Assembly (NCBI GenBank): GCA_028293825.1
Contig: JAQGNY010000049.1
Coordinates: 1 to 64,000 of the forward strand
Source of the DNA: Verrucomicrobiaceae bacterium
Lineage (GTDB): Bacteria; Pseudomonadota; Gammaproteobacteria; Pseudomonadales; CAMLJR01
Direction of reading: 5' to 3'
Length of the DNA stretch: 64,000 nucleotides
Positions within the stretch are counted from its first letter, which is position 1. Every line of letters begins with the position of its first letter. Under the pieces are notes generated by a model, which made no database searches, was not told where the DNA came from, and saw only the letters and a program-made list of their open reading frames with translations. Positions 1 through 64,000 of the stretch are shown piece by piece. A program made the translations under genes and the position numbers.

Positions 1-1
1 C

Positions 2-985
2 ATAGAATCGCCGCCGTCGCGCGTAGTTAATAGCGTTGCCTATCGCCACGGTAAGCGGGTCGGTCCGGTGACGATCGACGATATTAGCGAAGTGGTGAAA
101 ATACCGGATACGTTTATTTGGCTGGGCTTGCACGAAGCCGATCCGTCGCTGCTGGTAAAAGTTCAGGAAGAATTCGGCTTGCATGAATTGGCAGTCGAAG
201 ATGCATTGAAAGCGCATCAGCGGCCAAAAATAGAAACGTATGGCGATTCGTTATTTATCGTCGTCAAAACCGCGCAGATGCTCGACGAGAAAATTACCTA
301 CGGCGAAACCCATATTTTTGTCGGCAAAAACTTTTTGATTTCGGTGCGGCACGGTTGCTCGCAAGGTTACGTGCACGTGCGTGCGCGCAGCGAAGAAAAA
401 CCGCAAATGCTGGCGAAGGGTCCGGCGTATGCGCTGTACGCGTTGCTCGACTTTATTTCCGACAATTACCAGCCGGTGGTATCGCATTTCGAAAAAGCGT
501 TCGAAGGGCTCGAAGGCGATATTTTCAAAGGCGTGTTCAACAACGACACGCTGGAACGGCTGTACGATATGAAAATCGAGTTGCTGCAATTGCGCAACGC
601 GGTAGCGCCGATCGAAGATGTGTGTTTACAGTTGATGCGTTTGCATCACGATTTAATCCCGAAAGATATGGGCGCTTATTTTCGCGATGTGCACGATCAC
701 GCCGCGCGCATTATTTCCACGCTCGACAATTTGCGCGAAATGCTAACGGCGGCGATGCAGGTGAATCTGGCGCTGGTGCAAATGCGGCAGAACGAAGTGG
801 TCAAGCGTTTGGCCGGTTGGGGCGCGGTGCTGGCGGTACCGACGGTGGTGTTTAGTCTGTACGGCATGAATTTCGAGGTGATGCCGGAGCTGCATTGGCA
901 CTTCAGTTATCCGGTCGTGCTGGCGGCGACAGCGGGTATTTGCATCTTTATGTACCGCAAATTGAAAGAGTCGGGCTATTTATGA
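2..985 (+). CDS. corA: CorA-family divalent cation transporter (5' end outside window)
   Basis: Inner-membrane Mg2+/Co2+ channel of the CorA family. The C-terminus carries the diagnostic YGMN motif at the end of the first of two transmembrane helices (about 40 residues from the end), followed by the periplasmic loop, the second helix and a short basic tail (YRKLKESGYL). The rest is the cytoplasmic funnel domain. The first in-frame start inside the window is GTG at 68. However, the reading frame stays open to base 2 and encodes V-A-Y-x-x-G-K-R-V-G just upstream, which resembles the usual CorA N-terminal strand. The true start therefore probably lies left of the window and the gene is cut by its edge. 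Kup follows in the same direction after about 70 bases. Family assignment is secure; ion specificity is inferred. Confidence 0.9.
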   Translation: MESPPSRVVNSVAYRHGKRVGPVTIDDISEVVKIPDTFIWLGLHEADPSLLVKVQEEFGLHELAVEDALKAHQRPKIETYGDSLFIVVKTAQMLDEKITYGETHIFVGKNFLISVRHGCSQGYVHVRARSEEKPQMLAKGPAYALYALLDFISDNYQPVVSHFEKAFEGLEGDIFKGVFNNDTLERLYDMKIELLQLRNAVAPIEDVCLQLMRLHHDLIPKDMGAYFRDVHDHAARIISTLDNLREMLTAAMQVNLALVQMRQNEVVKRLAGWGAVLAVPTVVFSLYGMNFEVMPELHWHFSYPVVLAATAGICIFMYRKLKESGYL

Positions 986-1058
986 CATGCGCTGCCCCTG
1001 TCGGCGGGCGCTCGTAATCGGTTAGCATTTGCGCCGTTCTAATCTGTGGATATCCCCA

Positions 1059-2933
1059 ATGACGACAGCGACCACCTCTGGCGCGCGCACTCCTACTTTA
1101 GCTCTGGCTGCACTCGGCGTTGTGTACGGTGATATCGGTACCAGCCCGCTCTATACCATCAAGGAAATTTTCGGCGCCGGCCATCATCCGGTTCCAATCA
1201 CGCACTTCAATGTGCTCGGCATGATGTCGCTCATTTTGTGGTCGCTGCTGGTGGTGGTGACGATGAAATACGTGGTGATGATTCTGCGCGCCGATAACAA
1301 AGGCGAGGGCGGCATCATGGCGCTGATGGCGCTGGTGCTGCGTGCGGTCGGGCATTCGCCGTATTCGCGCGGGCTGATGTTGCTCGGCTTATTCGGCGCG
1401 GCGTTGTTTTATGGCGATAGCGTGATCACCCCGGCGATCTCGGTGTTGTCGGCGGTCGAAGGCCTGGAAGTGGCCGCGCCCGGTTTGGCGCCGTACGTCA
1501 TTCCCATCACGCTGCTGGTGCTGATCGCATTGTTTATCGTGCAGCGGCATGGCACCGCGAAAGTCGGGCGCTTCTTCGGTCCGATCATGATGTTGTGGTT
1601 TCTCGTGCTCGCGGTGATCGGTGTGCACAACATCGCGCAATACCCGGAAGTGCTGCTTGCCCTCAGCCCGCATCACGCTGTGCAGTTTTTCCTGGAGCAA
1701 CCGAAGCTCGGATTTTTCTCGCTCGGTGCCTCGGTGCTGGCATTGACCGGCGCCGAAGCGCTGTATGCCGACATGGGTCACTTCGGTCGCAAGCCGGTAC
1801 AAATGGCTTGGTTCGGTGTGGTGTTGCCGGCGTTGGTGCTGAATTATTTCGGCCAGGGCGCATTGTTGCTCGGCGATCCCAGCGCGGTGGAAAATCCGTT
1901 TTATCGCTCGATACCCGACTGGGCGCTGTACCCCATGATTGGGCTGTCGACGGTCGCCGCCATCATTGCCTCGCAGGCGGTTATTTCCGGCGCGTATTCG
2001 ATGACGCGTCAGGCCATTCAACTCGGCTACGTGCCGCGTTTGTTGGTGCAACACACGTCGAGTCATGAACACGGTCAGATTTATATCCCGGCGGTGAATT
2101 GGGCATTGCTCACCATCGTCATGGCGTTGGTGGTCGGCTTCGGCTCATCGAGCAATCTCGCCGCCGCTTACGGTATCGCCGTCACCGGCACCATGTTGTG
2201 CAGCACCGTGCTCGCCTTCATCGTGGTCAGACATATTTGGCACTGGCATTGGGCGCCGAGCGCATTGGTTATCGGCAGTTTTCTCACTGTCGATATCGCG
2301 TATTTCTCGTCGAACATGTTGAAGGTAAAAGACGGCGGCTGGTTTCCGCTGGTGCTGGCCGCGCTGGTGTTTTTCGCAATGACCACGTGGAAGCGCGGAC
2401 GCATGTTGTTGAACAAGCGCCTGTCCGAAGATTCGCTTCCGCTCGATTTATTTATTCAAGGCACTGGCGGCGTGACCGCGGTACCGGGCACTGCGATTTT
2501 TCTTAGCTCGCAAGCCAACGCGGTTCCGCACGCGTTGTTGCACAGCATCAAGCACTACAAATGTTTGCATCAACGCATCATCATTCTGCATGTTCATATT
2601 CACGACGAACCGTATGTGGGCGGCGAAGCGCGCGTGCAAGTCGAACGGGTCAACGAACAGTTTTATACCATCGGCATTCATTTCGGTTTTATGGATGAAC
2701 TCGATTTACCCGCTGCATTAGCCTATTGCGCGCCGCACGGTGTGGAATTCGATTTAATGGATACATCGTTCTTCCTCGGCCGCGAAACATTAATTCCGCG
2801 TCTGCATTCCGAAATGGTGTTGTGGCGCGAGAAAATTTACATCGCGATGTACCGCAATGCCGGCAGCATCACCACGTATTTTGGTATTCCACCAAACCGC
2901 GTCGTGGAGTTGGGATCGCAAGTGGTTCTTTAA
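1059..2933 (+). CDS. kup: Low-affinity potassium transporter Kup
   Basis: K+ uptake protein of the KUP/HAK family, probably a K+/H+ symporter in the inner membrane. The N-terminus has the family signature LGVVYGDIGTSPLYT in the first helix, followed by about 11 further hydrophobic segments and a roughly 170-residue cytoplasmic C-terminal domain. At 624 residues it matches E. coli Kup in length. I chose ATG 1059 (MTTATTSG) because the family signature then begins about 20 residues in, as usual. An in-frame TTG at 1029 would add ten unconserved residues. No clear ribosome binding site is visible before either start. The stop codon is immediately followed by the terminal codon of the integrase remnant on the other strand. 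Confidence 0.95.
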   Translation: MTTATTSGARTPTLALAALGVVYGDIGTSPLYTIKEIFGAGHHPVPITHFNVLGMMSLILWSLLVVVTMKYVVMILRADNKGEGGIMALMALVLRAVGHSPYSRGLMLLGLFGAALFYGDSVITPAISVLSAVEGLEVAAPGLAPYVIPITLLVLIALFIVQRHGTAKVGRFFGPIMMLWFLVLAVIGVHNIAQYPEVLLALSPHHAVQFFLEQPKLGFFSLGASVLALTGAEALYADMGHFGRKPVQMAWFGVVLPALVLNYFGQGALLLGDPSAVENPFYRSIPDWALYPMIGLSTVAAIIASQAVISGAYSMTRQAIQLGYVPRLLVQHTSSHEHGQIYIPAVNWALLTIVMALVVGFGSSSNLAAAYGIAVTGTMLCSTVLAFIVVRHIWHWHWAPSALVIGSFLTVDIAYFSSNMLKVKDGGWFPLVLAALVFFAMTTWKRGRMLLNKRLSEDSLPLDLFIQGTGGVTAVPGTAIFLSSQANAVPHALLHSIKHYKCLHQRIIILHVHIHDEPYVGGEARVQVERVNEQFYTIGIHFGFMDELDLPAALAYCAPHGVEFDLMDTSFFLGRETLIPRLHSEMVLWREKIYIAMYRNAGSITTYFGIPPNRVVELGSQVVL

Positions 2934-3396
2934 TTAATTCGCTGCTAATAAATTGCGCGGCGGTCTTTTTACACCGTGTGCTTTTTGCCTGAGCACATCG
3001 GTGTGAATATTCGGCGTTTTCATGTCGGCATGACCGAGCTATTGTTGCACCGTGCGAATATCAGCGCCCGCTTGCAATAAGTGTTCGGCGAAAAAATGCA
3101 AATGCTCGCGATCAATCTCTCTCCCCTCGCAACGCAACAATTCCAACCGACGCAATCCCGGGCCATGCAGCAGCGGCGTCATTTAGCGACACTTCTTTCC
3201 ACTGCTAAAAAATTAAGAAATTTTCCACTTCGATTGTCGAAATTTCTGCTGGATATCGCCTCTGATTGTAGAGAGCGAGGTAACGAATCCAATAAAGGTG
3301 CGAATCGATAGTGCGTAAACTATAAAGCCTCACCACGATCAATTCCCGAATCGATATGAGAAAAGGCGAGCTGGCCATCAAAATCGTTTTTTGCAT
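2934..3396 (-). pseudogene. intI: Decayed integron integrase (intI remnant)
   Basis: Read on the minus strand, ATG 3396 opens about 63 residues that resemble the N-terminal SAM-like domain of integron integrases (SPFLISIR...YSLRT...LYWIR...VENFL), then stop. After a frame change, a second stretch from 3182 shows box I (GPGLRRLELL...EID). It jumps directly to a box II-like segment (H-L-x-F-F-A-E-H-L-L-Q-A-G-A-D-I-R-T-V-Q-Q), then an in-frame TAG at 3039-3041, then LGHADMKTP and IHTDVL, ending GVKRPP. Intact IntI proteins read H-x-L-R-H-S-F-A-T-H-L-L, IYTHVL and GV-S/R-SPL. Thus a box II Arg is missing, the nucleophilic Tyr is His, and several hundred bases between the boxes are gone. The remnant is about 460 bp against roughly 1 kb for a working gene. 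The family call rests on the characteristic C-terminus and YLYWI N-terminus. XerC/XerD do not have the GV.SP ending. Confidence 0.82.
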
Positions 3397-3481
3397 TGCA
3401 ATAGATTCAGGCGTACGACCGGCTTTTTATGCGGTATCCAGCTTACATGAGAAAATCAAGTTGTCGTGATGAAAAGCGCCA

Positions 3482-3542
3482 GCCTAATAATCTGCTAAAT
3501 TTCCTCAGTGCCGATTCTATCCCTTCACATCAAGGATTAGGC
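3482..3542. repeat. attC/attI-like inverted repeat (degenerate, tentative)
   Basis: GCCTAAT at 3482-3488 is the exact inverse of ATTAGGC at 3536-3542. The pair encloses 47 bases, giving a 61-bp element. attC sites have outer boxes RYYYAAC and GTTRRRY about 60-140 bp apart. Here both boxes fit except for a compensating C-to-T / G-to-A change at the crossover position. The sequence TCAAGGATTAG before the right box also resembles known attC right ends. It sits in the expected place, between the 5' end of the integrase remnant and the first accessory gene. The changed crossover base argues that it is inactive or only coincidental. Confidence 0.3.
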
Positions 3543-3597
3543 GTAGAGCCACGGAGCGATAAAATGATTAAGCTGGATTACCCGATAATAATTATTG

Positions 3598-3630
3598 TGA
3601 GACCTTGGTCTCATTAACAGACTGTTATGC
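3598..3630. other. Paired palindromes and possible cassette boundary before first accessory gene
   Basis: TGAGACC (3598-3604) pairs perfectly with GGTCTCA (3607-3613) over a 2-base loop. It is followed at once by TAACAG-A-CTGTTA (3615-3627). The second palindrome contains GTTATGC (3624-3630), one base off the GTTRRRY core at integron recombination points. The ribosome binding site of the next gene starts 4 bases later, as in many gene cassettes. The remaining DNA between 3397 and 3597 has no gene I can support. The role as a boundary is inference. Confidence 0.3.
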
Positions 3631-3645
3631 ATAGAGGAGATAGTC

Positions 3646-4107
3646 GTGGAGCTCAAAGACTTCATCAAAGAAACGCTTGTGCAAATTGCCGTAGGAGTCG
3701 AAGCCGCACAAACAGAGGTCAGGGATTGTGGAGGGTTTGTAAATCCAGCTCATCGCAGTGACCCAAAAAATAATGTTGAAACGCACTTTGGCGTTTTGGG
3801 AAATGGGCAGAATATATTTCTTGTGGACTTTGATATTTCCGTTACGGTCGTCGAGGAAACTGGAGCGGATGCAAAAGCTAAGCTTCAAGTCGTTAGTTTT
3901 CTAAAAATTGGCGTCGGCATCGAATCCAGTACATCAAATAGCGCAACAAATCGAATCGGCTTTAAGGTTCCGTTGGGCCTTCCTGTCGACGCTGTTTCCG
4001 AAGAACAACTTAAGCAAAATGACGCAGAATTGCAGGAAAAACGTCGCAAGCAATCTGAAGCAATTCGTGCTCACAACAAAAACAAAAGTAATAGCTGGAT
4101 GGGTTGA
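3646..4107 (+). CDS. Small protein of unknown function, cassette-like context
   Basis: 153 residues, no signal peptide, no catalytic motif recognised. The N-terminus (MELKDFIKETLVQI) is helical. The middle has alternating hydrophobic strands (FLVDFDISVTVVEE, LQVVSFLKIGVGIES, IGFKVPLGLP) suggesting a small beta-sandwich. The C-terminus is a charged, Gln/Lys-rich helix ending in Asn/Lys repeats. The layout resembles short island-borne proteins such as those with Trypco2-type domains, but that is an impression only. The start is GTG 3646, supported by GAGGAG six bases upstream. The gene sits alone between the integrase remnant and an attC-like repeat that begins 5 bases after its stop, which is how a single-gene integron cassette is built. 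Base composition is visibly AT-richer than kup. Confidence 0.6.
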   Translation: MELKDFIKETLVQIAVGVEAAQTEVRDCGGFVNPAHRSDPKNNVETHFGVLGNGQNIFLVDFDISVTVVEETGADAKAKLQVVSFLKIGVGIESSTSNSATNRIGFKVPLGLPVDAVSEEQLKQNDAELQEKRRKQSEAIRAHNKNKSNSWMG

Positions 4108-4111
4108 CAAT

Positions 4112-4199
4112 GCGTAACAAGGCAGTGGTGTGGGAATGTCTTCACTTCACTTCACTTCACTTCACTGCGTTGCGGCAGCCCTACATCGCGTCGTTGAGG
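4112..4199. repeat. attC-like inverted repeat with internal (TTCAC)5 tandem repeat
   Basis: GCGTAACAAGGCAGTG at 4112-4127 begins 5 bases after a stop codon. Its GCAGTG half pairs with CACTGC at 4163-4168, with weaker pairing outward. A GTTGAGG near 4192-4199 is one base off the GTTRRRY consensus. Five perfect copies of TTCAC fill 4141-4165 in what would be the loop. Position and the TAACAAGGC left end recall integron attC sites, but the outer boxes pair poorly, so it is degenerate or coincidental. From 4200 to 4438 I see no gene. Confidence 0.35.
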
Positions 4200-4438
4200 C
4201 TAGAAAAACCTCCGCACACCAGAAGTGATTTAAAAATGTGCTCATATTTGAAATTACAGAGCGTGCAAAAAAATTGCGTAAGATTTCGCGCAGCGATACA
4301 AAAATTCGAGCGAAGATTCTCCGATATCGCGCGTATTCAACGCGGGTAACTCCGTTGAATTTATTCAATACTTAACAAACCAATAAACTTCGTATCCGTC
4401 GGGTAATAGTTTGTTTTGATGTGTAGGGAGATAGGAGC

Positions 4439-4804
4439 ATGACTTACATCGAGTTTAATAATTTCTGTCGTTCTCTTCCGGCAACTTCACACGTCGTCCA
4501 ATGGGGCGGTTCGCATGTTTGGAAAGTAGGCGCGAAAGTGTTCGCCATCGGCGGCTGGCGGAAATCTGACAAACCGGCATTTACTTTTAAAACATCAGAT
4601 CATAACTTCGATGTTTTGCACGATCAGCCGGGATTCAGGCCGGCTCCATACTTGGCGTCTCGAGGCATGAAGTGGATTCAGCAATACGACATTCCTGCGA
4701 GCGCGGATGACCAGCTCAAATACTATTTAAAAGAATCTCACCGCATTGTTTCGTTGGGATTAACCAAGAAAAAACAAAACGAACTTGGTCTTAATCAAGG
4801 TTAG
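4439..4804 (+). CDS. MmcQ/YjbR family protein
   Basis: 121-residue cytoplasmic protein of the MmcQ/YjbR (CyaY-like fold, double-wing) family. These small proteins are annotated as DNA-binding, and their biochemical role is largely unknown. The conserved layout is visible: an N-terminal helix with FCRSLPATSHVVQWGG, then the strand pair VWKVGAKVFAIGGW, the ligand-like segment FTFKTSD, the PGFRPAPYLASRGMKWI motif around residues 62-78, and a C-terminal helix. ATG 4439 has AGGAG at 4433-4437. It lies in the AT-richer block after the integrase remnant and is followed closely by the GFA-fold gene, which suggests a two-gene transcript. Confidence 0.85.
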   Translation: MTYIEFNNFCRSLPATSHVVQWGGSHVWKVGAKVFAIGGWRKSDKPAFTFKTSDHNFDVLHDQPGFRPAPYLASRGMKWIQQYDIPASADDQLKYYLKESHRIVSLGLTKKKQNELGLNQG

Positions 4805-4861
4805 TATTTGCAACTATTAAATGCAGTCCAGTTAATAAAAAAGAACAACGAGGACGAGTGC

Positions 4862-5266
4862 GTGCCAATTACCGGTGAGTGTTTCTGCGGTAGCATCCAA
4901 TATCAAATTGATGGCGCGCTTAAAGACGCGCGATCCTGTCATTGCTCGCGCTGCCGAAAAGCATTTAGTTCGCAGGCATCAGCCTATGCGCTGGTTGATA
5001 AAGATGAATTTAAATGGATTAAAGGCTGGGCGCTGTTAACCAGTTACGAAAGCCAACCGGGATTTGGTTTGCAGTTTTGCAGTAAATGCGGCTCGACGTT
5101 GTGCGGCACGTATAACGATGAGGTGCACGGAGTAACACTTGGCTGTATCAATGGAAATCCACAAGTTGAAATTGGCTATCACCTTTTTGTGGGTTCGAAG
5201 GCCTCATGGGAATTACTTCCGGAAGGTATTACTGCTTATGCGGAGGGCAAGTCTAAAGATGCTTAG
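4862..5266 (+). CDS. GFA/CENP-V fold zinc-binding protein
   Basis: 134-residue protein of the glutathione-dependent formaldehyde-activating (GFA, CENP-V) superfamily. Members are small zinc proteins, some linked to glutathione chemistry; most are uncharacterised. Zinc-ligand cysteines are present in the usual order: C-x-C-G near residue 7, C-H-C-x-x-C near residue 30 (SCHCSRCRKAF), and C-x-x-C near residue 75 (FCSKCGSTL). The typical ending W-E-L-L-P-E-G...Y is also seen. I place the start at GTG 4862 (MPITGECFCG), with GAGGA upstream, because family members begin just before this strand. A TTG at 4808 in the same frame would add unconserved residues. It lies 57 bases downstream of the MmcQ gene on the same strand. 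Confidence 0.85.
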   Translation: MPITGECFCGSIQYQIDGALKDARSCHCSRCRKAFSSQASAYALVDKDEFKWIKGWALLTSYESQPGFGLQFCSKCGSTLCGTYNDEVHGVTLGCINGNPQVEIGYHLFVGSKASWELLPEGITAYAEGKSKDA

Positions 5267-5361
5267 TAACGTATTGATATGAAGTTTTTTTGGCGGTTGC
5301 TTGGCATTATGTAAACCTGCTCGTGGTGGTATTCAACTTAAATAAAGAAGACGGATGCAGC

Positions 5362-5748
5362 ATGATTTTAATTTATGGAATCAAAGAAAATCTCGATCCA
5401 ATTAAGGCTCGATTATCCGATGTGATACATGGCTGCATGATGTCCGTCCTGGGTATGCCAGCGGATAAGCGGGCGCAGCGTTTTATTCCGATGGCAAAAG
5501 ATGATTTCTATTATCCCGGTGGGCGGACCGACGCTTATACCGTGATTGAAATTACCATGATGGCTGGACGCAAAGCGGAGACGCAGAAAAAACTTATAAA
5601 ATCGCTTTTTAAGGAAATTGAAAGTCAGCTTTCCATCTCGCCTATGGATGTCGAAATAACGATTAAAGAGTTGCCAGCTTATGCGATGGGTTTTCGAGGT
5701 ATGACTGGTGACGAGGCAAATGACCTCACTTACAAAATTAACGTGTAA
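5362..5748 (+). CDS. Tautomerase-superfamily-like protein
   Basis: 128 residues from ATG 5362, which has AAGACGGA a few bases upstream. The sequence resembles the longer tautomerase group (about 130 residues): VLGMPADKRAQRFIPMAKDDFYYPGGRTDAYTVIEI in the first half (split here only for description) and MAGRKAETQKKLI before a helix. The C-terminal strand contains VEITIKELPAYAMGFRG. Tautomerases act through Pro-1 exposed after Met removal. Here Met is followed by Ile-Leu-Ile-Tyr, so that proline is absent unless the real start differs; an upstream TTG (5290) does not supply it either. Function is therefore open: a catalytically altered paralogue is likely. It sits between the GFA gene and the beta-lactamase. 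Confidence 0.7.
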   Translation: MILIYGIKENLDPIKARLSDVIHGCMMSVLGMPADKRAQRFIPMAKDDFYYPGGRTDAYTVIEITMMAGRKAETQKKLIKSLFKEIESQLSISPMDVEITIKELPAYAMGFRGMTGDEANDLTYKINV

Positions 5749-5825
5749 AAGAGTGCGGGTAGTGCCCGGTGTTTTCTGTACTTTTTAGTTTTATGCCAAG
5801 CTCTCACTGCTCTAATGGTTAATAC

Positions 5826-6701
5826 ATGAAATATTTTCTGACGGTATTTGTTTTTATATTTACTTCGATGGCGTCCGCATCGGGGGTCACAGCACCACCG
5901 CAAGATTTCACGGCGAAAATTTCTGCGCTGGAAAATAAAAGTAGCGGGCGAATTGGTGTATCTGTCATTTCTGATAATGGAACATCGCTTTTTTCATATC
6001 GTGAAGACGAGCGGTTCGCGATGTGTAGTACGTTTAAGGCGCTGCTCTCGGCTTTTATTTTGTCGCGAGTCGATTCAAATTTGGAAGGGCTCGATAGATC
6101 GATAACGTACACATCAGCCGATATTTTAGAGCATGCGCCAATCGCAAAAATGCATCTGAGCGCGGGACATATGACGGTGTCGGAATTGAACGCGGCGTCA
6201 ATTCAATACAGCGATAATACGGCGGCCAATTTGCTGCTCGCTTCAAGCGGTGGCCCACAGGCGCTTACGCAATATCTACGCTCCATCGGCGACAACACAA
6301 CGCGTCTTGACCGCAACGAGCCATCATTGAATACGAATGTAGCGGGCGACTCACGTGATACCAGCACTCCAGGCGCCATGGTTAAAACGCTGCAAAAGAT
6401 TTTGATCGGTAACAGTCTTTCACCCGCGTCTAAAGAGCAGCTAAAAAGCTGGATGTTTGGAAATACCACGGGCGACAGTAAGCTCAGGGCTGGCTTCGAT
6501 AGATTTTGGATGGTCGGCGACAAAACCGGCAGCGGCGCGAATGGCGCAAGCAATGATGTCGCTGTGGTATTTCCGCGCGGCCTTTCTCCTTTTATTATTG
6601 CTGTGTTTTACGCAGGCTCGGCGGCATCCGATGATGAAAAAAATGCGGTTAATGCCGACGTGGCGCGGATCACTCGCGACTCTCTGCTGAGCAATCACTA
6701 G
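5826..6701 (+). CDS. bla: Class A beta-lactamase
   Basis: Periplasmic serine beta-lactamase, 291 residues. A signal peptide (MKYFLTVFVFIFTSMASA) is followed by the mature domain with every class A motif: S68-T-F-K71 (Ambler S70-x-x-K), S129-D-N (SDN loop), E165 in R-N-E-P-S-L-N (omega loop) and K233-T-G (KTG). Residue 67 just before the serine is Cys, as in many carbapenemases and ESBLs. The KTG is followed by S-G-A-N-G, however, so the partner Cys at Ambler 238 that forms a disulfide in KPC/SME/GES enzymes is not there. The substrate spectrum cannot be read from sequence. ATG 5826 has only a weak ribosome binding site. It is the last gene of the AT-richer block behind the integrase remnant, which suggests acquisition; no adjacent AmpR-type regulator is seen. 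Confidence 0.93.
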   Translation: MKYFLTVFVFIFTSMASASGVTAPPQDFTAKISALENKSSGRIGVSVISDNGTSLFSYREDERFAMCSTFKALLSAFILSRVDSNLEGLDRSITYTSADILEHAPIAKMHLSAGHMTVSELNAASIQYSDNTAANLLLASSGGPQALTQYLRSIGDNTTRLDRNEPSLNTNVAGDSRDTSTPGAMVKTLQKILIGNSLSPASKEQLKSWMFGNTTGDSKLRAGFDRFWMVGDKTGSGANGASNDVAVVFPRGLSPFIIAVFYAGSAASDDEKNAVNADVARITRDSLLSNH

Positions 6702-6884
6702 AAGCTCAAAATTTAATGAGCTCCAGCGCTCTGCTGTGGTGAAATATTTAATGTTGTCCGTAAATTTTCAGCAACGAAGTTGCAGAGTGCACTGCACGAT
6801 AGCTGCCGCTATAAGTTTTATGTGACAATTCGCGTTCAAATTTTTCCTCCATATCACTCACTCAATTTATTTCACAGAGGTTCT

Positions 6885-7580
6885 ATGTCGACCATTCATT
6901 TCATCGGCGGCGAAAAAGGCGGCGTGGGCAAATCAGTGACTGCGCGATTACTGGCGCAATATATGATCGATCGCCAATTACCCTTTATCGGTTTCGATAC
7001 GGATCGTTCGCACGGCGCGCTGCTGCGCTATTACACGGATTTTGCGTCGCCGACGATTATCGACAGCTATCAAAGTCTGGATGCCATTATGGAAGTGGCG
7101 GCCGAGCAACCGGGAAAACGTATCCTGGTCGATCTCGCGGCGCAGACGCATCACCCATTGGCGCGTTGGATCGATGAATCCGGCGTACTTGAGCTGGCGT
7201 CCGAATTGGGCATTTCGATCTGCTATTGGAATGTAATGGATTCCGGTAAAGACAGCGTGGACTTGCTCGGCAAGTTGTTCGATCAATTCGGCACGCGCCT
7301 GAACTATGTGTTGGTGCTGAACCAATTGCGCGACGATAGCTTCAACATTTTGGAAAACTCGGATGTGAAAGCGCGCGCGCAAAGCTTGAATGCAAAAATA
7401 TTTACGCTGAAACGTTTGCATGCGCCAGTGATGACCAAAATCGACAGCAATAGCTACAGCTTCTGGGCGGCAAAAAATAAAGATGCCGACAATGCCAACG
7501 GCCTGGGCTTACTTGAACGTCAGCGCGTAAAAATGTGGCTGGACAGCGTCTATAAAGAGTTCGATGCGGTCGGTGTTTAA
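6885..7580 (+). CDS. Solitary ParA/MinD-type ATPase
   Basis: 231-residue P-loop ATPase of the ParA/MinD/SIMIBI class. The deviant Walker A GGEKGGVGKS is at residues 8-17. A FDTDRS motif follows near residue 37, where other family members have switch/Walker A' elements, and ILVDLAAQTHH (Walker B-like) near residue 83. No N-terminal HTH is present, unlike plasmid ParA of type Ia. No ParB, MipZ partner, or mobilisation genes are adjacent, so its cargo is unknown. It resembles short MobD/ParA-like ATPases found singly on chromosomes and plasmids. I choose ATG 6885 with AGAGG at 6876-6880; the open frame extends upstream but lacks conservation. A strong intrinsic terminator ends the transcript at 7629-7656. 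Confidence 0.8.
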   Translation: MSTIHFIGGEKGGVGKSVTARLLAQYMIDRQLPFIGFDTDRSHGALLRYYTDFASPTIIDSYQSLDAIMEVAAEQPGKRILVDLAAQTHHPLARWIDESGVLELASELGISICYWNVMDSGKDSVDLLGKLFDQFGTRLNYVLVLNQLRDDSFNILENSDVKARAQSLNAKIFTLKRLHAPVMTKIDSNSYSFWAAKNKDADNANGLGLLERQRVKMWLDSVYKEFDAVGV

Positions 7581-7628
7581 AATCTGTCGATCCGGCCCAG
7601 TTAGTTTTCTGGCCGTTATCTAATAAAT

Positions 7629-7656
7629 AAAAAGCCAGGCTAATGTCTGGCTTTTT
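7629..7656 (+). terminator. Intrinsic terminator after ParA-type gene
   Basis: AAAAAGCCAG (7629-7638) pairs perfectly with CTGGCTTTTT (7647-7656) around an 8-base loop. The A/T ends make it work in either direction. It separates the ATPase gene from the nitrate cluster. Confidence 0.85.
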
Positions 7657-7886
7657 ATTTCAATCTCAGTAATTGCCTTTCCTTTTTAAGCGTCGATCAC
7701 TGATTGCTGCCGTTTTTTCATTTCTCGATTTATCCTCAGATTTCAAAAACCCCTTCTTAATCCTGCTACATGCCCGCGCACAGCTTTTCCTTTGCGCACA
7801 TAACTGGGGCGACGCTTGTTCGGCCCTTTTTGTCATTTAACTGCGACACAATTTTTAGTTCCCTGATTGGCAACGAAATTTAATTT

Positions 7887-7902
7887 TTGGCACGCGAGTT
7901 GT
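7887..7902 (+). promoter_or_regulatory. Sigma-54-like promoter of the nitrate transport operon
   Basis: TTGGCACGCGAGTTGT matches the RpoN consensus YTGGCACG-N4-TTGC, with GG at 7889-7890 and TTGT in place of TTGC at the -12 element. It lies 23 bases before the first leader hairpin, so a transcript starting about 12 bases downstream would contain the whole leader. NtrC-activated sigma-54 promoters are standard for nas operons. Loose NtrC-like half sites (GCGCAC...TGGGGC) lie near 7795-7811, but I would not rely on them. Confidence 0.6.
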
Positions 7903-7924
7903 ACGTACTTAAGCAAGAGTAGTT

Positions 7925-8023
7925 TCACCAATGGCGGTGATACGAAAACAGAATTGAGCAATGGCGCTCATTGCTGTGTGAATTCGCTTCGACGAATTGC
8001 ACAGTGATGAACGCCTTTTTTTT
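7925..8023 (+). promoter_or_regulatory. ANTAR-type dual-hairpin antitermination leader upstream of nrtA
   Basis: Hairpin 1: TCACC (7925-7929), loop AATGGC, GGTGA (7936-7940). Hairpin 2: TGAGC (7955-7959), loop AATGGC (7960-7965), GCTCA (7966-7970). Both hexaloops have A at position 1 and G at position 4, the rule for RNAs bound by ANTAR regulators such as NasR, NasT and EutV. A terminator follows: arm GGCGCTCATTGCTGTG (7963-7978) pairs, with a few mismatches, with CACAGTGATGAACGCC (8000-8015), then eight Ts (8016-8023). The terminator arm uses the loop and 3' side of hairpin 2, so the two structures exclude each other. Binding of an ANTAR protein would thus allow readthrough into nrtA. The regulator is not encoded in the window. 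Confidence 0.9.
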
Positions 8024-8099
8024 CGCCCGAATTTTTTAAAAGACTTATTAATACAAATTTTAGCGACCTATTTTTGCTGGCTTTAAAGGGGAATTAGCA

Positions 8100-9497
8100 A
8101 TGACGACAATTAAAAAACGACGTGGCTCGATCAGCCGTCGCACTTGGATTAAATCGCTTGCCGCCACTGCGATCGGAATCGCGTTGCTGAGCAATGGCGC
8201 CTACGCGGCCGTTGGCAAACCAGAAAAATGGGAATTGAAATTCGGCTTTATTAAATTGACCGATATGGTGCCACTCGCAATTGCCTACGAAAAAGGCTAT
8301 TTCGAGGACGAAGGTTTATACGTCACGCTCGAAGCACAAGCCAATTGGAAAGTATTGTTCGACCGCGTCGTGTCCGGCGAACTTGACGGCGCGCATATGC
8401 TCGCTGCGATGCCGGTAGGTGCAGCCACCGGCGTGATCACAAAGACAGATATCGTTACGCCATTCACGCTGTCATACAACGGCGCCGCAATTACCGTTTC
8501 CAATTCGGTGTGGGCGGAAATCAAAAAAACCGTGCCAATGGAAAACGGTAAACCGAAACATCCTATCAGCGCCGCTGCATTAAAACCGGTGCTCGAATCT
8601 TATAAAGCCGCCGGCAAACCGTTCAATCTAGCGATGACATTCCCGGTTGGCACACACAATTATATTGAGCGCTATTGGCTCGCCGCAGGCGGGATAAATC
8701 CGGGTCTTTATGCACCGGAAAAAGGCGATAACAGCGGCTCGATCGGCGCTGAAGCCTTGCTGTCGGTAGTGCCTCCGCCGCAAATGGTGCCAACCATGGA
8801 AGCGGGTACAACTGTCGGTTACTGCGTCGGCGAACCGTGGAATCAGCAGGCCGTGACCAAAGGTCTCGGCGTGCCGGTAATGACTAGCGAAAATATTTGG
8901 GTCGATGGTGCCGATAAAGTATTTGGCGTGACCAAAGCGTTCGCCGATAAAAATCCCAACACCACCATTCGCACGGTTAAAGCATTAATTCGTGCATCGG
9001 CGTGGCTCGATGCGAACAACAACGGCAATCGCCCAGAAGCGGTGAAAATAATTTCGCGCCCCGCCTATGTCGGTGCCGATGAAAAAGTTATCGCCAATAG
9101 CATGACCGGCACATTTGAATTCGAAAAAGGCGACAAGCGCCCGATCCCCGATTTCAATAAATTCTTCCGCGGCCAATACGGCATTCCGTATTACTCCGAT
9201 GCGGTGTGGTGGATGACACAAATGCGCCGTTGGGGAAATATCGCCGAACAAAAACCGGATAGCTGGTACATGGATATGGCGAAGAAAGCCTATCGCCCCG
9301 ACATCTACGTCACCGCTGCCAAAGAGTTGATCGCCGAAGGAAAAATGAAAGCATCGGATTTCCCGGATCTCGATACCCAGACCTTCGTCAAAGCACCGCA
9401 GAAAGGGCCGCTCGATGGTATCGAATACGACGGCACTAAACCGAATGCGTATCTGGAAAAATTTGCGATTGGTTTGAAAGGCAATCAAAAGTCTTAA
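8100..9497 (+). CDS. nrtA: Nitrate ABC transporter substrate-binding protein NrtA
   Basis: 465-residue periplasmic nitrate/nitrite-binding protein of the NrtA/CmpA/NasF group. The N-terminus has a twin-arginine signal (SRRTWIK followed by a hydrophobic stretch and AYA), as expected for Tat export. The family segment KFGFIKLTDMVPLAIAYEKG (about residues 46-65) begins the mature domain, and VGYCVGEPWN lies about two thirds of the way towards the middle. The length and export signal separate it from the cytoplasmic sensor NasS, a shorter relative. It is the first gene after the conditional terminator at 7963-8023 and is followed by the permease and ATPase genes. Nitrate rather than bicarbonate as ligand is inferred from the linked nirB, nirD and nasA. 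Confidence 0.92.
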   Translation: MTTIKKRRGSISRRTWIKSLAATAIGIALLSNGAYAAVGKPEKWELKFGFIKLTDMVPLAIAYEKGYFEDEGLYVTLEAQANWKVLFDRVVSGELDGAHMLAAMPVGAATGVITKTDIVTPFTLSYNGAAITVSNSVWAEIKKTVPMENGKPKHPISAAALKPVLESYKAAGKPFNLAMTFPVGTHNYIERYWLAAGGINPGLYAPEKGDNSGSIGAEALLSVVPPPQMVPTMEAGTTVGYCVGEPWNQQAVTKGLGVPVMTSENIWVDGADKVFGVTKAFADKNPNTTIRTVKALIRASAWLDANNNGNRPEAVKIISRPAYVGADEKVIANSMTGTFEFEKGDKRPIPDFNKFFRGQYGIPYYSDAVWWMTQMRRWGNIAEQKPDSWYMDMAKKAYRPDIYVTAAKELIAEGKMKASDFPDLDTQTFVKAPQKGPLDGIEYDGTKPNAYLEKFAIGLKGNQKS

Positions 9498-9623
9498 ACC
9501 ATTATTACCGAGTCGTAGTGCATGGCGGCACAGGGACGTGCTGCATTTTTACCGAATTTATTTTCACAAATTTTTTTTGAATCTTAGCACCCGAACAGAG
9601 CATCCAGCGTAGAGGTACACGTC

Positions 9624-10616
9624 ATGGTTATTTCCACCACCAGTTCTCGGTTCGCACAAATGCGGGAATTAAAGCTCGGCACAATCGCATCCAATTTATT
9701 GCGCGATTTGGGATTACCTTTGTTGGGCATCGCGATATTTTTGCTGGTGTGGCAAGGCGCCGCCAGTCAGGTGCATACATCGCTCGGACAATTTCCTGGA
9801 CCTGCGCAGGTGTTGGTGCAGGCGAAAGGTCTTTACGCCGAATATCGCGAAGACCAAGAACGCGAAGCAGCGTTCTACGTGCGCCAAAATAAACGCAATG
9901 CCGATCGTCTCGCGGAAGATCCGAAATTCGTCGCCGATGCAATTCGTCCGTACACCGGCAAGCCAACTTTCTTTAAACAAATTGGCACCAGTTTGAAAAC
10001 AGTTTTCACTGGTTTTTTACTCGCCTCATTAATTGCAATTCCAGTCGGCATCGCGATCGGTTTGAGCGGCAATTTATATTCGGCAATTAATCCGCTGATT
10101 CAATTGTTCAAACCGATTTCACCGCTGGCATGGTTGCCGCTAGTGACGATTGTCGTTAGCGCGCTGTACGCCACCGAAGATGGCGGCGTGCCGAAATCGT
10201 ATATCACGTCGTCCATCACGGTGATGATGTGCAGCTTATGGCCGACATTATTGAATACCGCCGTCGGCGTCACCTCGGTCAGTTCCGATCTCGTCAACGT
10301 CAGCCGTGTGCTGCGTTTGAATTGGTTGCGGCATGTGCGCTCCATTGTATTACCGGCATCGGTGCCGATGATTTTCACCGGTTTGCGGTTGTCGCTAAGC
10401 ACCGCATGGATGGTGTTAATTGCAGCGGAAATGCTCGCGCAAAATCCGGGGCTCGGGAAATTCGTGTGGGACGAATTTCAAAACGGCAGTTCCGATTCGC
10501 TCGGTCGCATCATGGTGGCAGTGTTAACTATCGGTTTTATCGGTTATGTGCTGGACCGTTGCATGCTGCAGTGTCAGCGCTGGGTATCGTGGGATAAACA
10601 AGCCGTGCAACGCTAA
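9624..10616 (+). CDS. nrtB: Nitrate ABC transporter permease NrtB
   Basis: 330-residue inner-membrane permease of the binding-protein-dependent transport family (NrtB/SsuC/TauC group). A first membrane segment (LGLPLLGIAIFLLVW) is followed by a charged stretch of about 80 residues with EYREDQEREAAFYVRQ, typical for NrtB. Five more helices and an EAA-like loop (LIAAEMLAQNPGLGKFVWD) near the C-terminus contact the ATPase. The segment FKPISPLAWLPL is also conserved in NrtB. ATG 9624 has AGAGG at 9611-9615. It belongs to the nrtA-nrtB-nrtD-porin unit. Confidence 0.92.
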   Translation: MVISTTSSRFAQMRELKLGTIASNLLRDLGLPLLGIAIFLLVWQGAASQVHTSLGQFPGPAQVLVQAKGLYAEYREDQEREAAFYVRQNKRNADRLAEDPKFVADAIRPYTGKPTFFKQIGTSLKTVFTGFLLASLIAIPVGIAIGLSGNLYSAINPLIQLFKPISPLAWLPLVTIVVSALYATEDGGVPKSYITSSITVMMCSLWPTLLNTAVGVTSVSSDLVNVSRVLRLNWLRHVRSIVLPASVPMIFTGLRLSLSTAWMVLIAAEMLAQNPGLGKFVWDEFQNGSSDSLGRIMVAVLTIGFIGYVLDRCMLQCQRWVSWDKQAVQR

Positions 10617-10679
10617 CGCAGTCTTAGGTATTTTCGAGCACACACTATTTTCACGCGAAAATTTTTGAGGATTACGCCG

Positions 10680-11585
10680 ATGGCAACGTTACTCGAACTG
10701 ACCCAGGTCAGCATTGAATTCAAAACTCCAAAGGGCACGTTCAAGGCGCTCGACAATGTGAATTTAAAAATTGCCGAAGGCGAATTCGTTTCATTAATTG
10801 GACACTCCGGCTGCGGTAAATCGACGGTGCTCAATATCGTTGCGGGTTTGTTGCACGCAACTACCGGCGGTGTGGTGCTCGACGGTCGCGAAGTCAACGA
10901 GCCCGGTCCCGAGCGCGCCGTCGTGTTTCAAAACCATTCGCTGTTGCCGTGGTTGACCGCGTATCAAAATGTCGAGCTGGCGGTGAAAGAAGTCGCGCGC
11001 GGAAAAAAATCGCGCGCCGAAATGAAAGCGTGGATCGAACACAATCTCGAGTTAGTGCATATGAGCCATGCGATGCACAAACGCCCGAGCGAAATATCCG
11101 GCGGTATGAAGCAGCGTGTCGGTATTGCGCGCGCATTGGCAATGGAACCGAAAGTATTGTTGATGGACGAGCCGTTCGGCGCGCTCGACGCATTGACGCG
11201 TGCGCACTTGCAGGATTCGTTAATGGAAATTCAACGCGATTTAAATAACACCGTGATTATGATTACGCACGATGTCGACGAAGCGGTGTTGCTGTCTGAT
11301 CGTATCGTGATGATGACCAACGGCCCGTCGGCGACAGTCGGTGAAATTCTCGATATCGATTTGCCGCGGCCGCGCAATCGGTTGCAGTTGGCCGACGATG
11401 CGCACTACAACCATCTGCGGCACGAAGTGCTGCGCTTCCTTTATGAGAAACAACGCAAGGTCGATGACTTCCCAGCCGCTGGTGGCGGAGCGAAAAGCGC
11501 TACGACAGTTGCTGAGCCTGTGGATGCTCAACCCAATGTAGTCGATATCAAAAGTCATGAATTAAAGAATCGCGAAGTGGCTTAA
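10680..11585 (+). CDS. nrtD: Nitrate ABC transporter ATPase NrtD
   Basis: 301-residue ABC ATPase that powers nitrate import. Walker A G41-H-S-G-C-G-K-S-T49, a Q-loop in VVFQNHSLLPWL, the signature SGGMKQRVGIARALAM and Walker B with VLLMDEPFGALD are intact; the switch His is in MITHDVDEAVLL. The C-terminal 60 residues are variable and probably not catalytic. It is a single-domain ATPase with no fused binding domain, so it matches NrtD rather than NrtC. I chose ATG 10680 with TGAGG at 10666-10670; a TTG at 10665 overlaps that ribosome binding site. The porin gene follows after about 90 bases. Confidence 0.92.
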   Translation: MATLLELTQVSIEFKTPKGTFKALDNVNLKIAEGEFVSLIGHSGCGKSTVLNIVAGLLHATTGGVVLDGREVNEPGPERAVVFQNHSLLPWLTAYQNVELAVKEVARGKKSRAEMKAWIEHNLELVHMSHAMHKRPSEISGGMKQRVGIARALAMEPKVLLMDEPFGALDALTRAHLQDSLMEIQRDLNNTVIMITHDVDEAVLLSDRIVMMTNGPSATVGEILDIDLPRPRNRLQLADDAHYNHLRHEVLRFLYEKQRKVDDFPAAGGGAKSATTVAEPVDAQPNVVDIKSHELKNREVA

Positions 11586-11675
11586 TCCTTCGCGTCTTTT
11601 TCGCGAAATAACTTCGCGCGCAAAAATTAATTTTTAAAAATCAAAACCATCAGAACTGCTTCTGGAGAGAGAGTC

Positions 11676-13019
11676 ATGCCTAAAAATTGTGAATTCTGGG
11701 GATTGCTGTGCGCCACCGCGTTGTCGATACCAACCGTTGCGTATGCCGGCGACACGTTTACCGACGCGTTAATCGGCGGCAAAGTCTCGGGTAATTTTCG
11801 TTTGCGTTACGAAACGGTCGATGTCGATTCGCCGACAATTAAAGACGCCACCGCACTGACTCTGCGCAGCCGTCTCGGTTACGAAACTGCGCCGTTTCAA
11901 GGCTTCACCGCATTTTTAGAATTTGAAGATACACATGTGGTCGGCGGCAAGGATCAGTATTCTCCAGAAGATAAAAATTCGGCGAAGCCTGCGACCAATC
12001 CCTACGATTACGCTGCCATCGTCGATCCCGAACAAACTGAAATCAACCGTGCGTACATTCGTTATCGCGGTATTTCCAAACTTGATTTAATCGTGGGTCG
12101 GCAGCGCATGCTGATCGACAACCAGCGCTTTGTCGGCAACGTCGGCTGGCGCCAGAACGAACAGACTTTCGATGCTGTGACGGCTAATTATCAAGGCATT
12201 GCCGACTGGGGTTTTTACTACGCGTACATCGGCAGAGTGAAAGGCATTGCCGATGAAAAGCCGCTGTACAACTTCGATATGAACACCAGCGACAACTTAT
12301 TCAACGTGAGTTACAGCGGTTTTACGTTCGGTAAATTTACCGCTTACGGATATTTTTTGAATAACGAGGAATCGAGCCCGGTGTTGCGCAACGTCGCGCC
12401 CAATGTTAACGATTTGAATCCGGCGCTGCGCTACAAGAGCAATGAAACCTACGGTCTGCGTTTCGACGGCAGTTACATATTGCCGACAACGTTGCCGCTG
12501 CGTCTGTTGTACACGGCCGAATACGCCAAGCAGGAGTTGAAAAATCCTGCCAATGTTGAATTCGATACTAAATATTCGTTATTGGAAGGCGGTGTTGGTT
12601 ACACCACCAGCTTGGGTTTGGTGTCGCTGAAAGTGGCGCAGGAAGTATTGGGCTCGGATGGCGGTCTGCAGGGTTTCCAAACGCCGTACGCGACCAAACA
12701 TATTTTTAACGGCTGGGTCGATATGTTTTTGAATACGCCAGCGGCGGGGTTGAAAGATAAATACGCGACGCTTGCGAGCGACTTGCAACCATACGGCGTG
12801 AAGTTGATGGCGATGTATCACGATTATTCAAAAGATGAAGGCTCCGGCAAATTCGGTACCGAATGGAATCTGCAAGCACTGAAACAATTCGGCCCGAATT
12901 ACACGCTCGGCATTAAATACGGCAGTTACAAAGCCGACAGCGATGTCGCCACCATCATCGGCACCACCGCAAATATCGATACCAAGAAATTTTGGTTGTG
13001 GGGCGAATTCACTTTTTAA
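11676..13019 (+). CDS. Outer-membrane porin of the alginate-export (AlgE-like) family
   Basis: 447 residues with a Sec signal peptide ending near AYA-G, then a beta-barrel: alternating strands rich in Tyr, Phe and Gly, and a terminal aromatic (WGEFTF) as required for BAM recognition. Segments such as SGNFRLRYE, TLRSRLGYE and GRQRMLIDNQRFVGNVGWRQNEQTFDA (about residues 140-166) are typical of the alginate-export/OprD-like porin group often found beside nitrate transporters. The role is inferred from position: it lies directly after nrtD, before the second nitrate-responsive leader, so it probably lets nitrate cross the outer membrane. ATG 11676 is preceded by GGAGAGAGAG. Confidence 0.8.
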   Translation: MPKNCEFWGLLCATALSIPTVAYAGDTFTDALIGGKVSGNFRLRYETVDVDSPTIKDATALTLRSRLGYETAPFQGFTAFLEFEDTHVVGGKDQYSPEDKNSAKPATNPYDYAAIVDPEQTEINRAYIRYRGISKLDLIVGRQRMLIDNQRFVGNVGWRQNEQTFDAVTANYQGIADWGFYYAYIGRVKGIADEKPLYNFDMNTSDNLFNVSYSGFTFGKFTAYGYFLNNEESSPVLRNVAPNVNDLNPALRYKSNETYGLRFDGSYILPTTLPLRLLYTAEYAKQELKNPANVEFDTKYSLLEGGVGYTTSLGLVSLKVAQEVLGSDGGLQGFQTPYATKHIFNGWVDMFLNTPAAGLKDKYATLASDLQPYGVKLMAMYHDYSKDEGSGKFGTEWNLQALKQFGPNYTLGIKYGSYKADSDVATIIGTTANIDTKKFWLWGEFTF

Positions 13020-13090
13020 GCATGGTACGGGCTGTTAATCGAGAGAAGCCGCATAAACAGGGCACAACTCTGGGGCGCGTTGCACGTTAA

Positions 13091-13114
13091 TGGGGCCGAC
13101 GGATATTGGCCCCA
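13091..13114 (+). terminator. Hairpin downstream of the porin gene
   Basis: TGGGGCC (13091-13097) pairs perfectly with GGCCCCA (13108-13114) around a 10-base loop. It is followed by ATTTAT rather than a run of T, so it may be a weak terminator or an mRNA 3'-end stabiliser separating the two nitrate operons. Confidence 0.5.
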
Positions 13115-13200
13115 ATTTATGCGAAAAAGCCAACTCGTTGAGTTGTAACAAAAAAGTATTTTGGCATAGATCGTGGTTTATGTTTTTCAGGCTAGCTAGT

Positions 13201-13307
13201 TTCACCAATGCCGGTGGAACCAGGTCTCTCAAAATTTAATTAGAGCAAAGGCGCTCATGGTTGTGTGAATTCCTCGGGGATTCGACAACGGTGAGTGCCT
13301 TTTTTTT
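13201..13307 (+). promoter_or_regulatory. Second ANTAR-type antitermination leader, upstream of the nitrite/nitrate reductase genes
   Basis: Hairpin 1: TTCACC (13201-13206), loop AATGCC, GGTGGA (13213-13218, one G-T pair). Hairpin 2: GAGC (13243-13246), loop AAAGGC, GCTC (13253-13256). Both loops keep A1 and G4. Terminator: GGCGCTCATGGTTGT (13250-13264) pairs with ACAACGGTGAGTGCC (13285-13299), followed by eight Ts (13300-13307). The design, loop spacing and terminator sequence echo the first leader at 7925-8023, so one regulator probably controls both operons. A TTGGCAT with weak -12 match at 13161-13176 may be a poorer sigma-54 promoter. Confidence 0.9.
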
Positions 13308-13433
13308 GTCTCCAAAATTTGACTTGGTTTTAAAAAAACCGATTTGGTTGAAAAAAAGCTAAGCGGGCTTCGAAAAAAGTTGGATTTGTTTCTGAAATCC
13401 TTTTTTAAATGTGAACGGCGTGAGGTAACGGCA

Positions 13434-14657
13434 ATGGAACATCGCGATCTCGTAATCATCGGCAGCGGCATGGCGGCAACGCGGTTGGTCGCGACGCTGC
13501 GTCGTCGCGGCGATCGCCGCTCGATGATTCTGTTAGGTGCCGAGCGCGCGTTGCCGTACAACCGCATCATGTTATCGCCGCTGTTGGCGGGCGAAGCCGA
13601 ATGGCAACAATTAGTCACGCATAGCGCGGAGTGGTACGCGCAGGAAAATATCGATTTGCACCTCGGCCACGCTGTTGTTGAGGTCGACACAGTTGCACGC
13701 ACAGTACGCTGCGCCGATGGCTATCAGGTGAGCTACAACGACGTCGTGTTCGCGACCGGTTCGCGCTCTGCACTGCCACCGCTGGCGGGTATCGATTTGC
13801 CCGGCGTCACCGGCTTTCGCGATTACGACGATGTCACGCGTCTGCAGCAGGCCACGCATCGCGGCGGCAACGCCGTGGTTTTGGGCGGCGGCTTGCTCGG
13901 TTTGGAAGCTGCGGTTGCGTTAGCGGCGCGCGGTATGACCGTTACGTTAATTCACCGCGCCAAGCAATTGATGAATCGGCAGCTTGATGTGCTCGCTGCG
14001 CAATATCTGCAACAAGCGATCACCGCACGTGGTGTCACCGTGCGCACCGGCTTTGCACCGCGCGCAATTCTCGGCGCCTATCGCCCCACAGCCGTTGTGT
14101 TAGACGACGGCAGTCAGATTCCGGCCGATCTTGTTGTCGTTGCCACCGGGATTCAACCGATTACCGAAATTGCCGCTGCTGCAGGCCTGCAAATTCAGCG
14201 CGGCATTGTCGTCGATCAACGCATGCGCGCATCGGCAGCGCACGCTTATGCGCTGGGCGAGTGCTGCGAATTAAATGGCGAGACAGTGGGCTTGGTCGCG
14301 CCGATTTGGGAGCAGGTCGATGTGCTCGCCGCCAATCTGTGTGGCGAAGAAAAAATATTCGCGGCAAAACCGTACGTGACGATGTTGAAAGTCAGCGGCA
14401 TCGACGTGCACGCGATGGGCGAACAGGACGTTAGCGAAGACGTGCGCATGCTGACTTATCAGGATCGCGAACACGGCATTTACAAAAAAATTCTCGTGCG
14501 CGACAGCGTCATCGTCGGCGCTCTTCTTTACGGCGATATTGCCGACAGCCAGATGTTTTTCAATTTAATTCAAACCCAGACCGAAATCGGCAGTGACTAC
14601 TGCCGTCTGTTGCTCGCCGGCGAATTAACGGCAGCTCCGGTCAAGGCACGCGCTTAA
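13434..14657 (+). CDS. NirB-like FAD/NAD(P) oxidoreductase, probable electron donor for nitrate reductase
   Basis: 407-residue pyridine nucleotide-disulphide oxidoreductase. The FAD-binding glycine motif GSGMAATRL is at residues 10-18, the active strip PYNRIMLSPLLAGE follows, and the NAD-binding motif VVLGGGLLGLEAAVAL begins near residue 146. It resembles the N-terminal half of NirB but has neither the BFD-like [2Fe-2S] domain nor the siroheme domain. Klebsiella NasC, the NADH-dehydrogenase subunit of assimilatory nitrate reductase, has the same kind of flavin module. Since NasA in this cluster has its own C-terminal BFD-like domain, this protein is the best candidate to reduce it. That pairing is inference. 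ATG 13434 has TGAGG at 13421-13425. A longer frame begins upstream, but its extra residues are not conserved. Confidence 0.85.
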   Translation: MEHRDLVIIGSGMAATRLVATLRRRGDRRSMILLGAERALPYNRIMLSPLLAGEAEWQQLVTHSAEWYAQENIDLHLGHAVVEVDTVARTVRCADGYQVSYNDVVFATGSRSALPPLAGIDLPGVTGFRDYDDVTRLQQATHRGGNAVVLGGGLLGLEAAVALAARGMTVTLIHRAKQLMNRQLDVLAAQYLQQAITARGVTVRTGFAPRAILGAYRPTAVVLDDGSQIPADLVVVATGIQPITEIAAAAGLQIQRGIVVDQRMRASAAHAYALGECCELNGETVGLVAPIWEQVDVLAANLCGEEKIFAAKPYVTMLKVSGIDVHAMGEQDVSEDVRMLTYQDREHGIYKKILVRDSVIVGALLYGDIADSQMFFNLIQTQTEIGSDYCRLLLAGELTAAPVKARA

Positions 14658-14687
14658 GCGCATTTATATTTAGATAGGAGTATCACC

Positions 14688-17234
14688 ATGGCCGCTTCCT
14701 CTTTTTCTTCTTCTACCGCGTCTCCGCGTGTTGTCGTTGTCGGTAACGGCATGGTCGGCCATCATTTGGTCGAACAACTGATTAACGAAAAAACCAATTG
14801 GCACATTACCGTGATCGGCGCTGAACCTCGCCCCGCGTATGATCGGGTGCATCTGTCCGATGTATTCGCCGGTCGCGAACCGTCCGAGCTGGCGCTGACC
14901 ACGCGCGAGTTTTATGTCAACGCTGGCGTAGAAGCGATATTCGGCGATGCCGTTGCCAGCATCGATCGCGATGCGCGCAAAGTAGTGACTGAAGGTGGCC
15001 GCGAATTCGCGTACGACAAATTGGTGCTGGCAACCGGCTCCTATCCGTTCGTGCCGCCGGTACCGGGCTCGGACAATAAATTGTGTTTTGTGTATCGCAC
15101 CATCGATGATTTGGGTTCGATCAAAGCAGCAGCGGCGACCGCAAAAAAAGGCGTAGTGGTCGGCGGCGGTTTGCTCGGTTTGGAAGCGGCGAATGCACTG
15201 CGCAATTTAGGCTTGGAAACGCACGTGGTCGAATTCGCGCCGCAATTAATGGGCGTGCAGGTCGATCCCGAAGGTAGCGCGATTCTGAAAAAGAAAATCG
15301 AAGCGCTCGGCCTCACCGCGCACCTCGGCAAAAATACGCAAAAAATTATTGCTGGTGAACATCATGCGCTGGCAATGCATTTTGTCGATGGCGAAATTCT
15401 CGAAACCGACATGATCGTATTTTCGGCCGGCGTGCGCCCCGACGATAAATTAGCGCGCGCCGCTGAATTAAAAATCGGCGAGCGCGGTGGCATCGTGGTC
15501 GATTATCACTGCCGCACCAGCGACGAAAGCATTTACGCGGTCGGCGAATGCGCGCTGTGGGGCGGTCGTATTTTCGGTTTGGTCGCGCCTGGATATCAAA
15601 TGGCGAAAGTGGCCGCGAGCCAACTCGCCGGCGGCGATTTGCTATTCCAAGGCGCCGACATGAGCACGAAGTTGAAATTGCTCGGTGTCGATGTCGGTTC
15701 GATCGGCGACAGTCACGCGCGCAGCGAAGGCGCATTGAGCTATCGCGTGATCGATGAGCCCAATGGCATTTACAAAAAAATCGTCGTATCGAAAGACGGC
15801 AAACATTTATTGGGCGCGGTGCTCGTTGGCGACAATGGCATTTACGACACGCTGTTGCAGTACATGCTGAATAAAATCGAATTGCCGAAACAACCGCTGG
15901 CATTGATTGCGCCGAGCGGCGGTGAAGTGCCGGTGTTAGGCGCGGACGCATTGCCGGATACCGCGACGATTTGTTCGTGTCACAACGTCAGCAAAGGCGC
16001 GATCTGCTGCAAAATCGAAGAGGGTTTTGTGTCCCTCGGTGATATCAAAGCCGAGACCAAAGCCAGCACCGGTTGTGGCGGTTGTTCAGCGCTGCTGAAA
16101 AACGTGGTCGATGCCGAATTGAAAAAACGCGGCGTCGCCGTTAACAATTACCTTTGCGAACATTTCAAACACAGCCGCCAGGAAATATTTCATCTGGTGC
16201 GTGTGAATAAAATTAAAACCTTCGACGAATTATTGAAGAAGCATGGTAGCGGCGGCGGCTGCGAAATTTGCAAGCCGACGGCAGCATCGATATTCGCGTC
16301 GATCGATAACGAATATGTGTTGGAGAAAGCGCACGTTGGCCTGCAGGATACCAACGACACCTTCCTCGCCAATATGCAAAAAGATGGCACCTATTCGATT
16401 GTGCCGCGTATTGCCGCCGGTGAAATCACGCCGCAAAAATTAATCGTGCTCGGTCAGGTCGCGGAAAAATATAAGCTGTACACAAAAATAACCGGTGGCC
16501 AGCGTATCGATTTATTCGGCGCGCGCGTTAATCAATTGCCGTTAATTTGGAAAGAACTGATCGACGCCGGTTTCGAAACCGGTCACGCGTACGGCAAATC
16601 GGTGCGAACGGTGAAATCCTGCGTCGGCTCCACTTGGTGTCGTTACGGCCAACAAGATTCGGTGAGCATGGCCATCGCCATTGAAGATCGCTACAAAGGA
16701 TTGCGCTCGCCGCATAAATTGAAATTCGCCGTCAGCGGTTGCACGCGCGAATGCGCCGAAGCACAGAGCAAAGATATCGGCGTGATCGCGACCGACAAAG
16801 GTTGGAATTTATATGTGTGCGGCAACGGCGGTATGCGCCCGCGTCATGCCGATTTGTTCGCGACCGATCTCGACGACGAAACATTGGTGAAATATATCGA
16901 CCGCGTACTGATGTTTTATGTGCGCACGGCGGATCGTCTGCAACGCACATCAGTGTGGCTGGAAAATCTCGAAGGTGGCCTCGATTATTTGAAGCAAGTG
17001 GTTATTGACGACAGCCTCGGTATTGGCGCAGAACTTGAAACACAAATGGCGCATCTCGTGTCGACCTATCAATGTGAATGGAAAACGACGATTGAAGATG
17101 CGGAGAAAGTGAAACGCTTTCGCGAATTCGTCAACGCCGATGTGCCTGATGCAAACGTAGTGTTCGTTGAAGAGCGCGGACAAATTCGGCCGGCAACGAC
17201 TGTCGAAAAGCGCGAGTTGATCGCCACCGATTAA
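14688..17234 (+). CDS. nirB: Assimilatory nitrite reductase [NAD(P)H], large subunit NirB
   Basis: 848-residue cytoplasmic enzyme reducing nitrite to ammonia with six electrons. Domain order: FAD/NAD(P) oxidoreductase (1 to about 400, with VVVGNGMVGHHL at the N-terminus and VVGGGLLGLEAANAL mid-domain); BFD-like [2Fe-2S] domain (about 425-480, C-S-C-H...GCGGC); a second Cys-containing BFD-like stretch; ferredoxin-like half domain; and the siroheme/[4Fe-4S] domain. The [4Fe-4S] domain has C-x5-C (SCVGSTWCRYG, near 645) and C-x3-C (GCTRECAEAQ, near 684). All cluster ligands are present. ATG 14688 follows AGGAG at 14676-14680. It forms a unit with the preceding flavoprotein and with nirD and nasA. 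Confidence 0.96.
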   Translation: MAASSFSSSTASPRVVVVGNGMVGHHLVEQLINEKTNWHITVIGAEPRPAYDRVHLSDVFAGREPSELALTTREFYVNAGVEAIFGDAVASIDRDARKVVTEGGREFAYDKLVLATGSYPFVPPVPGSDNKLCFVYRTIDDLGSIKAAAATAKKGVVVGGGLLGLEAANALRNLGLETHVVEFAPQLMGVQVDPEGSAILKKKIEALGLTAHLGKNTQKIIAGEHHALAMHFVDGEILETDMIVFSAGVRPDDKLARAAELKIGERGGIVVDYHCRTSDESIYAVGECALWGGRIFGLVAPGYQMAKVAASQLAGGDLLFQGADMSTKLKLLGVDVGSIGDSHARSEGALSYRVIDEPNGIYKKIVVSKDGKHLLGAVLVGDNGIYDTLLQYMLNKIELPKQPLALIAPSGGEVPVLGADALPDTATICSCHNVSKGAICCKIEEGFVSLGDIKAETKASTGCGGCSALLKNVVDAELKKRGVAVNNYLCEHFKHSRQEIFHLVRVNKIKTFDELLKKHGSGGGCEICKPTAASIFASIDNEYVLEKAHVGLQDTNDTFLANMQKDGTYSIVPRIAAGEITPQKLIVLGQVAEKYKLYTKITGGQRIDLFGARVNQLPLIWKELIDAGFETGHAYGKSVRTVKSCVGSTWCRYGQQDSVSMAIAIEDRYKGLRSPHKLKFAVSGCTRECAEAQSKDIGVIATDKGWNLYVCGNGGMRPRHADLFATDLDDETLVKYIDRVLMFYVRTADRLQRTSVWLENLEGGLDYLKQVVIDDSLGIGAELETQMAHLVSTYQCEWKTTIEDAEKVKRFREFVNADVPDANVVFVEERGQIRPATTVEKRELIATD

Positions 17235-17340
17235 CGATTAATTAAGTTGGCGCGCTATTAATTTAGCGTTTGTTAAGTCAGCAAAAATTAATGCGAACAG
17301 CAATTGAATTCCGCAATAGCGGTACGAGAGGAATGTGGTG

Positions 17341-17700
17341 ATGAACGAATGGGTTTCAGTATGCAGGATCGACGACTTGGTGGCGGGCAGCGGTGTGTGC
17401 GCATTATTCAACGGCCAACAAGTCGCCATCTTTTATTTGCCGGGCGAAGCGCAGCCGATTTATGCGATTGATAATTTCGATCCGATCGGCGCGGCGAATG
17501 TTTTATCGCGCGGCATCATCGGCGATGTGCAAGGGCAGCGCGTAATTGCATCGCCGTTGTACAAAGAGCATTTCAGTTTCACCACCGGCCGTTGTCTCGA
17601 AAAACCAGAATACGCTGTGCGCGTATGGCCAGTGCGCATCGAAGGCGGCTCGGTGCAATTGCAACAACCGGCGGCGCTGAATTTGGAATCGGCAGCCTGA
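17341..17700 (+). CDS. nirD: Nitrite reductase small subunit NirD
   Basis: 119-residue NirD, a Rieske-fold protein that binds NirB and supports its NADH-dependent activity. The sequence runs WVSVCRIDDL...GSGVCALFNGQQVAIF...YAIDNFDPIGAANVLSRGI (about residues 45-63), then SPLYKEHFSF. As in other NirD proteins, the Cys/His ligands of true Rieske clusters are replaced (NFDP, SPLYKEHF), so no cluster is expected. I chose ATG 17341, with GAGAGGA at 17326-17332, over the two GTG codons just before it. The stop is one base before the nasA start, indicating coupled translation. Confidence 0.93.
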   Translation: MNEWVSVCRIDDLVAGSGVCALFNGQQVAIFYLPGEAQPIYAIDNFDPIGAANVLSRGIIGDVQGQRVIASPLYKEHFSFTTGRCLEKPEYAVRVWPVRIEGGSVQLQQPAALNLESAA

Positions 17701-17701
17701 A

Positions 17702-20356
17702 ATGTCAGTAATAAAAACGACGTGCCCGTATTGCGGTGTTGGTTGCGGCGTTAATGTGCAGCGCGATGCCACTGGCGTGTTGCCTGTGGCTGGCGATAAA
17801 GAGCATCCGTCCAATCTGGGCCGACTCTGCGTTAAGGGTTCCGCACTGCACGAGACGCTGAGCGAGCAGCGGCGTCTGTTGTATCCGCAAATTAGCGGTG
17901 CGCGTGTGAGTTGGGATCATGTACTCGACGATATTACTGCGCGTCTGCAGAAAACTATTCTCGAACACGGACCGCAGTCGGTAGCGTTGTATTTATCCGG
18001 GCAATTACTGACGGAAGATTATTATGTCGCGAATAAATTATGGAAAGGTTTTGTCGGTAGCGCCAACGTCGACACCAATTCGCGCTTGTGCATGTCGTCG
18101 GCCGTGGCTGCGCATGTGCGCGCGTTCGGTGAGGACGTGGTGCCCGGTTGTTATGAGGATGTTGAAATTGCCGATCTGGTCGTATTAGTCGGCTCCAACT
18201 CGGCGTGGGCACATCCGGTTCTGCATCAGCGGTTATTAAAAGCGCGCAAAGAGCGCGGCACTAAAATTGTCGTGATCGATCCGCGCCGCACCGCCAGCTG
18301 CGATCAATCCGATTTACATTTGCCGCTCAAGCCTGGCGCCGACGCATTTTTATTTAATGGTTTGTTGGCGTACTTGTCGGAGCAAAATTTTCTCAATCAT
18401 AATTACATTAAAAATCACACGCGCGATTTCGATGCCGCACTGAATGCGGCGCGTGCATCGGCTGCGAATATTCAAGAAGTGGCCCGTGTCTGCGGTCTTG
18501 AAGAAAGTGCGGTCGAGCAACTTTATCGGTGGTTCGCACAAACGCCGCGCACGGTCACCTTGTTTTCGCAGGGCATTAATCAGAGCAGCAGCGGCACCGA
18601 TAAAGGCAACGCCATTATTAATTGCCATCTCGCCACGGGCCGGGTCGGTCTGCCGGGTGCGAGTCCCTTTTCAATTACCGGTCAACCGAATGCGATGGGC
18701 GGCCGCGAAGTTGGCGGTCTTGCTAATCAGCTTGCGGTGCATCGCGCGTTTACGGCCGAGTCGATTACTGCAGTCGGCAATTTTTGGCGCGCGCCGAATA
18801 TGGCGCAAACGCCTGGTTTAAAAGCGGTGGCGTTGTTCGAAGCCGTGGAACGCGGCGATGTAAAATTTTTATGGATTCTGGCAACGAATCCTTTAGTCAG
18901 CATGCCGGAAGCCGATCGCTGGCGGCGCGCTTTGCAGCGCTGTGAAACGGTGATTGTTTCCGATTGCGTGCTCGATACCGATACCACGCAGGTCGCGCAA
19001 ATTTTGTTGCCGGCGGCGGGGTGGGGTGAAAAGGACGGCACGGTGACAAGTTCGGAGCGCACCATTTCACGGCAGCGCGCATTTCTGCCGTGTGCCGGCG
19101 AAGCGAAACCGGATTGGTGGGCGCTGAGCGAAATTGGTAAGCGGCTAGGTTTCACCAACGAATTTTCTTTTAACAATGCGCGCGATGTTTTTATCGAGCA
19201 TGCCGCATTGACCGGCATCAATTCCGCGACGCCGTTGCAATTCGATATCAGTGAATTGAGCACGTTAAATAATGTGCAATACGATGCGCTCGCGCCGGTG
19301 CAATGGCCGATTAAAAATGGGCAGGGTAGCGCGCGATTATTTAGCGACGGTCGATTTGCTACAGCGGATCATCGGGCGCGTTTTTTACCGATTGCACCGC
19401 AGTGGTCGCAGTCGCCACTCGATCGCGATACACCGCTGGTATTGAACACGGGTCGCGTGCGCGATCAATGGCACACGATGACCCGCACGGCGGAAAGTGA
19501 GCGATTGAATCGGCATCGCGCCGAGCCGTATGTTGAAATTCATCCGCAGGATGCAGCGGTATTTGGTCTCGCCAATAATGAAATTGCCGAGATCTCCAAT
19601 CGTCACGGCAAGGCGTGGCTGCGGGTGCGTATCGAGCCGGGTCAACATTTAGGTTCATTGTTCGTGCCGATGCATTGGAACGATCAATTCGCCGCGCGCG
19701 CTAGAGTTGATGTGTTAGTCACGGCGAATTTCGATCCGCATTCGGGTCAGCCGGAATTAAAACACGCCAGCGTTAGAGTGCGCGCACTGCCAAGTGGTTG
19801 GCGCGGATTGTTGTTGAGCCGCGAGCGCCTGCCGTTAACGCGCGATCATTATTGGGCAGCAGTGCCGGTCGCGAACGGATGGCTTTATTGGTTGGCCGGC
19901 GATGAAGAGTTTAATGTTGTCAGCGAACGGCTGTTGGCATTGTTCCCCGCTGAACCGGCCTTGCAGTTTGTGGCGCCGGATCAAAAAGAATTACGCTCGG
20001 CGTGGATCGAAGCGGGAAAATTAGAAGCGGTATTAATGGTGGGCGAAAGCGAGTTGGTGCCCGATCCGTGGTGGCTCGCCAGCCAGCTTGGCAATGTGTT
20101 GGAAAAAGACGATCGCCGTGTGTTGTTGTCCGGTAAACCAAGTGGCGCGCAAGCGGCGCAGGGCGCGATGATTTGCAGTTGTTTTCAAGTGGCAGAAAGC
20201 AGCATCAATGGTGCGATTGCGGGCGGCTGTCAAACCAGCGCGGCACTCGGTGAAAAATTGCGTTGCGGAACCAATTGCGGTTCGTGCGTACCGGAGTTAA
20301 ATCGATTGATTCGCGAGCATGTGCGCGCGCCGCGAGAAATTGCTAAAGCAGTTTGA
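17702..20356 (+). CDS. nasA: Assimilatory nitrate reductase catalytic subunit NasA
   Basis: 884-residue cytoplasmic molybdoenzyme of the bis-MGD family, reducing nitrate to nitrite. N-terminal [4Fe-4S] ligands are C8-x2-C11-x3-C15 and C43 (LGRLCVKG). The cofactor-binding segments include SRLCMSSAVAAHVRAFGED and QPNAMGGREVGG. The C-terminal domain, from about residue 823, is a BFD-like [2Fe-2S] module (C-S-C-F...LRCGTNCGSC). This form is found in NasA of Klebsiella type and allows direct electron entry from a flavoprotein partner. Tight spacing after nirD shows co-transcription. No nitrate sensor, ANTAR protein or molybdenum cofactor gene follows. The gap to the cold-shock gene is AT-rich with loose GTTAAGC-like repeats. 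Confidence 0.96.
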   Translation: MSVIKTTCPYCGVGCGVNVQRDATGVLPVAGDKEHPSNLGRLCVKGSALHETLSEQRRLLYPQISGARVSWDHVLDDITARLQKTILEHGPQSVALYLSGQLLTEDYYVANKLWKGFVGSANVDTNSRLCMSSAVAAHVRAFGEDVVPGCYEDVEIADLVVLVGSNSAWAHPVLHQRLLKARKERGTKIVVIDPRRTASCDQSDLHLPLKPGADAFLFNGLLAYLSEQNFLNHNYIKNHTRDFDAALNAARASAANIQEVARVCGLEESAVEQLYRWFAQTPRTVTLFSQGINQSSSGTDKGNAIINCHLATGRVGLPGASPFSITGQPNAMGGREVGGLANQLAVHRAFTAESITAVGNFWRAPNMAQTPGLKAVALFEAVERGDVKFLWILATNPLVSMPEADRWRRALQRCETVIVSDCVLDTDTTQVAQILLPAAGWGEKDGTVTSSERTISRQRAFLPCAGEAKPDWWALSEIGKRLGFTNEFSFNNARDVFIEHAALTGINSATPLQFDISELSTLNNVQYDALAPVQWPIKNGQGSARLFSDGRFATADHRARFLPIAPQWSQSPLDRDTPLVLNTGRVRDQWHTMTRTAESERLNRHRAEPYVEIHPQDAAVFGLANNEIAEISNRHGKAWLRVRIEPGQHLGSLFVPMHWNDQFAARARVDVLVTANFDPHSGQPELKHASVRVRALPSGWRGLLLSRERLPLTRDHYWAAVPVANGWLYWLAGDEEFNVVSERLLALFPAEPALQFVAPDQKELRSAWIEAGKLEAVLMVGESELVPDPWWLASQLGNVLEKDDRRVLLSGKPSGAQAAQGAMICSCFQVAESSINGAIAGGCQTSAALGEKLRCGTNCGSCVPELNRLIREHVRAPREIAKAV

Positions 20357-20618
20357 TTTTTGCGAAGATCGATTGAGATTTTCGATGATCGACGCGATAT
20401 TTTTAATCAAAAAAAAGTTAAGCCAAAAGAGTTAAGCAAAAAATTAAGCGAAAAAATTCAAGTAACAAACAGTACGCCTAGATTTTGATTTAAAAGAATT
20501 GAAAAATAAGACGCAAAAAAACGGATTAACCTGTCTGCAAATCATCCGTGTGGCAGCGGGTAGTGCGAGGGTTGCGAAGTGACTGCAACGACCGAAACCG
20601 CTGCAGTATCTGCAAAAT

Positions 20619-20828
20619 TTAAACTAGCGTGACGTTCTCAGCCTGCGGGCCTTTTTTACCTTGCGTAACGTTGAACTGCACTTTCTGACCTTCGGCCAAC
20701 GTCTTGAACCCAGCGCTATTGATTGCGCTGAAGTGGACGAATACGTCCGGACCGCTCTCTTGCGCAATAAAACCAAAACCTTTGGATTCGTTGAACCACT
20801 TAACGTGACCAGTGCTTACATTAGACAT
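20619..20828 (-). CDS. Cold-shock domain protein (CspA family)
   Basis: 69-residue single-stranded nucleic acid-binding protein, an OB-fold RNA chaperone. RNP1 (KGFGFI) and RNP2 (VFVHFS) are intact, preceded by G-x-V-K-W-F. ATG 20828 has AGGA upstream in the message, and its N-terminus [13 protein letters not shown] fits the family start. A longer frame upstream has no conserved sequence. The promoter at 20981-21008 gives an untranslated leader of about 145 bases, typical of cold-inducible csp genes where the leader controls translation. Which of the CspA paralogues it corresponds to cannot be told. Confidence 0.95.
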
Positions 20829-20980
20829 GCTAAAAATCCTGTAACAATTAATAACAATCGCCCTGTGAAGGCAGTTCAGCCGAGCGGCGCTGGTAGTGTT
20901 TGTGGAGAAATGGACGAAGCACTGCAGGAGGAACGTCTGATTTATCGAACATACATACAAGCTATTCTTGGCTTGATCAT

Positions 20981-21008
20981 ATTATATACACGAGCTTTTA
21001 TCGGTCAA
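20981..21008 (-). promoter_or_regulatory. Sigma-70 promoter for the cold-shock gene
   Basis: On the minus strand, TTGACC (21003-21008) and TATAAT (20981-20986) are separated by 16 bases, a near-consensus promoter directed at the csp gene. Transcription from about 20974 would produce a leader of about 145 bases. I see no other gene between 20829 and 21145. Confidence 0.7.
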
Positions 21009-21145
21009 CGATAATTCTTTTACCGCAAGCAAGTTACCGAAATATATTTTTAGTGCGTTTTTGTTTTTTTCATTACAGCTTTTTAATAAAGTTTTTTGGA
21101 ATAACTATTTGTCTTTATTTCATCACGTTGCTTTACCACACTGCT

Positions 21146-21808
21146 TTACCACGGTAATGGATCGCCGTTCGCGTGAAAAAATTGTCCACTATTTTCGAGG
21201 GACAATTGATCGATGCGATTAATTAAATTCGCGGCGGCTTCGCTGGCATCGATGCCTTGTTGCGCGGTCATATCGGTCGCGACCATTCCCGGGTGAAAAA
21301 TACCGACGCTGATTCCCGCACTTTTTAAATCGACGGCCAGACTTTTACCGGCGCTGTTTAACGCTGCTTTAGACATGCGATAGCCGTAGCTGCCGCCGGA
21401 CGAGTTATCGTCGATCGAGCCCATACGGCTGGTGATCAAAACGATTTTGCTACCGGCACGTAAATTCGGTAGCAATGCCTGCGTGATGCGCAGCGGCGCG
21501 ACCGTATTTATGTCGAGTTGCCGCCGAATGCGCTGCAGATCCAAATCCTGTAAGGTCTCGAACGTCATCACGCCGGCGTTGTGAACAATGACATCAATCG
21601 GTTGTTTATCCAGTTGCGCGACGAGGTGTTGAATCGCTGTCTCATCAGTGACATCAATATCGGTAATGATGCGGATGCCTTCGATTTGTAACAGTGCATC
21701 GCTGGTCGATCGACACAGCGCAATAACGCGATCGCCGCGCGCCACCAGTTGCTGTGTCAGCGCCAGGCCGATACCGCGACCTGCGCCGCTGATCAAAATT
21801 GCTGCCAT
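21146..21808 (-). CDS. SDR-family oxidoreductase
   Basis: 220-residue classical short-chain dehydrogenase/reductase. The cofactor motif G-A-G-R-G-I-G is at residues 8-14, NAG is present in VIVHNAGVMTFE, and the catalytic Tyr and Lys are in Y-R-M-S-K with Ser in ITSRMGS. The Arg in the cofactor loop and the CRST sequence after the second strand suggest NADP(H), but this is a guess. Substrate unknown. ATG 21808 (MAAILISG) has GGAG seven bases upstream; a TTG further up would add unconserved residues. It is transcribed away from the LOG gene and is not in an obvious operon. Confidence 0.9.
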   Translation of the reverse strand: MAAILISGAGRGIGLALTQQLVARGDRVIALCRSTSDALLQIEGIRIITDIDVTDETAIQHLVAQLDKQPIDVIVHNAGVMTFETLQDLDLQRIRRQLDINTVAPLRITQALLPNLRAGSKIVLITSRMGSIDDNSSGGSYGYRMSKAALNSAGKSLAVDLKSAGISVGIFHPGMVATDMTAQQGIDASEAAANLINRIDQLSLENSGQFFHANGDPLPW

Positions 21809-22145
21809 GTTATTACTCCACAATATTCAAGATGCTTTGCGTTTCGTTGCTGATTGCTTGGTAATTGAGCACTTATTGGTTGGATGTTTATTGTTGAGTG
21901 TGACTCGGTGTTTTGCGAATGAATCCCGTCGCTGAATGGTGTCAGATAAAAGTAATGGTAGTGCGGCAACGCAACGGGGTGCGCATTTTTTCGCAGATCG
22001 AGAATTACCACTATATTTCATACAGCGGTGCAAATTGGGGCCATGATCGCAAGCGCATAGATTAAGTCAGCAGTTACCCGCCTTCGCCCAACTTTAAGAA
22101 TATTGGCTGTGCAGAGGCGATCGATTCTTACCAGGAGAAAGTCCT
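21809..22145. other. Intergenic region without a supported gene
   Basis: Shared upstream region of the SDR gene (minus) and LOG gene (plus). Short open frames occur but none has a ribosome binding site together with recognisable protein sequence. A strong ribosome binding site (AGGAGAAAG) for the LOG gene lies at its right edge. Confidence 0.6.
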
Positions 22146-23045
22146 ATGCCACAAAACCGTCTGCGCGATGAAAACTTCTTCAGCGCGGAAGAAGAAATTC
22201 AAACACGCGCCGAGACTGCCTATGACCAATCGTCGGCCTATGAGTTGTCGTTTCTCGATCAAGAATTTTTGCTGCGCCGCGATTTGCGTCCGTTGCGTTT
22301 GCAATTGGAGCTGCTAAAAGCCGAGCTGATACAGCAGGAGCACAATATTCGCGCGACGATTGTTGTGTTCGGCAGCGCGCGCTCGCTGACACCGGAAGCG
22401 GCGGCGCTGCAGTTCGGCGAGTGGGAAGAGCGGCGCGCGGCGCAACCGGAAGATGCAACGGTGGAGCTGGGCTGGCGGCGCGCTAAGTCGCGGCTGGAAC
22501 TGAGCGCTTACTACGATGCTGCTCGCGATTTTGCACAGCTGGTCACGCAGCACAATTTGGAGCATCCCGAGCGCGAAATGGCGATTGTCACCGGCGGCGG
22601 TCCCGGCATTATGGAAGCGGCCAATCGCGGTGCGCACGATGTCGGCGGGCGCAGCATCGGCCTCAATATTATTCTGCCGCACGAGCAACATCCGAATCCG
22701 TTCATCACGCCGGAGCTGTGTTTTCAGTTTCACTATTTCGCCCTGCGCAAAATGCATTTCATGATGCGCGCGAAAGCGCTGGTCGCGTTTCCCGGCGGTT
22801 ACGGCACGCTCGACGAATTATTCGAAACGCTGACCTTGGTGCAAACCGGCAAAGCGCGGCGCGTGCCGATCCTGCTGTACGGCACCGAATTCTGGAAGAA
22901 GTTGATCAATTTCGATTATCTGCTCGAGACCGGCTGCATCAGTCCCGAGGACCTGAAGTTGTTTCAGTACGTCGATTCGGCGGCGGATGCGTGGCAGCGC
23001 ATCAGTGAGTTTTATGCGTTGCCCGATGATGACGATTGGGCGTGA
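22146..23045 (+). CDS. LOG-family protein (cytokinin riboside monophosphate phosphoribohydrolase-like)
   Basis: 299-residue cytosolic protein of the LOG/TIGR00730 family, formerly called lysine decarboxylase-like. The nucleotide-binding GGGPGIMEAANRGA lies near residue 150 and the signature PGGYGTLDELFE near residue 215. These motifs in bacteria mark N-ribosyl hydrolases acting on nucleoside 5'-monophosphates such as AMP (PpnN-like). The first 90 residues form a helical extension not present in the short plant-type LOG proteins, so it belongs to the longer bacterial group. ATG 22146 follows AGGAGAAAG. It converges with cvrA, and the two stop codons lie in an inverted repeat (TGAGCC...GGCTCA, 23043-23068) that may act as a weak shared terminator. 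Confidence 0.88.
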   Translation: MPQNRLRDENFFSAEEEIQTRAETAYDQSSAYELSFLDQEFLLRRDLRPLRLQLELLKAELIQQEHNIRATIVVFGSARSLTPEAAALQFGEWEERRAAQPEDATVELGWRRAKSRLELSAYYDAARDFAQLVTQHNLEHPEREMAIVTGGGPGIMEAANRGAHDVGGRSIGLNIILPHEQHPNPFITPELCFQFHYFALRKMHFMMRAKALVAFPGGYGTLDELFETLTLVQTGKARRVPILLYGTEFWKKLINFDYLLETGCISPEDLKLFQYVDSAADAWQRISEFYALPDDDDWA

Positions 23046-23065
23046 GCCTGTCGATTTAGAACGGC

Positions 23066-24778
23066 TCAGGCTTCCGGCAATTTCATCCCCACTTGCGTAA
23101 CGCGGTCGCCGACCATGGCCATCACGACCAGCTGCACCGGCCCGACATCAACACGGTCGCCCACAACCGGGTGGCCGCGATGACGCTGGGCGATGACTTC
23201 GGACAGGCTGAGTTGTTTCAGGTCTGGGTCGATCTCCAGCCCGTACACGGCTTCAAGATCGGCGAGTAACGCATCGCCCGCCAGCGTGAACGCACCGAAG
23301 AATGAGCGTGCGGCCAGGTGCTCCGGTGTTTTCGCCGCGAGCAATTTGCCGATATCGGCAGCAGCCTGTGAATTGGACGCAATCGCCAGCCAGTCGCCCG
23401 CCAACAATTGCAAATCGCGTTGCGGCAGCAGCAGTTCGCGCTCTCTAAATACGGCCAGCAGAAAACTGTCTTTCGGTAACCGCAAAGCCTGCACCGGCGT
23501 TGCCTCGGTCTGCAGTTGTTGCATTGGCAATAAATATAATTCGTGATCGCTGTGATCGGGCAGGTTGAGCGGAATGCGCCTTTGCGGTAATCGCGGCGCC
23601 GGCACTTCGAGTTTTAATTTGCGCGCCGCCGTTGCCAGCGTGGTGCCCTGAATCAGTAGCGAGATCAGCACCACCACGCAGGTGACGTTGAACAGCAATT
23701 TGGCTTCCGGGATTTGCGCCATGATGGGAAATAGTGCGAGCACAATCGGCACCGCGCCGCGCAAGCCGACCCAGCTGATAAACGTTAGTTCGCGAAATTT
23801 CAAACCGAATGGCCGCAGACTTAATACGACGGCGAGCGGTCGTGCGACGAACATCAGAATCAACGCCAGCGCGAGTGCCGGCAATGCCATCGGTAACATC
23901 TGCGCCGGCGTCACCAATAAACCGAGAATCAAAAACAAACCGATTTGCGCAAGCCACGCCAAGCCGTCGTGCACCTGCAAAATTGTGGTCAGCAACGGCG
24001 TGCCGCTATTGCCGAGGCGTAAGCCGACCAAATAGATCGCAAGAAAACCGCTGCCTTCGAGCAGGCCGACAACCGCAAATACGGTGATGCCGGCGGTGAC
24101 GACGAGCAGCGAATACAGGCCGATGGCAAGATCGAGTTTGCGCACCAGCCAGCTTAATAAATAGCCGCCGAGCACGCCGCCAATCGCACCGATGCCGAAT
24201 TGCTGTAGAAATAATCGCAGCGCACCCCAGCCCACTTGCGTGGAGTTATGCTCGATCATTTCGAGCAGCAGTATCGTTAAAAAAATTGCCATCGGATCGT
24301 TGGTGCCGGATTCGATTTCAAGCGTCGCACTAACACGCTCGTTAAGGTGTAGGCCGCGCCCCTGTAATAAAGAAAATACTGCCGCCGCGTCGGTGGAGGC
24401 GACGATGGTGCCCATCAGTAATCCGTGCAATAGCGGCAGGTGTAATAAATAGATAGCGGCGATGCCGGTGATGCCGGCCGTCACCAGCACGCCAATCGTG
24501 GCCAATGCGGTCGCCGGTTTTAAGCCGACGCGAAACGATTGATATTTTGTACGCATACCGCCATCGAGCAAAATAATGGCGAGCGCGAGATTGCCGACTA
24601 AAAATGCCGTGTTGAAATCGTGAAATTGAATACCGCCGGGGCCGTTTTCTCCGGCGGCCATACCGACACCGAAAAATAATAATAATACCGGCAAGCCGAT
24701 GCGCGTCGACAAGGGGGTCAGGACAATACTTAAAAATAATAACGACGCGCCGACCAAAAGCGCATACAGAGCGGTCAT
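23066..24778 (-). CDS. cvrA: Potassium/proton antiporter CvrA (NhaP2 family)
   Basis: 570-residue CPA1-type cation/proton antiporter. About twelve membrane helices occupy the first 390 residues. The ion-binding motif in GTNDPMAIFLTILLLE contains the Asp pair region (TND), and STDAAAVFSLL precedes it. A cytoplasmic TrkA-C regulatory domain (RLPKDSFLLAVFRERELLLP...) and a further C-terminal domain complete the CvrA architecture. The protein would expel K+ and help volume and pH control, complementing Kup uptake upstream. The ATG at 24778 starts MTALYALLVGASLL with no long leader. Transcribed toward the LOG gene. Confidence 0.92.
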   Translation of the reverse strand: MTALYALLVGASLLFLSIVLTPLSTRIGLPVLLLFFGVGMAAGENGPGGIQFHDFNTAFLVGNLALAIILLDGGMRTKYQSFRVGLKPATALATIGVLVTAGITGIAAIYLLHLPLLHGLLMGTIVASTDAAAVFSLLQGRGLHLNERVSATLEIESGTNDPMAIFLTILLLEMIEHNSTQVGWGALRLFLQQFGIGAIGGVLGGYLLSWLVRKLDLAIGLYSLLVVTAGITVFAVVGLLEGSGFLAIYLVGLRLGNSGTPLLTTILQVHDGLAWLAQIGLFLILGLLVTPAQMLPMALPALALALILMFVARPLAVVLSLRPFGLKFRELTFISWVGLRGAVPIVLALFPIMAQIPEAKLLFNVTCVVVLISLLIQGTTLATAARKLKLEVPAPRLPQRRIPLNLPDHSDHELYLLPMQQLQTEATPVQALRLPKDSFLLAVFRERELLLPQRDLQLLAGDWLAIASNSQAAADIGKLLAAKTPEHLAARSFFGAFTLAGDALLADLEAVYGLEIDPDLKQLSLSEVIAQRHRGHPVVGDRVDVGPVQLVVMAMVGDRVTQVGMKLPEA

Positions 24779-25037
24779 CGGAACAAATCCATAAAAAGCT
24801 ATGTTTAGACTCTAACACACGCTCGCGGTCTTGCCCGGCGCGGTGCTTACGCAAATGGAAAAAGGTTCAATTGAAAAAACTACGCGCCGTTGAAAACAAT
24901 CAAAGAACCTTCTGCTAAAAATTGTTGTCCATTGATTGTTGTCCTTGAAAGTAGGCTGTTGATTCATAGCGATCATCACATTTAGTTAAAGCGATTAGCG
25001 GTGCTAAAACCGCAGCGCACAATGAGAGGAACACACT

Positions 25038-25385
25038 ATGTTTTCACACCGTGGAAAAACATTGCGTAACTTAATTGCCGCCACTATAGCCGCGCCGCTT
25101 ATCGTTGCCTGCGCCTCACATCAAGTCGCCGGTTACAGCGTCGCCCAAGCAGTGGCGGCGCCCGATGCCACGCAGGTCGTAGTAACCGGTGAAGTAGTGC
25201 AACAAGTCGATAAAGAGCACCTTTTGCTGCGCGATAGCACCGGCCAAATTAATGTCGAAGTGGATGACGATATTCTCGGCAAAGTGAAATTCGCGCCCGA
25301 CGCCCAATTGCGGGTCATGGGTAAGGTCGATCGCAACAGCGAACGCTCCGTACTGATTGCGAAAAGCGTCGAAGTGGTTAAATAA
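25038..25385 (+). CDS. BOF-fold (YgiW/YdeI-like) lipoprotein
   Basis: 115 residues. A basic N-terminus and hydrophobic segment end in L-I-V-A-C-A, a lipobox with Cys 24 or so, so it is probably a lipoprotein. The remaining 90 residues form an OB-type beta barrel: VVVTGEVVQQVDKEHLLLRD, GQINVEVDDDI, LRVMGKVDRN and VLIAKSVEVV. This pattern matches the bacterial OB-fold (BOF) family of YgiW/YdeI stress proteins, whose molecular role is poorly known. ATG 25038 has GAGAGGA upstream. A perfect hairpin at 25412-25447 ends the unit, so it is monocistronic. Confidence 0.8.
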   Translation: MFSHRGKTLRNLIAATIAAPLIVACASHQVAGYSVAQAVAAPDATQVVVTGEVVQQVDKEHLLLRDSTGQINVEVDDDILGKVKFAPDAQLRVMGKVDRNSERSVLIAKSVEVVK

Positions 25386-25411
25386 ATAGTGGTTAAATAA
25401 ATTTCCCTCAA

Positions 25412-25447
25412 TAAATAAATCACTGCCTACGCGCAGTGATTTATTTA
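25412..25447 (+). terminator. Perfect 15-bp hairpin after the BOF gene
   Basis: TAAATAAATCACTGC (25412-25426) pairs without mismatch with GCAGTGATTTATTTA (25433-25447), loop CTACGC. The T-rich 3' arm serves as terminator signal in either orientation. Confidence 0.8.
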
Positions 25448-25625
25448 TCACCGCCTTAAATTTTTTCCTCGCAATAAAATTTCATTGTTAAATCTGCTGC
25501 ATCTACGTACAGCCGACGAATTTCAATCGTGGTTTGCATGTGTCTAATTATTTAGTCATTGCGTCTACGAAAAAATAGTTTTCAATCGCGGCAAAAGTGA
25601 GCGAGCTTATCGGTGGAGCGCAACG

Positions 25626-25796
25626 ATGCTGAAGTGGGCCATTATATTTGCGCTGATATCGCTGGCGACAGGCGCATTCGGGTTTAGCGAGTTTTCATCA
25701 AGTGCGAAGGGAATAGCCAAATTCATATTCTTGGTATTTTTAATTTTATTTGTCGGGGTTTTAATTGCAGCGATGATTGGCGTTTCCAATATTTGA
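25626..25796 (+). CDS. DUF1328 small membrane protein
   Basis: 56-residue hydrophobic peptide starting MLKWAIIFALISLATGAFGF and ending AAMIGVSNI, with two membrane segments. This matches the DUF1328 (YtjA-type) family of small inner-membrane proteins found in many Proteobacteria, whose function is unknown and which are often stress-induced. ATG 25626 has GGTGGAG at 25612-25618 with 7-base spacing. The gene is preceded by the BOF terminator and followed by the repeat at 25853-25888. Confidence 0.88.
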   Translation: MLKWAIIFALISLATGAFGFSEFSSSAKGIAKFIFLVFLILFVGVLIAAMIGVSNI

Positions 25797-25852
25797 TTGA
25801 ATGCGTGAGCGTGCAAATTCAATTCAAGAATTAAAGGATGGCGTCCTCCTAT

Positions 25853-25888
25853 TTATTAAATCATTATGAGGTTATTAAATCATTATGA
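25853..25888 (+). repeat. Direct repeat with Fur-box-like core upstream of the ferritin-like gene
   Basis: TTATTAAATCATTATGA occurs at 25853-25869 and again at 25872-25888, period 19. The core AATCATTATGA matches 10 of 11 positions of the right half of the Fur 7-1-7 consensus (AATCATTATCA). Its distance of 85-120 bases before the iron-binding EncFtn-type gene suits a promoter operator. Regulation by Fur is inference only. Confidence 0.45.
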
Positions 25889-25972
25889 AGTGCCGGTGCG
25901 TAGGGTAAATACAGCCGCTGATGATTTATTCAAGCCCAATTAATTATTTGCATACCTTGTTGGAGAGTGAGC

Positions 25973-26266
25973 ATGGCAAGTGAAGGCTATCATGAACCGA
26001 TAAATGAACTGCGCAGCGAGACGCGGGATATGCATCGCGCTATTACGTCGTTAATGGAGGAGTTCGAGGCCATCGATTGGTACAACCAGCGTATCGATGC
26101 CTGCGGCGATGCGGAATTAAAAGCCATCCTCACGCATAACCGCGATGAGGAAAAAGAGCATGCGGCAATGGTGTTGGAATGGATTCGTCGCCGCGATCCC
26201 AAATTGGATGGTGAATTGCGCGACTATTTATTTACCGAGAAACCAATCGCCGACCACAAAGAGTAA
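25973..26266 (+). CDS. Encapsulated-ferritin-type (EncFtn) protein without encapsulin partner
   Basis: 97-residue helical hairpin protein of the EncFtn family, which forms ring decamers with ferroxidase centres at the dimer interface. The key residues fit Rhodospirillum rubrum EncFtn: Glu in LMEEFEAIDWYNQR (about residue 30) and E-x-x-H in HNRDEEKEHAAMVLEW (about 60-65). The ending LFTEKPIADHKE stops where other EncFtn proteins continue into a linker and a short encapsulin-docking peptide. No encapsulin gene adjoins; the next gene is argG. It may act free, be loaded differently, or its shell may lie elsewhere. ATG 25973 is preceded by GGAG at 25962-25965. Iron storage or peroxide detoxification is the family role. 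Confidence 0.88.
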   Translation: MASEGYHEPINELRSETRDMHRAITSLMEEFEAIDWYNQRIDACGDAELKAILTHNRDEEKEHAAMVLEWIRRRDPKLDGELRDYLFTEKPIADHKE

Positions 26267-26314
26267 AACCGCCGTAGGTGTTGCGAACACCCAATGTTTC
26301 CGCGCTGAGTGTTG

Positions 26315-26340
26315 AGAAGGCCTTTGGCCTTCTTTTTTTT
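26315..26340 (+). terminator. Intrinsic terminator after the EncFtn gene
   Basis: AGAAGGCC (26315-26322), TTT loop, GGCCTTCT (26326-26333), then a T run to 26340. Strong GC-rich stem with T tail. Confidence 0.92.
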
Positions 26341-26544
26341 GTTGCTTAGTTTTGTTACTTAGAAAACAAGAAGATAGAAAAAGCCCAAGAGCGGGTTAAC
26401 CCATTTCTTTCAGGATTGCATCGAGCCGCTGGGCAGTTTGCGGGCGGGCCGTTAAACTAGCGCCCTTTGTATGATTGGCAGCAGCCGGTCAGCGCTGGAT
26501 GAGTGTCCGCCGACGCAGTCGCGTCGCGGTTCTGGAGAATTGAA

Positions 26545-27765
26545 ATGTCCGAAATTAATAAAGTCGTGCTGGCGTATTCCGGCGGCCTCGATACCTCCGT
26601 TATCGTGCGCTGGTTGCAGGACACGTATAAGTGTGAAGTCATTACCTTTACTGCCGACATCGGTCAGGGCGAAGAAGTCGAGCCGGCCCGCGCCAAGGCG
26701 CAGGCGTTAGGCGTCAAACAAATTTATATCGATGATCTTCGCGAAGAGTTCGTGCGCGATTTCGTGTTCCCGATGTTTCGCGCCAATACCGTTTATGAAG
26801 GCGAATATCTGCTCGGTACATCCATTGCGCGCCCGTTAATTGCCAAGCGGCTGGTAGAAATCGCCAATGAAACCGGCGCCGATGCGGTTTCGCACGGTGC
26901 CACCGGCAAGGGCAACGATCAGGTGCGTTTCGAACTCGGTGCATATGCGTTAAAGCCCGGGATCAAAGTTATCGCGCCGTGGCGCGAGTGGGATTTAACC
27001 TCGCGCGAAACGCTGATGGCGTATTGCGAACAGCGCAATATTCCAGTCGACTTCGCCAAAGGCAAAAAGAAATCGCCGTACTCGATGGATGCGAACCTGC
27101 TGCATATTTCATATGAAGGCGGCGTGCTCGAAGATCCGTGGACCGAATGCGAAGAGAGCATGTGGCGCTGGAGCGTGGCACCGGAAAACGCGCCCGATAA
27201 AGCCACCTATATCGATCTCACTTATGAAAAAGGCGATGTCGTTGCGATCGACAGCAGCGCGATGAGCCCCGCGACAGTGCTGGCGACGCTGAATAAAATC
27301 GGCGGCGAAAACGGTATCGGTCGACTCGATCTGGTCGAGAACCGTTATGTCGGTATGAAGTCGCGCGGTTGTTACGAAACCCCGGGCGGCACGATTTTAT
27401 TGAAGGGCCATCGCGCTATCGAATCGATCACGCTCGATCGCGAAGTGGCGCATTTGAAAGACGAGTTGATGCCGAAGTACGCCAGCCTGATTTACAACGG
27501 CTATTGGTGGAGCCCGGAGCGTTTAATGTTGCAGACCATGATCGACGCATCGCAAGCGCAGGTTAATGGCGTCGTGCGCCTGAAATTGTACAAAGGCAAT
27601 GTCATCGTGGTCGGCCGGCAATCGGAACAATCGCTGTTCGATTCGAAAATTTCCACGTTCGAAGATGACGGCGGTGCCTACAACCAGAAAGACGCGGAAG
27701 GCTTTATTAAGCTCAATGCGTTGCGCATGCGTATCGCAGCGCGCAAAGGTCGCAAATTATTGTAG
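26545..27765 (+). CDS. argG: Argininosuccinate synthase ArgG
   Basis: 406-residue cytosolic enzyme joining citrulline and aspartate with ATP in arginine synthesis. The ATP-binding AYSGGLDTS is at residues 10-18. The family segments [14 protein letters not shown] and [17 protein letters not shown] (about residues 179-195) and the C-terminal KLYKGN are intact. ATG 26545 has GGAG in TCTGGAGAATTGAA. It is a single-gene unit bounded by terminators on both sides. No other arg genes are nearby. Confidence 0.97.
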
Positions 27766-27785
27766 TTTTAAGTTTGCGCGGAGTG

Positions 27786-27813
27786 ATACCAAAACCCACG
27801 GCGGTTTTGGTAT
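27786..27813 (+). terminator. Terminator after argG
   Basis: ATACCAAAACC (27786-27796) pairs perfectly with GGTTTTGGTAT (27803-27813), loop CACGGC. The T-rich right arm follows the stop codon of argG by about 20 bases. Confidence 0.85.
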
Positions 27814-27932
27814 TCATTTCGTGGATTAAAAATTAACAAACCACGTCAGTTAGCGACCAGCCTTTACCTTTCGCAATATCTTATATTGATTTAATCGAAG
27901 CTCCTTCACTGCAAACGTTCGATAGGAAAATC

Positions 27933-28391
27933 TTAGTCGGTTGTGCGCCGACTGTAGGTGAAGAACGTTTTATCGCGCAACCAACCCAACGATTCGTATA
28001 ACGCTTGCGCCGGCAAATTATTTATTCCGGTGGTGAGATCCATCCGCGCCACGCCACTGGTCCGCGCATGAGCTTCCGCCGCCAACAGTAATGAGCGCCC
28101 AATTCCGGTGCCACGCATATCGTCCCGAACAAACAAATCGTAAAGCACATAAATGGAAGATGCTTCCACGGAGCAAAAGCTACGATATAGCTGACAAAAT
28201 CCCTTGCCTTCGCCAGCTGTATTTATCGCTAACAAGATGATTGATTCGTCGCGTTGCATTCGCGCAGTAATAAATTCCCTAGCAAGAACGATATTCGCTG
28301 CTTGCTCGTAAAACTGACGGTATAAATCGAACATTGAAGCGACGATAGCAATGTCGGAATTTTCCGCCGCTCTGATTTGAATTTCAGCCAT
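27933..28391 (-). CDS. GNAT-family N-acetyltransferase
   Basis: 152 residues with the GNAT fold: strand IQIRAAENSDIAIVASMFDLY, then IYVLYDLFVRDDMRGTGIGRSLL, where R-G-T-G-I-G-R is the acetyl-CoA pyrophosphate loop (Q/R-x-x-G-x-G/A), and the ending NLPAQALYESLGWLRDKTFFTY, the usual GNAT C-terminal strand. The order resembles small-molecule or peptide N-acetyltransferases; the substrate is unknown. I place the start at 28391 (MAEIQIR); longer versions run into the region of the neighbouring broken gene. It lies 32 bases downstream of that gene on the same strand, so both may once have shared a transcript. Confidence 0.85.
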   Translation of the reverse strand: MAEIQIRAAENSDIAIVASMFDLYRQFYEQAANIVLAREFITARMQRDESIILLAINTAGEGKGFCQLYRSFCSVEASSIYVLYDLFVRDDMRGTGIGRSLLLAAEAHARTSGVARMDLTTGINNLPAQALYESLGWLRDKTFFTYSRRTTD

Positions 28392-28423
28392 GGATGTTCT
28401 CAACGATGTACGCCGGTGATTTG

Positions 28424-28750
28424 TTATTGGGCGACGGGAATTGCCGCCAATTGAGTATTCCCGTAAGTCTTTATGAGTTTCGAAATCACTACTTGATAGC
28501 CGCTCAGCCACTGTGGCTGCGCAGCCTTTGCGTCAATATGTTTTGGATGATGCATAAGCTGTTGCAGCGCCTCTAAGGTTTTCCAGTAATACACATTTGA
28601 AACGCAGCCGCTACTTGAGTTTTCCCAAGTTTCCTCACCAAGATAGCCCGGAATGCTCTTCGTGACCGCAGTGATTGCTTGATCGAGTTTATGAAATTTT
28701 TTATCGAATTTTTTTGTTGCAAAAATGAAAGTTTATGAATGGATATCCAT
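28424..28750 (-). pseudogene. Antibiotic-biosynthesis-monooxygenase (ABM)-fold protein, start region broken
   Basis: From 28732 down to 28424 the minus strand encodes about 102 residues of a recognisable ABM/dimeric alpha-beta barrel protein: TFIFATKKFD, then IPGYLGEETWEN, YYWKTLEALQQLMHHP, and WLSGYQVVISKL, stop. These are hallmarks of small heme-degrading or monooxygenase-like proteins. There is no ATG, GTG or TTG at the expected N-terminus. The only in-frame ATG nearby (28748-28750) is separated from the body by a TAA at 28733-28735. Thus either a stop mutation killed the gene or a rare start such as ATT is used. The body itself has no other stop or frameshift, so the damage would be recent. 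Confidence 0.7.
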
Positions 28751-28984
28751 TAGTGGTGACCATTTGAAAAGTGTTAGCCATCAGCGGCATGCTTAAGGCG
28801 GTAATTTTTAAACGAATGCGCAGTAAGTTGGAAAGATCTAGCAGCGAAAAATCAATCCATATATTTGCTTCGCACTAAATCGAGCGCGTCGAGTGGCGCG
28901 GAAATTCAAGTTCTTCGAATTACGCGAAAACACTGACTATGCTAGCGTGTGCCATTAGTGAGTTTTTTAATTTTTAGGTGATAT

Positions 28985-29041
28985 ATCGCTTTGGTGTTTG
29001 GGTTTTAACTATTTAAGCCTAAAACACCAAAGCGATTTTTT
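28985..29041. terminator. Long perfect hairpin before the JmjC-type gene
   Basis: ATCGCTTTGGTGTTT (28985-28999) pairs perfectly with AAACACCAAAGCGAT (29022-29036), followed on the plus strand by TTTTT. It lies 13 bases past the 3' end of the minus-strand dioxygenase gene, where it likely terminates that transcript, although the T run points the other way. From 28751 to 28984 I see no gene. Confidence 0.65.
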
Positions 29042-29053
29042 ACAGATGTTAAT

Positions 29054-29968
29054 TTAACTATGAGCGGGGGTATGTTGTGGTTTGTGCGAAAATAATTTCA
29101 CGGTATTTTCGTTGTAATTTTTAATTTCAGAAAAGCGCAAAATTTTATCGACGACGCCCATATAGAAGCTGAGCAAGTCGCGGCGAAGTTTGGGGACGTC
29201 GGCTTCTATTTGGTTGCGTAAATACCAATCGCGACGCAAGTTCCAATTGAAGCGGTCGAGCGTGCTTTCCGCAATCGCAATACTCGGATGATTCATGTTG
29301 GTCGCATGCCACCAGCCGCCCGGCAAAAATAATGTTTCGCCTTGCTTGATCGTGATGTGAATCGGCGTCGCATGTTTAAAGTCGGGGAATTTTTCCAAAT
29401 CGACATTAAACGGATCGGTGATTCGCGAATTATTGCTGTCGAAACTAGCGCGCGGATATAAATAAGGGCTGTCTTTCGGGGCAAAAATTATTGCGTCTTT
29501 GTCGCCAAAAATTTGCGAAATAAATACATTTAAATACGTGTAATCCCAGTGCAAAACTTTAAAGCCGCTGCCTTTGGAGCCGATAAAAACCGCAACGATA
29601 CCTTTATCGATGCGCATTTTTGGCGGCAATAATTTGCTGCCCAATCGATTGTTGCGCGCGAGCGTGTGTTGACCGATATCATCCCACAGCTCCTCGAATT
29701 GCTCGTCGAGCTTTACCATTTTCAAATACGGTGTATTGCCGGTGCCGTCGGAGGTGCGGAGCGTTCGGACTAGATCGCCGACCTTCCACGGTTTTGAGTC
29801 AAAACGAACTTCTTTGTTATCGAAGCGGGATTCGAAATAGTCGAGGTTCCATTTTGTTCGCGCCGGCCAGTGCGCAGTGGCATCGGTTAAAATCACTGGC
29901 TGCGATTTTGCTACGAATTCATTTTCAAATTCTTTCAATGACAGATTTGATCTGCGCTGTATTTCCAC
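29054..29968 (-). CDS. Cupin_8/JmjC-like Fe(II)/2-oxoglutarate dioxygenase
   Basis: 304 residues with the JmjC-like cupin_8 fold. The iron ligands are likely H140-x-D142 (in LHWDYTYLNVF) and H221 in GGWWHATNM. The N-terminal FVAKSQPVILTDATAHWPA is the typical entry strand, with the W-P motif found in hydroxylases acting on proteins or small molecules. No lipid anchor or signal peptide is visible. Its substrate is unknown. Its start lies 16 bases after the stop of the SGNH lipoprotein gene, so the two probably share one transcript. Confidence 0.85.
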   Translation of the reverse strand: MEIQRRSNLSLKEFENEFVAKSQPVILTDATAHWPARTKWNLDYFESRFDNKEVRFDSKPWKVGDLVRTLRTSDGTGNTPYLKMVKLDEQFEELWDDIGQHTLARNNRLGSKLLPPKMRIDKGIVAVFIGSKGSGFKVLHWDYTYLNVFISQIFGDKDAIIFAPKDSPYLYPRASFDSNNSRITDPFNVDLEKFPDFKHATPIHITIKQGETLFLPGGWWHATNMNHPSIAIAESTLDRFNWNLRRDWYLRNQIEADVPKLRRDLLSFYMGVVDKILRFSEIKNYNENTVKLFSHKPQHTPAHS

Positions 29969-29984
29969 TGCTGTACTAGCCTCG

Positions 29985-31091
29985 CTATCGAGTGACAGGC
30001 CCTGCTATGCCGAACCTCCTGTCAGCATCGATCAGCTTTGCGATGTCATTTATGTCTATGGGTATGAAAGCGTAGTCAAAGTTTTGATTTAGTGCCTGTA
30101 ATAAATCGCGCGCCCATATTCCATTCCAAGCGACTCCGGCATGGCCATCGCCAAGAATGGCATTAACCGGCGAATTACCCTGTGTGTACGTGATTTCTTG
30201 TGGGCCGCTCAGAAATAATCCGTGGTAATTGGGGTTGCCATTGTCGTCACGCCCGCCCCAATATTTTTTGAACCAGGCGCGATCGTCCCAGAACAAAATG
30301 TTGGAATCGTCCGCGGCAATTTTTTTCATGCCGTTGTCGTACGCATCCATCACATCATTGATATTTTTTAGTTGCGTAGGCGTGGTCCAGTCATTTATCC
30401 AAGGAATAAAGTCGGCGTTGTTGAGAATGCCGATCAAGACAATGCGCGTGGTGGGATGATTCGCGCGGATAAGATCGACCGCGGTGTGCACATAGTTCGT
30501 ACAACTATCGACCTCCTTAAGCGCAGAGGCGGATAAACCGCTTTGCGCGAACCCGGCCAATGCTTCTTGAGTACCGATACTGTTAACGCCGATGCGAATG
30601 GTGATGATCCCATGCGCCCAGGCCGCCGGATTTTTATCCATGTGATAAAGAAGGCGCTGCGTTTGCCGTGACATGCCTTCGGTGAGGTTGCTGCATTTGG
30701 CGCCGGATGTTGCAAAGTTGAATTGATAATCCTCTTTGCGTGGCGCGCGATCCTCAAAGCCGAAATGACTTAGCACCGCTGCCAAGCGCCCGGACATTCC
30801 CCATTTTCCCCATTCGCCCATATTGATTTGCTGCGGCCGCAAACGCGCAATGATCTCGGTCCATTGGAATGTAATGGGGCGAAATTCCGCGCCTCTCAGG
30901 GCGGGCCCATCCAAAAAAACCATGTCGTGAAAGGAGTGGCTGTCGGAATCGCCGAGCACGCCGAAATAAACGCGCTGGTCCGCCGCCGCTTTATCGGATG
31001 CCGAACAGCCGGCCATGCCGCCGAGCGCCGCGACGGTGCCGCCGGAAATGACCATCGCCAAAAGGGTACGAAGCAAGCGAGTTTTCATCAT
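29985..31091 (-). CDS. SGNH-type hydrolase-like lipoprotein
   Basis: 368 residues from ATG 31091. A signal with a positive start (MMKTRLLRTLL) and lipobox G-M-A-G-C29 suggest an outer-membrane or periplasmic lipoprotein. The mature part opens with VLGDSDSHSFHD, similar to block I of SGNH/GDSL hydrolases (GDS), has an IRIGVNSIG segment in place of the usual G-x-N-D block III, and ends with DGHAGVAWN, like the block V D-x-x-H. The catalytic Ser, Asn and His candidates are therefore present but the motifs are loose. It could be an esterase acting on an envelope polymer. An upstream start at 31151 would displace the signal peptide, so I reject it. It is divergent from the DUF2339 gene. Confidence 0.65.
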   Translation of the reverse strand: MMKTRLLRTLLAMVISGGTVAALGGMAGCSASDKAAADQRVYFGVLGDSDSHSFHDMVFLDGPALRGAEFRPITFQWTEIIARLRPQQINMGEWGKWGMSGRLAAVLSHFGFEDRAPRKEDYQFNFATSGAKCSNLTEGMSRQTQRLLYHMDKNPAAWAHGIITIRIGVNSIGTQEALAGFAQSGLSASALKEVDSCTNYVHTAVDLIRANHPTTRIVLIGILNNADFIPWINDWTTPTQLKNINDVMDAYDNGMKKIAADDSNILFWDDRAWFKKYWGGRDDNGNPNYHGLFLSGPQEITYTQGNSPVNAILGDGHAGVAWNGIWARDLLQALNQNFDYAFIPIDINDIAKLIDADRRFGIAGPVTR

Positions 31092-31233
31092 GAGAGCAAT
31101 ATCGTTGCGAGAAATAGCATTTAGCTTAGCAAGACCGAGTTGGGATGGCATCTAGGGTATCGCTCGTCAAAAAGTATAAAATCGAAGCCGCTGCGGCAGC
31201 CTGTGTGCCTAAAATCAATTAAAGGAATAATTC

Positions 31234-34110
31234 ATGAGTTCGACCGTACTGCTGATAATTATTATTGCGCTGTATTTTGCCCAGCGTTCCGAACTGAATA
31301 ATCTGCGTAAAAACTTCGAGCAACAACTGCAGCAATTGCGCCAGCACGTACAGGTATTGCAACAGCAACTGCAAAAGCTCACTGGCGAGCCGGACGTAAC
31401 GGATAGCACGTCGTCGAAATCTGCCGAGACTTTGACTGAAACAAATGCCGCCACGGCCGTGAGCGAAATCGTTGATGCTCCCGTCGATGCTGCGCTCGAC
31501 GTCCATTTAAATACGCTGCCGCTGACAATTACCGTCAACACCGCAATATCTGCGCAAGCAACCGCTGGTGAAAACGCCGCGCCAAATACATCAGTAACTC
31601 TCCTTGGCGAAGACAATATTGTCGATGAAAAATCGCCGTCGATAACCAGCTCGATCGGTGCCTCGATCGTCGCTTGGTTCAAAGGCGGCAACACAATCGT
31701 GCGCCTTGCCGTCGTTATTATTTTCATCGGTGTGGCATTTTTGCTGCGCTATGCCGCCGAGCATGCGGTGTTCCCGATTGAAGTGCGGCTGGCTGCGGTC
31801 GCGTTAGGCGCTGCCGCATTGGCCGGATTTGGCTGGCGCGTGCGGCATACGCGGCACGGCTACGGCGTGACATTGCAGGGCGCGGGCATCGGCGTTTTAT
31901 ACCTCACCGTATTTGCGGCGCTGCGGTTATACGCGTTGATTCCACCGGCGCTGGCTTTTCCGTTACTGATTGCGTTGGCGGTAATTACGGCTTTATTGGC
32001 GTTGCTGCAGGATGCGCTCGCACTGGCGGTGTTCGGTTTTACCGGCGCCTTTCTCGCGCCGGTGTTGGCATCGACGGGCGAGGGAAGTCATGTTGTGCTG
32101 TTCAGCTATTTTCTGATTATCAATTTGGCGATTGCGTGGATCGCGCAATTGCGCGCGTGGAAGTTGCTAAATCTGGTCGGATTTTTCTTTACGTTTACGC
32201 TTGGCATCGGTTGGGGTTTGCGCGCGTGGCAGCCGGAATTACTGCTCAGCACCGAGCCATTTCTGATCGCGCACCTGTTGCTGTATCTGTGGATCAGCGT
32301 CGGCTACAGCCGTCAGCTCGCGATGCTCGAACAACCGAAATTACCCTACGTCGATGGCACGTTGGTATTCGGCACACCGATCATCGCCTTCGGTTTGCAA
32401 GCCGGCATGATGAAACATATTCCACTCGGCCTTGCGTGTAGCGCTGCCGTGATGGCGGCAATTTATTTATGGATCGGTCTGCGCCTGTGGCGACAAATGG
32501 GCGAAAAAATGCGCCTGCTCAGCGAGGGCATGTTGGCGCTCGGCGTCGTGTTTTTATTTTTGATTGCTCCGTTGGCGCTCGATGCGCGTTGGACGTCGGC
32601 AGCTTGGGCACTGCAAGGTGCCGGCGTCGCGTGGATCGCGGTGCGACAACGCCGCACTTGGGCGCTGGCGATGGGATTGCTGATGCAATTCGGCGCGGCG
32701 ATCTCTTTTTACAATCAGCAGTGGCCAGAACAGACGCCGACTTTATTTTTGAACGCGCTGTATTTCGGCGTGTTGATTCTGGCGCTGGCGGCGCTGTTCA
32801 CTGCGCGCAATCTTGTTATCGCGGCACAAGCCAGCGCCACACAAACCACCGCGCCATCGATAGCGGAAAAAACCGATGTGCTGCAATCGATGTGGACGCG
32901 CGGCATGTTGCTCGGCGCACATTGGTTGATGCTTAGCGCCGGGTTGCTGTGGTTGCTCGACGGCACCTGGCGCGAAATTTTCGCGGCGACGTGGGATATC
33001 GATAAGGCACATCGCCTGGTCGGTTTGCTCGCGCTGCTTGCCTTGTTTTTGGAGGCATCGCATCGGCGGCTTAAATGGGCGCAATTCGCGGCGCCTGCAC
33101 GCGTATTGATGCCGGCCGCTTTCGGTGTCGCGCTGGTGGCCCTGGTAAGTCATCTGACTTGGTTCAGCGGCGCCTGGAAGTTTATCTGGTTCGATGGCGT
33201 TATCGAATTTATTGGCTTAATTGCACTGGGTATTTGGTTGCTGCGTCGCGTCGATAAAACGAATGAGCAAAAATATTCGCGCCGCAGTTATGCCATCGAG
33301 CATGTCATCGCCGGCTGGTCCGCGCTGTTGCAATCCGGGTTACTCGTCTATGAATTCGCTGCGCATTTTATTGCGCGTCACGAAATGTGGACGCCTGTCG
33401 CATTAATCGTCCCCGCCACATTAATTACTTTGGCGGCGCTGAAACGTTTGCGTCAAGCGCAATGGCCGTCGCTGCAACATCCGCTGGCGTGGCTGCAAGC
33501 TGTAAGCCTGCCGTGGTTGTTGTTGTTATTGCTGTGGAGTGTCGGCGTTAATTTATTCAGCGATGGTTCGATGGCGCCGCTGCCCTATGTGCCGCTGTTA
33601 AATCCGATCGACTTGGGCCACGCCTTAATTGTGTTGTTCGCATTTTCGTTAATGCGCACATATCGATACGTCGAAAAAAATCCGCCGCGATGGTTGCCGA
33701 TATTATTTGTTGGCGCTGCGTTCTGGTGGCTCAATTCGGCGTTGATCCGCAGCTTGTATCAATGGAGCGATACACCGCTGTGGCTCGATGGTGCATTGCA
33801 GTACGATCTGGTGCAAACCAGTCTCTCGATTTTATGGACGCTGACGGCATTGGCGACCATGTTTATTGCGACGCAGCGCGCACCGCTATCACAGCGCACA
33901 TCGCAATGGCGTTTAATTTGGGTGCTCGGCGCCAGTTTGCTCGGTGTGGTCGTCGTAAAATTATTGCTGGTCGATATGTCGAATTCGGGAACGCTGCAAC
34001 GCATCGTGTCGTTTCTCGGGGTCGGCCTATTGATGTTGGTCATCGGTTACGTCGCACCGTTACCACCGGCGCGCGATGCAAAAAAATCGATCGAGGCAGT
34101 ACCGCTATGA
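31234..34110 (+). CDS. DUF2339 large integral membrane protein
   Basis: 958 residues. A short N-terminal helix is followed by a Gln/Leu-rich coiled coil (about residues 20-55), a disordered Ala/Thr-rich linker, and then more than twenty hydrophobic segments from about residue 150 to the end. This architecture matches DUF2339 (predicted membrane protein) of unknown function. ATG 31234 follows AAAGGAATAATTC. The stop codon overlaps the start of the DUF3999 gene in an ATGA, so the pair is translationally coupled. That partnership recurs in gammaproteobacteria and implies a joint envelope role, though none is established. Confidence 0.85.
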   Translation: MSSTVLLIIIIALYFAQRSELNNLRKNFEQQLQQLRQHVQVLQQQLQKLTGEPDVTDSTSSKSAETLTETNAATAVSEIVDAPVDAALDVHLNTLPLTITVNTAISAQATAGENAAPNTSVTLLGEDNIVDEKSPSITSSIGASIVAWFKGGNTIVRLAVVIIFIGVAFLLRYAAEHAVFPIEVRLAAVALGAAALAGFGWRVRHTRHGYGVTLQGAGIGVLYLTVFAALRLYALIPPALAFPLLIALAVITALLALLQDALALAVFGFTGAFLAPVLASTGEGSHVVLFSYFLIINLAIAWIAQLRAWKLLNLVGFFFTFTLGIGWGLRAWQPELLLSTEPFLIAHLLLYLWISVGYSRQLAMLEQPKLPYVDGTLVFGTPIIAFGLQAGMMKHIPLGLACSAAVMAAIYLWIGLRLWRQMGEKMRLLSEGMLALGVVFLFLIAPLALDARWTSAAWALQGAGVAWIAVRQRRTWALAMGLLMQFGAAISFYNQQWPEQTPTLFLNALYFGVLILALAALFTARNLVIAAQASATQTTAPSIAEKTDVLQSMWTRGMLLGAHWLMLSAGLLWLLDGTWREIFAATWDIDKAHRLVGLLALLALFLEASHRRLKWAQFAAPARVLMPAAFGVALVALVSHLTWFSGAWKFIWFDGVIEFIGLIALGIWLLRRVDKTNEQKYSRRSYAIEHVIAGWSALLQSGLLVYEFAAHFIARHEMWTPVALIVPATLITLAALKRLRQAQWPSLQHPLAWLQAVSLPWLLLLLLWSVGVNLFSDGSMAPLPYVPLLNPIDLGHALIVLFAFSLMRTYRYVEKNPPRWLPILFVGAAFWWLNSALIRSLYQWSDTPLWLDGALQYDLVQTSLSILWTLTALATMFIATQRAPLSQRTSQWRLIWVLGASLLGVVVVKLLLVDMSNSGTLQRIVSFLGVGLLMLVIGYVAPLPPARDAKKSIEAVPL

Positions 34111-35555
34111 ATTTTAAAAATACACTGCGCAGTCCGTTTATTTTCTTTATCTATTGTTGCGCGTCCACATTCGCGACAAATGCCGATGCCGCGCAAAATA
34201 ACGACAATGCCATGTGCTACACCGCAGCTACTGCGATCACGCTGAATGGCAACGATGGCTTACAGCGCATCGTATTGCCGTTATCGATTTTGCAGGCATC
34301 GCAAAGTCGTGATCTTGACGATGTACGGGTGTTGAATGCGGATAAACAGCCGGTCGCCTATGCGTGGGTTGGCGCATCGCAACCAACCACCGCTGCGCCG
34401 CAATACATTGGCTTACCGCAATTCATTTGGCCCGAAATGAAAACCGCGACGCACGCAGACGATGCCGGAAACTTACAGGCGCCATTGCAAGTGCAAGTAC
34501 GCGCCGATGGTGCAGTGATAAATATCACGCGCGCTGGTGAAAATGATTCGCCGGCATCGGCATCGCCGCGCTGGTTGCTCGATTTAAATATATTGCACGG
34601 CCAGCGTCCGGACGAATTGATTGTGTACTGGAAAAACTCCGGCGCCGTCATCAGCCAAGCGATTGTTGAAGCCAGCGCCGATGCGCAACACTGGCAGCAG
34701 GTCGGCGCTGCAACATTGGTTAACGTCGAAAGCGAGCGCAAGCGACAGGCCGCTATTGAACAGCGGCGAGTTAAATTGGCATGGCTGGATAATTCGCAGC
34801 GTTATTTACGCGTTGGTTTTTCCGATGGTTTGCAGCTCGATCATATCGATGCGCGTGTCACCGGTGTTAACAGTCCTATCGAAATGCAGAGCGCGAATTT
34901 CACCGCAGTGAAAACCGAAGACGCGGCATGGTTGCTCGATCTCGGCGGCGCGCTCGATATTCAGCGCATGCAGATAAGTACCGCGCAAAATAATTCGGTG
35001 TTGCCGCTCGATATTGCGCAGCGCCCTGCGTATGCGCGCACGCAACCGACCAATAAATGGATTACGGTAGCGCGGACTACGGCGTATCGGTTGCAGCGCG
35101 ACGGTCACGAAGTAACTGCGCCCGCGATTGAGTTAAATGCGCAGCCGGCGCGCGAATGGCGCCTGAGCGCTGAAGGTAATAATACAGCTGGCGCCGATCC
35201 GCTCGCGGTCACGGTGAGTTGGATTGCACCGCAACTTATTTTCGCAGCGCAGGGGGCGGCGCCGTTTATTCTCGTTGCCGGTTGCAAGGACAGCGCGCCG
35301 ACCGCGATGGATCGCCGCGCATTGATTCCGAATTATCGCGACCGCGATGAATTTAATATCGCGCTGGCAACGGTTAATCCTACCGCCAGCAAAAGCCTGA
35401 CACTGCCACTGAGTGAACGGGTTTTACATGCCTCGCCGGAAAATAAACGTCGCTGGATTTTGTGGAGCGTATTGATCGCAGTCACAGCCGGGCTCGGCTT
35501 GCTGGCCAAAAAATTGGTGCGCGAAATGAATCACACCAAACCCGGCGATAAATAA
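34107..35555 (+). CDS. DUF3999 periplasmic protein, partner of DUF2339
   Basis: 482 residues from ATG 34107, which overlaps the DUF2339 stop by four bases. A signal peptide (ending near ATNADA-A) leads into repeated beta-sandwich-like domains with strands such as LQRIVLPLSILQASQSRDLDDVRV (about residues 48-71). A final membrane helix (WSVLIAVTAGLGLLAKKLV) is followed by a short basic tail, so it is anchored in the inner membrane with the bulk in the periplasm. The protein matches the DUF3999 family, which usually follows DUF2339. An upstream frame extends to 33690 but lies inside DUF2339 and is not real. Confidence 0.82.
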   Translation: MNFKNTLRSPFIFFIYCCASTFATNADAAQNNDNAMCYTAATAITLNGNDGLQRIVLPLSILQASQSRDLDDVRVLNADKQPVAYAWVGASQPTTAAPQYIGLPQFIWPEMKTATHADDAGNLQAPLQVQVRADGAVINITRAGENDSPASASPRWLLDLNILHGQRPDELIVYWKNSGAVISQAIVEASADAQHWQQVGAATLVNVESERKRQAAIEQRRVKLAWLDNSQRYLRVGFSDGLQLDHIDARVTGVNSPIEMQSANFTAVKTEDAAWLLDLGGALDIQRMQISTAQNNSVLPLDIAQRPAYARTQPTNKWITVARTTAYRLQRDGHEVTAPAIELNAQPAREWRLSAEGNNTAGADPLAVTVSWIAPQLIFAAQGAAPFILVAGCKDSAPTAMDRRALIPNYRDRDEFNIALATVNPTASKSLTLPLSERVLHASPENKRRWILWSVLIAVTAGLGLLAKKLVREMNHTKPGDK

Positions 35556-35699
35556 CCCGTTCAAGTCTTGAGCTGGATTTTTTCAATTTCTTGCGCTGGC
35601 AAAAACTACTGCACCGATTGCCAGCGCGCTCGCGCTCTAGAAATTTTTTGCGCTACGCAATTGTCGTGTGGCGGCAAACGCGTACGCACGCGCTACATA

Positions 35700-36068
35700 T
35701 TACGGACTGCGGCGCTGCTGCAGACGTTCGCGGATAGTTGCCTTTTTTGCTTCGCACGCTTGCGGGTCAGCTGCGCACTGTGCTTTGAAGTCTGCCGCGC
35801 GCTGCTGCAATTTTGCTTTCTTCTCTTCACAGGCCTGCGGGTCGGCGTCGCATTTTGCTTTCATGGTGGCCATACGTTCCCGCAGCTGTGCTTTCTTTTG
35901 TTCGCATGCAGCCGGATCGGCTGCGCACTTCGCTTGCAGCTGCGTGCGAATTTCCTCACAGCGTTCGGGATTGCCGGCGCAGGCGGCTTTTATATTCTGT
36001 GCGTTGTCCTGCGCATAGGCTGTGTTCAGTACACCGATCAGGCAAAACAACAGTAGTGAAAATCGCAT
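35700..36068 (-). CDS. Periplasmic protein with four C-x6-C repeats
   Basis: 122 residues with a clear signal peptide (ends TAYA). The mature protein has four C-x6-C modules: CAGNPERC, CAADPAAC, CDADPQAC, CAADPQAC, each with N/D-P in the turn and followed by a Lys/Arg/Glu/Gln helix such as EQKKAQLRERMATMKAK. The last three repeats have a 25-residue period. The design suggests helical hairpins joined by disulfides or a metal-binding turn. I do not recognise a characterised family. It lies 105 bases downstream of the RegA gene on the same strand and might belong with it, but the spacing leaves room for its own promoter. ATG at 36068. Confidence 0.75.
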   Translation of the reverse strand: MRFSLLLFCLIGVLNTAYAQDNAQNIKAACAGNPERCEEIRTQLQAKCAADPAACEQKKAQLRERMATMKAKCDADPQACEEKKAKLQQRAADFKAQCAADPQACEAKKATIRERLQQRRSP

Positions 36069-36172
36069 GATGTAGTCTCCGGTAAATGTGCGCTGCTCTC
36101 GTTATCAAGTAATTTCGCTATCAAGTAGCTATAACGCAGTGCGCGCAAATCGGTTGACATGGCGCGAGCAAA

Positions 36173-36703
36173 TTATTGCCGCACCGGCCGCTTCTGCAAT
36201 TTGCGTTGCAAGGTGCGCCGGTGCATGCCGAGCGCACGAGCGGTGGCGGACACATTGCCGTCGAAATCCAGCAACACTTTTTGAATATGCTCCCACTCGA
36301 GTCGATCGACCGAAGGCGGCTGTGCCGATGGCTGCGGTGTCGCAGCTGGCAGCGCGGTAAATGCCGCAAGAATTTCATCAACGCTGGCCGGCTTGCATAA
36401 ATAATTCAACGCGCCGCGTTTCACTGCTTCGACCGCCGTGGCAATACTGGAATAGCCGGTCAACATAATAATTTCGAGCGTCGGCTGCAGCTGCTTGATC
36501 GCGCTGATCACATCGAGCCCGGATTCATCGGCAAGTTTTAAATCGATCACCGCACGCTTGAAGGAGTGTGTTTGTGCGATGGCTAATGCTGTCGGCATCG
36601 TCTGCGCACTGTGCACGTTAAAACCGCGTCGTGTCAGCGCGCGCGTCAACACGCTACAAAAGCTCGCGTCGTCATCGACGATTAAAAAGTCGCATTCACT
36701 CAT
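36173..36703 (-). CDS. regA: Redox response regulator RegA/PrrA/ActR
   Basis: 176-residue two-component regulator. Receiver residues D10-D11-D12, phosphoacceptor D54 (VIDLKLADESG), T in MLTGYSS and K in LCKPAS are present. After a short Pro/Gln linker comes a Fis-type HTH (VLLDFDGNVSATARALGMHRRTLQRKL), the RegA hallmark. Length and order match RegA, PrrA and RoxR, which adjust respiration, nitrogen and carbon metabolism to redox state. Its start overlaps the regB stop by 8 bases, so kinase and regulator are coupled. Confidence 0.93.
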   Translation of the reverse strand: MSECDFLIVDDDASFCSVLTRALTRRGFNVHSAQTMPTALAIAQTHSFKRAVIDLKLADESGLDVISAIKQLQPTLEIIMLTGYSSIATAVEAVKRGALNYLCKPASVDEILAAFTALPAATPQPSAQPPSVDRLEWEHIQKVLLDFDGNVSATARALGMHRRTLQRKLQKRPVRQ

Positions 36704-37970
36704 CGCTGTTCTCTAAATCAGGTGCAACGGGCAGACGCAATACTGCTTCGGTACCGCCGTCGGGATGATTGAACAAACGAATATCGCCGCCGCAGCGCTC
36801 GATGGTGGCGTGGCTTAAAAATAATCCCAAGCCCAAACCTTTGCCCTTGCTGGTCACGAACGGTTTGCCGAGTTGGTCGGCGATTTCAAAACCGATGCCG
36901 GCGCCGTGATCGCGAACGCGCAGTGCAACAAATTTTTGATCCCACGACAGCGTTAATTGCAATGTGCCGCTATCGGCGTCAGCGCCGTTATCGAGCAAAT
37001 TGATAATTGCCTGGCGCAGTGTTTCATCGACCCGCAAGGCCGGTGCATCTCCGGCGCTGCACTGCAGTTCGCAGTTCGCGGCGGGGCGAACCACATACCA
37101 GCGTTGGACTAATTCGCGCATAAAAATGTCGGCTGGTTGCACGGCGAATTGTTGCTGTTGATGCGTTTCCGCCGTGCTCACTAATTTTTTCAATGTCGAG
37201 CGACAGCTGTGCACCTGTTGTTTAAGCATGGCGATATCGCCGTTGAGTTCAGCGTCGGTCGATTGCATATCGTCTAACAGAACCATCATGGTGCCGAGCG
37301 GCGTGCCGAGTTCATGCGCGGTGCCGGCGGCCAGTGTCGCCACGGCGAGCAACTGCTCGTTATGCAACGCCTGCTCGCGGCGCAGATTTAATTCGCGCTG
37401 TTGTTCGCGCAGCGTGTTCGCCATGCGCACAACCACATACGTGATCAGCGCGGCGGACAACGCAAAATTACACCACATACCGAAAATATGCGGATTCAAC
37501 GCCGAGTCGGCATGGTGCTGATGTTCGCCGAGTGCGGGTGAAAACAGCGGCAGCGGTACGTAAAAAAATAACAGGCTGCTATAAAGCCCGACGCAAATCA
37601 GCGCGAGACTGGCAGTGTAAATCCACGGCAATACCGCTGCGGCAATCGACAACGGCACCAGATAATAGGAAACAAACGGATTGGTCGCGCCGCCACTGGC
37701 GTAGAGCATCACGCTCAGACTGCCGACATCGAGCAACAGCTGCGCGAAAAATTCGACATCGGTAACCGGCCACGGCCGCGTCAGTCGCCAAAATGTGAGC
37801 AGCGCGGCGAACAGTATTACGCCAGCTATTCCAAACAATAGTGGGGCGTGCAAATCCGCGTGCAGCCAGCCGATGGCGTAGATCAACGCGATTAATTCGG
37901 CGATCACAACTACCAAGCGCACTAACGCGAGACGTTGCAGATTGGCTTTTGCGGCGGTCAGCGTGGCCAT
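36696..37970 (-). CDS. regB: Redox sensor histidine kinase RegB/PrrB
   Basis: About 424 residues from ATG 37970. Six membrane helices fill the first half and carry GGATNPFVSYYLVPL, the quinone-sensing G-G-x-x-N-P-F motif of RegB. The phosphorylated His is in AAGTAHELGTP (around residue 219), and N, G1 (DHGAGIG) and G2 (GKGLGLGLFL) boxes follow. A GTG at 37997 is in frame but lies inside or at the likely transcription start defined by TATAAT at 38000-38005, so I prefer the ATG. The RegB redox cysteine present in some bacteria between the H box and N box is not obvious here. Confidence 0.92.
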   Translation of the reverse strand: MATLTAAKANLQRLALVRLVVVIAELIALIYAIGWLHADLHAPLLFGIAGVILFAALLTFWRLTRPWPVTDVEFFAQLLLDVGSLSVMLYASGGATNPFVSYYLVPLSIAAAVLPWIYTASLALICVGLYSSLLFFYVPLPLFSPALGEHQHHADSALNPHIFGMWCNFALSAALITYVVVRMANTLREQQRELNLRREQALHNEQLLAVATLAAGTAHELGTPLGTMMVLLDDMQSTDAELNGDIAMLKQQVHSCRSTLKKLVSTAETHQQQQFAVQPADIFMRELVQRWYVVRPAANCELQCSAGDAPALRVDETLRQAIINLLDNGADADSGTLQLTLSWDQKFVALRVRDHGAGIGFEIADQLGKPFVTSKGKGLGLGLFLSHATIERCGGDIRLFNHPDGGTEAVLRLPVAPDLENSDE

Positions 37971-37999
37971 TGCGGGGCTCGGAAATACAGAAGTCACGC

Positions 38000-38005
38000 A
38001 TTATA
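38000..38005 (-). promoter_or_regulatory. -10 element of the regB-regA transcript
   Basis: TATAAT on the minus strand (plus-strand ATTATA) lies about 30 bases before the regB ATG. No good -35 box is visible, suggesting an activated or extended -10 promoter. Confidence 0.45.
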
Positions 38006-38114
38006 CGTGAGGCTGTGGCCGCGCCGACTGCGACGTTATGTCGCGGCCCCGGATTTATTTTATTTGAGGGGTATGTGATGGCTGGGCGGAAATTTTGGGA
38101 GTGTAGATATCAGT

Positions 38115-38924
38115 TTATTGGGATTTCTTGCGCGGTTTTGGTTTTGGTTTTTTTGTAGCTATAGATGTATTTATAGGTTTAGCTGTTGTTGTTGACGTGT
38201 AACGCGTCTGACAATTTTCGCAGAAAAAACTCTGGCGGCTGTTGCGACCTAATTTCGCTGTGACGAAAGGGATATTGCAGCGCGGACAAATCGATTGGCG
38301 ATGCGCCAGCCAATGTTGTTTCAATACAAATGCTTTTTTCCATTCGAGAAATTCGAATGCATATAGGTGCGTTTGCTCGACCAGCTCGCGTCGCTTTGCG
38401 GTCGGCATCGCACCGATAGTCGATAACGGATGCACGCGAATACGAAATAGCACTTCGTTCTTGAAAATATTGCCCGCGCCGGCAAATACGTTTTGATCGA
38501 GCAAAACATCGCAAGCCAATGCGTCGGGCATCGCTTTTAATTTTTTCAGCGCGAGTTTAGCGTCCCATTGCGCTGACATGATGTCTGTCTTCCAGTCGTA
38601 ACGTAGATCGAGCGGCTCGTCGATAATTTGCACCGAACACGCGTAAAAATTCAGCTCACCATTATCGAAACCCAGACTCAAACGCGGCGCAGTGTCTTTG
38701 CGCTCATCGATACGATAGCTGCCGAACAATAACAAATGAATTCGAAGCGAAAAATTAGGCAGTTCGATCAGAAAATGTTTACCCCAGCTGCGCAAAGCCA
38801 CCACAGTTTGCCCGAGCAGACGGCTCTGATCGATTTTGCTGTTACCTTCGACGCGCACAATTTTATGGCCGGCGAAGTGATCGGCTTCTTCACGCAGAAT
38901 GACAATGCTGGGGTCTTCGGGCAT
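38115..38924 (-). CDS. Endonuclease VIII-like DNA glycosylase (Fpg/Nei family)
   Basis: 269-residue base-excision repair glycosylase/AP lyase. It begins Met-Pro-Glu (MPEDPS), so the catalytic Pro and Glu are present after Met removal. Most relatives have MPEGPS; Asp in the fourth position is unusual. The helix-two-turn-helix region is DQNVFAGAGNIFKNEVLFRIRVHP (about residues 140-165), with NIFKNE as in Nei. The zinc finger CPRC...CENC at about 213-240 is complete. A Lys/Pro-rich tail (KPKPKPRKKSQ) extends beyond the zinc finger. It lies 35 bases after the ligase gene in the same orientation, so this is a repair operon. Confidence 0.88.
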   Translation of the reverse strand: MPEDPSIVILREEADHFAGHKIVRVEGNSKIDQSRLLGQTVVALRSWGKHFLIELPNFSLRIHLLLFGSYRIDERKDTAPRLSLGFDNGELNFYACSVQIIDEPLDLRYDWKTDIMSAQWDAKLALKKLKAMPDALACDVLLDQNVFAGAGNIFKNEVLFRIRVHPLSTIGAMPTAKRRELVEQTHLYAFEFLEWKKAFVLKQHWLAHRQSICPRCNIPFVTAKLGRNSRQSFFCENCQTRYTSTTTAKPINTSIATKKPKPKPRKKSQ

Positions 38925-38959
38925 GGCATTTTCTCGCGATGATTAATCTATTAAAAAAT

Positions 38960-40561
38960 TTACCGCGCTAACGCGGCTAGCGTTTTAAGATGATCCGCCT
39001 GTGCTGCATTTTTATCGTGCCGCCAACGCAGAATGCGTGGAAAACGCACCGCGATACCGGATTTATGCCGCGACGATTTATTCACGCCCTCAAACGCCAA
39101 CTCAAAAACATGCTCGACGTTAACCGCACGCACGGGACCGAAACGCTCCGTGGTGTTAGCGCGAATCCAACGATCGAGTTGCAAAATTTCATCGTCGGTT
39201 AAACCGGAATATGCTTTTGCGATTGGCACTAGCTGTTCGTTGTCCCACACACCGAAGGTGTAATCGGTAAACAACGTGCTGCGCCGGCCGGACCCCGATT
39301 GCGCATAAATAAGTACCGCGTCGATAGTCAGAGGATCGACTTTCCATTTCCACCAATCGCCGCGTTTTCGCCCGTGTAAATAAAACGAGCTGCGTCGTTT
39401 TACCATCAGGCCTTCGACGCCGCGTTCGCGCGATTGCGTGCGCAGTTCGGTGGCCTGCTGCCACGATGCGGCAACAACCTCCGGCGAAATTTGTATCGCC
39501 GGAGGATTACAGCTGGCGAGTAATTCGATTAAACGTTCGCGTCGAATCGATAACGGTTGCTGGCGTAAATCCTCACCATTTAATTCGAGTAAATCGTAAG
39601 CCAGCATATGTACCGGTGCCGTGCTCAATGTTTTTGCACCGGGCTTGCGGCGTTGAATGCGCGTTTGCAACACTGAAAAAGGATGTGGATTATCGCCATC
39701 ACCCCACGCCAGTAATTCGCCGTCAATGACGCAATCGACCGGCAGCATTGCGGCAGAATTTTCTATTTCGGGGAAGCGTTCATCCATGCGCTCTTCGCCG
39801 CGCGACCACAATACAGTTTGTTGCTCGCGAAGAATTAACTGCAAGCGAATACCGTCCCATTTCCATTCCAACAACCAATCGCTGATTGGTCCTAGCGTTT
39901 CGATATTTTTTCCGATGGGCGATGCCAAATAAAACGGATACGCCGCGCTTGTTTCCATGCCAGTGCTGGATTCATCGCGCAACGTGGCAACGAAAGCCGA
40001 CGTCGGCTCCCATGCACCGAGCATGCGCTGCGCAATGATCGAAACATCCAGGTCAAATATCGAGGCCAATGCTTTTTGCAAAACACCGCGTGAAACGCCA
40101 ACGCGCAAATTGCCTAATAAAAATTTGTTGAAAACAAAACGCTGCGAAAAATCCAGCTCGCGCCACGCTGCAACAATTACTTCACGCCGCGCGGATTCGT
40201 CGCGATTGGCGCTCGGTAATAAGATATTTTCGATCCATTCGGTCAAGCTTCGATCGGCGTACTTACGCGTCGGCTCGTCGAATAATAAGGTGACTGTTTC
40301 GGCGAGATCGCCGACTTGCTCGTAACACTCTTCAACCAGCCACAACGGTATGTGGCTTTCGGTAGCGATCCACTCGCGCAATTCGCGCGTCGTCGCTAAT
40401 TTATTTTTTGCAGTCGATAATTTGCCGCCATTCAATAACCAGATAGCCCAGGCCATATCATTGTCTTCAGCGGTATTTAAATATGCCATTAGCGCCGCGA
40501 GCTTATCGTTCGCTGCGGTTGATCGTTCCAACCGTTGATACAACTGCGCGAAACGTTGCAT
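38960..40561 (-). CDS. ATP-dependent DNA ligase (ligase-associated cluster type)
   Basis: 533-residue ATP-dependent ligase. An alpha-helical N-terminal domain (about 1-190) precedes the nucleotidyltransferase core, whose motif I E-W-K-W-D-G has the adenylated Lys near residue 231. Motif III (DCVIDGELLAW), motif IV (EGLMVKRRSS) and motif V (WWKWKVDP) follow, then an OB fold. This matches the bacterial cluster of ligase plus MBL exonuclease (family names TIGR04120 and TIGR04122 in the literature). The start ATG 40561 overlaps the exonuclease stop by one base (TGATG), so translation is coupled. The replicative ligase LigA would be encoded elsewhere. Confidence 0.92.
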   Translation of the reverse strand: MQRFAQLYQRLERSTAANDKLAALMAYLNTAEDNDMAWAIWLLNGGKLSTAKNKLATTRELREWIATESHIPLWLVEECYEQVGDLAETVTLLFDEPTRKYADRSLTEWIENILLPSANRDESARREVIVAAWRELDFSQRFVFNKFLLGNLRVGVSRGVLQKALASIFDLDVSIIAQRMLGAWEPTSAFVATLRDESSTGMETSAAYPFYLASPIGKNIETLGPISDWLLEWKWDGIRLQLILREQQTVLWSRGEERMDERFPEIENSAAMLPVDCVIDGELLAWGDGDNPHPFSVLQTRIQRRKPGAKTLSTAPVHMLAYDLLELNGEDLRQQPLSIRRERLIELLASCNPPAIQISPEVVAASWQQATELRTQSRERGVEGLMVKRRSSFYLHGRKRGDWWKWKVDPLTIDAVLIYAQSGSGRRSTLFTDYTFGVWDNEQLVPIAKAYSGLTDDEILQLDRWIRANTTERFGPVRAVNVEHVFELAFEGVNKSSRHKSGIAVRFPRILRWRHDKNAAQADHLKTLAALAR

Positions 40562-41574
40562 CAGTCGTCTTCGCCGCTTTCTGTTTGAAGAAGGTTGGAC
40601 GTCTGAAAGATGCTGGCATTGGTTCCCTGCTCGTTCAGCAAACGCACCAATGCATCGGTGTTGCCGTGCGTGGCGATAATTTTTTTTGCGCCGGTTTCGT
40701 TGATGGTGCGCAGCAGCGCTGGCCAATCGGCGTGATCGGAAATGACAAAACCGCGATCTAAATTGCGGCGACGACGATTGCCGCGAATACTCATCCAGCC
40801 GGAAGCGAAACCTTGTTGTGCTTTGCGAAAGCGTCGCAACCACGGACTGCCCGCAGCCGATGGCGGTGCCAGAATTAATTTTCCGGCGAAATTTCCGGTG
40901 CGCGCTTCATCGATAACGGCGTGCGTTTCGATCATGTCGATACCGGCCGCGCGATAAATATCGACACCGCGCAACATCGCGCCGTGCAAATAAACCGCAT
41001 CAGCGGAAGTACGGGCGAGCTCGGCGAGTAATCGCTGCGCTTTGCCCAAGGCGTAGCAATATAAAATTGCCGCCTCGCCATTTTGTTTGCATTCGTCGAC
41101 CCACGCGACAATGTCGCGCGCGACGAGCGCCGTGTCGGGCCAGCGATAAATCGGCAGCGCAAAAGTTGCCTCGGTAATGAATGTATCGCAACGAATAACT
41201 TCGAACGGCGCGCAGCTCGGATCGGGTTGACGTTTGTAGTCACCGGAAACGACGCACACATGGCCGTCGTGTTCGATGCGTACCTGTGCCGATCCCAACA
41301 CGTGGCCGGCCGGATGAAATGAAATAATTGCCGATCCCAACGTAAAAGATTCGCCGTAATCGTAACTGTGAAAATTTTGTTCGCCCAGGCGCCATTGCAA
41401 AATCGGCAGGCCGGCGCGGGTCGCGTAATACTCACCCATGCCGACGCGCGAATGATCGCTGTGACCATGCGTGATAACCGCGCGCTCAACCGGCGCCCAC
41501 GGATCGATATAAAAATCCCCGGCGGGGCAGTACATGCCATTTTTATTCACTACGATCAATTCGCGATCCGACAT
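40561..41574 (-). CDS. Ligase-associated MBL-fold DNA exonuclease
   Basis: 337-residue metallo-beta-lactamase/beta-CASP nuclease of the SNM1/Pso2-like bacterial group. The metal site H-G-H-S-D-H is at residues 36-41, another His is in HPAGHVLGSAQ, and the Asp in VVSGDYKRQPDPS is conserved. The C-terminal ISDHADW and ATHGNTDALVRLL match motifs of the ligase-associated exonucleases. In other bacteria these genes sit with a ligase, an Lhr-type helicase and a PdeM phosphoesterase; here only exonuclease and ligase are joined, with a glycosylase following. The predicted role is processing of damaged ends before ligation. Confidence 0.9.
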   Translation of the reverse strand: MSDRELIVVNKNGMYCPAGDFYIDPWAPVERAVITHGHSDHSRVGMGEYYATRAGLPILQWRLGEQNFHSYDYGESFTLGSAIISFHPAGHVLGSAQVRIEHDGHVCVVSGDYKRQPDPSCAPFEVIRCDTFITEATFALPIYRWPDTALVARDIVAWVDECKQNGEAAILYCYALGKAQRLLAELARTSADAVYLHGAMLRGVDIYRAAGIDMIETHAVIDEARTGNFAGKLILAPPSAAGSPWLRRFRKAQQGFASGWMSIRGNRRRRNLDRGFVISDHADWPALLRTINETGAKKIIATHGNTDALVRLLNEQGTNASIFQTSNLLQTESGEDD

Positions 41575-42300
41575 AAATCTCCACGCGCCGCCGCAATTTA
41601 TATTTGCGTATTAATTTCGCTGCGGATATTTCTTTGCAAGCGCTGAAAGTCTGGCGCAGGTATTTGGAAAAACGCAGCAAGTTTCTATACGCAAAACTCG
41701 AACCAATGGTTTGATTTAATTTTTAAACGCGGATTGAAAGTAATTATTGCGGTTGCTGCATAGAGAATTATTTTTCGGAATGTAAATCAATGCTGTTAAA
41801 GAGAAATTAGGGATTTAGTACGGGCCACACGCTGTCACCAGCGCGGGCTAACGCGGCGGCGGTAGCATTCATAATACGTGTCGTTATTCGTGCAAATGCA
41901 TGAATGTAACCTGGGTTAAAAAGCCTCACACGTTTGGATTGGTGTCGCTGCATTAGAACGCTGTGGCGTCGAGGGTTCGCGCGGGCTCAGAAATGTCCTC
42001 AAGTTGCCGAGACAAAGCCGGAGCGCCAACTTACGCAAGTGCAAATCCAGAGCGCCTTGATTGCGGTCATCAGTCATGAGCAAGCTTTATTCAAATCGGT
42101 ATTGATGCCGAAAACTTCCTGCAACTCGACCTCTGCCAGTGCCGGAGTAATTTTTGGCAGCACACAGTAGCGGCGAAAGCTGTCACCGAAGTGTTGTTGA
42201 AAGTTCTCAACGGGTATCATGTGCGCCCTCCCCGTGGCGGTTTACCCCACGTGCTTTTTTTATGTGTGCACCCCGCTGCGCGCAATTGAGAAATTTCTGC
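41575..42300. other. 726-base intergenic region without a supported gene
   Basis: Upstream region of the exonuclease operon (minus) and prfC (plus). A minus-strand frame 42074-42220 (48 residues, [19 protein letters not shown]...) lacks a good ribosome binding site and matches nothing I recognise; it may be a fragment of an old gene. A 5-bp stem (42233-42251) with a T run lies before prfC and is too weak to call a terminator. I see no RNA gene here. Confidence 0.6.
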
Positions 42301-43905
42301 ATGCCGAATAGTAGTTTCGTTAATGAAGTCTGCGCGCGCCGCACCTTCGCCATCATTTCGCACCCGGATGCCGGTAAAACCACGATTACCGAAAAGCTGC
42401 TGCTGTTCGGCAACTTGATTCAGATCGCCGGCACGGTGAAAGGTAAAAAGTCCGACCGCCACGCCACCTCCGATTGGATGGCGATGGAACAGGAACGTGG
42501 GATTTCGGTGACGTCGTCGGTGATGCAGTTTCCGTATAAGGAACGCACTGTCAATTTGCTTGACACACCGGGCCACGAAGACTTTTCCGAGGACACCTAT
42601 CGCACGCTGACGGCGGTCGATTCGGCGCTGATGATTATCGATGGCGCGAAGGGCGTCGAAGATCGCACCATTAAATTAATGGGTGTATGCCGGCTGCGCG
42701 ACACGCCGATTCTGAGCTTTATCAATAAGCTCGACCGCGATATTCGCGATCCGATCGAGTTGCTCGACGAAATCGAAAGCGTACTGAAAATTGCCGCCGC
42801 GCCGATCAATTGGCCGATTGGTTCGGGCCCGGATTTTCGCGGCGTGTACAACCTCTACACGGACACGATTCACGTCTTTATCAAAGGTCAGGGCCACACC
42901 AGCCCCGACGATTTACAAATCAAAGGTCTGGCGAGCGCCGAAGCGCGGGTGTTGCTGGGCGACGACGCGGATAAATTCGCCGAGCAAATCGAGCTGGTGC
43001 GCGGCGCCAGTCACGAATTCGATCTGGATAAATATCTGGCGGGCAAATTGACGCCGGTGTTTTTCGGCACCGCGCTCGGCAACTTCGGCGTGCGCGAAAT
43101 GCTCGATGGCTTTGTCGATTGGGCGCCGAGCCCATTGCCGCGCGTTGCCGAGGTTGTCAACAAAGGCGAGACGCGCGCGGTGGCGGCGACCGAGGAGAAG
43201 TTTTCCGGTTTCGTCTTTAAAATTCAGGCGAACATGGACCCGAAGCACCGCGATCGCATCGCGTTCCTACGCATCTGCTCGGGTACATACACGCGCGGCG
43301 TGAAGATGCGCCATGTGCGCATCGGCAAGGACGTAAAGATCGCCGACGCCGTGACCTTCAAAGCCGGCGAGCGCGAGCAAGTGGAAGAGGCGTTCAGTGG
43401 CGACATCATTGGCCTGCACAATCACGGCACCATTCAAATCGGCGACACGTTTACCGATGGTGAGGTGCTGAAATTCACTGGCGTGCCGCACTTCGCGCCG
43501 GAGATGTTTCGCTTGATTCGGCTGAAAGACCCGCTTAAATCCAAGCAGCTGCAAAGCGGATTGAAGCAGCTATCGGAAGAGGGCTCGACGCAGGTGTTTA
43601 TGCCGCTGCGCAACAACGATCTGGTGGTCGGCGCGGTCGGCATGTTGCAGTTCGAAGTGGTCGCCTATCGGCTGAAGGACGAATACAAGGTCGAGGCCAT
43701 TTACGACACGGTCAATGTATATACGGCGCGCTGGGTCGAGTGCGCGGATGCCAAGAAATTAGAAGATTTTAAGCAGAAGGCTTACGAAAACTTAGCGCTC
43801 GATGGTGGCGGTCATTTGACCTATCTCGCGCCGACCCGCGTGAACTTGGCGTTAATGGAAGAGCGGTGGCCGGAAATTAAATTCCGCGCCACGCGTGAGC
43901 ACTGA
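42301..43905 (+). CDS. prfC: Peptide chain release factor 3
   Basis: 534-residue translational GTPase RF3, which ejects RF1/RF2 from the ribosome after peptide release. G motifs: HPDAGKTT (21-28), the switch 2 [17 protein letters not shown] and the later RF3-specific domains. The sequence [15 protein letters not shown] is a fingerprint of RF3 versus EF-G. The frame is open upstream to 42154 but ATG 42301 gives the family N-terminus ([19 protein letters not shown]). It converges with the PEP-CTERM gene with no bases between the two stop codons. Confidence 0.96.
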
Positions 43906-44670
43906 TTAAGCGGCGCGGCGGCGGGCAACCGCCAAGCCGATCAAGCCTGCCGTCAACAATATAATTGAGGAAGGCTCCGGTACCGATGCGACCGGACGTG
44001 CTTCCTGTTTGTTGCTGGTAGTCGTCGGGGCGGTAGGCGTATCGCCGACTTTAGCGGATTTATCGGCTACCACTTCAAGCGGCGGCGTGCCGGGCAGTGA
44101 GCTGGGCGCGACCGTGACGGCAGGGACCGCGGTATCGTTCGATGCTACTGTTTCGGTATTTGTTTTAGCGGCGTCCGTCGTAGCTGTTGTCGCGGGCGCA
44201 TCAGCTTGTTTATCGCCAGTCGCAGGAGCCGGTGTAACCGGCTTCAGAATCACTTTGCTGGTGCGCCCGGAGCTAGTCGAGCCGAAGCTGGCAAACAGCG
44301 GCGAGGCGCTGTGTGGGAACGGATTTTCTGCAATCACCGGCGGTGCGAGATCATTGATGGCGAAGGTAGTCGGACCGCTGAAATCGTGCTGACCGTGCTC
44401 TTCCGTTTGCGGCGATGCTGGCGATTGCGTGTCGGCAGGTTGTGTTATTACCGGAAGTGGCGTGGCCGACGTGCCGTGTGCTTTGCGCGTGGTTTTTTGC
44501 GCGGGATGATCGGCGCTGGCTTCCTGCGCTACCTCAATATTTGCCTCTGGCGTCTTTTTACTGGCGGCATGAAAGCCGGCAGTAACGACATTAGGTGCCA
44601 ACACCAAGCCAGCGAGCAAGACCAGCGGGGAGGCAGCGAGCATGCGGTACAGCTTTTTGCGGTTTTGCAT
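43906..44670 (-). CDS. PEP-CTERM sorted secreted protein, Thr/Ala/Pro-rich
   Basis: 254 residues from ATG 44670. An N-terminal signal anchor (MLAASPLVLLAGLVLAPNVVTAG) is followed by about 190 residues rich in Thr, Ala, Pro and Ser with no known domain. The C-terminal tripartite PEP-CTERM signal is V-P-E-P-S, a hydrophobic helix and R-R-R. The tag directs processing by an exosortase and often marks exopolysaccharide-linked surface proteins. No exosortase gene is in the window. The stop codon directly abuts the prfC stop. The CRP-type palindrome at 44770-44785 lies 100 bases upstream. A longer start at 44718 adds unconserved residues. Confidence 0.85.
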   Translation of the reverse strand: MQNRKKLYRMLAASPLVLLAGLVLAPNVVTAGFHAASKKTPEANIEVAQEASADHPAQKTTRKAHGTSATPLPVITQPADTQSPASPQTEEHGQHDFSGPTTFAINDLAPPVIAENPFPHSASPLFASFGSTSSGRTSKVILKPVTPAPATGDKQADAPATTATTDAAKTNTETVASNDTAVPAVTVAPSSLPGTPPLEVVADKSAKVGDTPTAPTTTSNKQEARPVASVPEPSSIILLTAGLIGLAVARRRAA

Positions 44671-44769
44671 AACGTCTAAACAACCATGAGTGGTGAGGTA
44701 TATCCGGTATATACACAACTCGGGCCAAAAATCGATTTCCCTTTCGCCAGAGTGGGTTAGCTATTTTTG

Positions 44770-44785
44770 TGTGAGCTGTGTCACA
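44770..44785. promoter_or_regulatory. Perfect CRP/Vfr-type operator
   Basis: TGTGAGCTGTGTCACA is an exact TGTGA-N6-TCACA palindrome, embedded in TTTT and CTTT flanks as in the full 22-bp CRP consensus. It lies between the divergent PEP-CTERM gene and rsuA. A TTGACA (44791-44796) six bases to its right may be a -35 box for rsuA. Which gene it controls is open; a class I position for the PEP-CTERM promoter is possible. Confidence 0.65.
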
Positions 44786-44843
44786 ACTTTTTGACAAATG
44801 AACCGACACGTTTTTCCAAAACTCACAACTGCGATTCTCTTTT

Positions 44844-45536
44844 ATGCGACTCGATAAATTCATTGCCACCGTTACCGATCTGTCCCGAACCGATGCTAAG
44901 CGCGCGATTAAAGCGGGCGAAGTAACCGTGGGCGGCAGCGTGGCAATAGACGCGCAGCTCGAAGTCGCAGCCGACGCCCGTGTCGAATTATCCGGACGCC
45001 CGCTGCGCGCGGCGACGGCGCGCTATTTCATGCTGCATAAGCCGGAAGGCTGTGTCTGTGCGACCAAGGACCGTCAGCATCTCACCGTGTTGGAGCTGCT
45101 TGATGTCGACAATCGCGAGAGTTTGCACATTGCCGGTCGTCTCGATATCGACACCACCGGCTTGGTGCTGCTGACCGACGATGGCCAGTGGTCACATCGC
45201 ATCACCGCGCCCAAAGCACACTGTGACAAAACTTACTGGCTGCAAACGGCCGAGCCGATTCCCGCTGAGACTGTGAAGCAATTCGAGCGCGGCTTATTTC
45301 TGCACAGTGAGAAGGAGCGGCTGAAACCCGCGCAACTGGAGTTGATCGATGCGGTCACCGCGCGGCTGACCATTAGCGAAGGCAAATACCATCAGGTGAA
45401 GCGCATGTTTGGCGCCATTGGTAACGCGGTGATAAAGCTGCATCGCGAGCGCATCGGCGCGCTTGAGCTCGGCGCGCTCGCTCCCGGCGAATATCGGGCA
45501 TTGACGGCGGCGGAAATCGCCGCACTGGCTGCGTAA
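44844..45536 (+). CDS. rsuA: 16S rRNA pseudouridine(516) synthase RsuA
   Basis: 230-residue RsuA-family enzyme. The N-terminal S4 RNA-binding domain occupies about residues 1-55 (MRLDKFIATV...SRTDAKRAIKAGEVTV). The catalytic motif GRLDIDTTGLVLLTDDG starts at residue 98 with the active-site Asp at 101. Motifs KTYWLQ and EGKYHQVKRMF are typical of the family. It would form pseudouridine 516 in the small ribosomal subunit; RluB/E/F alternatives are less likely given length and motif. ATG 44844 fits the family start. It converges with the gene at 45538, with one base between stop codons. Confidence 0.92.
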   Translation: MRLDKFIATVTDLSRTDAKRAIKAGEVTVGGSVAIDAQLEVAADARVELSGRPLRAATARYFMLHKPEGCVCATKDRQHLTVLELLDVDNRESLHIAGRLDIDTTGLVLLTDDGQWSHRITAPKAHCDKTYWLQTAEPIPAETVKQFERGLFLHSEKERLKPAQLELIDAVTARLTISEGKYHQVKRMFGAIGNAVIKLHRERIGALELGALAPGEYRALTAAEIAALAA

Positions 45537-45537
45537 A

Positions 45538-46014
45538 TTATTTCTGTTTAGCGAGGTGCTGAATATGTGCGGCGAAGCGCGGATCTTCACCGCGCAGCAG
45601 CACGTCGAGTAGGCTGCGAAAATCGCTGCGATCGAGCCACTCGGCCATATAGTCTTCCCACGAACTCCAGCGCCGGCGTTGTTTCTCCGACATCTTGTCT
45701 TCGTAAAGCAGCAAATACGAACGTTCGAACAACGAAATCAGCATGCTGAAAATAATCAGGCGCCGCTCTTTTTGTTCATCCGACAACGCGGGCGTTTCAT
45801 CGACGGCGAATAAACGTAAATCCGCGTTATCGAGTGCGACCTTTAAGAAGTCCTGATAGTTGTCGGACAATAATTGGTAAACATTTTCTTCTTCGTTGTC
45901 GCGCTCGCGCCGCTGCTCGTAAATAAATACGCAAATCGCCAGCGGCAAGCCGAACACGGTGACGACGAAGCTTAAAAGCTCCCACGTGTCGCGCGCTATT
46001 CCGAGTACATCCAT
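45538..46014 (-). CDS. Membrane-anchored protein of unknown function
   Basis: 158 residues. One membrane helix near the N-terminus (LSFVVTVFGLPLAICVFIY) is followed by a cytoplasmic domain of charged helices (RRERDNEEENVYQLLSDNY) ending in SDFRSLLDVLLRGEDPRF. I recognise no domain. The topology of one helix and a large helical cytoplasmic part recalls small sensors or scaffold proteins, but that is not evidence of function. The ATG at 46014 gives MDVLGIARDTWEL; a TTG start at 46044 would add eleven residues. Not obviously part of an operon. Confidence 0.7.
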   Translation of the reverse strand: MDVLGIARDTWELLSFVVTVFGLPLAICVFIYEQRRERDNEEENVYQLLSDNYQDFLKVALDNADLRLFAVDETPALSDEQKERRLIIFSMLISLFERSYLLLYEDKMSEKQRRRWSSWEDYMAEWLDRSDFRSLLDVLLRGEDPRFAAHIQHLAKQK

Positions 46015-46109
46015 CGCAATGAATCCGATTATTGAGCGGAGCAAATGGTAACGCAGTCGTTGGTGGATGCGTACAATGAGCGCACTTTAACGACGAATCA
46101 AAAAAACCA

Positions 46110-47138
46110 ATGGACAAATCGCTACAACTTTTAATAAACAACATGGCATCCGCAAGCGGTGAAACCGTATGGGTTGCCGATGAACACGTCAACGATGCGG
46201 TGCTTGCGCAAGTACATCCGCGTGCGGATTTTCGCGTACTGACCAATCGCTGCGATATTGCCGCGCGTTGCGAAGCGCGTGGAATTAATGTGACGCTCAA
46301 CGATTTTATATTTCCCGAAAACGTAGCACTCGCGCATGTTTTTTTTCGCGTGGCGAAAGAAAAGGCATTGGTTCATCACGTTATTAATGCCGGCTTGGCT
46401 GCACTCGCGGCGGGTGGAACATTGTGGTTGAGCGGTGAAAAAAACGAAGGCATTAAGACGTATTTGGAAAAAGCCGCAGCGCGCGCCGGCCGCGTCGCCG
46501 AGTTGGAGCGCGGCAGCGGTTGCACGCTCGGCGCGATTGCACGCACGCAACAACTCGGTGCCGAGCTTGATGATCAGTTTTATCCACAATTGCGACACCT
46601 GCAATTTGACGAAGTTTTTTCGGCGTGGTCGAAGCCCGGTATTTTCGGTTGGCAAAAAATAGATTCCGGTTCGGAATTTTTAATCGAACACTTGCACGAT
46701 GTATTTGTTGAGCCGCCGGCGCGCGTACTCGACTTAGGTTGCGGCTATGGTTATTTGAGTTTGTCGGCCGCGCTGCGTTGGCCGCGGGCGGAATTTATTG
46801 CAACCGATAACAACTTAACTGCCGTGACAACGTGCGCACGCAATTTTTCTGAAAATAAAATTCAGGGCGAAGTCATCGCTGCCGATTGCGGTGAAAATGT
46901 TGCGGGAAAATTTCCGGCGATTTTATGCAATCCGCCATTTCATCAGGGCTTCGATGTGGAAGCGGATTTAACCTTGCGTTTTCTGCAAGGTGCGCGGCGG
47001 CTATTGGCGCGCGGTGGTCGTGCGTTATTTGTGGTTAATCATTTTATTGGTCTTGAAAAACAAGCGCAGCCGTTATTTGCGCGCGTTGAAGTGGTCGCGC
47101 GCAATAAGGGTTTTAAATTAATCGCGCTGGATGCGTAA
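46110..47138 (+). CDS. rsmC: 16S rRNA (guanine(1207)-N2)-methyltransferase RsmC-like
   Basis: 342-residue class I methyltransferase. The N-terminal half is a degenerate methyltransferase-like domain (about 1-175), and the active half has the SAM-binding motif VLDLGCGYGYLSLSAA near residue 208 and the catalytic N-P-P-F-H near residue 273. Two-domain architecture and NPPFH are shared by RsmC (G1207 of 16S rRNA) and RlmG (G1835 of 23S rRNA); RsmC is the better fit by length, but the pair can be confused. Another methyltransferase gene follows after five bases, suggesting a common transcript. Confidence 0.82.
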   Translation: MDKSLQLLINNMASASGETVWVADEHVNDAVLAQVHPRADFRVLTNRCDIAARCEARGINVTLNDFIFPENVALAHVFFRVAKEKALVHHVINAGLAALAAGGTLWLSGEKNEGIKTYLEKAAARAGRVAELERGSGCTLGAIARTQQLGAELDDQFYPQLRHLQFDEVFSAWSKPGIFGWQKIDSGSEFLIEHLHDVFVEPPARVLDLGCGYGYLSLSAALRWPRAEFIATDNNLTAVTTCARNFSENKIQGEVIAADCGENVAGKFPAILCNPPFHQGFDVEADLTLRFLQGARRLLARGGRALFVVNHFIGLEKQAQPLFARVEVVARNKGFKLIALDA

Positions 47139-47143
47139 GCACA

Positions 47144-48367
47144 GTGTTGCCGTGGATCGATTCCGAACTTGAATCGCGTTGGCGGCGACTACATGAAATA
47201 TTGCAGCACAATGAAAAATTTTGGCGGCCGCAGGCATTTACTTATTTAAAGATGTCGTGGGAAAGTGAGCACGCTGCACTGGTGCAACAATTACGCAAAT
47301 TATCTTTGCCACAAGCTGAGCAATTAGCGAGTGATGATATTGCGTTGGCTGATTTCTTAAGCGAATTTATTCCGGATGCAATTGCTGTTGCGCAGGCCAC
47401 CGCAGTGCCGAAACTATCGACGCGACCAGTTGCCAATTTTGCAAATGCTGAGCGCGCGGTACCAGGTCGAAAGTGGCAGCAAATTATCGAATTTATTTCG
47501 GCGTTGCCCGGCAATAAAAATTCGACGCTTGAATGGTGCGCGGGTAAGGCGCATTTAGGCCGTGCGGTTGCACGTGCGCAACAGTGTCATGTCACCGCGC
47601 TGGAATGGAATGCTGAATTAATCGCCGATGGCCGCCGACTCGCGCAGCACGAAAATTTACCACTGACCTTTCAAAAAATCGACGTTATGTCCGCGCAGGC
47701 GATTAATTTTATTTCTGCCGAACAGCGCGTAATCGCGTTGCATGCCTGCGGCGATTTGCACACGCAATTATTGCGTGGCTGCGCCCAGCGCAAACCCGAC
47801 AGCATCGCGCTCGCACCTTGTTGTTATCATTTAACCCAAGAGCATTTATACAAGCCGCTGTCGCAATATGCTCTTCAACACAGCGATTTTTATTTAATGC
47901 GCGATGATTTGCGCACCGCTGTGCAAGGCAGTGTGACGTCGCCGCCGCGCGTGCAGCAACAACGAAAACTATTGCAGGCCTGGCGTCTCGGTTTTGATTT
48001 GCTGCAACGCGAGTTGCGCGGCATTGATGAGTATTGGGTCACGCCGTCATTTCCGGTAAGTGTTTTGCAGCAGGGCTTTGCTGCGTTCTGCCGTCAGCTC
48101 GCGGCGATAAAAAAATTGGAATTATCCGCATCGATTAATTTTTCTTTCTACGAAAATGCGGGAAGCGAGCGCTTGCGTGAAGTGACTGCACTGGATTTGC
48201 CGCGGCTGCTATTCAGACGCGCCTTAGAGGTTTGGTTAGCTTTGGATCGTGCGCTGTATCTGCGCGAATTTAATTATGCTGTGGAGTTGGGAGTTTTTTG
48301 TCCGCGCCAACTTACGCCGCGCAATTTGCTAATCCGTGCGCGCTATCTCGGATTGGCGTCGACATAG
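47144..48367 (+). CDS. Class I SAM-dependent methyltransferase, METTL25-like
   Basis: 407 residues starting at GTG 47144 (MLPWIDSELE), five bases after the rsmC stop. The methyltransferase core begins near residue 120: LEWCAGKAHLGRAVAR replaces the classical motif I GxGxG and resembles methyltransferases of the METTL25 type. ALEWNAEL follows as motif II and RVIALHACGDLHTQLLR as motif IV region; LAPCCYHL contains paired Cys. The C-terminal third is helical and not recognised. The substrate is unknown; RNA or protein are both possible. Coupled spacing to rsmC hints at RNA modification, but this is inference. Confidence 0.8.
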   Translation: MLPWIDSELESRWRRLHEILQHNEKFWRPQAFTYLKMSWESEHAALVQQLRKLSLPQAEQLASDDIALADFLSEFIPDAIAVAQATAVPKLSTRPVANFANAERAVPGRKWQQIIEFISALPGNKNSTLEWCAGKAHLGRAVARAQQCHVTALEWNAELIADGRRLAQHENLPLTFQKIDVMSAQAINFISAEQRVIALHACGDLHTQLLRGCAQRKPDSIALAPCCYHLTQEHLYKPLSQYALQHSDFYLMRDDLRTAVQGSVTSPPRVQQQRKLLQAWRLGFDLLQRELRGIDEYWVTPSFPVSVLQQGFAAFCRQLAAIKKLELSASINFSFYENAGSERLREVTALDLPRLLFRRALEVWLALDRALYLREFNYAVELGVFCPRQLTPRNLLIRARYLGLAST

Positions 48368-48440
48368 ACGTCCGGTCCTCGCAATTGGGTAAAAATCGCA
48401 GTATCGTGAATTCCGGATATGTCGCAAGGGCGGAGTTGGA

Positions 48441-50612
48441 ATGGACTCGCAACATAGTTCTAATAAAAATGTAACGCATGGCACAGCGACCGATGCGGTG
48501 ACAGCGGAATCTATTCGCTTTTTATTTCGCGGCTTCCCCAACGGCTTGCGCGTCAACATCGTATTGGCCATGCTGTTAGGTGCGCGGTTGTGGACGGTGG
48601 TTCCGCATCTGTATTTGCAAATCTGGTTTACATTACTGTTAACGATTACAGCACTGCGCGCGCAATTTTTAATACGCTATCGGCGCGCTTCTCCAGCCCC
48701 GGAAGCTCTGCCGCGTTGGCGCAATGAATTTATGATTTGGGCCGCGTGCAGCGGTTCGGTTTGGGGCGCGACCGGATTTTGGTTTGCTTCGTACGGCGCG
48801 TTGGATATCGCGGTATTTATTAGTTTTTGTTTGTGCGGGCTAGTCGCGGGCGCCACCGCTTTGCTCGGTGCGCAGCTGCGCGTATTTTTGGCTTTTTTGA
48901 TTCCGACACTGGCGCCGATAACGCTGCACTATTTCACACGCGCGCCGGAGCCGTTGCCGTTTATGGGCGCGATGGTGATCGTCTTCGGGGTGGCGATGAC
49001 CTCGACCGCGCGCCTGTGCAAAAGTATTTTGCTCGAATCGATCGCGCTGGCAATCAGTCTGGCCGAAGAAAAAGTCCGCGCCGAAACGGCCAATCGCGCC
49101 AAGTCGTTATTCCTCGCCAACATGAGCCACGAAATCCGCACGCCGATGAACGGCCTGCTCGGCATGAGCGAATTACTGCTCGCCACCACGTTACAGCCGG
49201 AGCAGCACCATCTCGCGCGCACCATTCATCAATCGGGCGAATCGCTGCTGTCGATCATTAATGATGTGCTCGATATTTCCAAGATCGAGGCCGGCAAGTT
49301 AGCGCTGGAGCAGCGCGTGTTCGATCCGGTCAATACGCTCGATACGCAGCTCGATTTGTTTGCCGAAATGGCGCGCCGCAAAGGCCTGGATTTGCTGGCC
49401 GCAGTCAGCGATAACGTGCCGCGTCAGGTGATCGGCGATCAGGCTCGGCTGCGGCAAATCATCGCCAATCTATTAGCTAACGCTCTGAAATTCACCGAGC
49501 GCGGCCATGTGCTGGCGCGGCTCGATGCCCAGCGCGTCGATGACGGTTGGAATTTACTGCTGGTGGTCGAAGACAGCGGCATCGGCATCGAGCCTGCGCA
49601 GCAGCAACGGATTTTCGATATTTTCGATCAGGGCGAACGCGACGCGACACGGCGTTACAGCGGCTCGGGTCTGGGTTTATCGATTTGCCGCGAACTGGCG
49701 CGGCTGATGGATGGCCATATCGAGGTGGTTTCGCATCTGGGCAAAGGCGCGCTGTTTCGCGTGAATATCAATGTCGGCGCGCCTAACGTAGTGCGGGTGG
49801 AAGCGCTGCCGCAATTGCCGAAGTTGCGCGTGGCGATTGTCGATGCGAGCGCGGCCACTGCTGCGGTATTGCTCGGGTATTTACAGCGCTGGGGCTTGCA
49901 CGCCATCGTTTGCGCGCCAGAGAGTGGCGTCGGCAGGCCGGATGTCGATGTGGCGCTCACCGTGTTTCATGCGGCGGATAGTGCAGCGGCGCAGACGCAA
50001 TTGCGCGCGCGCGTCGCGGCGTGGGCGTTGCCGGTTATCGAAATTGCGCCGCAATATGGCTTTAATCCGGGCGATCCCGCTGCGCAATTGCCGCTGCCAT
50101 TTCGCCGCGATCAATTACTGCAAGCGCTACGCCTGCGCTTTGCGCCGCTCGCCACCTCGCCTGCGCAAGTTGCCGCGCCGATCATGGCGCCCGTTAATCT
50201 CAACGCCCGCGTGCTGATCGCGGAAGATAATTTGGTTAATCAGGAAGTTTTGCGACGCATGCTCGATAGTTTCGGCTGCGTGCCGACCATCGTCGGCGAT
50301 GGTTTCGCGGCGGCAACGGCGGCCGGTGACGGCTGGGACATTATTTTAATGGACGTCGAAATGCCGCTGCTCAATGGCGTCGATGCCACTTTGCAAATAC
50401 GCGCCGCCGAGCGATTAAACGGCGGCGAGCGCGTTCCGATCATCGCAGTTACCGCCAATGCCTTTGCCGACGAGCGCGAGCGTTATCTGGAGGCGGGGAT
50501 GGACGGGTGCTTGGTTAAACCGTTCACGCGCATGCAATTGTTCGAGGTTCTCGAGCGCCATTTGCGGGTGCCGTTAGCACAGCGCGCGGTGCGCGACAGC
50601 AGCGCAGTTTGA
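48441..50612 (+). CDS. Hybrid sensor histidine kinase with a pseudo-receiver and a receiver
   Basis: 723 residues. Membrane sensor region with about six helices (40-195), coiled segment, HisKA with [13 protein letters not shown] (His near 229), and HATPase with N box, DSGIGIE and GSGLGLSI. Then come a first receiver-like domain (about 450-560) and a canonical receiver (595-715). The first has RVAIVDAS at the start but no phospho-acceptor Asp in the expected strand ([10 protein letters not shown]), so it is probably inactive. The second has AEDN, D in ILMDVEMP near residue 637, and K in LVKPF. No separate regulator gene adjoins, so output would pass to a phosphotransfer protein elsewhere. No ligand can be assigned. 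ATG 48441 has GGAG nearby upstream. Confidence 0.92.
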
Positions 50613-50684
50613 GGGCCGCGCCACCCTTTTTTGGTTTGATCGAGTAGAATTCGCGCGTCCCTGTTGTCACGGTCGCCATCCGCA

Positions 50685-51599
50685 ATGCCGATTTCTCCCA
50701 TTAAATTAATTCTGCTTCTTCTGTTTATTGCCAGCGCGGTGTATGTACACCTGCGCGGCAAAGTGCGGCATAAATTCTGGCGTCAGGCGTCCGACCATTC
50801 GACTTTTATGGCGCCTATTAACGCGTTTATGTACATGCTGTCGCGGGTGCCGAATAAGCCCTATATCGATGTGACGCAATTTCCCGATTTGCTACCGCTG
50901 CAGCAGCATTGGCAGGAGATTCGCGACGAAGCGATTCAGCTGATGCATGGCGGCCATGTGAAGGCATCGAGCCAGTACAACGACATCGGCTTCAATTCGT
51001 TTTTCAAAAGTGGCTGGAAGCGTTTCTATCTGAAATGGTACGACGACAGTCACCCCTCAGCGAAAGTGTTATGCCCGAAAACCGTCGCGTTGCTGCAGCA
51101 AATTCCCGGTGTTAAAGCGGCGATGTTTACCGAGTTGCCACCCGGCAGTCGTCTGGTGCGGCATCGCGATCCGTACGCCGGCTCGCTGCGTTATCACCTC
51201 GGCTTGATCACGCCGAATTCCGACGGTTGCTATATCGACGTCGATGGTGAGCGCTATTCGTGGCGCGATGGCGAAAGCGTGATGTTCGATGAAACCTTTA
51301 TTCACTACGCTGAAAATACCACGCAGCAAGACCGCCTGATTTTATTCTGCGATATCGAGCGCCCATTGAAATTTCGCTGGGCGGAATCGTTCAATCGTTT
51401 TTTTGGCAGAAATGTGGTGTCGGCAGCCGCATCGCCAAATGCCGAGAGCGATCGCACCGGCGGCATCAACAAAGTGTTCAAATATTTGTACGCGGTGCGC
51501 CAAGTTGGCAAACGGATGAAAGCGTGGAATCGCCAGGTGTATTACGTCGTCAAATGGCTGCTGTTCGGCGCTATTTTTGCCGCGATTATTTTCTTATAA
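50685..51599 (+). CDS. lpxO: Aspartyl/asparaginyl beta-hydroxylase family enzyme, LpxO-like
   Basis: 304 residues. An N-terminal membrane anchor (ILLLLFIASAVYVHL) and a hydrophobic C-terminus frame a Fe(II)/2-oxoglutarate dioxygenase domain. Metal ligands are H-x-D in LVRHRDPYAGSLRYHL (near residue 161) and H in FIHYAENT (near 206); the Arg that binds 2-oxoglutarate is in QQDRLILFCD. Arrangement and membrane anchor match LpxO, which hydroxylates the secondary acyl chain of lipid A. A peptide substrate cannot be ruled out. ATG 50685 is preceded by no strong ribosome binding site. It is close to the kinase gene but spaced by 72 bases. Confidence 0.85.
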   Translation: MPISPIKLILLLLFIASAVYVHLRGKVRHKFWRQASDHSTFMAPINAFMYMLSRVPNKPYIDVTQFPDLLPLQQHWQEIRDEAIQLMHGGHVKASSQYNDIGFNSFFKSGWKRFYLKWYDDSHPSAKVLCPKTVALLQQIPGVKAAMFTELPPGSRLVRHRDPYAGSLRYHLGLITPNSDGCYIDVDGERYSWRDGESVMFDETFIHYAENTTQQDRLILFCDIERPLKFRWAESFNRFFGRNVVSAAASPNAESDRTGGINKVFKYLYAVRQVGKRMKAWNRQVYYVVKWLLFGAIFAAIIFL

Positions 51600-51651
51600 A
51601 TAGGGTTTAAATTTTTAATATTTATCACCGGCTACAGACACATAACTTATT

Positions 51652-52656
51652 CTATTTTTTGAAGATCGCCAGCAACAGTAAAATCAAAACCAATAAAAAT
51701 GTTGTGGCGGTGCCTAGGGCAATTTGTTTTCTACTAAATGCCCGCGGTGTTAATTCCGGCACCGCTTCGGCTGCGTCGTAACCAATCCGAAATTCAATTT
51801 CCGTGCGACCCAGACGAATGCGGTCGCCCGATTTTAAATCGGCCGCCTCTACCGCCTGTCCATTTACATAGAGTTTATTCGCCGCATTGATATTGACGAT
51901 TTGCCACAGCGTGCCGTGCTTGACGATGCGCGCGTGCTCGCGCGATACGGTGCGATCGATTAATTCCAGATCGGCATTGTCGCTGCGGCCGATGGTCCAT
52001 TGTCCCAGCGCGCCATTCGGGCGCAACGCGAATACCTTGCCGCGAATCGGCGCGCTCAACACCAATAAGCACGGACCTTTCACCGCTTCGCCAGGGCGCT
52101 GCACATTTAATTCCTTGCGCGCGATTTGGTCGAGGTTGGCAAGATCGTCGGTGTTCAATAAATAGGTCGAATCGGCGTCGAGTGCGGCATCGCTATTCTG
52201 CAGCGGTTGCGCTCGCGAAATAGGCGCAACAATCGGTGGTGGCGTTTTAACGCTGTCGCTTTTTGCGATCGCGGCGGCGGCTTTAATCGGCTCGGCGCGT
52301 GCAGCTAACGAAGTCGCATCCACCATCATGGTGGAATCGGCCGCGCCAGAGTCTGCGCTGGTTAAACGTAAACTCACTTTGTGCAAACGCAGTTCGTCGC
52401 CCACAGCCATTGTGCGCGGCGCATTGACGCGCACCCCATTGATATAAGTGCCATTGGTCGAGTGCAAATCTTCAACGATAACTGCACCGGGACTTTTGAT
52501 GGTTAATTTGGCGTGATAGCGCGATACCTTGCTGTCCGCGAGTACGATCTGACATTCGGCTTCGCGACCGATCATGGTCACTGCGTGGAGCGGGAACGGT
52601 TTGCCGTGCTGGTCGCGCAAAACCAAACTGGGAGCAGCGGAAAAATTTTTATTCAT
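51652..52656 (-). CDS. Twin FHA-domain protein with C-terminal membrane anchor
   Basis: 334 residues. FHA domain 1 is at about 20-90, with IGREAECQ, SRYHAKL and NGTYINGVRV. A Pro/Ala/Ser-rich linker follows, then FHA domain 2 (about 190-275) with IGRSDNADL and SREHARIVK. One terminal helix (QIALGTATTFLLVLILLLLAIF) leaves two Lys outside. FHA domains bind phosphothreonine, so this is a membrane-tethered phosphopeptide reader. No Ser/Thr kinase gene is nearby, so the partner is unknown. ATG 52656 has AAGGAG eight bases upstream. An in-frame extension to 52962 is not conserved. It is divergent from aas. Confidence 0.88.
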   Translation of the reverse strand: MNKNFSAAPSLVLRDQHGKPFPLHAVTMIGREAECQIVLADSKVSRYHAKLTIKSPGAVIVEDLHSTNGTYINGVRVNAPRTMAVGDELRLHKVSLRLTSADSGAADSTMMVDATSLAARAEPIKAAAAIAKSDSVKTPPPIVAPISRAQPLQNSDAALDADSTYLLNTDDLANLDQIARKELNVQRPGEAVKGPCLLVLSAPIRGKVFALRPNGALGQWTIGRSDNADLELIDRTVSREHARIVKHGTLWQIVNINAANKLYVNGQAVEAADLKSGDRIRLGRTEIEFRIGYDAAEAVPELTPRAFSRKQIALGTATTFLLVLILLLLAIFKK

Positions 52657-52873
52657 GACGTTCACTCCTTGATGTCGAACTGCAACCGCAACATTCGCTG
52701 GATGGGTTGGTGTGCCTGCCAGCTGAACTCGGCAGTGGCGCAGTTTTACCGTGTTCTCTTGAAAAAATAAAGCGAACTCTGCGCGACCGCGACCCAGTTC
52801 CGCGATCGCAGTTGCGAATCCCTGCGCGTTGCACCAAGCTTGCGCGCAGTCATTTGTCAGCCCCGGAGCAATA

Positions 52874-55800
52874 ATGGAACCTTTGCGAAAATTGCGCGGT
52901 ATTTCGCCGTATTTAATGGCGATGTTTCTCAACGCGTTTGTCGATCTCGGCCATAAGATCATTATTCAAAACACCATCTTTAAAATTTATGATGGCAGCG
53001 AGCAGGTGGTATTAACCGCCATCGTCAACGCGCTCATCCTGCTGCCGTTTATTTTGTTATTCAGCCCCGCTGGTTTTATTTCCGATCGCTTTCCGAAAAA
53101 TAAAGTGATGCGAAATTCGGCGTGGGTGGCGGTGGTAATTACCTCGCTGATTACGGTCTGTTATTACCAGGGTTGGTTTTGGGGCGCGTTCGCGTTGACG
53201 CTGGCATTGGGTGCGCAGGCCGCAATTTATTCTCCGGCAAAATACGGTTATTTAAAACCGCTGGTCGGCAAGGAGCGTCTCGCCGAAGGTAACGGCGCCG
53301 TGCAAGCGGTGACGATTGTGGCAATTCTCGCCGGCACTTTTGTCTATTCGATTTTTTTCGAACGCCGCTACGATTTATTAGGCGCGTATAGCGAGGCGGA
53401 AATCTTGCGCGCGATTGCGCCGCTTGGCAGTCTGTTGATTTTGAACAGCGTGCTCGAATTGGTCCTCACCTATCGTCTGCCGCAAATCGAGCAGGGCGAT
53501 ACGCAATTGCGTTTCATGTTTTCTGATTATCTACGAGGACGCGCACTGCGCGACAATTTGCAGCCGCTGAAAAACAGCGCGGTGATTCGTTTGTCGATTA
53601 TCGGGCTTGCGGTATTTTGGGCGGTGAGTCAGGTGATGCTGGCTGCTTTTCCTGCGTTCGCCAAAGATTCGCTCGGCATTCACAACACCGTTTTGTTGCA
53701 GGGCATTCTCGCCGCCAGTGGTCTTGGCATAATTCTCGGTTCGATCATTGCGGGCAAGTGGTCGACACGCCATATCGAAACTGGTTTGATTCCAGTCGGC
53801 GCGCTCGGTATTACGCTCGGCTTGTTGTGGTTGCCGGCGTTGCATTCGGTGACGGCGCATTGCATCAATTTCTTTTTCATCGGCGTTATGGGCGGATTAT
53901 TTATCGTGCCGCTGAATGCTCTGATTCAATTTCACGCCGGCGAACACGAAATGGGCAAAGTGTTGTCGGCAAATAATTTAGTGCAGAACATCGCCATGCT
54001 CGCGTTTCTTATTGTCACTGCGCTCGCCGCAGTGATGGGCGTGAGTACGACCGTGTTATTGCTGATGATTGCAATCGTCGCGTTGATTGGTACCGGCTAT
54101 ACCGTTATTAAATTACCGCAATCGTTTGTGCGATTTATCGTCGCGTATTTGCTGACGCGTCGCTACCGCGTGCGCGTGCAAGGTTTTAAAAATATTCCAG
54201 AAAGTGGCGGGGTTTTATTGCTCGGTAATCACATCAGTTGGATCGACTGGGCGATTATTCAAATCGCAAGTCCGCGTGCGGTGCGTTTTGTAATGTTGAA
54301 AAGCATTTACGAACGCTGGTATCTGCGCGGTTTTTTCCGACTGTTTGGGGTCATTCCCATCAGCCAAGGTGCTGGCGCGCAGGGCTCGCTCGAACAGATC
54401 GCGCAGTTACTAAAAGATGGCGAGGTAGTGTGTTTATTTCCCGAAGGTACGATCAGTCGCACAGGGCACCTCGCGGAATTTCGTCCCGGTTACGAACGCT
54501 CTTGCGCGTTGGTTGATGACAATGTAGTAATCGTGCCGTTCTATTTGCGCGGTCTGTGGGGCAGCCAATTTTCGCGCTCGAGTGCGCGCTTAAAGCAGTG
54601 GAGTCGCGGCGGCTTGCAGCGCGATTTAATTGTCGCCTTCGGGCCCGCTATTCCTAAATCAACTGAAGTCGATGTGCTGAAGCGTCGTGTGTTCGATTTA
54701 TCGATTCGCTCGTGGGAACAATATGTCGCGGAATTGCCGACGCTGGCGCAGACGTGGTTGGAAGCGGCGAAAAAAGTCGGCAACAATTTAGCTATCGCCG
54801 ACAGTCTTGCCGATCCATTGAGCGGCACGCAGACGATAGCGGCGGCATTCGCTTTTGCAAAACGCATTCGCCGATTGAGCGTGGAACAGAATGTCGGATT
54901 GTTATTGCCGACCAGCAGTGCCGGTGCGCTCACCAATATGGCAGTGTTATGCGCAGGCAAAACAATTATTAATTTAAATTACACCGCCAGCGCGGATGCA
55001 ATTAAACATGCATTGCTGTTGGCAGAAATAAAAACCGTTTATACCTCGCGCCGCTTTTTAGAAAAATTGCAGCAACGCGGTACGGCAGTTGGCGCCTGCC
55101 TCGCCGATGTGAAATTAATTTATTTGGAAGATCTGCGCGCACAAATCGGAAAAAGTGAATTGATTGCACGCTGGCTCGCGGCGCAGTTGTTGCCGGCATT
55201 TGTGTTGAAGAAATTGTTTTTAACAAAGACTAGTCCAGATAGCGTTGCCGCTATTTTGTTTTCAAGCGGCAGTGAAGGTTTACCGAAAGGCGTGATGTTG
55301 AGTCATCGCAATATTCTCGCCAATGTGCGTCAGATTGCCGATGTATTAAATTTGGAAGAACGCGATGTAGTGATGGCGACGTTGCCGCTGTTCCATGCAT
55401 TCGGTTTGACCGCAACGACATTTATGCCGTTGCTTGAAGGGGCGCCGATGGTATGTCACGCTGATCCGACCGACGCGCTTGGCGTTGCCAAAACCATTGC
55501 CGAATACCGCGCGACAGTGTTGTGTGGCACCGCGACATTTTTACGTTTATATACCAAGCATCCGCGCGTACATCCGCTGATGTTGAGTTCGCTGCGTATC
55601 GTTGTCGCCGGTGCCGAAAAACTCAATGACGATGTTCGTACCGCGTTCAAATTGAAATTTAATCGCGATGTATTCGAAGGTTATGGCGCCACTGAAACGA
55701 CGCCGGTTGCGAGCGTGAATTTACCCGATCAACTCGACACCAATCACTGGCAGGTGCAAGTCGGCGGCAAACCTGGCACGGTCGGTATGCCGTTGCCGGG

Positions 55801-56332
55801 ATCAAGCTGCAAAATTGTCGACCCGCACACATTTGAAGAATTGCCGACTGGCAGCGACGGTTTAATTCTGGTCGGTGGTTCGCAAGTAATGCTCGGTTAT
55901 TTACACGATGAGGAGCGAACCAACACTGTGATCGTTGAACTCGATGGACTGCGTTGGTATAAAACCGGCGACAAAGGACATCTTGATGCCGATGGTTTTT
56001 TAAGTATTGTCGATCGCTATTCGCGCTTTGCAAAAATCGCCGGTGAAATGATAAGTTTGAGTGCGGTTGAAGAAAAATTGCGCGGCGTGTTAGCGCAGCC
56101 GGAACTCGAATTGGTCGCAGTGAGTTTGCCCGATGAGAAAAAAGGCGAAAAAATTGTCGCGTTGATCGCCACTGAACTCGAAGGTCAGGATATGCGCAAA
56201 CAATTACTGGCAGCGCAAATTAATCCGCTGATGATTCCTGCAGAAATTTATCTGGTGGCCGAGGTGCCGAAATTAGGCAGCGGCAAAACCGATTTTGCGG
56301 CATCGCGGAAATTGGCGCTGGAGTTTGGTTGA
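52874..56332 (+). CDS. aas: Fused LplT-Aas: lysophospholipid transporter, acyltransferase and acyl-ACP synthetase
   Basis: 1152 residues with three modules: an MFS transporter like LplT (about 1-425, roughly twelve helices), a PlsC acyltransferase (about 440-630), and an AMP-forming acyl-ACP synthetase. PlsC has H-x4-D in NHISWID near residue 452 and FPEGTISRTG. The synthetase has the P-loop SSGSEGLPKGVMLSH near residue 800 and YGATETTPVAS, with hinge and C-domain to the end. Together they import, reacylate and recycle lysophospholipids. In E. coli LplT and Aas are separate neighbours; here all three are one chain. ATG 52874 follows GGAG at 52865-52868. A Lys near the C-terminus (LGSGKTDF) is the adenylation catalytic residue. 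Confidence 0.93.
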   Translation: MEPLRKLRGISPYLMAMFLNAFVDLGHKIIIQNTIFKIYDGSEQVVLTAIVNALILLPFILLFSPAGFISDRFPKNKVMRNSAWVAVVITSLITVCYYQGWFWGAFALTLALGAQAAIYSPAKYGYLKPLVGKERLAEGNGAVQAVTIVAILAGTFVYSIFFERRYDLLGAYSEAEILRAIAPLGSLLILNSVLELVLTYRLPQIEQGDTQLRFMFSDYLRGRALRDNLQPLKNSAVIRLSIIGLAVFWAVSQVMLAAFPAFAKDSLGIHNTVLLQGILAASGLGIILGSIIAGKWSTRHIETGLIPVGALGITLGLLWLPALHSVTAHCINFFFIGVMGGLFIVPLNALIQFHAGEHEMGKVLSANNLVQNIAMLAFLIVTALAAVMGVSTTVLLLMIAIVALIGTGYTVIKLPQSFVRFIVAYLLTRRYRVRVQGFKNIPESGGVLLLGNHISWIDWAIIQIASPRAVRFVMLKSIYERWYLRGFFRLFGVIPISQGAGAQGSLEQIAQLLKDGEVVCLFPEGTISRTGHLAEFRPGYERSCALVDDNVVIVPFYLRGLWGSQFSRSSARLKQWSRGGLQRDLIVAFGPAIPKSTEVDVLKRRVFDLSIRSWEQYVAELPTLAQTWLEAAKKVGNNLAIADSLADPLSGTQTIAAAFAFAKRIRRLSVEQNVGLLLPTSSAGALTNMAVLCAGKTIINLNYTASADAIKHALLLAEIKTVYTSRRFLEKLQQRGTAVGACLADVKLIYLEDLRAQIGKSELIARWLAAQLLPAFVLKKLFLTKTSPDSVAAILFSSGSEGLPKGVMLSHRNILANVRQIADVLNLEERDVVMATLPLFHAFGLTATTFMPLLEGAPMVCHADPTDALGVAKTIAEYRATVLCGTATFLRLYTKHPRVHPLMLSSLRIVVAGAEKLNDDVRTAFKLKFNRDVFEGYGATETTPVASVNLPDQLDTNHWQVQVGGKPGTVGMPLPGSSCKIVDPHTFEELPTGSDGLILVGGSQVMLGYLHDEERTNTVIVELDGLRWYKTGDKGHLDADGFLSIVDRYSRFAKIAGEMISLSAVEEKLRGVLAQPELELVAVSLPDEKKGEKIVALIATELEGQDMRKQLLAAQINPLMIPAEIYLVAEVPKLGSGKTDFAASRKLALEFG

Positions 56333-56413
56333 TACGACGGGTTGTTCACGTGTATCGATAATTATCAAAAAATAATAATTGATCGCTGCAAATAAAAAGT
56401 TGCTGTTTGAAAG

Positions 56414-58012
56414 TTAATAGTCAACTAAGCGCGAAGCCAGTGTGATGCAATTGCGTCCGCTGGCTTTCGAGCTATACAACGAAGCGTCCGCACTGTGCAC
56501 TAATTCGCGTTGCGAATTTTTATTACTCGGCACCAGCGCAGCGACGCCAATGCTGATACTTAGAAACCGACCGATATGTGATTGCTGATGTGGAATCGCC
56601 GCTTTGTGTATTTCTTCCTGCAAGCGCAACGCAATTTGTTCTGCACCGCTTTCGGTGGTTTCTGGTAGCAGGATCGCAAATTCTTCGCCGCCATAACGTG
56701 CCGCCACGTCGGATTGACGAACCACTACTTGCCGCACGATTGCTGCGAGACGTTTCAAAGCTTCATCGCCTAATTGATGGCCGTAATGGTCGTTATAATT
56801 TTTAAAATAATCGACATCGAACATGATTAATGCGAGCGGTGCATGCGCGCGATGCGCCAGCGCCCAATTGTCCGCTAGCGATTGATCGAAGCGACGGCGA
56901 TTGGCGAGCCCGGTTAACCCATCCTGAAACGATAGTGCCTGCATTTCCGCAGTTTGCGCGTGCAATTGATCTTGCTGAATTTGCACATGCTGAACCAATG
57001 CGTCGATATCGCGACTGAGATCGCCGATCTCATCGTGCGTATCGATATTCAGGCGCAAAGTGTAATCGCCATCGCGACGAACCTTGCGCAAATGTTTTCC
57101 GACCAACAACATTGGATTGATAAGTACGTGGCGAAATACCAAAAGAATAAGGCCGAAGCCAATCAAGCTACTTGCAAACGAAACCAGAACCGGCAGCGCC
57201 AATAAATTCGTGTCGTAATCGCGGCGTGGTAGCGAGATCGTTAATTTCAAAACGGGATGTTGTTTGTTGTCGCGCAGCAGCCACGACAATTTATTTTTTT
57301 CGTCGCGGTATAGCTTATCTGCGAACTGCGGCGCGGCGCTTAAATCGGCAGCATCGGGTTTTGAGAAATGCACCGGCAGTTGTGCGCTGTCTTCGATCTC
57401 GCGCAGCATTTCGCGATCGAACCCGGTGGCTAATAATAGATTGCCGCCGGCGCTGCCGGTCATATCGCTGCGCATGACGCTTGCTACGGCGTAAACCACA
57501 ACTCCGTTGACAGTTAATGCGAGGCCCGTATCGAATAAGGGCGCATGTTCTTTTACTTTCGATAAATCGATAAGCAGCGGTTTAAGGTCGGGTAGCGGCA
57601 GCGCGTTGCTGTCGAATAACGATTCGCTTTCTTGCGCGAAGCGACGCGCAACTAATTTATTGTTGCGGTCGAACAGCGCGATGATATCGACGTGAAAATT
57701 ACTTAAGGTTTCGTACGGCGAGTTACTTTCAAAAACGTGCAGGTCGGGCGTCTTTAAAAAGTCGTAAGTTCGGTCGTCGATGGCGGTTTGATAAACCAGT
57801 GTCGCGAGTTGTAGTTTTTTGCTGTCGATGGCGAGCTGAACACGGCGCAAATCTTTGCGATCGGCTTGCGCCTCGAGTTCGCGCAACTGCGGCAATACCA
57901 CCCAGTGCCGCGTTGCAATCGCCGCGCTCAAACTAAATATAACGAGAGCAGTGCCCACCGCCAGAAGCAGCGGTAGCAGCCGCAGTTCTATGCTGTGGCG
58001 AAGGACACGCAA
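56414..58012 (-). CDS. CHASE4-HAMP-GGDEF diguanylate cyclase
   Basis: 532 residues starting at TTG 58012, five bases after the glutathione peroxidase stop. The first helix (LLPLLLAVGTALVIFSLSA) and a second (LLALPVLVSFASSLIGFGL) enclose a periplasmic CHASE4-like sensor (about 35-260). HAMP follows, then GGDEF with catalytic G-G-E-E-F near residue 440 preceded by an intact inhibitory I-site (R-Q-S-D five residues upstream), so c-di-GMP feedback is expected. No EAL domain. The sensor ligand is unknown. Coupled spacing with gpx raises a link to peroxide stress, but this is inference. Confidence 0.9.
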   Translation of the reverse strand: MRVLRHSIELRLLPLLLAVGTALVIFSLSAAIATRHWVVLPQLRELEAQADRKDLRRVQLAIDSKKLQLATLVYQTAIDDRTYDFLKTPDLHVFESNSPYETLSNFHVDIIALFDRNNKLVARRFAQESESLFDSNALPLPDLKPLLIDLSKVKEHAPLFDTGLALTVNGVVVYAVASVMRSDMTGSAGGNLLLATGFDREMLREIEDSAQLPVHFSKPDAADLSAAPQFADKLYRDEKNKLSWLLRDNKQHPVLKLTISLPRRDYDTNLLALPVLVSFASSLIGFGLILLVFRHVLINPMLLVGKHLRKVRRDGDYTLRLNIDTHDEIGDLSRDIDALVQHVQIQQDQLHAQTAEMQALSFQDGLTGLANRRRFDQSLADNWALAHRAHAPLALIMFDVDYFKNYNDHYGHQLGDEALKRLAAIVRQVVVRQSDVAARYGGEEFAILLPETTESGAEQIALRLQEEIHKAAIPHQQSHIGRFLSISIGVAALVPSNKNSQRELVHSADASLYSSKASGRNCITLASRLVDY

Positions 58013-58017
58013 ATTAA

Positions 58018-58500
58018 TTAACCCAGTGCGGCGATTATTGCCTGTTCGATTTTTCTCGGCTTGGTGGTCGGCGCAAAACGCTCAACCACGTCGCCACTGC
58101 GGTTGATTAAAAATTTAGTGAAATTCCATTTAATTTTTTGGCTACCCAAAATGCCGGGCGCATTTTTTTTCAAATGAACGAAAAGCGGATGCGTGGTCGG
58201 GCCGTTGACATCGATTTTCGCAAACATCGGAAAATTAACGCCGTAATTCATTTGGCAGAATTCGGCGATTTCGCTATCGCTGCCCGGATCCTGTGCACCG
58301 AATTGATTGCACGGAAAACCCAGTACCGCGAAATCGCGCTCGCGAAATTTGGTGTACAACGTTTCGAGTCCTTCAAATTGCGGTGTTAATCCGCATTTAC
58401 TGGCGGTGTTAACCACCAGCAAGACTTTGTTGCGATAGTCGCCGAGCGTTATTTCCTGGCCTTTAATAGTGACTGCTTTGTAGTTGTAGATATCGGTCAT
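58018..58500 (-). CDS. Glutathione peroxidase (Cys type)
   Basis: 160 residues. The catalytic Cys is C36 in VNTASKCGLTPQ, with Gln in the family LETLYTKF region, Trp in IKWNFTKFLI, and F-P-C-N-Q-F-G supplying the resolving-type Cys. It is the bacterial BtuE/Gpx type, reducing lipid or hydrogen peroxide, usually with thioredoxin rather than glutathione. No signal peptide; cytoplasmic. ATG at 58500. It is transcribed ahead of the diguanylate cyclase with a 5-base gap. Confidence 0.93.
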   Translation of the reverse strand: MTDIYNYKAVTIKGQEITLGDYRNKVLLVVNTASKCGLTPQFEGLETLYTKFRERDFAVLGFPCNQFGAQDPGSDSEIAEFCQMNYGVNFPMFAKIDVNGPTTHPLFVHLKKNAPGILGSQKIKWNFTKFLINRSGDVVERFAPTTKPRKIEQAIIAALG

Positions 58501-58559
58501 GGGCGCGCTCCGTGCCTAGGTTGATGTTCACGATTTTACGATCGTGTTGATGAAAACGG

Positions 58560-59708
58560 TTATGCGAATTGCAATGTTAAGTAATGCAAGCGTTTGCGTT
58601 GTAACTTCAGCGCGTACTCCAACTCCTGTAAGCGCGAGCTAATAGTCGTCTGCCGCCAACGCTGTTGAATCTCAGCGGTTTTCTCGGCCAGTTGCGTGCG
58701 TTTTTGCTCGTACCACTGCTGACGCAAATTATTCCACTCATGCAGCGATTCCAGAAAATGCTGATATTCGCGCTCTAAATGTTCGCGCCATGCATCGGCA
58801 TTGGTTGCGCTGGCAAGGCTCGCCTGCGCGCGTTTGAATTGCATGTCGAGCAGCGCTTTTTGAATTTTGAAATCCGGCACGCGACTCAAATCGCGCGCGA
58901 GACCAAACCAATGCGCGACATTGATCAACCATTTGGTTGGATCGAACTGCCACCAACGCACGCCGTTGCGATAGTCGGTTTGAAATAAATGGTGAAAGTT
59001 GTGATAGCCCTCGCCATAGGTCACCAGCGCCAGCCAGAAATTATCGCGCGCGCTGTTTTCGTCGGTGTAGGGCTGCTTGCCCCAGTAGTGCGCGAGCGAA
59101 TTAATAAAGAACGTGACATGGTGATTGACCACCAGTCGCAGGAATCCGGCGATTAATAAATAACCCCACACGTCGCCGGTGGCGAAGCCGAGCAGCAGCG
59201 GCGGCGCTAGGTTCATGCCGACGGCCAGCAACGCGTAATGGCGGTGTTGAAACGCGATGATGGGATCGCGCTGCAAGTCCGGCACATTGCTGAAATCGAC
59301 TTTGCCGGTGGGATAGTCACGCAGCATCCAACCGATGTGTGAAAAGAATAGGCCGCGTCCAGCCGAGTACGGATCGTTGTCGTTGTCGTCGACATGGCGA
59401 TGGTGGCGGCGGTGGCCGGAACACCAGACCAGAATGCTATTTTGCGTGGCGGATGCGCCGAACAGCGCAAAAAACCATTTCAGCAATGGATGCGCTTTAT
59501 AGGTGTTGTGGGCGAATAGACGATGGTAACCGGCGGTGATGGAAAAACCGTTAAATGCGAGAATCACCGTGAACGCCAGCCAGTTGCCCCAGCTGTAACC
59601 GTGCACCGCGCCGTACCAGGGCACGATGGTGAGTGCGATAACTAAAGTGCCGAGCAATACACCGGCTGGCAGCCACATGATGGGCGGTTTGGTAACCATA
59701 TTGGACAT
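58560..59708 (-). CDS. Acyl-CoA/acyl-lipid desaturase (Delta9 type) with C-terminal coiled coil
   Basis: 382 residues. The three histidine boxes of membrane desaturases are intact: H-R-L-F-A-H (62-67), H-R-R-H-H-R-H (99-105) and H-N-F-H-H (about 235). Four membrane helices surround them. The C-terminal 100 residues (QFKRAQASLASATNADAW to the end) form a charged, helical coiled coil not needed for catalysis; relatives of the DesB type also extend here. It would introduce double bonds into saturated acyl chains, adjusting membrane fluidity. No adjacent regulator or electron donor gene is present, though a Rieske-type protein lies upstream. Confidence 0.92.
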   Translation of the reverse strand: MSNMVTKPPIMWLPAGVLLGTLVIALTIVPWYGAVHGYSWGNWLAFTVILAFNGFSITAGYHRLFAHNTYKAHPLLKWFFALFGASATQNSILVWCSGHRRHHRHVDDNDNDPYSAGRGLFFSHIGWMLRDYPTGKVDFSNVPDLQRDPIIAFQHRHYALLAVGMNLAPPLLLGFATGDVWGYLLIAGFLRLVVNHHVTFFINSLAHYWGKQPYTDENSARDNFWLALVTYGEGYHNFHHLFQTDYRNGVRWWQFDPTKWLINVAHWFGLARDLSRVPDFKIQKALLDMQFKRAQASLASATNADAWREHLEREYQHFLESLHEWNNLRQQWYEQKRTQLAEKTAEIQQRWRQTTISSRLQELEYALKLQRKRLHYLTLQFA

Positions 59709-59807
59709 CGCTGCAACTCTCGCGAAAACTCAAGACTGCCGACCATGGTAGACCAATTCCGAGGGCCTACCTAGTTCGGAAATGTACGCACGCTGCATAA
59801 AATCGAA

Positions 59808-60125
59808 TTAGAGCTGAATGGAAATAGCGCCATGTTCCACCTGCGTCGCCAGAGCCTGCAGATGTTTACCCAGGCAGGGTCCGGCGACGCACTCGCCGGT
59901 TTCTGCGATAAAAAGCGCGCCGTGCGTCGCGCACTGCAGTAGCCCGCCGTCGGCGTCTAAAAATTCGTCTTCGCGCCAGTTCAGTTCGACGCCCAGATGC
60001 GGGCAGCTATTGCGATACGCATAGACGACGCCGTTGCGCCGCAACGCGAATACGCTGATGTCGTCGAACTCAAAGCCGCGGGTTTCGCCTTCCGGCAGTG
60101 CATCGAGCGCGCACAGAAAAATCAA
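59808..60125 (-). CDS. Rieske [2Fe-2S] ferredoxin-like protein
   Basis: 105 residues with both Rieske ligand pairs: C-x-H in SCPHLGVEL and C-x2-H in CATHGALF, 20-odd residues apart. It is a soluble single-domain Rieske protein like those feeding oxygenases. The start TTG 60125 overlaps the patatin stop (TTGA), so it is translationally coupled to that gene; an ATG alternative is not present at the conserved N-terminus. It lies before the desaturase gene on the same strand, with about 100 bases between, and could donate electrons to it, though this is speculation. Confidence 0.88.
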   Translation of the reverse strand: MIFLCALDALPEGETRGFEFDDISVFALRRNGVVYAYRNSCPHLGVELNWREDEFLDADGGLLQCATHGALFIAETGECVAGPCLGKHLQALATQVEHGAISIQL

Positions 60126-61105
60126 CGAATAACTCCAACCGGAATATCGAGGGCGTGGCGAATGGCGTCGGCGCTCTGTCTGACACAGGCGCGACCGGCG
60201 GCGATGGCCTCGTCGGCGCGGTGGTATTCGAGCAAGCCGATGTGATTGACGTGCGGCAACAGCATCACGTCGGGCGGTTCGCCTGCCAGCCGGCTGCGCG
60301 TGATGCGGTCCTGCATGATCGTGATCGCGCCTTGCATGACTTCAAGCGTGCCGGGACCCTGGCGTCCACTCCACAGCTGCCGGATCGGATCGGTAGCGCC
60401 GCGCAGGGCATTGCCCAGGCGGCCGAGCAGGTTTTGATTGCCCGCGCCGGTGCTGGCGTCTTCGATGATTTCACTACCCGGTGCCGCATCGTCCTCGGCC
60501 AATTGGATTTGCGCGCCGGAGCTGCGCATCAACGAGCAAGGATTTACCGCGATGACGATATCCGCGCCGAGCGCGCGACATACCGATACCGGCACCGGAT
60601 TCACCAGCGCGCCGTCCACGAGCCAGCGGCCGCGCCACGCAACCGGCGTGATCAGGCCGGGAATGGCAATAGACGCGCGCACCGCGTCCCAGAGCAGGCC
60701 ACGTTCCAGCCAGGTTTCCTTGCCGGCGTAAAAATCGGTAGCGACGGTGGCGAACGAGACCGGCAGGTCTTCAATGTTGGGATTGCCGAAGGTCTCACTT
60801 AGATATGCGATTAGCGCGTTCGCCTCAGCCACGCCGCCCTGCGCTAGCAGGCGGATGCCCATGTAGCGCAAAATATCGCGAGTATTTAACTGGGTGACCC
60901 AGGTTTCGAGCGCATCGAGATGGCCGGTCGCATAACTGGCGCCAACCAGCGCGCCCATCGAGCAGCCGCAAATCACTTGAGGTTCAATGCCCATATCGCG
61001 CAGTTCTTGCAGGACACCGATATGAGCGATACCGCGCGCGGAGCCAGCGCCTAAAGCAATGCCGACAGTTTGCGGCGGGCGCAGAGCGGGATGTGGAGCG
61101 CGCAT
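60122..61105 (-). CDS. Patatin-like phospholipase, RssA-like
   Basis: 327 residues. The oxyanion GAGSARGIAHIGVL, the nucleophile elbow G-C-S-M-G (Ser near residue 49) and the catalytic Asp in D-G-A-L-V-N-P-V form the patatin Ser-Asp dyad. The sequence is close to RssA/YchK-type NTE-family hydrolases, whose substrates are probably lysophospholipids. The C-terminal section around IMQDRITRSRLAGEPPDVML is typical of this group. No signal peptide or membrane helix. ATG 61105. Its stop overlaps the start of the Rieske gene. Confidence 0.9.
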   Translation of the reverse strand: MRAPHPALRPPQTVGIALGAGSARGIAHIGVLQELRDMGIEPQVICGCSMGALVGASYATGHLDALETWVTQLNTRDILRYMGIRLLAQGGVAEANALIAYLSETFGNPNIEDLPVSFATVATDFYAGKETWLERGLLWDAVRASIAIPGLITPVAWRGRWLVDGALVNPVPVSVCRALGADIVIAVNPCSLMRSSGAQIQLAEDDAAPGSEIIEDASTGAGNQNLLGRLGNALRGATDPIRQLWSGRQGPGTLEVMQGAITIMQDRITRSRLAGEPPDVMLLPHVNHIGLLEYHRADEAIAAGRACVRQSADAIRHALDIPVGVIR

Positions 61106-61193
61106 ACAGAAAATGCCTTATTTACAAAAGGCTCTTGTACAACGAAGGTGACGCTGGAGGCAACTCTGGATTATGGCGTTAATGTCGGAGGTA

Positions 61194-61466
61194 CTATTCG
61201 GGCGGGCTGCTAAAACACCGATCCGCTTCATCGAGCAGACTGCGTTTTAGCGGCGTATCGAGTTCGGTCCAATGGATGTTGAGCAACGCGCCTTGCAGTG
61301 CGTACAACAGGACTTTGGACACCTTGATACCGCGCTCGCGAATGCGGTTATAGGCATGGACCGGCCCCATTTCTTCCAGCTCGCTTCGACTGTGAATACC
61401 AATCGTGCGCAGCCAGTTGACAGAGGTGTTCCCCAGATTTTTCAATGCCAGCAAATCACTTTGCAT
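61194..61466 (-). CDS. TfoX C-terminal-domain protein
   Basis: 90 residues, all helical, matching the TfoX_C domain alone: LLALKNLGNTSVNWLRTIGI, then LEEMGPVHAYNRIRERG and LLYALQGALLNIHW. Full TfoX/Sxy competence regulators carry an N-terminal domain before this one; here only the C-domain remains, as in several stand-alone family members. The helix-hairpin region resembles DNA-binding folds, but the role outside competence is unclear. ATG 61466. Transcribed just upstream of the patatin gene, with about 90 bases between. Confidence 0.85.
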   Translation of the reverse strand: MQSDLLALKNLGNTSVNWLRTIGIHSRSELEEMGPVHAYNRIRERGIKVSKVLLYALQGALLNIHWTELDTPLKRSLLDEADRCFSSPPE

Positions 61467-61603
61467 TTTATTCGCCGTTCAACCGAAGTTTTTTTCATTT
61501 TTGTTAGCTGGTTGAATGTTTTATACCAATGAATTCGAGCTAGTACAATGTTTTATATAAAATTATCAAAAAATGTGAATTCGTATATGCGCGAGTTAAT
61601 TGT

Positions 61604-62352
61604 GTGAATAGCATACCGTTATTGACGTTGGCCGCCCTAACCGGCTCCGACGACAATTTTATCGACCACGCCAGCCTCGAACGGCCGGTGCATCGCAATA
61701 TCGTTTCAGCCTGGCAAAAGTTAGCGGCGGACGCGCGGGCAGCTGGTTTTGATCTCGCCATTGCCAGTGGTTATCGCAACTATCAGCGTCAATTGCATAT
61801 CTGGAACGCCAAGGTGCGCGGCGAGCGCGCAGTGCTCGACACACATGGCGCGCCGCTGGATTTAAGCGCCGCCAGCGACTGGGAAAAGATACAGGCTATT
61901 TTGCGCTGGTCGGCACTGCCGGGTGCGTCGCGTCACCATTGGGGTACGGATATCGATGTTTATGACCGCGCCGCTGTTCCGGAAGGATACGCATTGCAAT
62001 TAACGGCGGATGAGGCCTCGGATAGTGGACCGTTCGGCGCGCTGCATCGCTGGCTGGATGGGCGCATCGCAGCGGATTCGGCCCATGGATTTTTTCGCCC
62101 CTATGCGGAGGATCGCGGCGGCATTGCGCCGGAGCGCTGGCATTTGAGTTTCGCGCCGCTGGCGGTGCGTTATCAGCGCCAGTTAAAGGCGGATACGCTC
62201 TGGAAAGAAATCGATGCGCCGACGCTCGAACTGCGCGAGACGATTGCCCAGCATTGGCCGGCTATTTTCGAGCGCTACATCTGGGTGCCGGCGCTGGCTC
62301 ATCCCGAACCGTTTCGAGAGCGCCTGACGGTGGATAGAACTTCAAATGATCA

Positions 62353-62356
<4 letters not shown>
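61604..62356 (+). CDS. M15-family D-alanyl-D-alanine carboxypeptidase (VanY-like)
   Basis: 250 residues. The zinc site S-x-H-x-x-G-x-x-x-D is in ASRHHWGTDIDVYD (near residue 108-118) and the second His in ERWHLSF. The entry SGYRNYQRQL is the classical VanY/DdcP motif. These enzymes cut peptidoglycan stem peptides. No signal peptide is seen, so export is unexplained: either the start is further upstream or it acts on cytoplasmic recycling products (LdcA/DacB-like role). GTG 61604 is the best start available, with a weak GAG before it. Its stop overlaps the cysE start (ATGA). Confidence 0.85.
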
Positions 62357-63168
<812 letters not shown>

Positions 63169-63423
63169 AACGAGAACAATCGCCTGCATTACAAATGCGC
63201 AACACGGCTGGATGAAAGTTGTGCGAATTGATCAATATCCGCTACATTTAGGGTGCCCGCGCCCTGGTTATCGCCTTTCCAAATAAGCAGTCATGGCTAG
63301 ACGTCTTCGCGCGCCGCACGTACTGCAAGGGTTCGATGGAGTGTCCAAGCAGGCTTATTTACCCATGGATGGTGCCTGCCAAAATTATAAAGCGGCAGGT
63401 TAGGCGAGTATCCGGAGTGCAAT

Positions 63424-63903
63424 GTGAGTATCAAGTTATTAGATAACGCGGCCTTTTACGGTTTTCGCGTACGCCGCACCGTTAACGGCAAACAATTCCA
63501 AGAGTACTTTTCGTTAAAGCAAGATGGTGATCGCTTGCAAGGGCGCGCCAAAAAGTTAGTCGAGCAAGCCGCGCTAAATCGCGATACCGAGCTCTCTAAG
63601 CTGCAAGACAAAATTCGCGAGCGCTTAAAGCCCGATCGCTGCTTCAACGACGACGGTTCGATTCGCGGTATCAGCTATTTGATGAAGACGGAAAAAAGCG
63701 GCGCGGTGACGCCGATTTTTCAGTTGGGCATCGCCTCCGAGCTGGAAAGCAAAATTGTCTGCACTAGTTTTTCATTGAATGCGCACGGTAGCGAAGAAGC
63801 GTGGCGCAAGGCGGTCGATACCTACGCCAAGCACAAAGTGATTCGCAAAAATACCAAGCTCTATCGGCAATTGATGGCAGCGAAACCATCGGGCAAGCGC
63901 TGA
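63424..63903 (+). CDS. Conserved-looking protein of unknown function
   Basis: 159 residues starting at GTG 63424, with CCGGAG in the upstream ATCCGGAGTGCAAT. Very basic, with no signal peptide or membrane helix. The N-terminus (YGFRVRRTVNGKQFQEYFSL) looks like a three-stranded AP2/integrase-type DNA-binding arm; the rest is mixed alpha/beta with ISYLMKTEKSGAVTPIFQLG and LNAHGSEEAWRKAVDTYAKH. I do not recognise a family with confidence. The 255 bases before it hold a 36-codon frame (63293-63403) without good ribosome binding site, which I do not call a gene. Confidence 0.65.
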   Translation: MSIKLLDNAAFYGFRVRRTVNGKQFQEYFSLKQDGDRLQGRAKKLVEQAALNRDTELSKLQDKIRERLKPDRCFNDDGSIRGISYLMKTEKSGAVTPIFQLGIASELESKIVCTSFSLNAHGSEEAWRKAVDTYAKHKVIRKNTKLYRQLMAAKPSGKR

Positions 63904-64000
63904 GAGTTTTAGCGTTTGCCGGATAAGTTTTCGTCGCTGGATGACTGCCAATAAATGGAGGATTAATAGGCGGGTAGTTAGTAAATTAAAGAACCGCAAT

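Follow-up and report, generated by a model that had tools for sequence, protein, structure and literature searches.

Chromosomal integrons that have lost their integrase are already a known kind of element (PMC2426708, PMC12444791, PMC9024848). In the parts of the published accounts available to us, the chromosomal integrons of Xanthomonas lie downstream of ilvD and carry an inactivated intI (PMC12444791), intI pseudogenes, or pseudo-integrons, account for nearly one third of the intI genes in a 2008 survey (PMC2426708), and clusters of attC sites without an integrase are termed CALIN (PMC9024848). The available portions of two further reports place the Trypco2 proteins in VMAP-type conflict systems (PMC7159879, PMC10907252).

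The locus described here lies next to kup in a window of 64,000 nucleotides, the whole stretch of DNA analyzed (contig C29:1-64000), from a genome of 4.34 Mb in 56 contigs that is 96% complete. It presents a decayed intI, a whole attI, and a first cassette with a worn attC (Table 1), and is very probably a dead sedentary chromosomal integron in which the first cassette is frozen. An earlier sequence-only reading had proposed that the integron lost its recombinase and froze this cassette, and the proposal is borne out by matches to the integron integrase model, an attI shared with relatives, the worn attC, and a gene that is a cassette in another genome.

TABLE 1 Features of the integron locus beside kup, in window positions
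Feature	Position	Strand	Basis or remark
intI pseudogene (integron integrase)	2934..3396	(-)	Stops and frame changes; TIGR02249 matches, translations, hmmscan, tblastn to IntIs of the order
IntI C-terminal piece	2961..3098	(-)	Model positions 266-311; Arg lost, Tyr replaced by His, internal TAG
Box I piece (GPGLRRLELL)	3111..3182	(-)	Translation frame; 21-aa match to L021 IntI, E 0.056, weak alone
IntI N-terminal piece	3211..3363	(-)	Model positions 1-51
Fossil attI	3575..3630	(+)	Alignment with six other sites, one beside an intact IntI
Palindrome TGAGACC-TT-GGTCTCA inside attI	3598..3613	(+)	Covaries with relatives
First frozen cassette gene, Trypco2-like protein, 153 aa	3646..4107	(+)	PF19631 below cutoff; cassette homologues L039, L094, L095
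Degenerate attC of first cassette (GCGTAACAAGGC ... GTCGTTGAGGC), expanded TTCAC run	4112..4200	(+)	Covariance model, local alignment
YjbR/MmcQ-family gene, probable former cassette	4439..4804	(+)	PF04237; homologues L123 and L127 beside attC
GFA-family gene, probable former cassette	4862..5266	(+)	PF04828; attC on both sides of homologues L102 and L108
Tautomerase_2 gene, probable former cassette	5362..5748	(+)	PF14552; attC on both sides of homologues L138, L139, L143, and L147; L140 at attI
Class A beta-lactamase gene, end of run; cassette origin unproven	5826..6701	(+)	NF033103, 312 bits; best homologue in the order 43%

The intI remnant retains approximately 460 bp of the approximately 960 bp of an intact gene, the missing 500 bp or so matching the loss of several hundred bases noted previously, and its last stop codon adjoins that of kup. 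A search with TIGR02249, as had been suggested, retrieved both terminal pieces (53.6 bits for the C-terminal and 23.4 bits for the N-terminal piece) in the right order and on the right strand for an integron integrase. Both scores lie below the model cutoff of 265, and the integrase gene is present as a pseudogene only. Pfam assigns the pieces to the general Phage_int_SAM_4 and Phage_integrase families only. The LYWIR region, box I, and the GV..P ending (GVKRP near the end of the remnant) recognized in the sequence-only reading are visible in the translation and are borne out by alignments to 30 IntI loci from the order, box I being a weak match on its own. The same alignments confirm that the box II arginine is lost (HTFRH or HTLRH in relatives, REHLH in the remnant) and that a histidine occupies the position of the nucleophilic tyrosine (IYTHV in relatives, IHTDV in the remnant). 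We take the arginines of boxes I and II and this tyrosine to be the catalytic residues of IntI. With box I kept, the box II arginine and the tyrosine replaced, and a TAG codon inside, the catalytic set is incomplete, and the locus is therefore a fossil and not a working integron. The additional domain specific to IntI would presumably fall in the deleted stretch between the surviving pieces.

Among the 30 loci, the nearest to the C-terminal piece by E value is the partial IntI of genome G025 (L037; 54% over 71 aa), followed at a nearly level E value by the intact IntI of G037 (L019; 67% over 46 aa). For the N-terminal piece, the G037 protein is the nearest of these loci (43% over 63 aa), and outside them the nearest is the IntI remnant of G316 (52.7% over 55 aa). 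A profile search of the window's own genome, at its 96% completeness, retrieved no intact intI and no match above the cutoff; a 326-aa frame on contig C51 matches the integron integrase model weakly and is probably a Xer-type recombinase. The same genome holds a second decayed tyrosine recombinase C terminus with stops (G000:C16:42041-42278, locus L007 8060-8290; TIGR02249, 46.8 bits), around which no attC or attI motif was found in the 13.8 kb read. Directly upstream of the G316 intI remnant is a box (L177 11176-11191; CTGTATAGATATACAG) that we presume to be LexA-like.

Between the intI remnant and the first cassette, with the cassettes diverging from intI, lies a whole attI of 56 bases. The GTTATGC boundary pointed out in the sequence-only reading is real and corresponds to the crossover point of this site, which by analogy would fall between 3624 (G) and 3625 (T). 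The site was aligned over 71 columns with those of G037, G315, G316, G077, contig C1 of the same genome, and the same-genus genome G001, giving seven sites in all. In G037 this kind of sequence precedes the array beside an intact IntI, in G315 and G316 it accompanies IntI fragments, and in G077 it lies upstream of a tautomerase cassette. The type thus occurs in five genomes besides that of the window and spans four families of the order (f1, f37, f40, and f41). Over columns 2-57, the window site is identical to that of G037 in 44 of 55 columns (80%) and to the remaining sites in 39 to 41 of 55 or 56. A tblastn search with 24 IntI queries (E ≤ 0.05) around the sites of G077, C1, and G001 covered 19.0, 16.0, and 8.6 kb, respectively, and turned up no IntI apart from one match of 30 aa in G077 (E 0.034). 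The distance from the intI start to the crossover is about 246 bases in the window, 195 in G037, and 232 in G316. The attI core, CTCATTAACAGACTGTTA, occurs once in the window, with no other occurrence at up to 4 mismatches, and a plasmid search with the attI region gave no match.

The palindrome within the attI is 98% paired over the seven sites, and two of its pairs are changed on both sides, each in one sequence, of which the window is one. When the 11-pair structure is taken as a whole, its observed value is attained in 7 of 500 shuffles, a modest result given seven sequences and a structure read off those same sequences. A pattern search with a fixed 4-base loop, which undercounts, found the site in 3 of 390 genomes; it missed G037, G077, and G001, which are among the 390 and were found by a looser scan of fetched loci. 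That scan covered only loci fetched for other reasons, and the share of its sites with a dead intI is no rate; one of its rows, from a Flavobacteriales MAG (L057), was dropped as a chance match. When hairpins were sought upstream of 24 IntI frames from the order (the two best per locus), this palindrome appeared in the G037 locus only, the remaining loci having different palindromes or none. The site heads cassettes beside a broken intI (window, G315, and G316) or with no detectable intI (C1, G001, and G077), and it might, tentatively, represent an as yet undescribed type of attI that persists after its integrase is lost and is marked, upstream of the crossover, by a palindrome that is conserved and covaries. 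This palindrome may contribute to the recognition of attI. No obvious precedent for an attI palindrome was found in the literature covered, which included little work on attI structure (PMC8946536, in the part available). The attI type is the fresher part of the finding and may be new.

The protein encoded by the first cassette matches the Trypco2 family (PF19631) at 21.9 bits (E 2.1e-4), under the gathering cutoff of 24.2, and is likely a relative of Trypco2 rather than a filed member, so that the gene, previously described as an unknown, is no longer wholly one. A scan of named genomes retrieved 25 loci with homologues, of which the closest (L039; 76%) is a cassette that shares the GTTATGCATA boundary and is directly preceded by an attC (20.6 bits); its downstream attC was read by eye and was not listed by the covariance model. 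The attC model matched in 3 of the 25 loci, namely L039, L044 (16.5 bits, E 0.12), and L061, and found no attC at four loci with homologues at 56 to 65% identity (L040-L043). Within the order the gene occurs in 3 of 293 genomes, own included (E ≤ 1e-6), and the two other homologues are flanked by attC on both sides (L094; 45%) or on one side (L095; 34%). Plasmid searches with the protein returned 2 distant records (30 to 35%), and PADLOC gave no match for four proteins. The AlphaFold model is mediocre (mean pLDDT 70.1, pTM 0.47) and had 0 matches in a PDB fold search at E ≤ 0.001; a sequence search of the PDB with the profile of the protein found nothing at E ≤ 1.

The attC-like repeat that had been noticed after this gene is real but degenerate. 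With filters off, the covariance model detects it at 14.0 bits (E 0.016 in 4.1 kb) but places its right arm incorrectly, whereas with default filters over the whole window the site is missed and the one match is at 52245-52367(-) (12.4 bits, E 0.66). In local alignments against a library of 46 attC sites, to which L039 and further cassettes from this study contribute, the window site reaches a best score of 45, from GCGTAAC to GTCGTT, and 0 of 400 random window segments reach 45. Folded as a single strand, 4108-4201 shows no advantage over shuffles (z 0.88). Both borders of the gene that the sequence-only reading saw as standing alone are thus real, but the gene is followed by three or four further genes that are likely former cassettes.

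The neighboring kup was confirmed by the Pfam K_trans family (631.8 bits) and is found in 11 of 105 genomes of the order, own included; it was not found in G001, the one same-genus genome drawn, in a sample that holds no other genome of the same family. At 12 kup loci in 10 other genomes, no IntI (4 queries) or neighbor gene of the window lies within the 1.5-kb flanks. With kup flanks unconserved, an attC signal present, and Xer models scoring below TIGR02249, neither of the two outcomes that the sequence-only reading had set against itself, a better Xer or phage integrase homologue or a missing attC signal in a conserved neighborhood, was found. In another genome, 2.4 kb separates the end of kup from an intact intI that belongs to a different lineage (L075 and L190, G029:C1:3648894-3654125).

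Elsewhere in the window's genome the attC model matches on C1 (37 bits), on C19 (29.8 and 20.4 bits), and, at chance level, on C20 (15.2 bits), a tally that is a lower bound, with 150 of 995 first-look candidates scored. Contig C19 holds an integrase-less cassette array (L090 7936-9456) with attC sites at 7936-8022 and 9370-9456 by the model and a third one recognized by eye at about 8961-9047. The array lies between genes named by eye as cysteine desulfurase-like and lysozyme-like, and no attI motif was found in the 16 kb read. A CALIN comprises at least two attC sites with no nearby integrase: the window locus has one recognizable attC, and C19 has two by the model. On the minus strand of C1, a second attI of the window type heads an HNH-like cassette (named by eye) with a clear attC (L089 7949-8940), and in G001 an attI of this type heads two attC-bounded cassettes at the end of an 8.6-kb contig (L091 6783-8454, G001:C136).

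The run of genes after the first cassette suggests a longer frozen array, which is probable for the next three genes and doubtful for the fourth. In relatives, the YjbR, GFA, and tautomerase genes have attC-flanked cassette homologues that are 66 to 77% identical. Homologues, own included, occur in 30 of 244 genomes for YjbR and 28 of 244 for the tautomerase (both E ≤ 1e-15), 38 of 293 for GFA (E ≤ 1e-25), and 13 of 244 for the beta-lactamase (E ≤ 1e-30). The attC model was run on the best listed loci of each family, 19 for each of the first three and 12 for the beta-lactamase. Sites were found at 2 of 19 YjbR loci (L123 on both sides, L127 on one), 2 of 19 GFA loci (both sides), and 5 of 19 tautomerase loci (four on both sides, and L140 on one side together with an attI), compared with 0 of 21 control loci (12 kup and 9 TraL-like). 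At the 12 beta-lactamase loci no attC adjoins the gene, the one seen in L165 being more than 500 bases off. Fisher's test of 9 of 57 against 0 of 33 (controls and beta-lactamase loci pooled) gives a p of 0.024, a guide only, as related genomes are not independent. Two window genes occur together at 1 of 78 homologue loci (L162), and there is therefore no conserved operon in that sample. The three genes were thus likely cassettes, and the beta-lactamase may have been one too, which is on the whole doubtful, there being no direct sign of cassette origin.

The beta-lactamase exceeds the NF033103 cutoff of 200, and its translation shows SxxK, SDN, ExxxN, and KTG, which we take to be the family motifs. 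Among plasmid records, the best-ranked are no more than 49% identical to it, and the 5000 matches listed include none at 60% or above. A promoter and terminator scan of 3100-7000 gave fewer sites than in shuffles. After the beta-lactamase comes a chromosomal ParA/TraL-like ATPase gene (6885-7577; NF010461, 46.6 bits, below the cutoff of 360), found in 9 of 105 genomes of the order, own included. A second, partial YjbR homologue lies in the same genome (G000:C18:188656-188934; 62% over 93 aa), and in L117 (G064:C54) a YjbR homologue (81%) begins right after the end of a tyrosine recombinase frame; the L117 locus ends within 30 bases after the gene and is uninformative for attC on that side. A candidate attC piece at 4370-4428 (4.3 bits, E 7) and hand-read attC traces, GTGTAAA after the tautomerase and GTTTTATGCC about 18 bases before the beta-lactamase ATG, were set aside and not used as evidence.

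The same observations can be read as a fossil integron with a single cassette, the YjbR, GFA, tautomerase, and beta-lactamase genes being ordinary genes that were already beside kup or arrived otherwise. At five later stretches, from 5' of YjbR to 3' of the beta-lactamase, local alignment to attC sites gives background-level scores, and the extension to the later genes therefore rests on homologues. Most of the best listed loci also lack an adjoining attC (17 of 19 for YjbR, 17 of 19 for GFA, 14 of 19 for the tautomerase, and 12 of 12 for the beta-lactamase), and homologues as close or closer stand without one (L121 for YjbR, L137 for the tautomerase, and L098 and L100 for GFA), so the YjbR, GFA, and tautomerase families also live as ordinary genes. 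A single cassette leaves aside, however, that three consecutive genes on one strand each have cassette-borne homologues, that the controls carry no attC, that 77 of the 78 loci show no conserved neighborhood, and that the presence of the three genes among genomes is patchy. It is a serious alternative but an improbable one, and an array longer than one cassette is the preferred reading.

Two other explanations concern the intI remnant. The remnant could derive from XerC, XerD, or a phage integrase, as only fragments survive, the diagnostic IntI domain is gone, and XerD scores higher on the C-terminal piece (45.5 bits) than the second integron model, NF011946 (34.8 bits, also below XerC). Yet TIGR02249 reaches 59.4 bits on this piece in NCBIfam, 14 bits ahead of XerD and further ahead of XerC (39.1 bits), the N-terminal piece matches two integron integrase models only (25.9 and 22.7 bits), and the attI matches that of an intact IntI. 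The NCBIfam comparison led to rejection of a Xer or phage origin, which is extremely improbable, and upholds the integrase identity originally proposed. The array might also be a CALIN formed by cassette insertion at a secondary (attG-like) site, with the intI remnant beside it by coincidence. The same genome does hold integrase-less cassettes, for example on C19, where no attI motif was found in the 16 kb read. In the window, however, intI and the first cassette are separated by a full attI, of the type found with this IntI lineage, and such an origin is highly unlikely. The evidence from both the remnant and the attI thus favors a dead chromosomal integron.

All five open reading frames are intact beside the wrecked intI. 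Between the window and homologues, pN is 0.12 to 0.30 for the four presumed cassette genes, 0.41 to 0.43 for the beta-lactamase, and 0.27 to 0.30 for kup, values that, like those of pS, span both lineages. For the four genes pS is 0.70 to 0.88 and mostly saturated, so no usable dN/dS is obtained. In a neutral simulation with substitutions only, the number of runs, out of 400, in which all five frames stay stop-free falls from 51 at 0.02 substitutions per site to 4 at 0.05 and 0 at 0.1, in units not calibrated to the drift of intI. The suggestion that the first gene was carried for selective benefit thus finds indirect support in intact frames and low pN, the benefit itself staying conjectural.

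In the proposed history, IntI, encoded on the minus strand, would have caught circular cassettes by recombining their attC sites with attI at 3624/3625, which would have built up a row of plus-strand cassettes leading away from intI. The integrase gene would then have decayed through large deletions, frame changes, and stops, and without it the attC sites would have eroded, the one after the first cassette being still recognizable. The Trypco2-like, YjbR, GFA, and tautomerase genes, and perhaps the beta-lactamase, may have been left as ordinary fixed genes kept by selection. The order of these events, the expression of the genes, and their benefit are all inferred. The locus illustrates in detail how mobile cassettes, after their capture, can turn into fixed genes of the chromosome when the integrase is lost. 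If the attI type holds true, it could flag fossil integrons missed by integrase- and attC-based searches and separate degraded integrons from cassettes at secondary sites; found across four families, it would give a handle on dead integrons, including those down to one worn attC.

As far as the available parts of the published accounts allow a comparison, the locus is closest to the ilvD integrons of Xanthomonas, which are likewise sedentary at a chromosomal gene, have an intI broken by deletions, stops, and frameshifts, hold stabilized cassette arrays, and share their genomes with other CALINs; here the site is next to kup, any attC beyond the first cassette is unrecognizable, and the attI is of the type described above (PMC12444791). 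Pseudo-integrons, in the portion of the survey at hand, similarly have an intI with stops, frameshifts, and deletions, whereas here the decay is strong, with over half of intI gone, and the attI was identified from relatives (PMC2426708). Weak as it is, the Pfam match of the first cassette protein recalls the Trypco2 proteins of VMAP-type systems as they appear in the sections available, but none of the nine proteins encoded between 68 and 9497 is a trypsin-like peptidase, vWA, or MoxR partner by Pfam (PMC7159879, PMC10907252). Like a CALIN, as defined in the accessible part of its description, the locus carries cassettes without a working integrase; it differs in keeping an intI remnant and an attI together with one weak attC, which a two-attC rule misses (PMC9024848).
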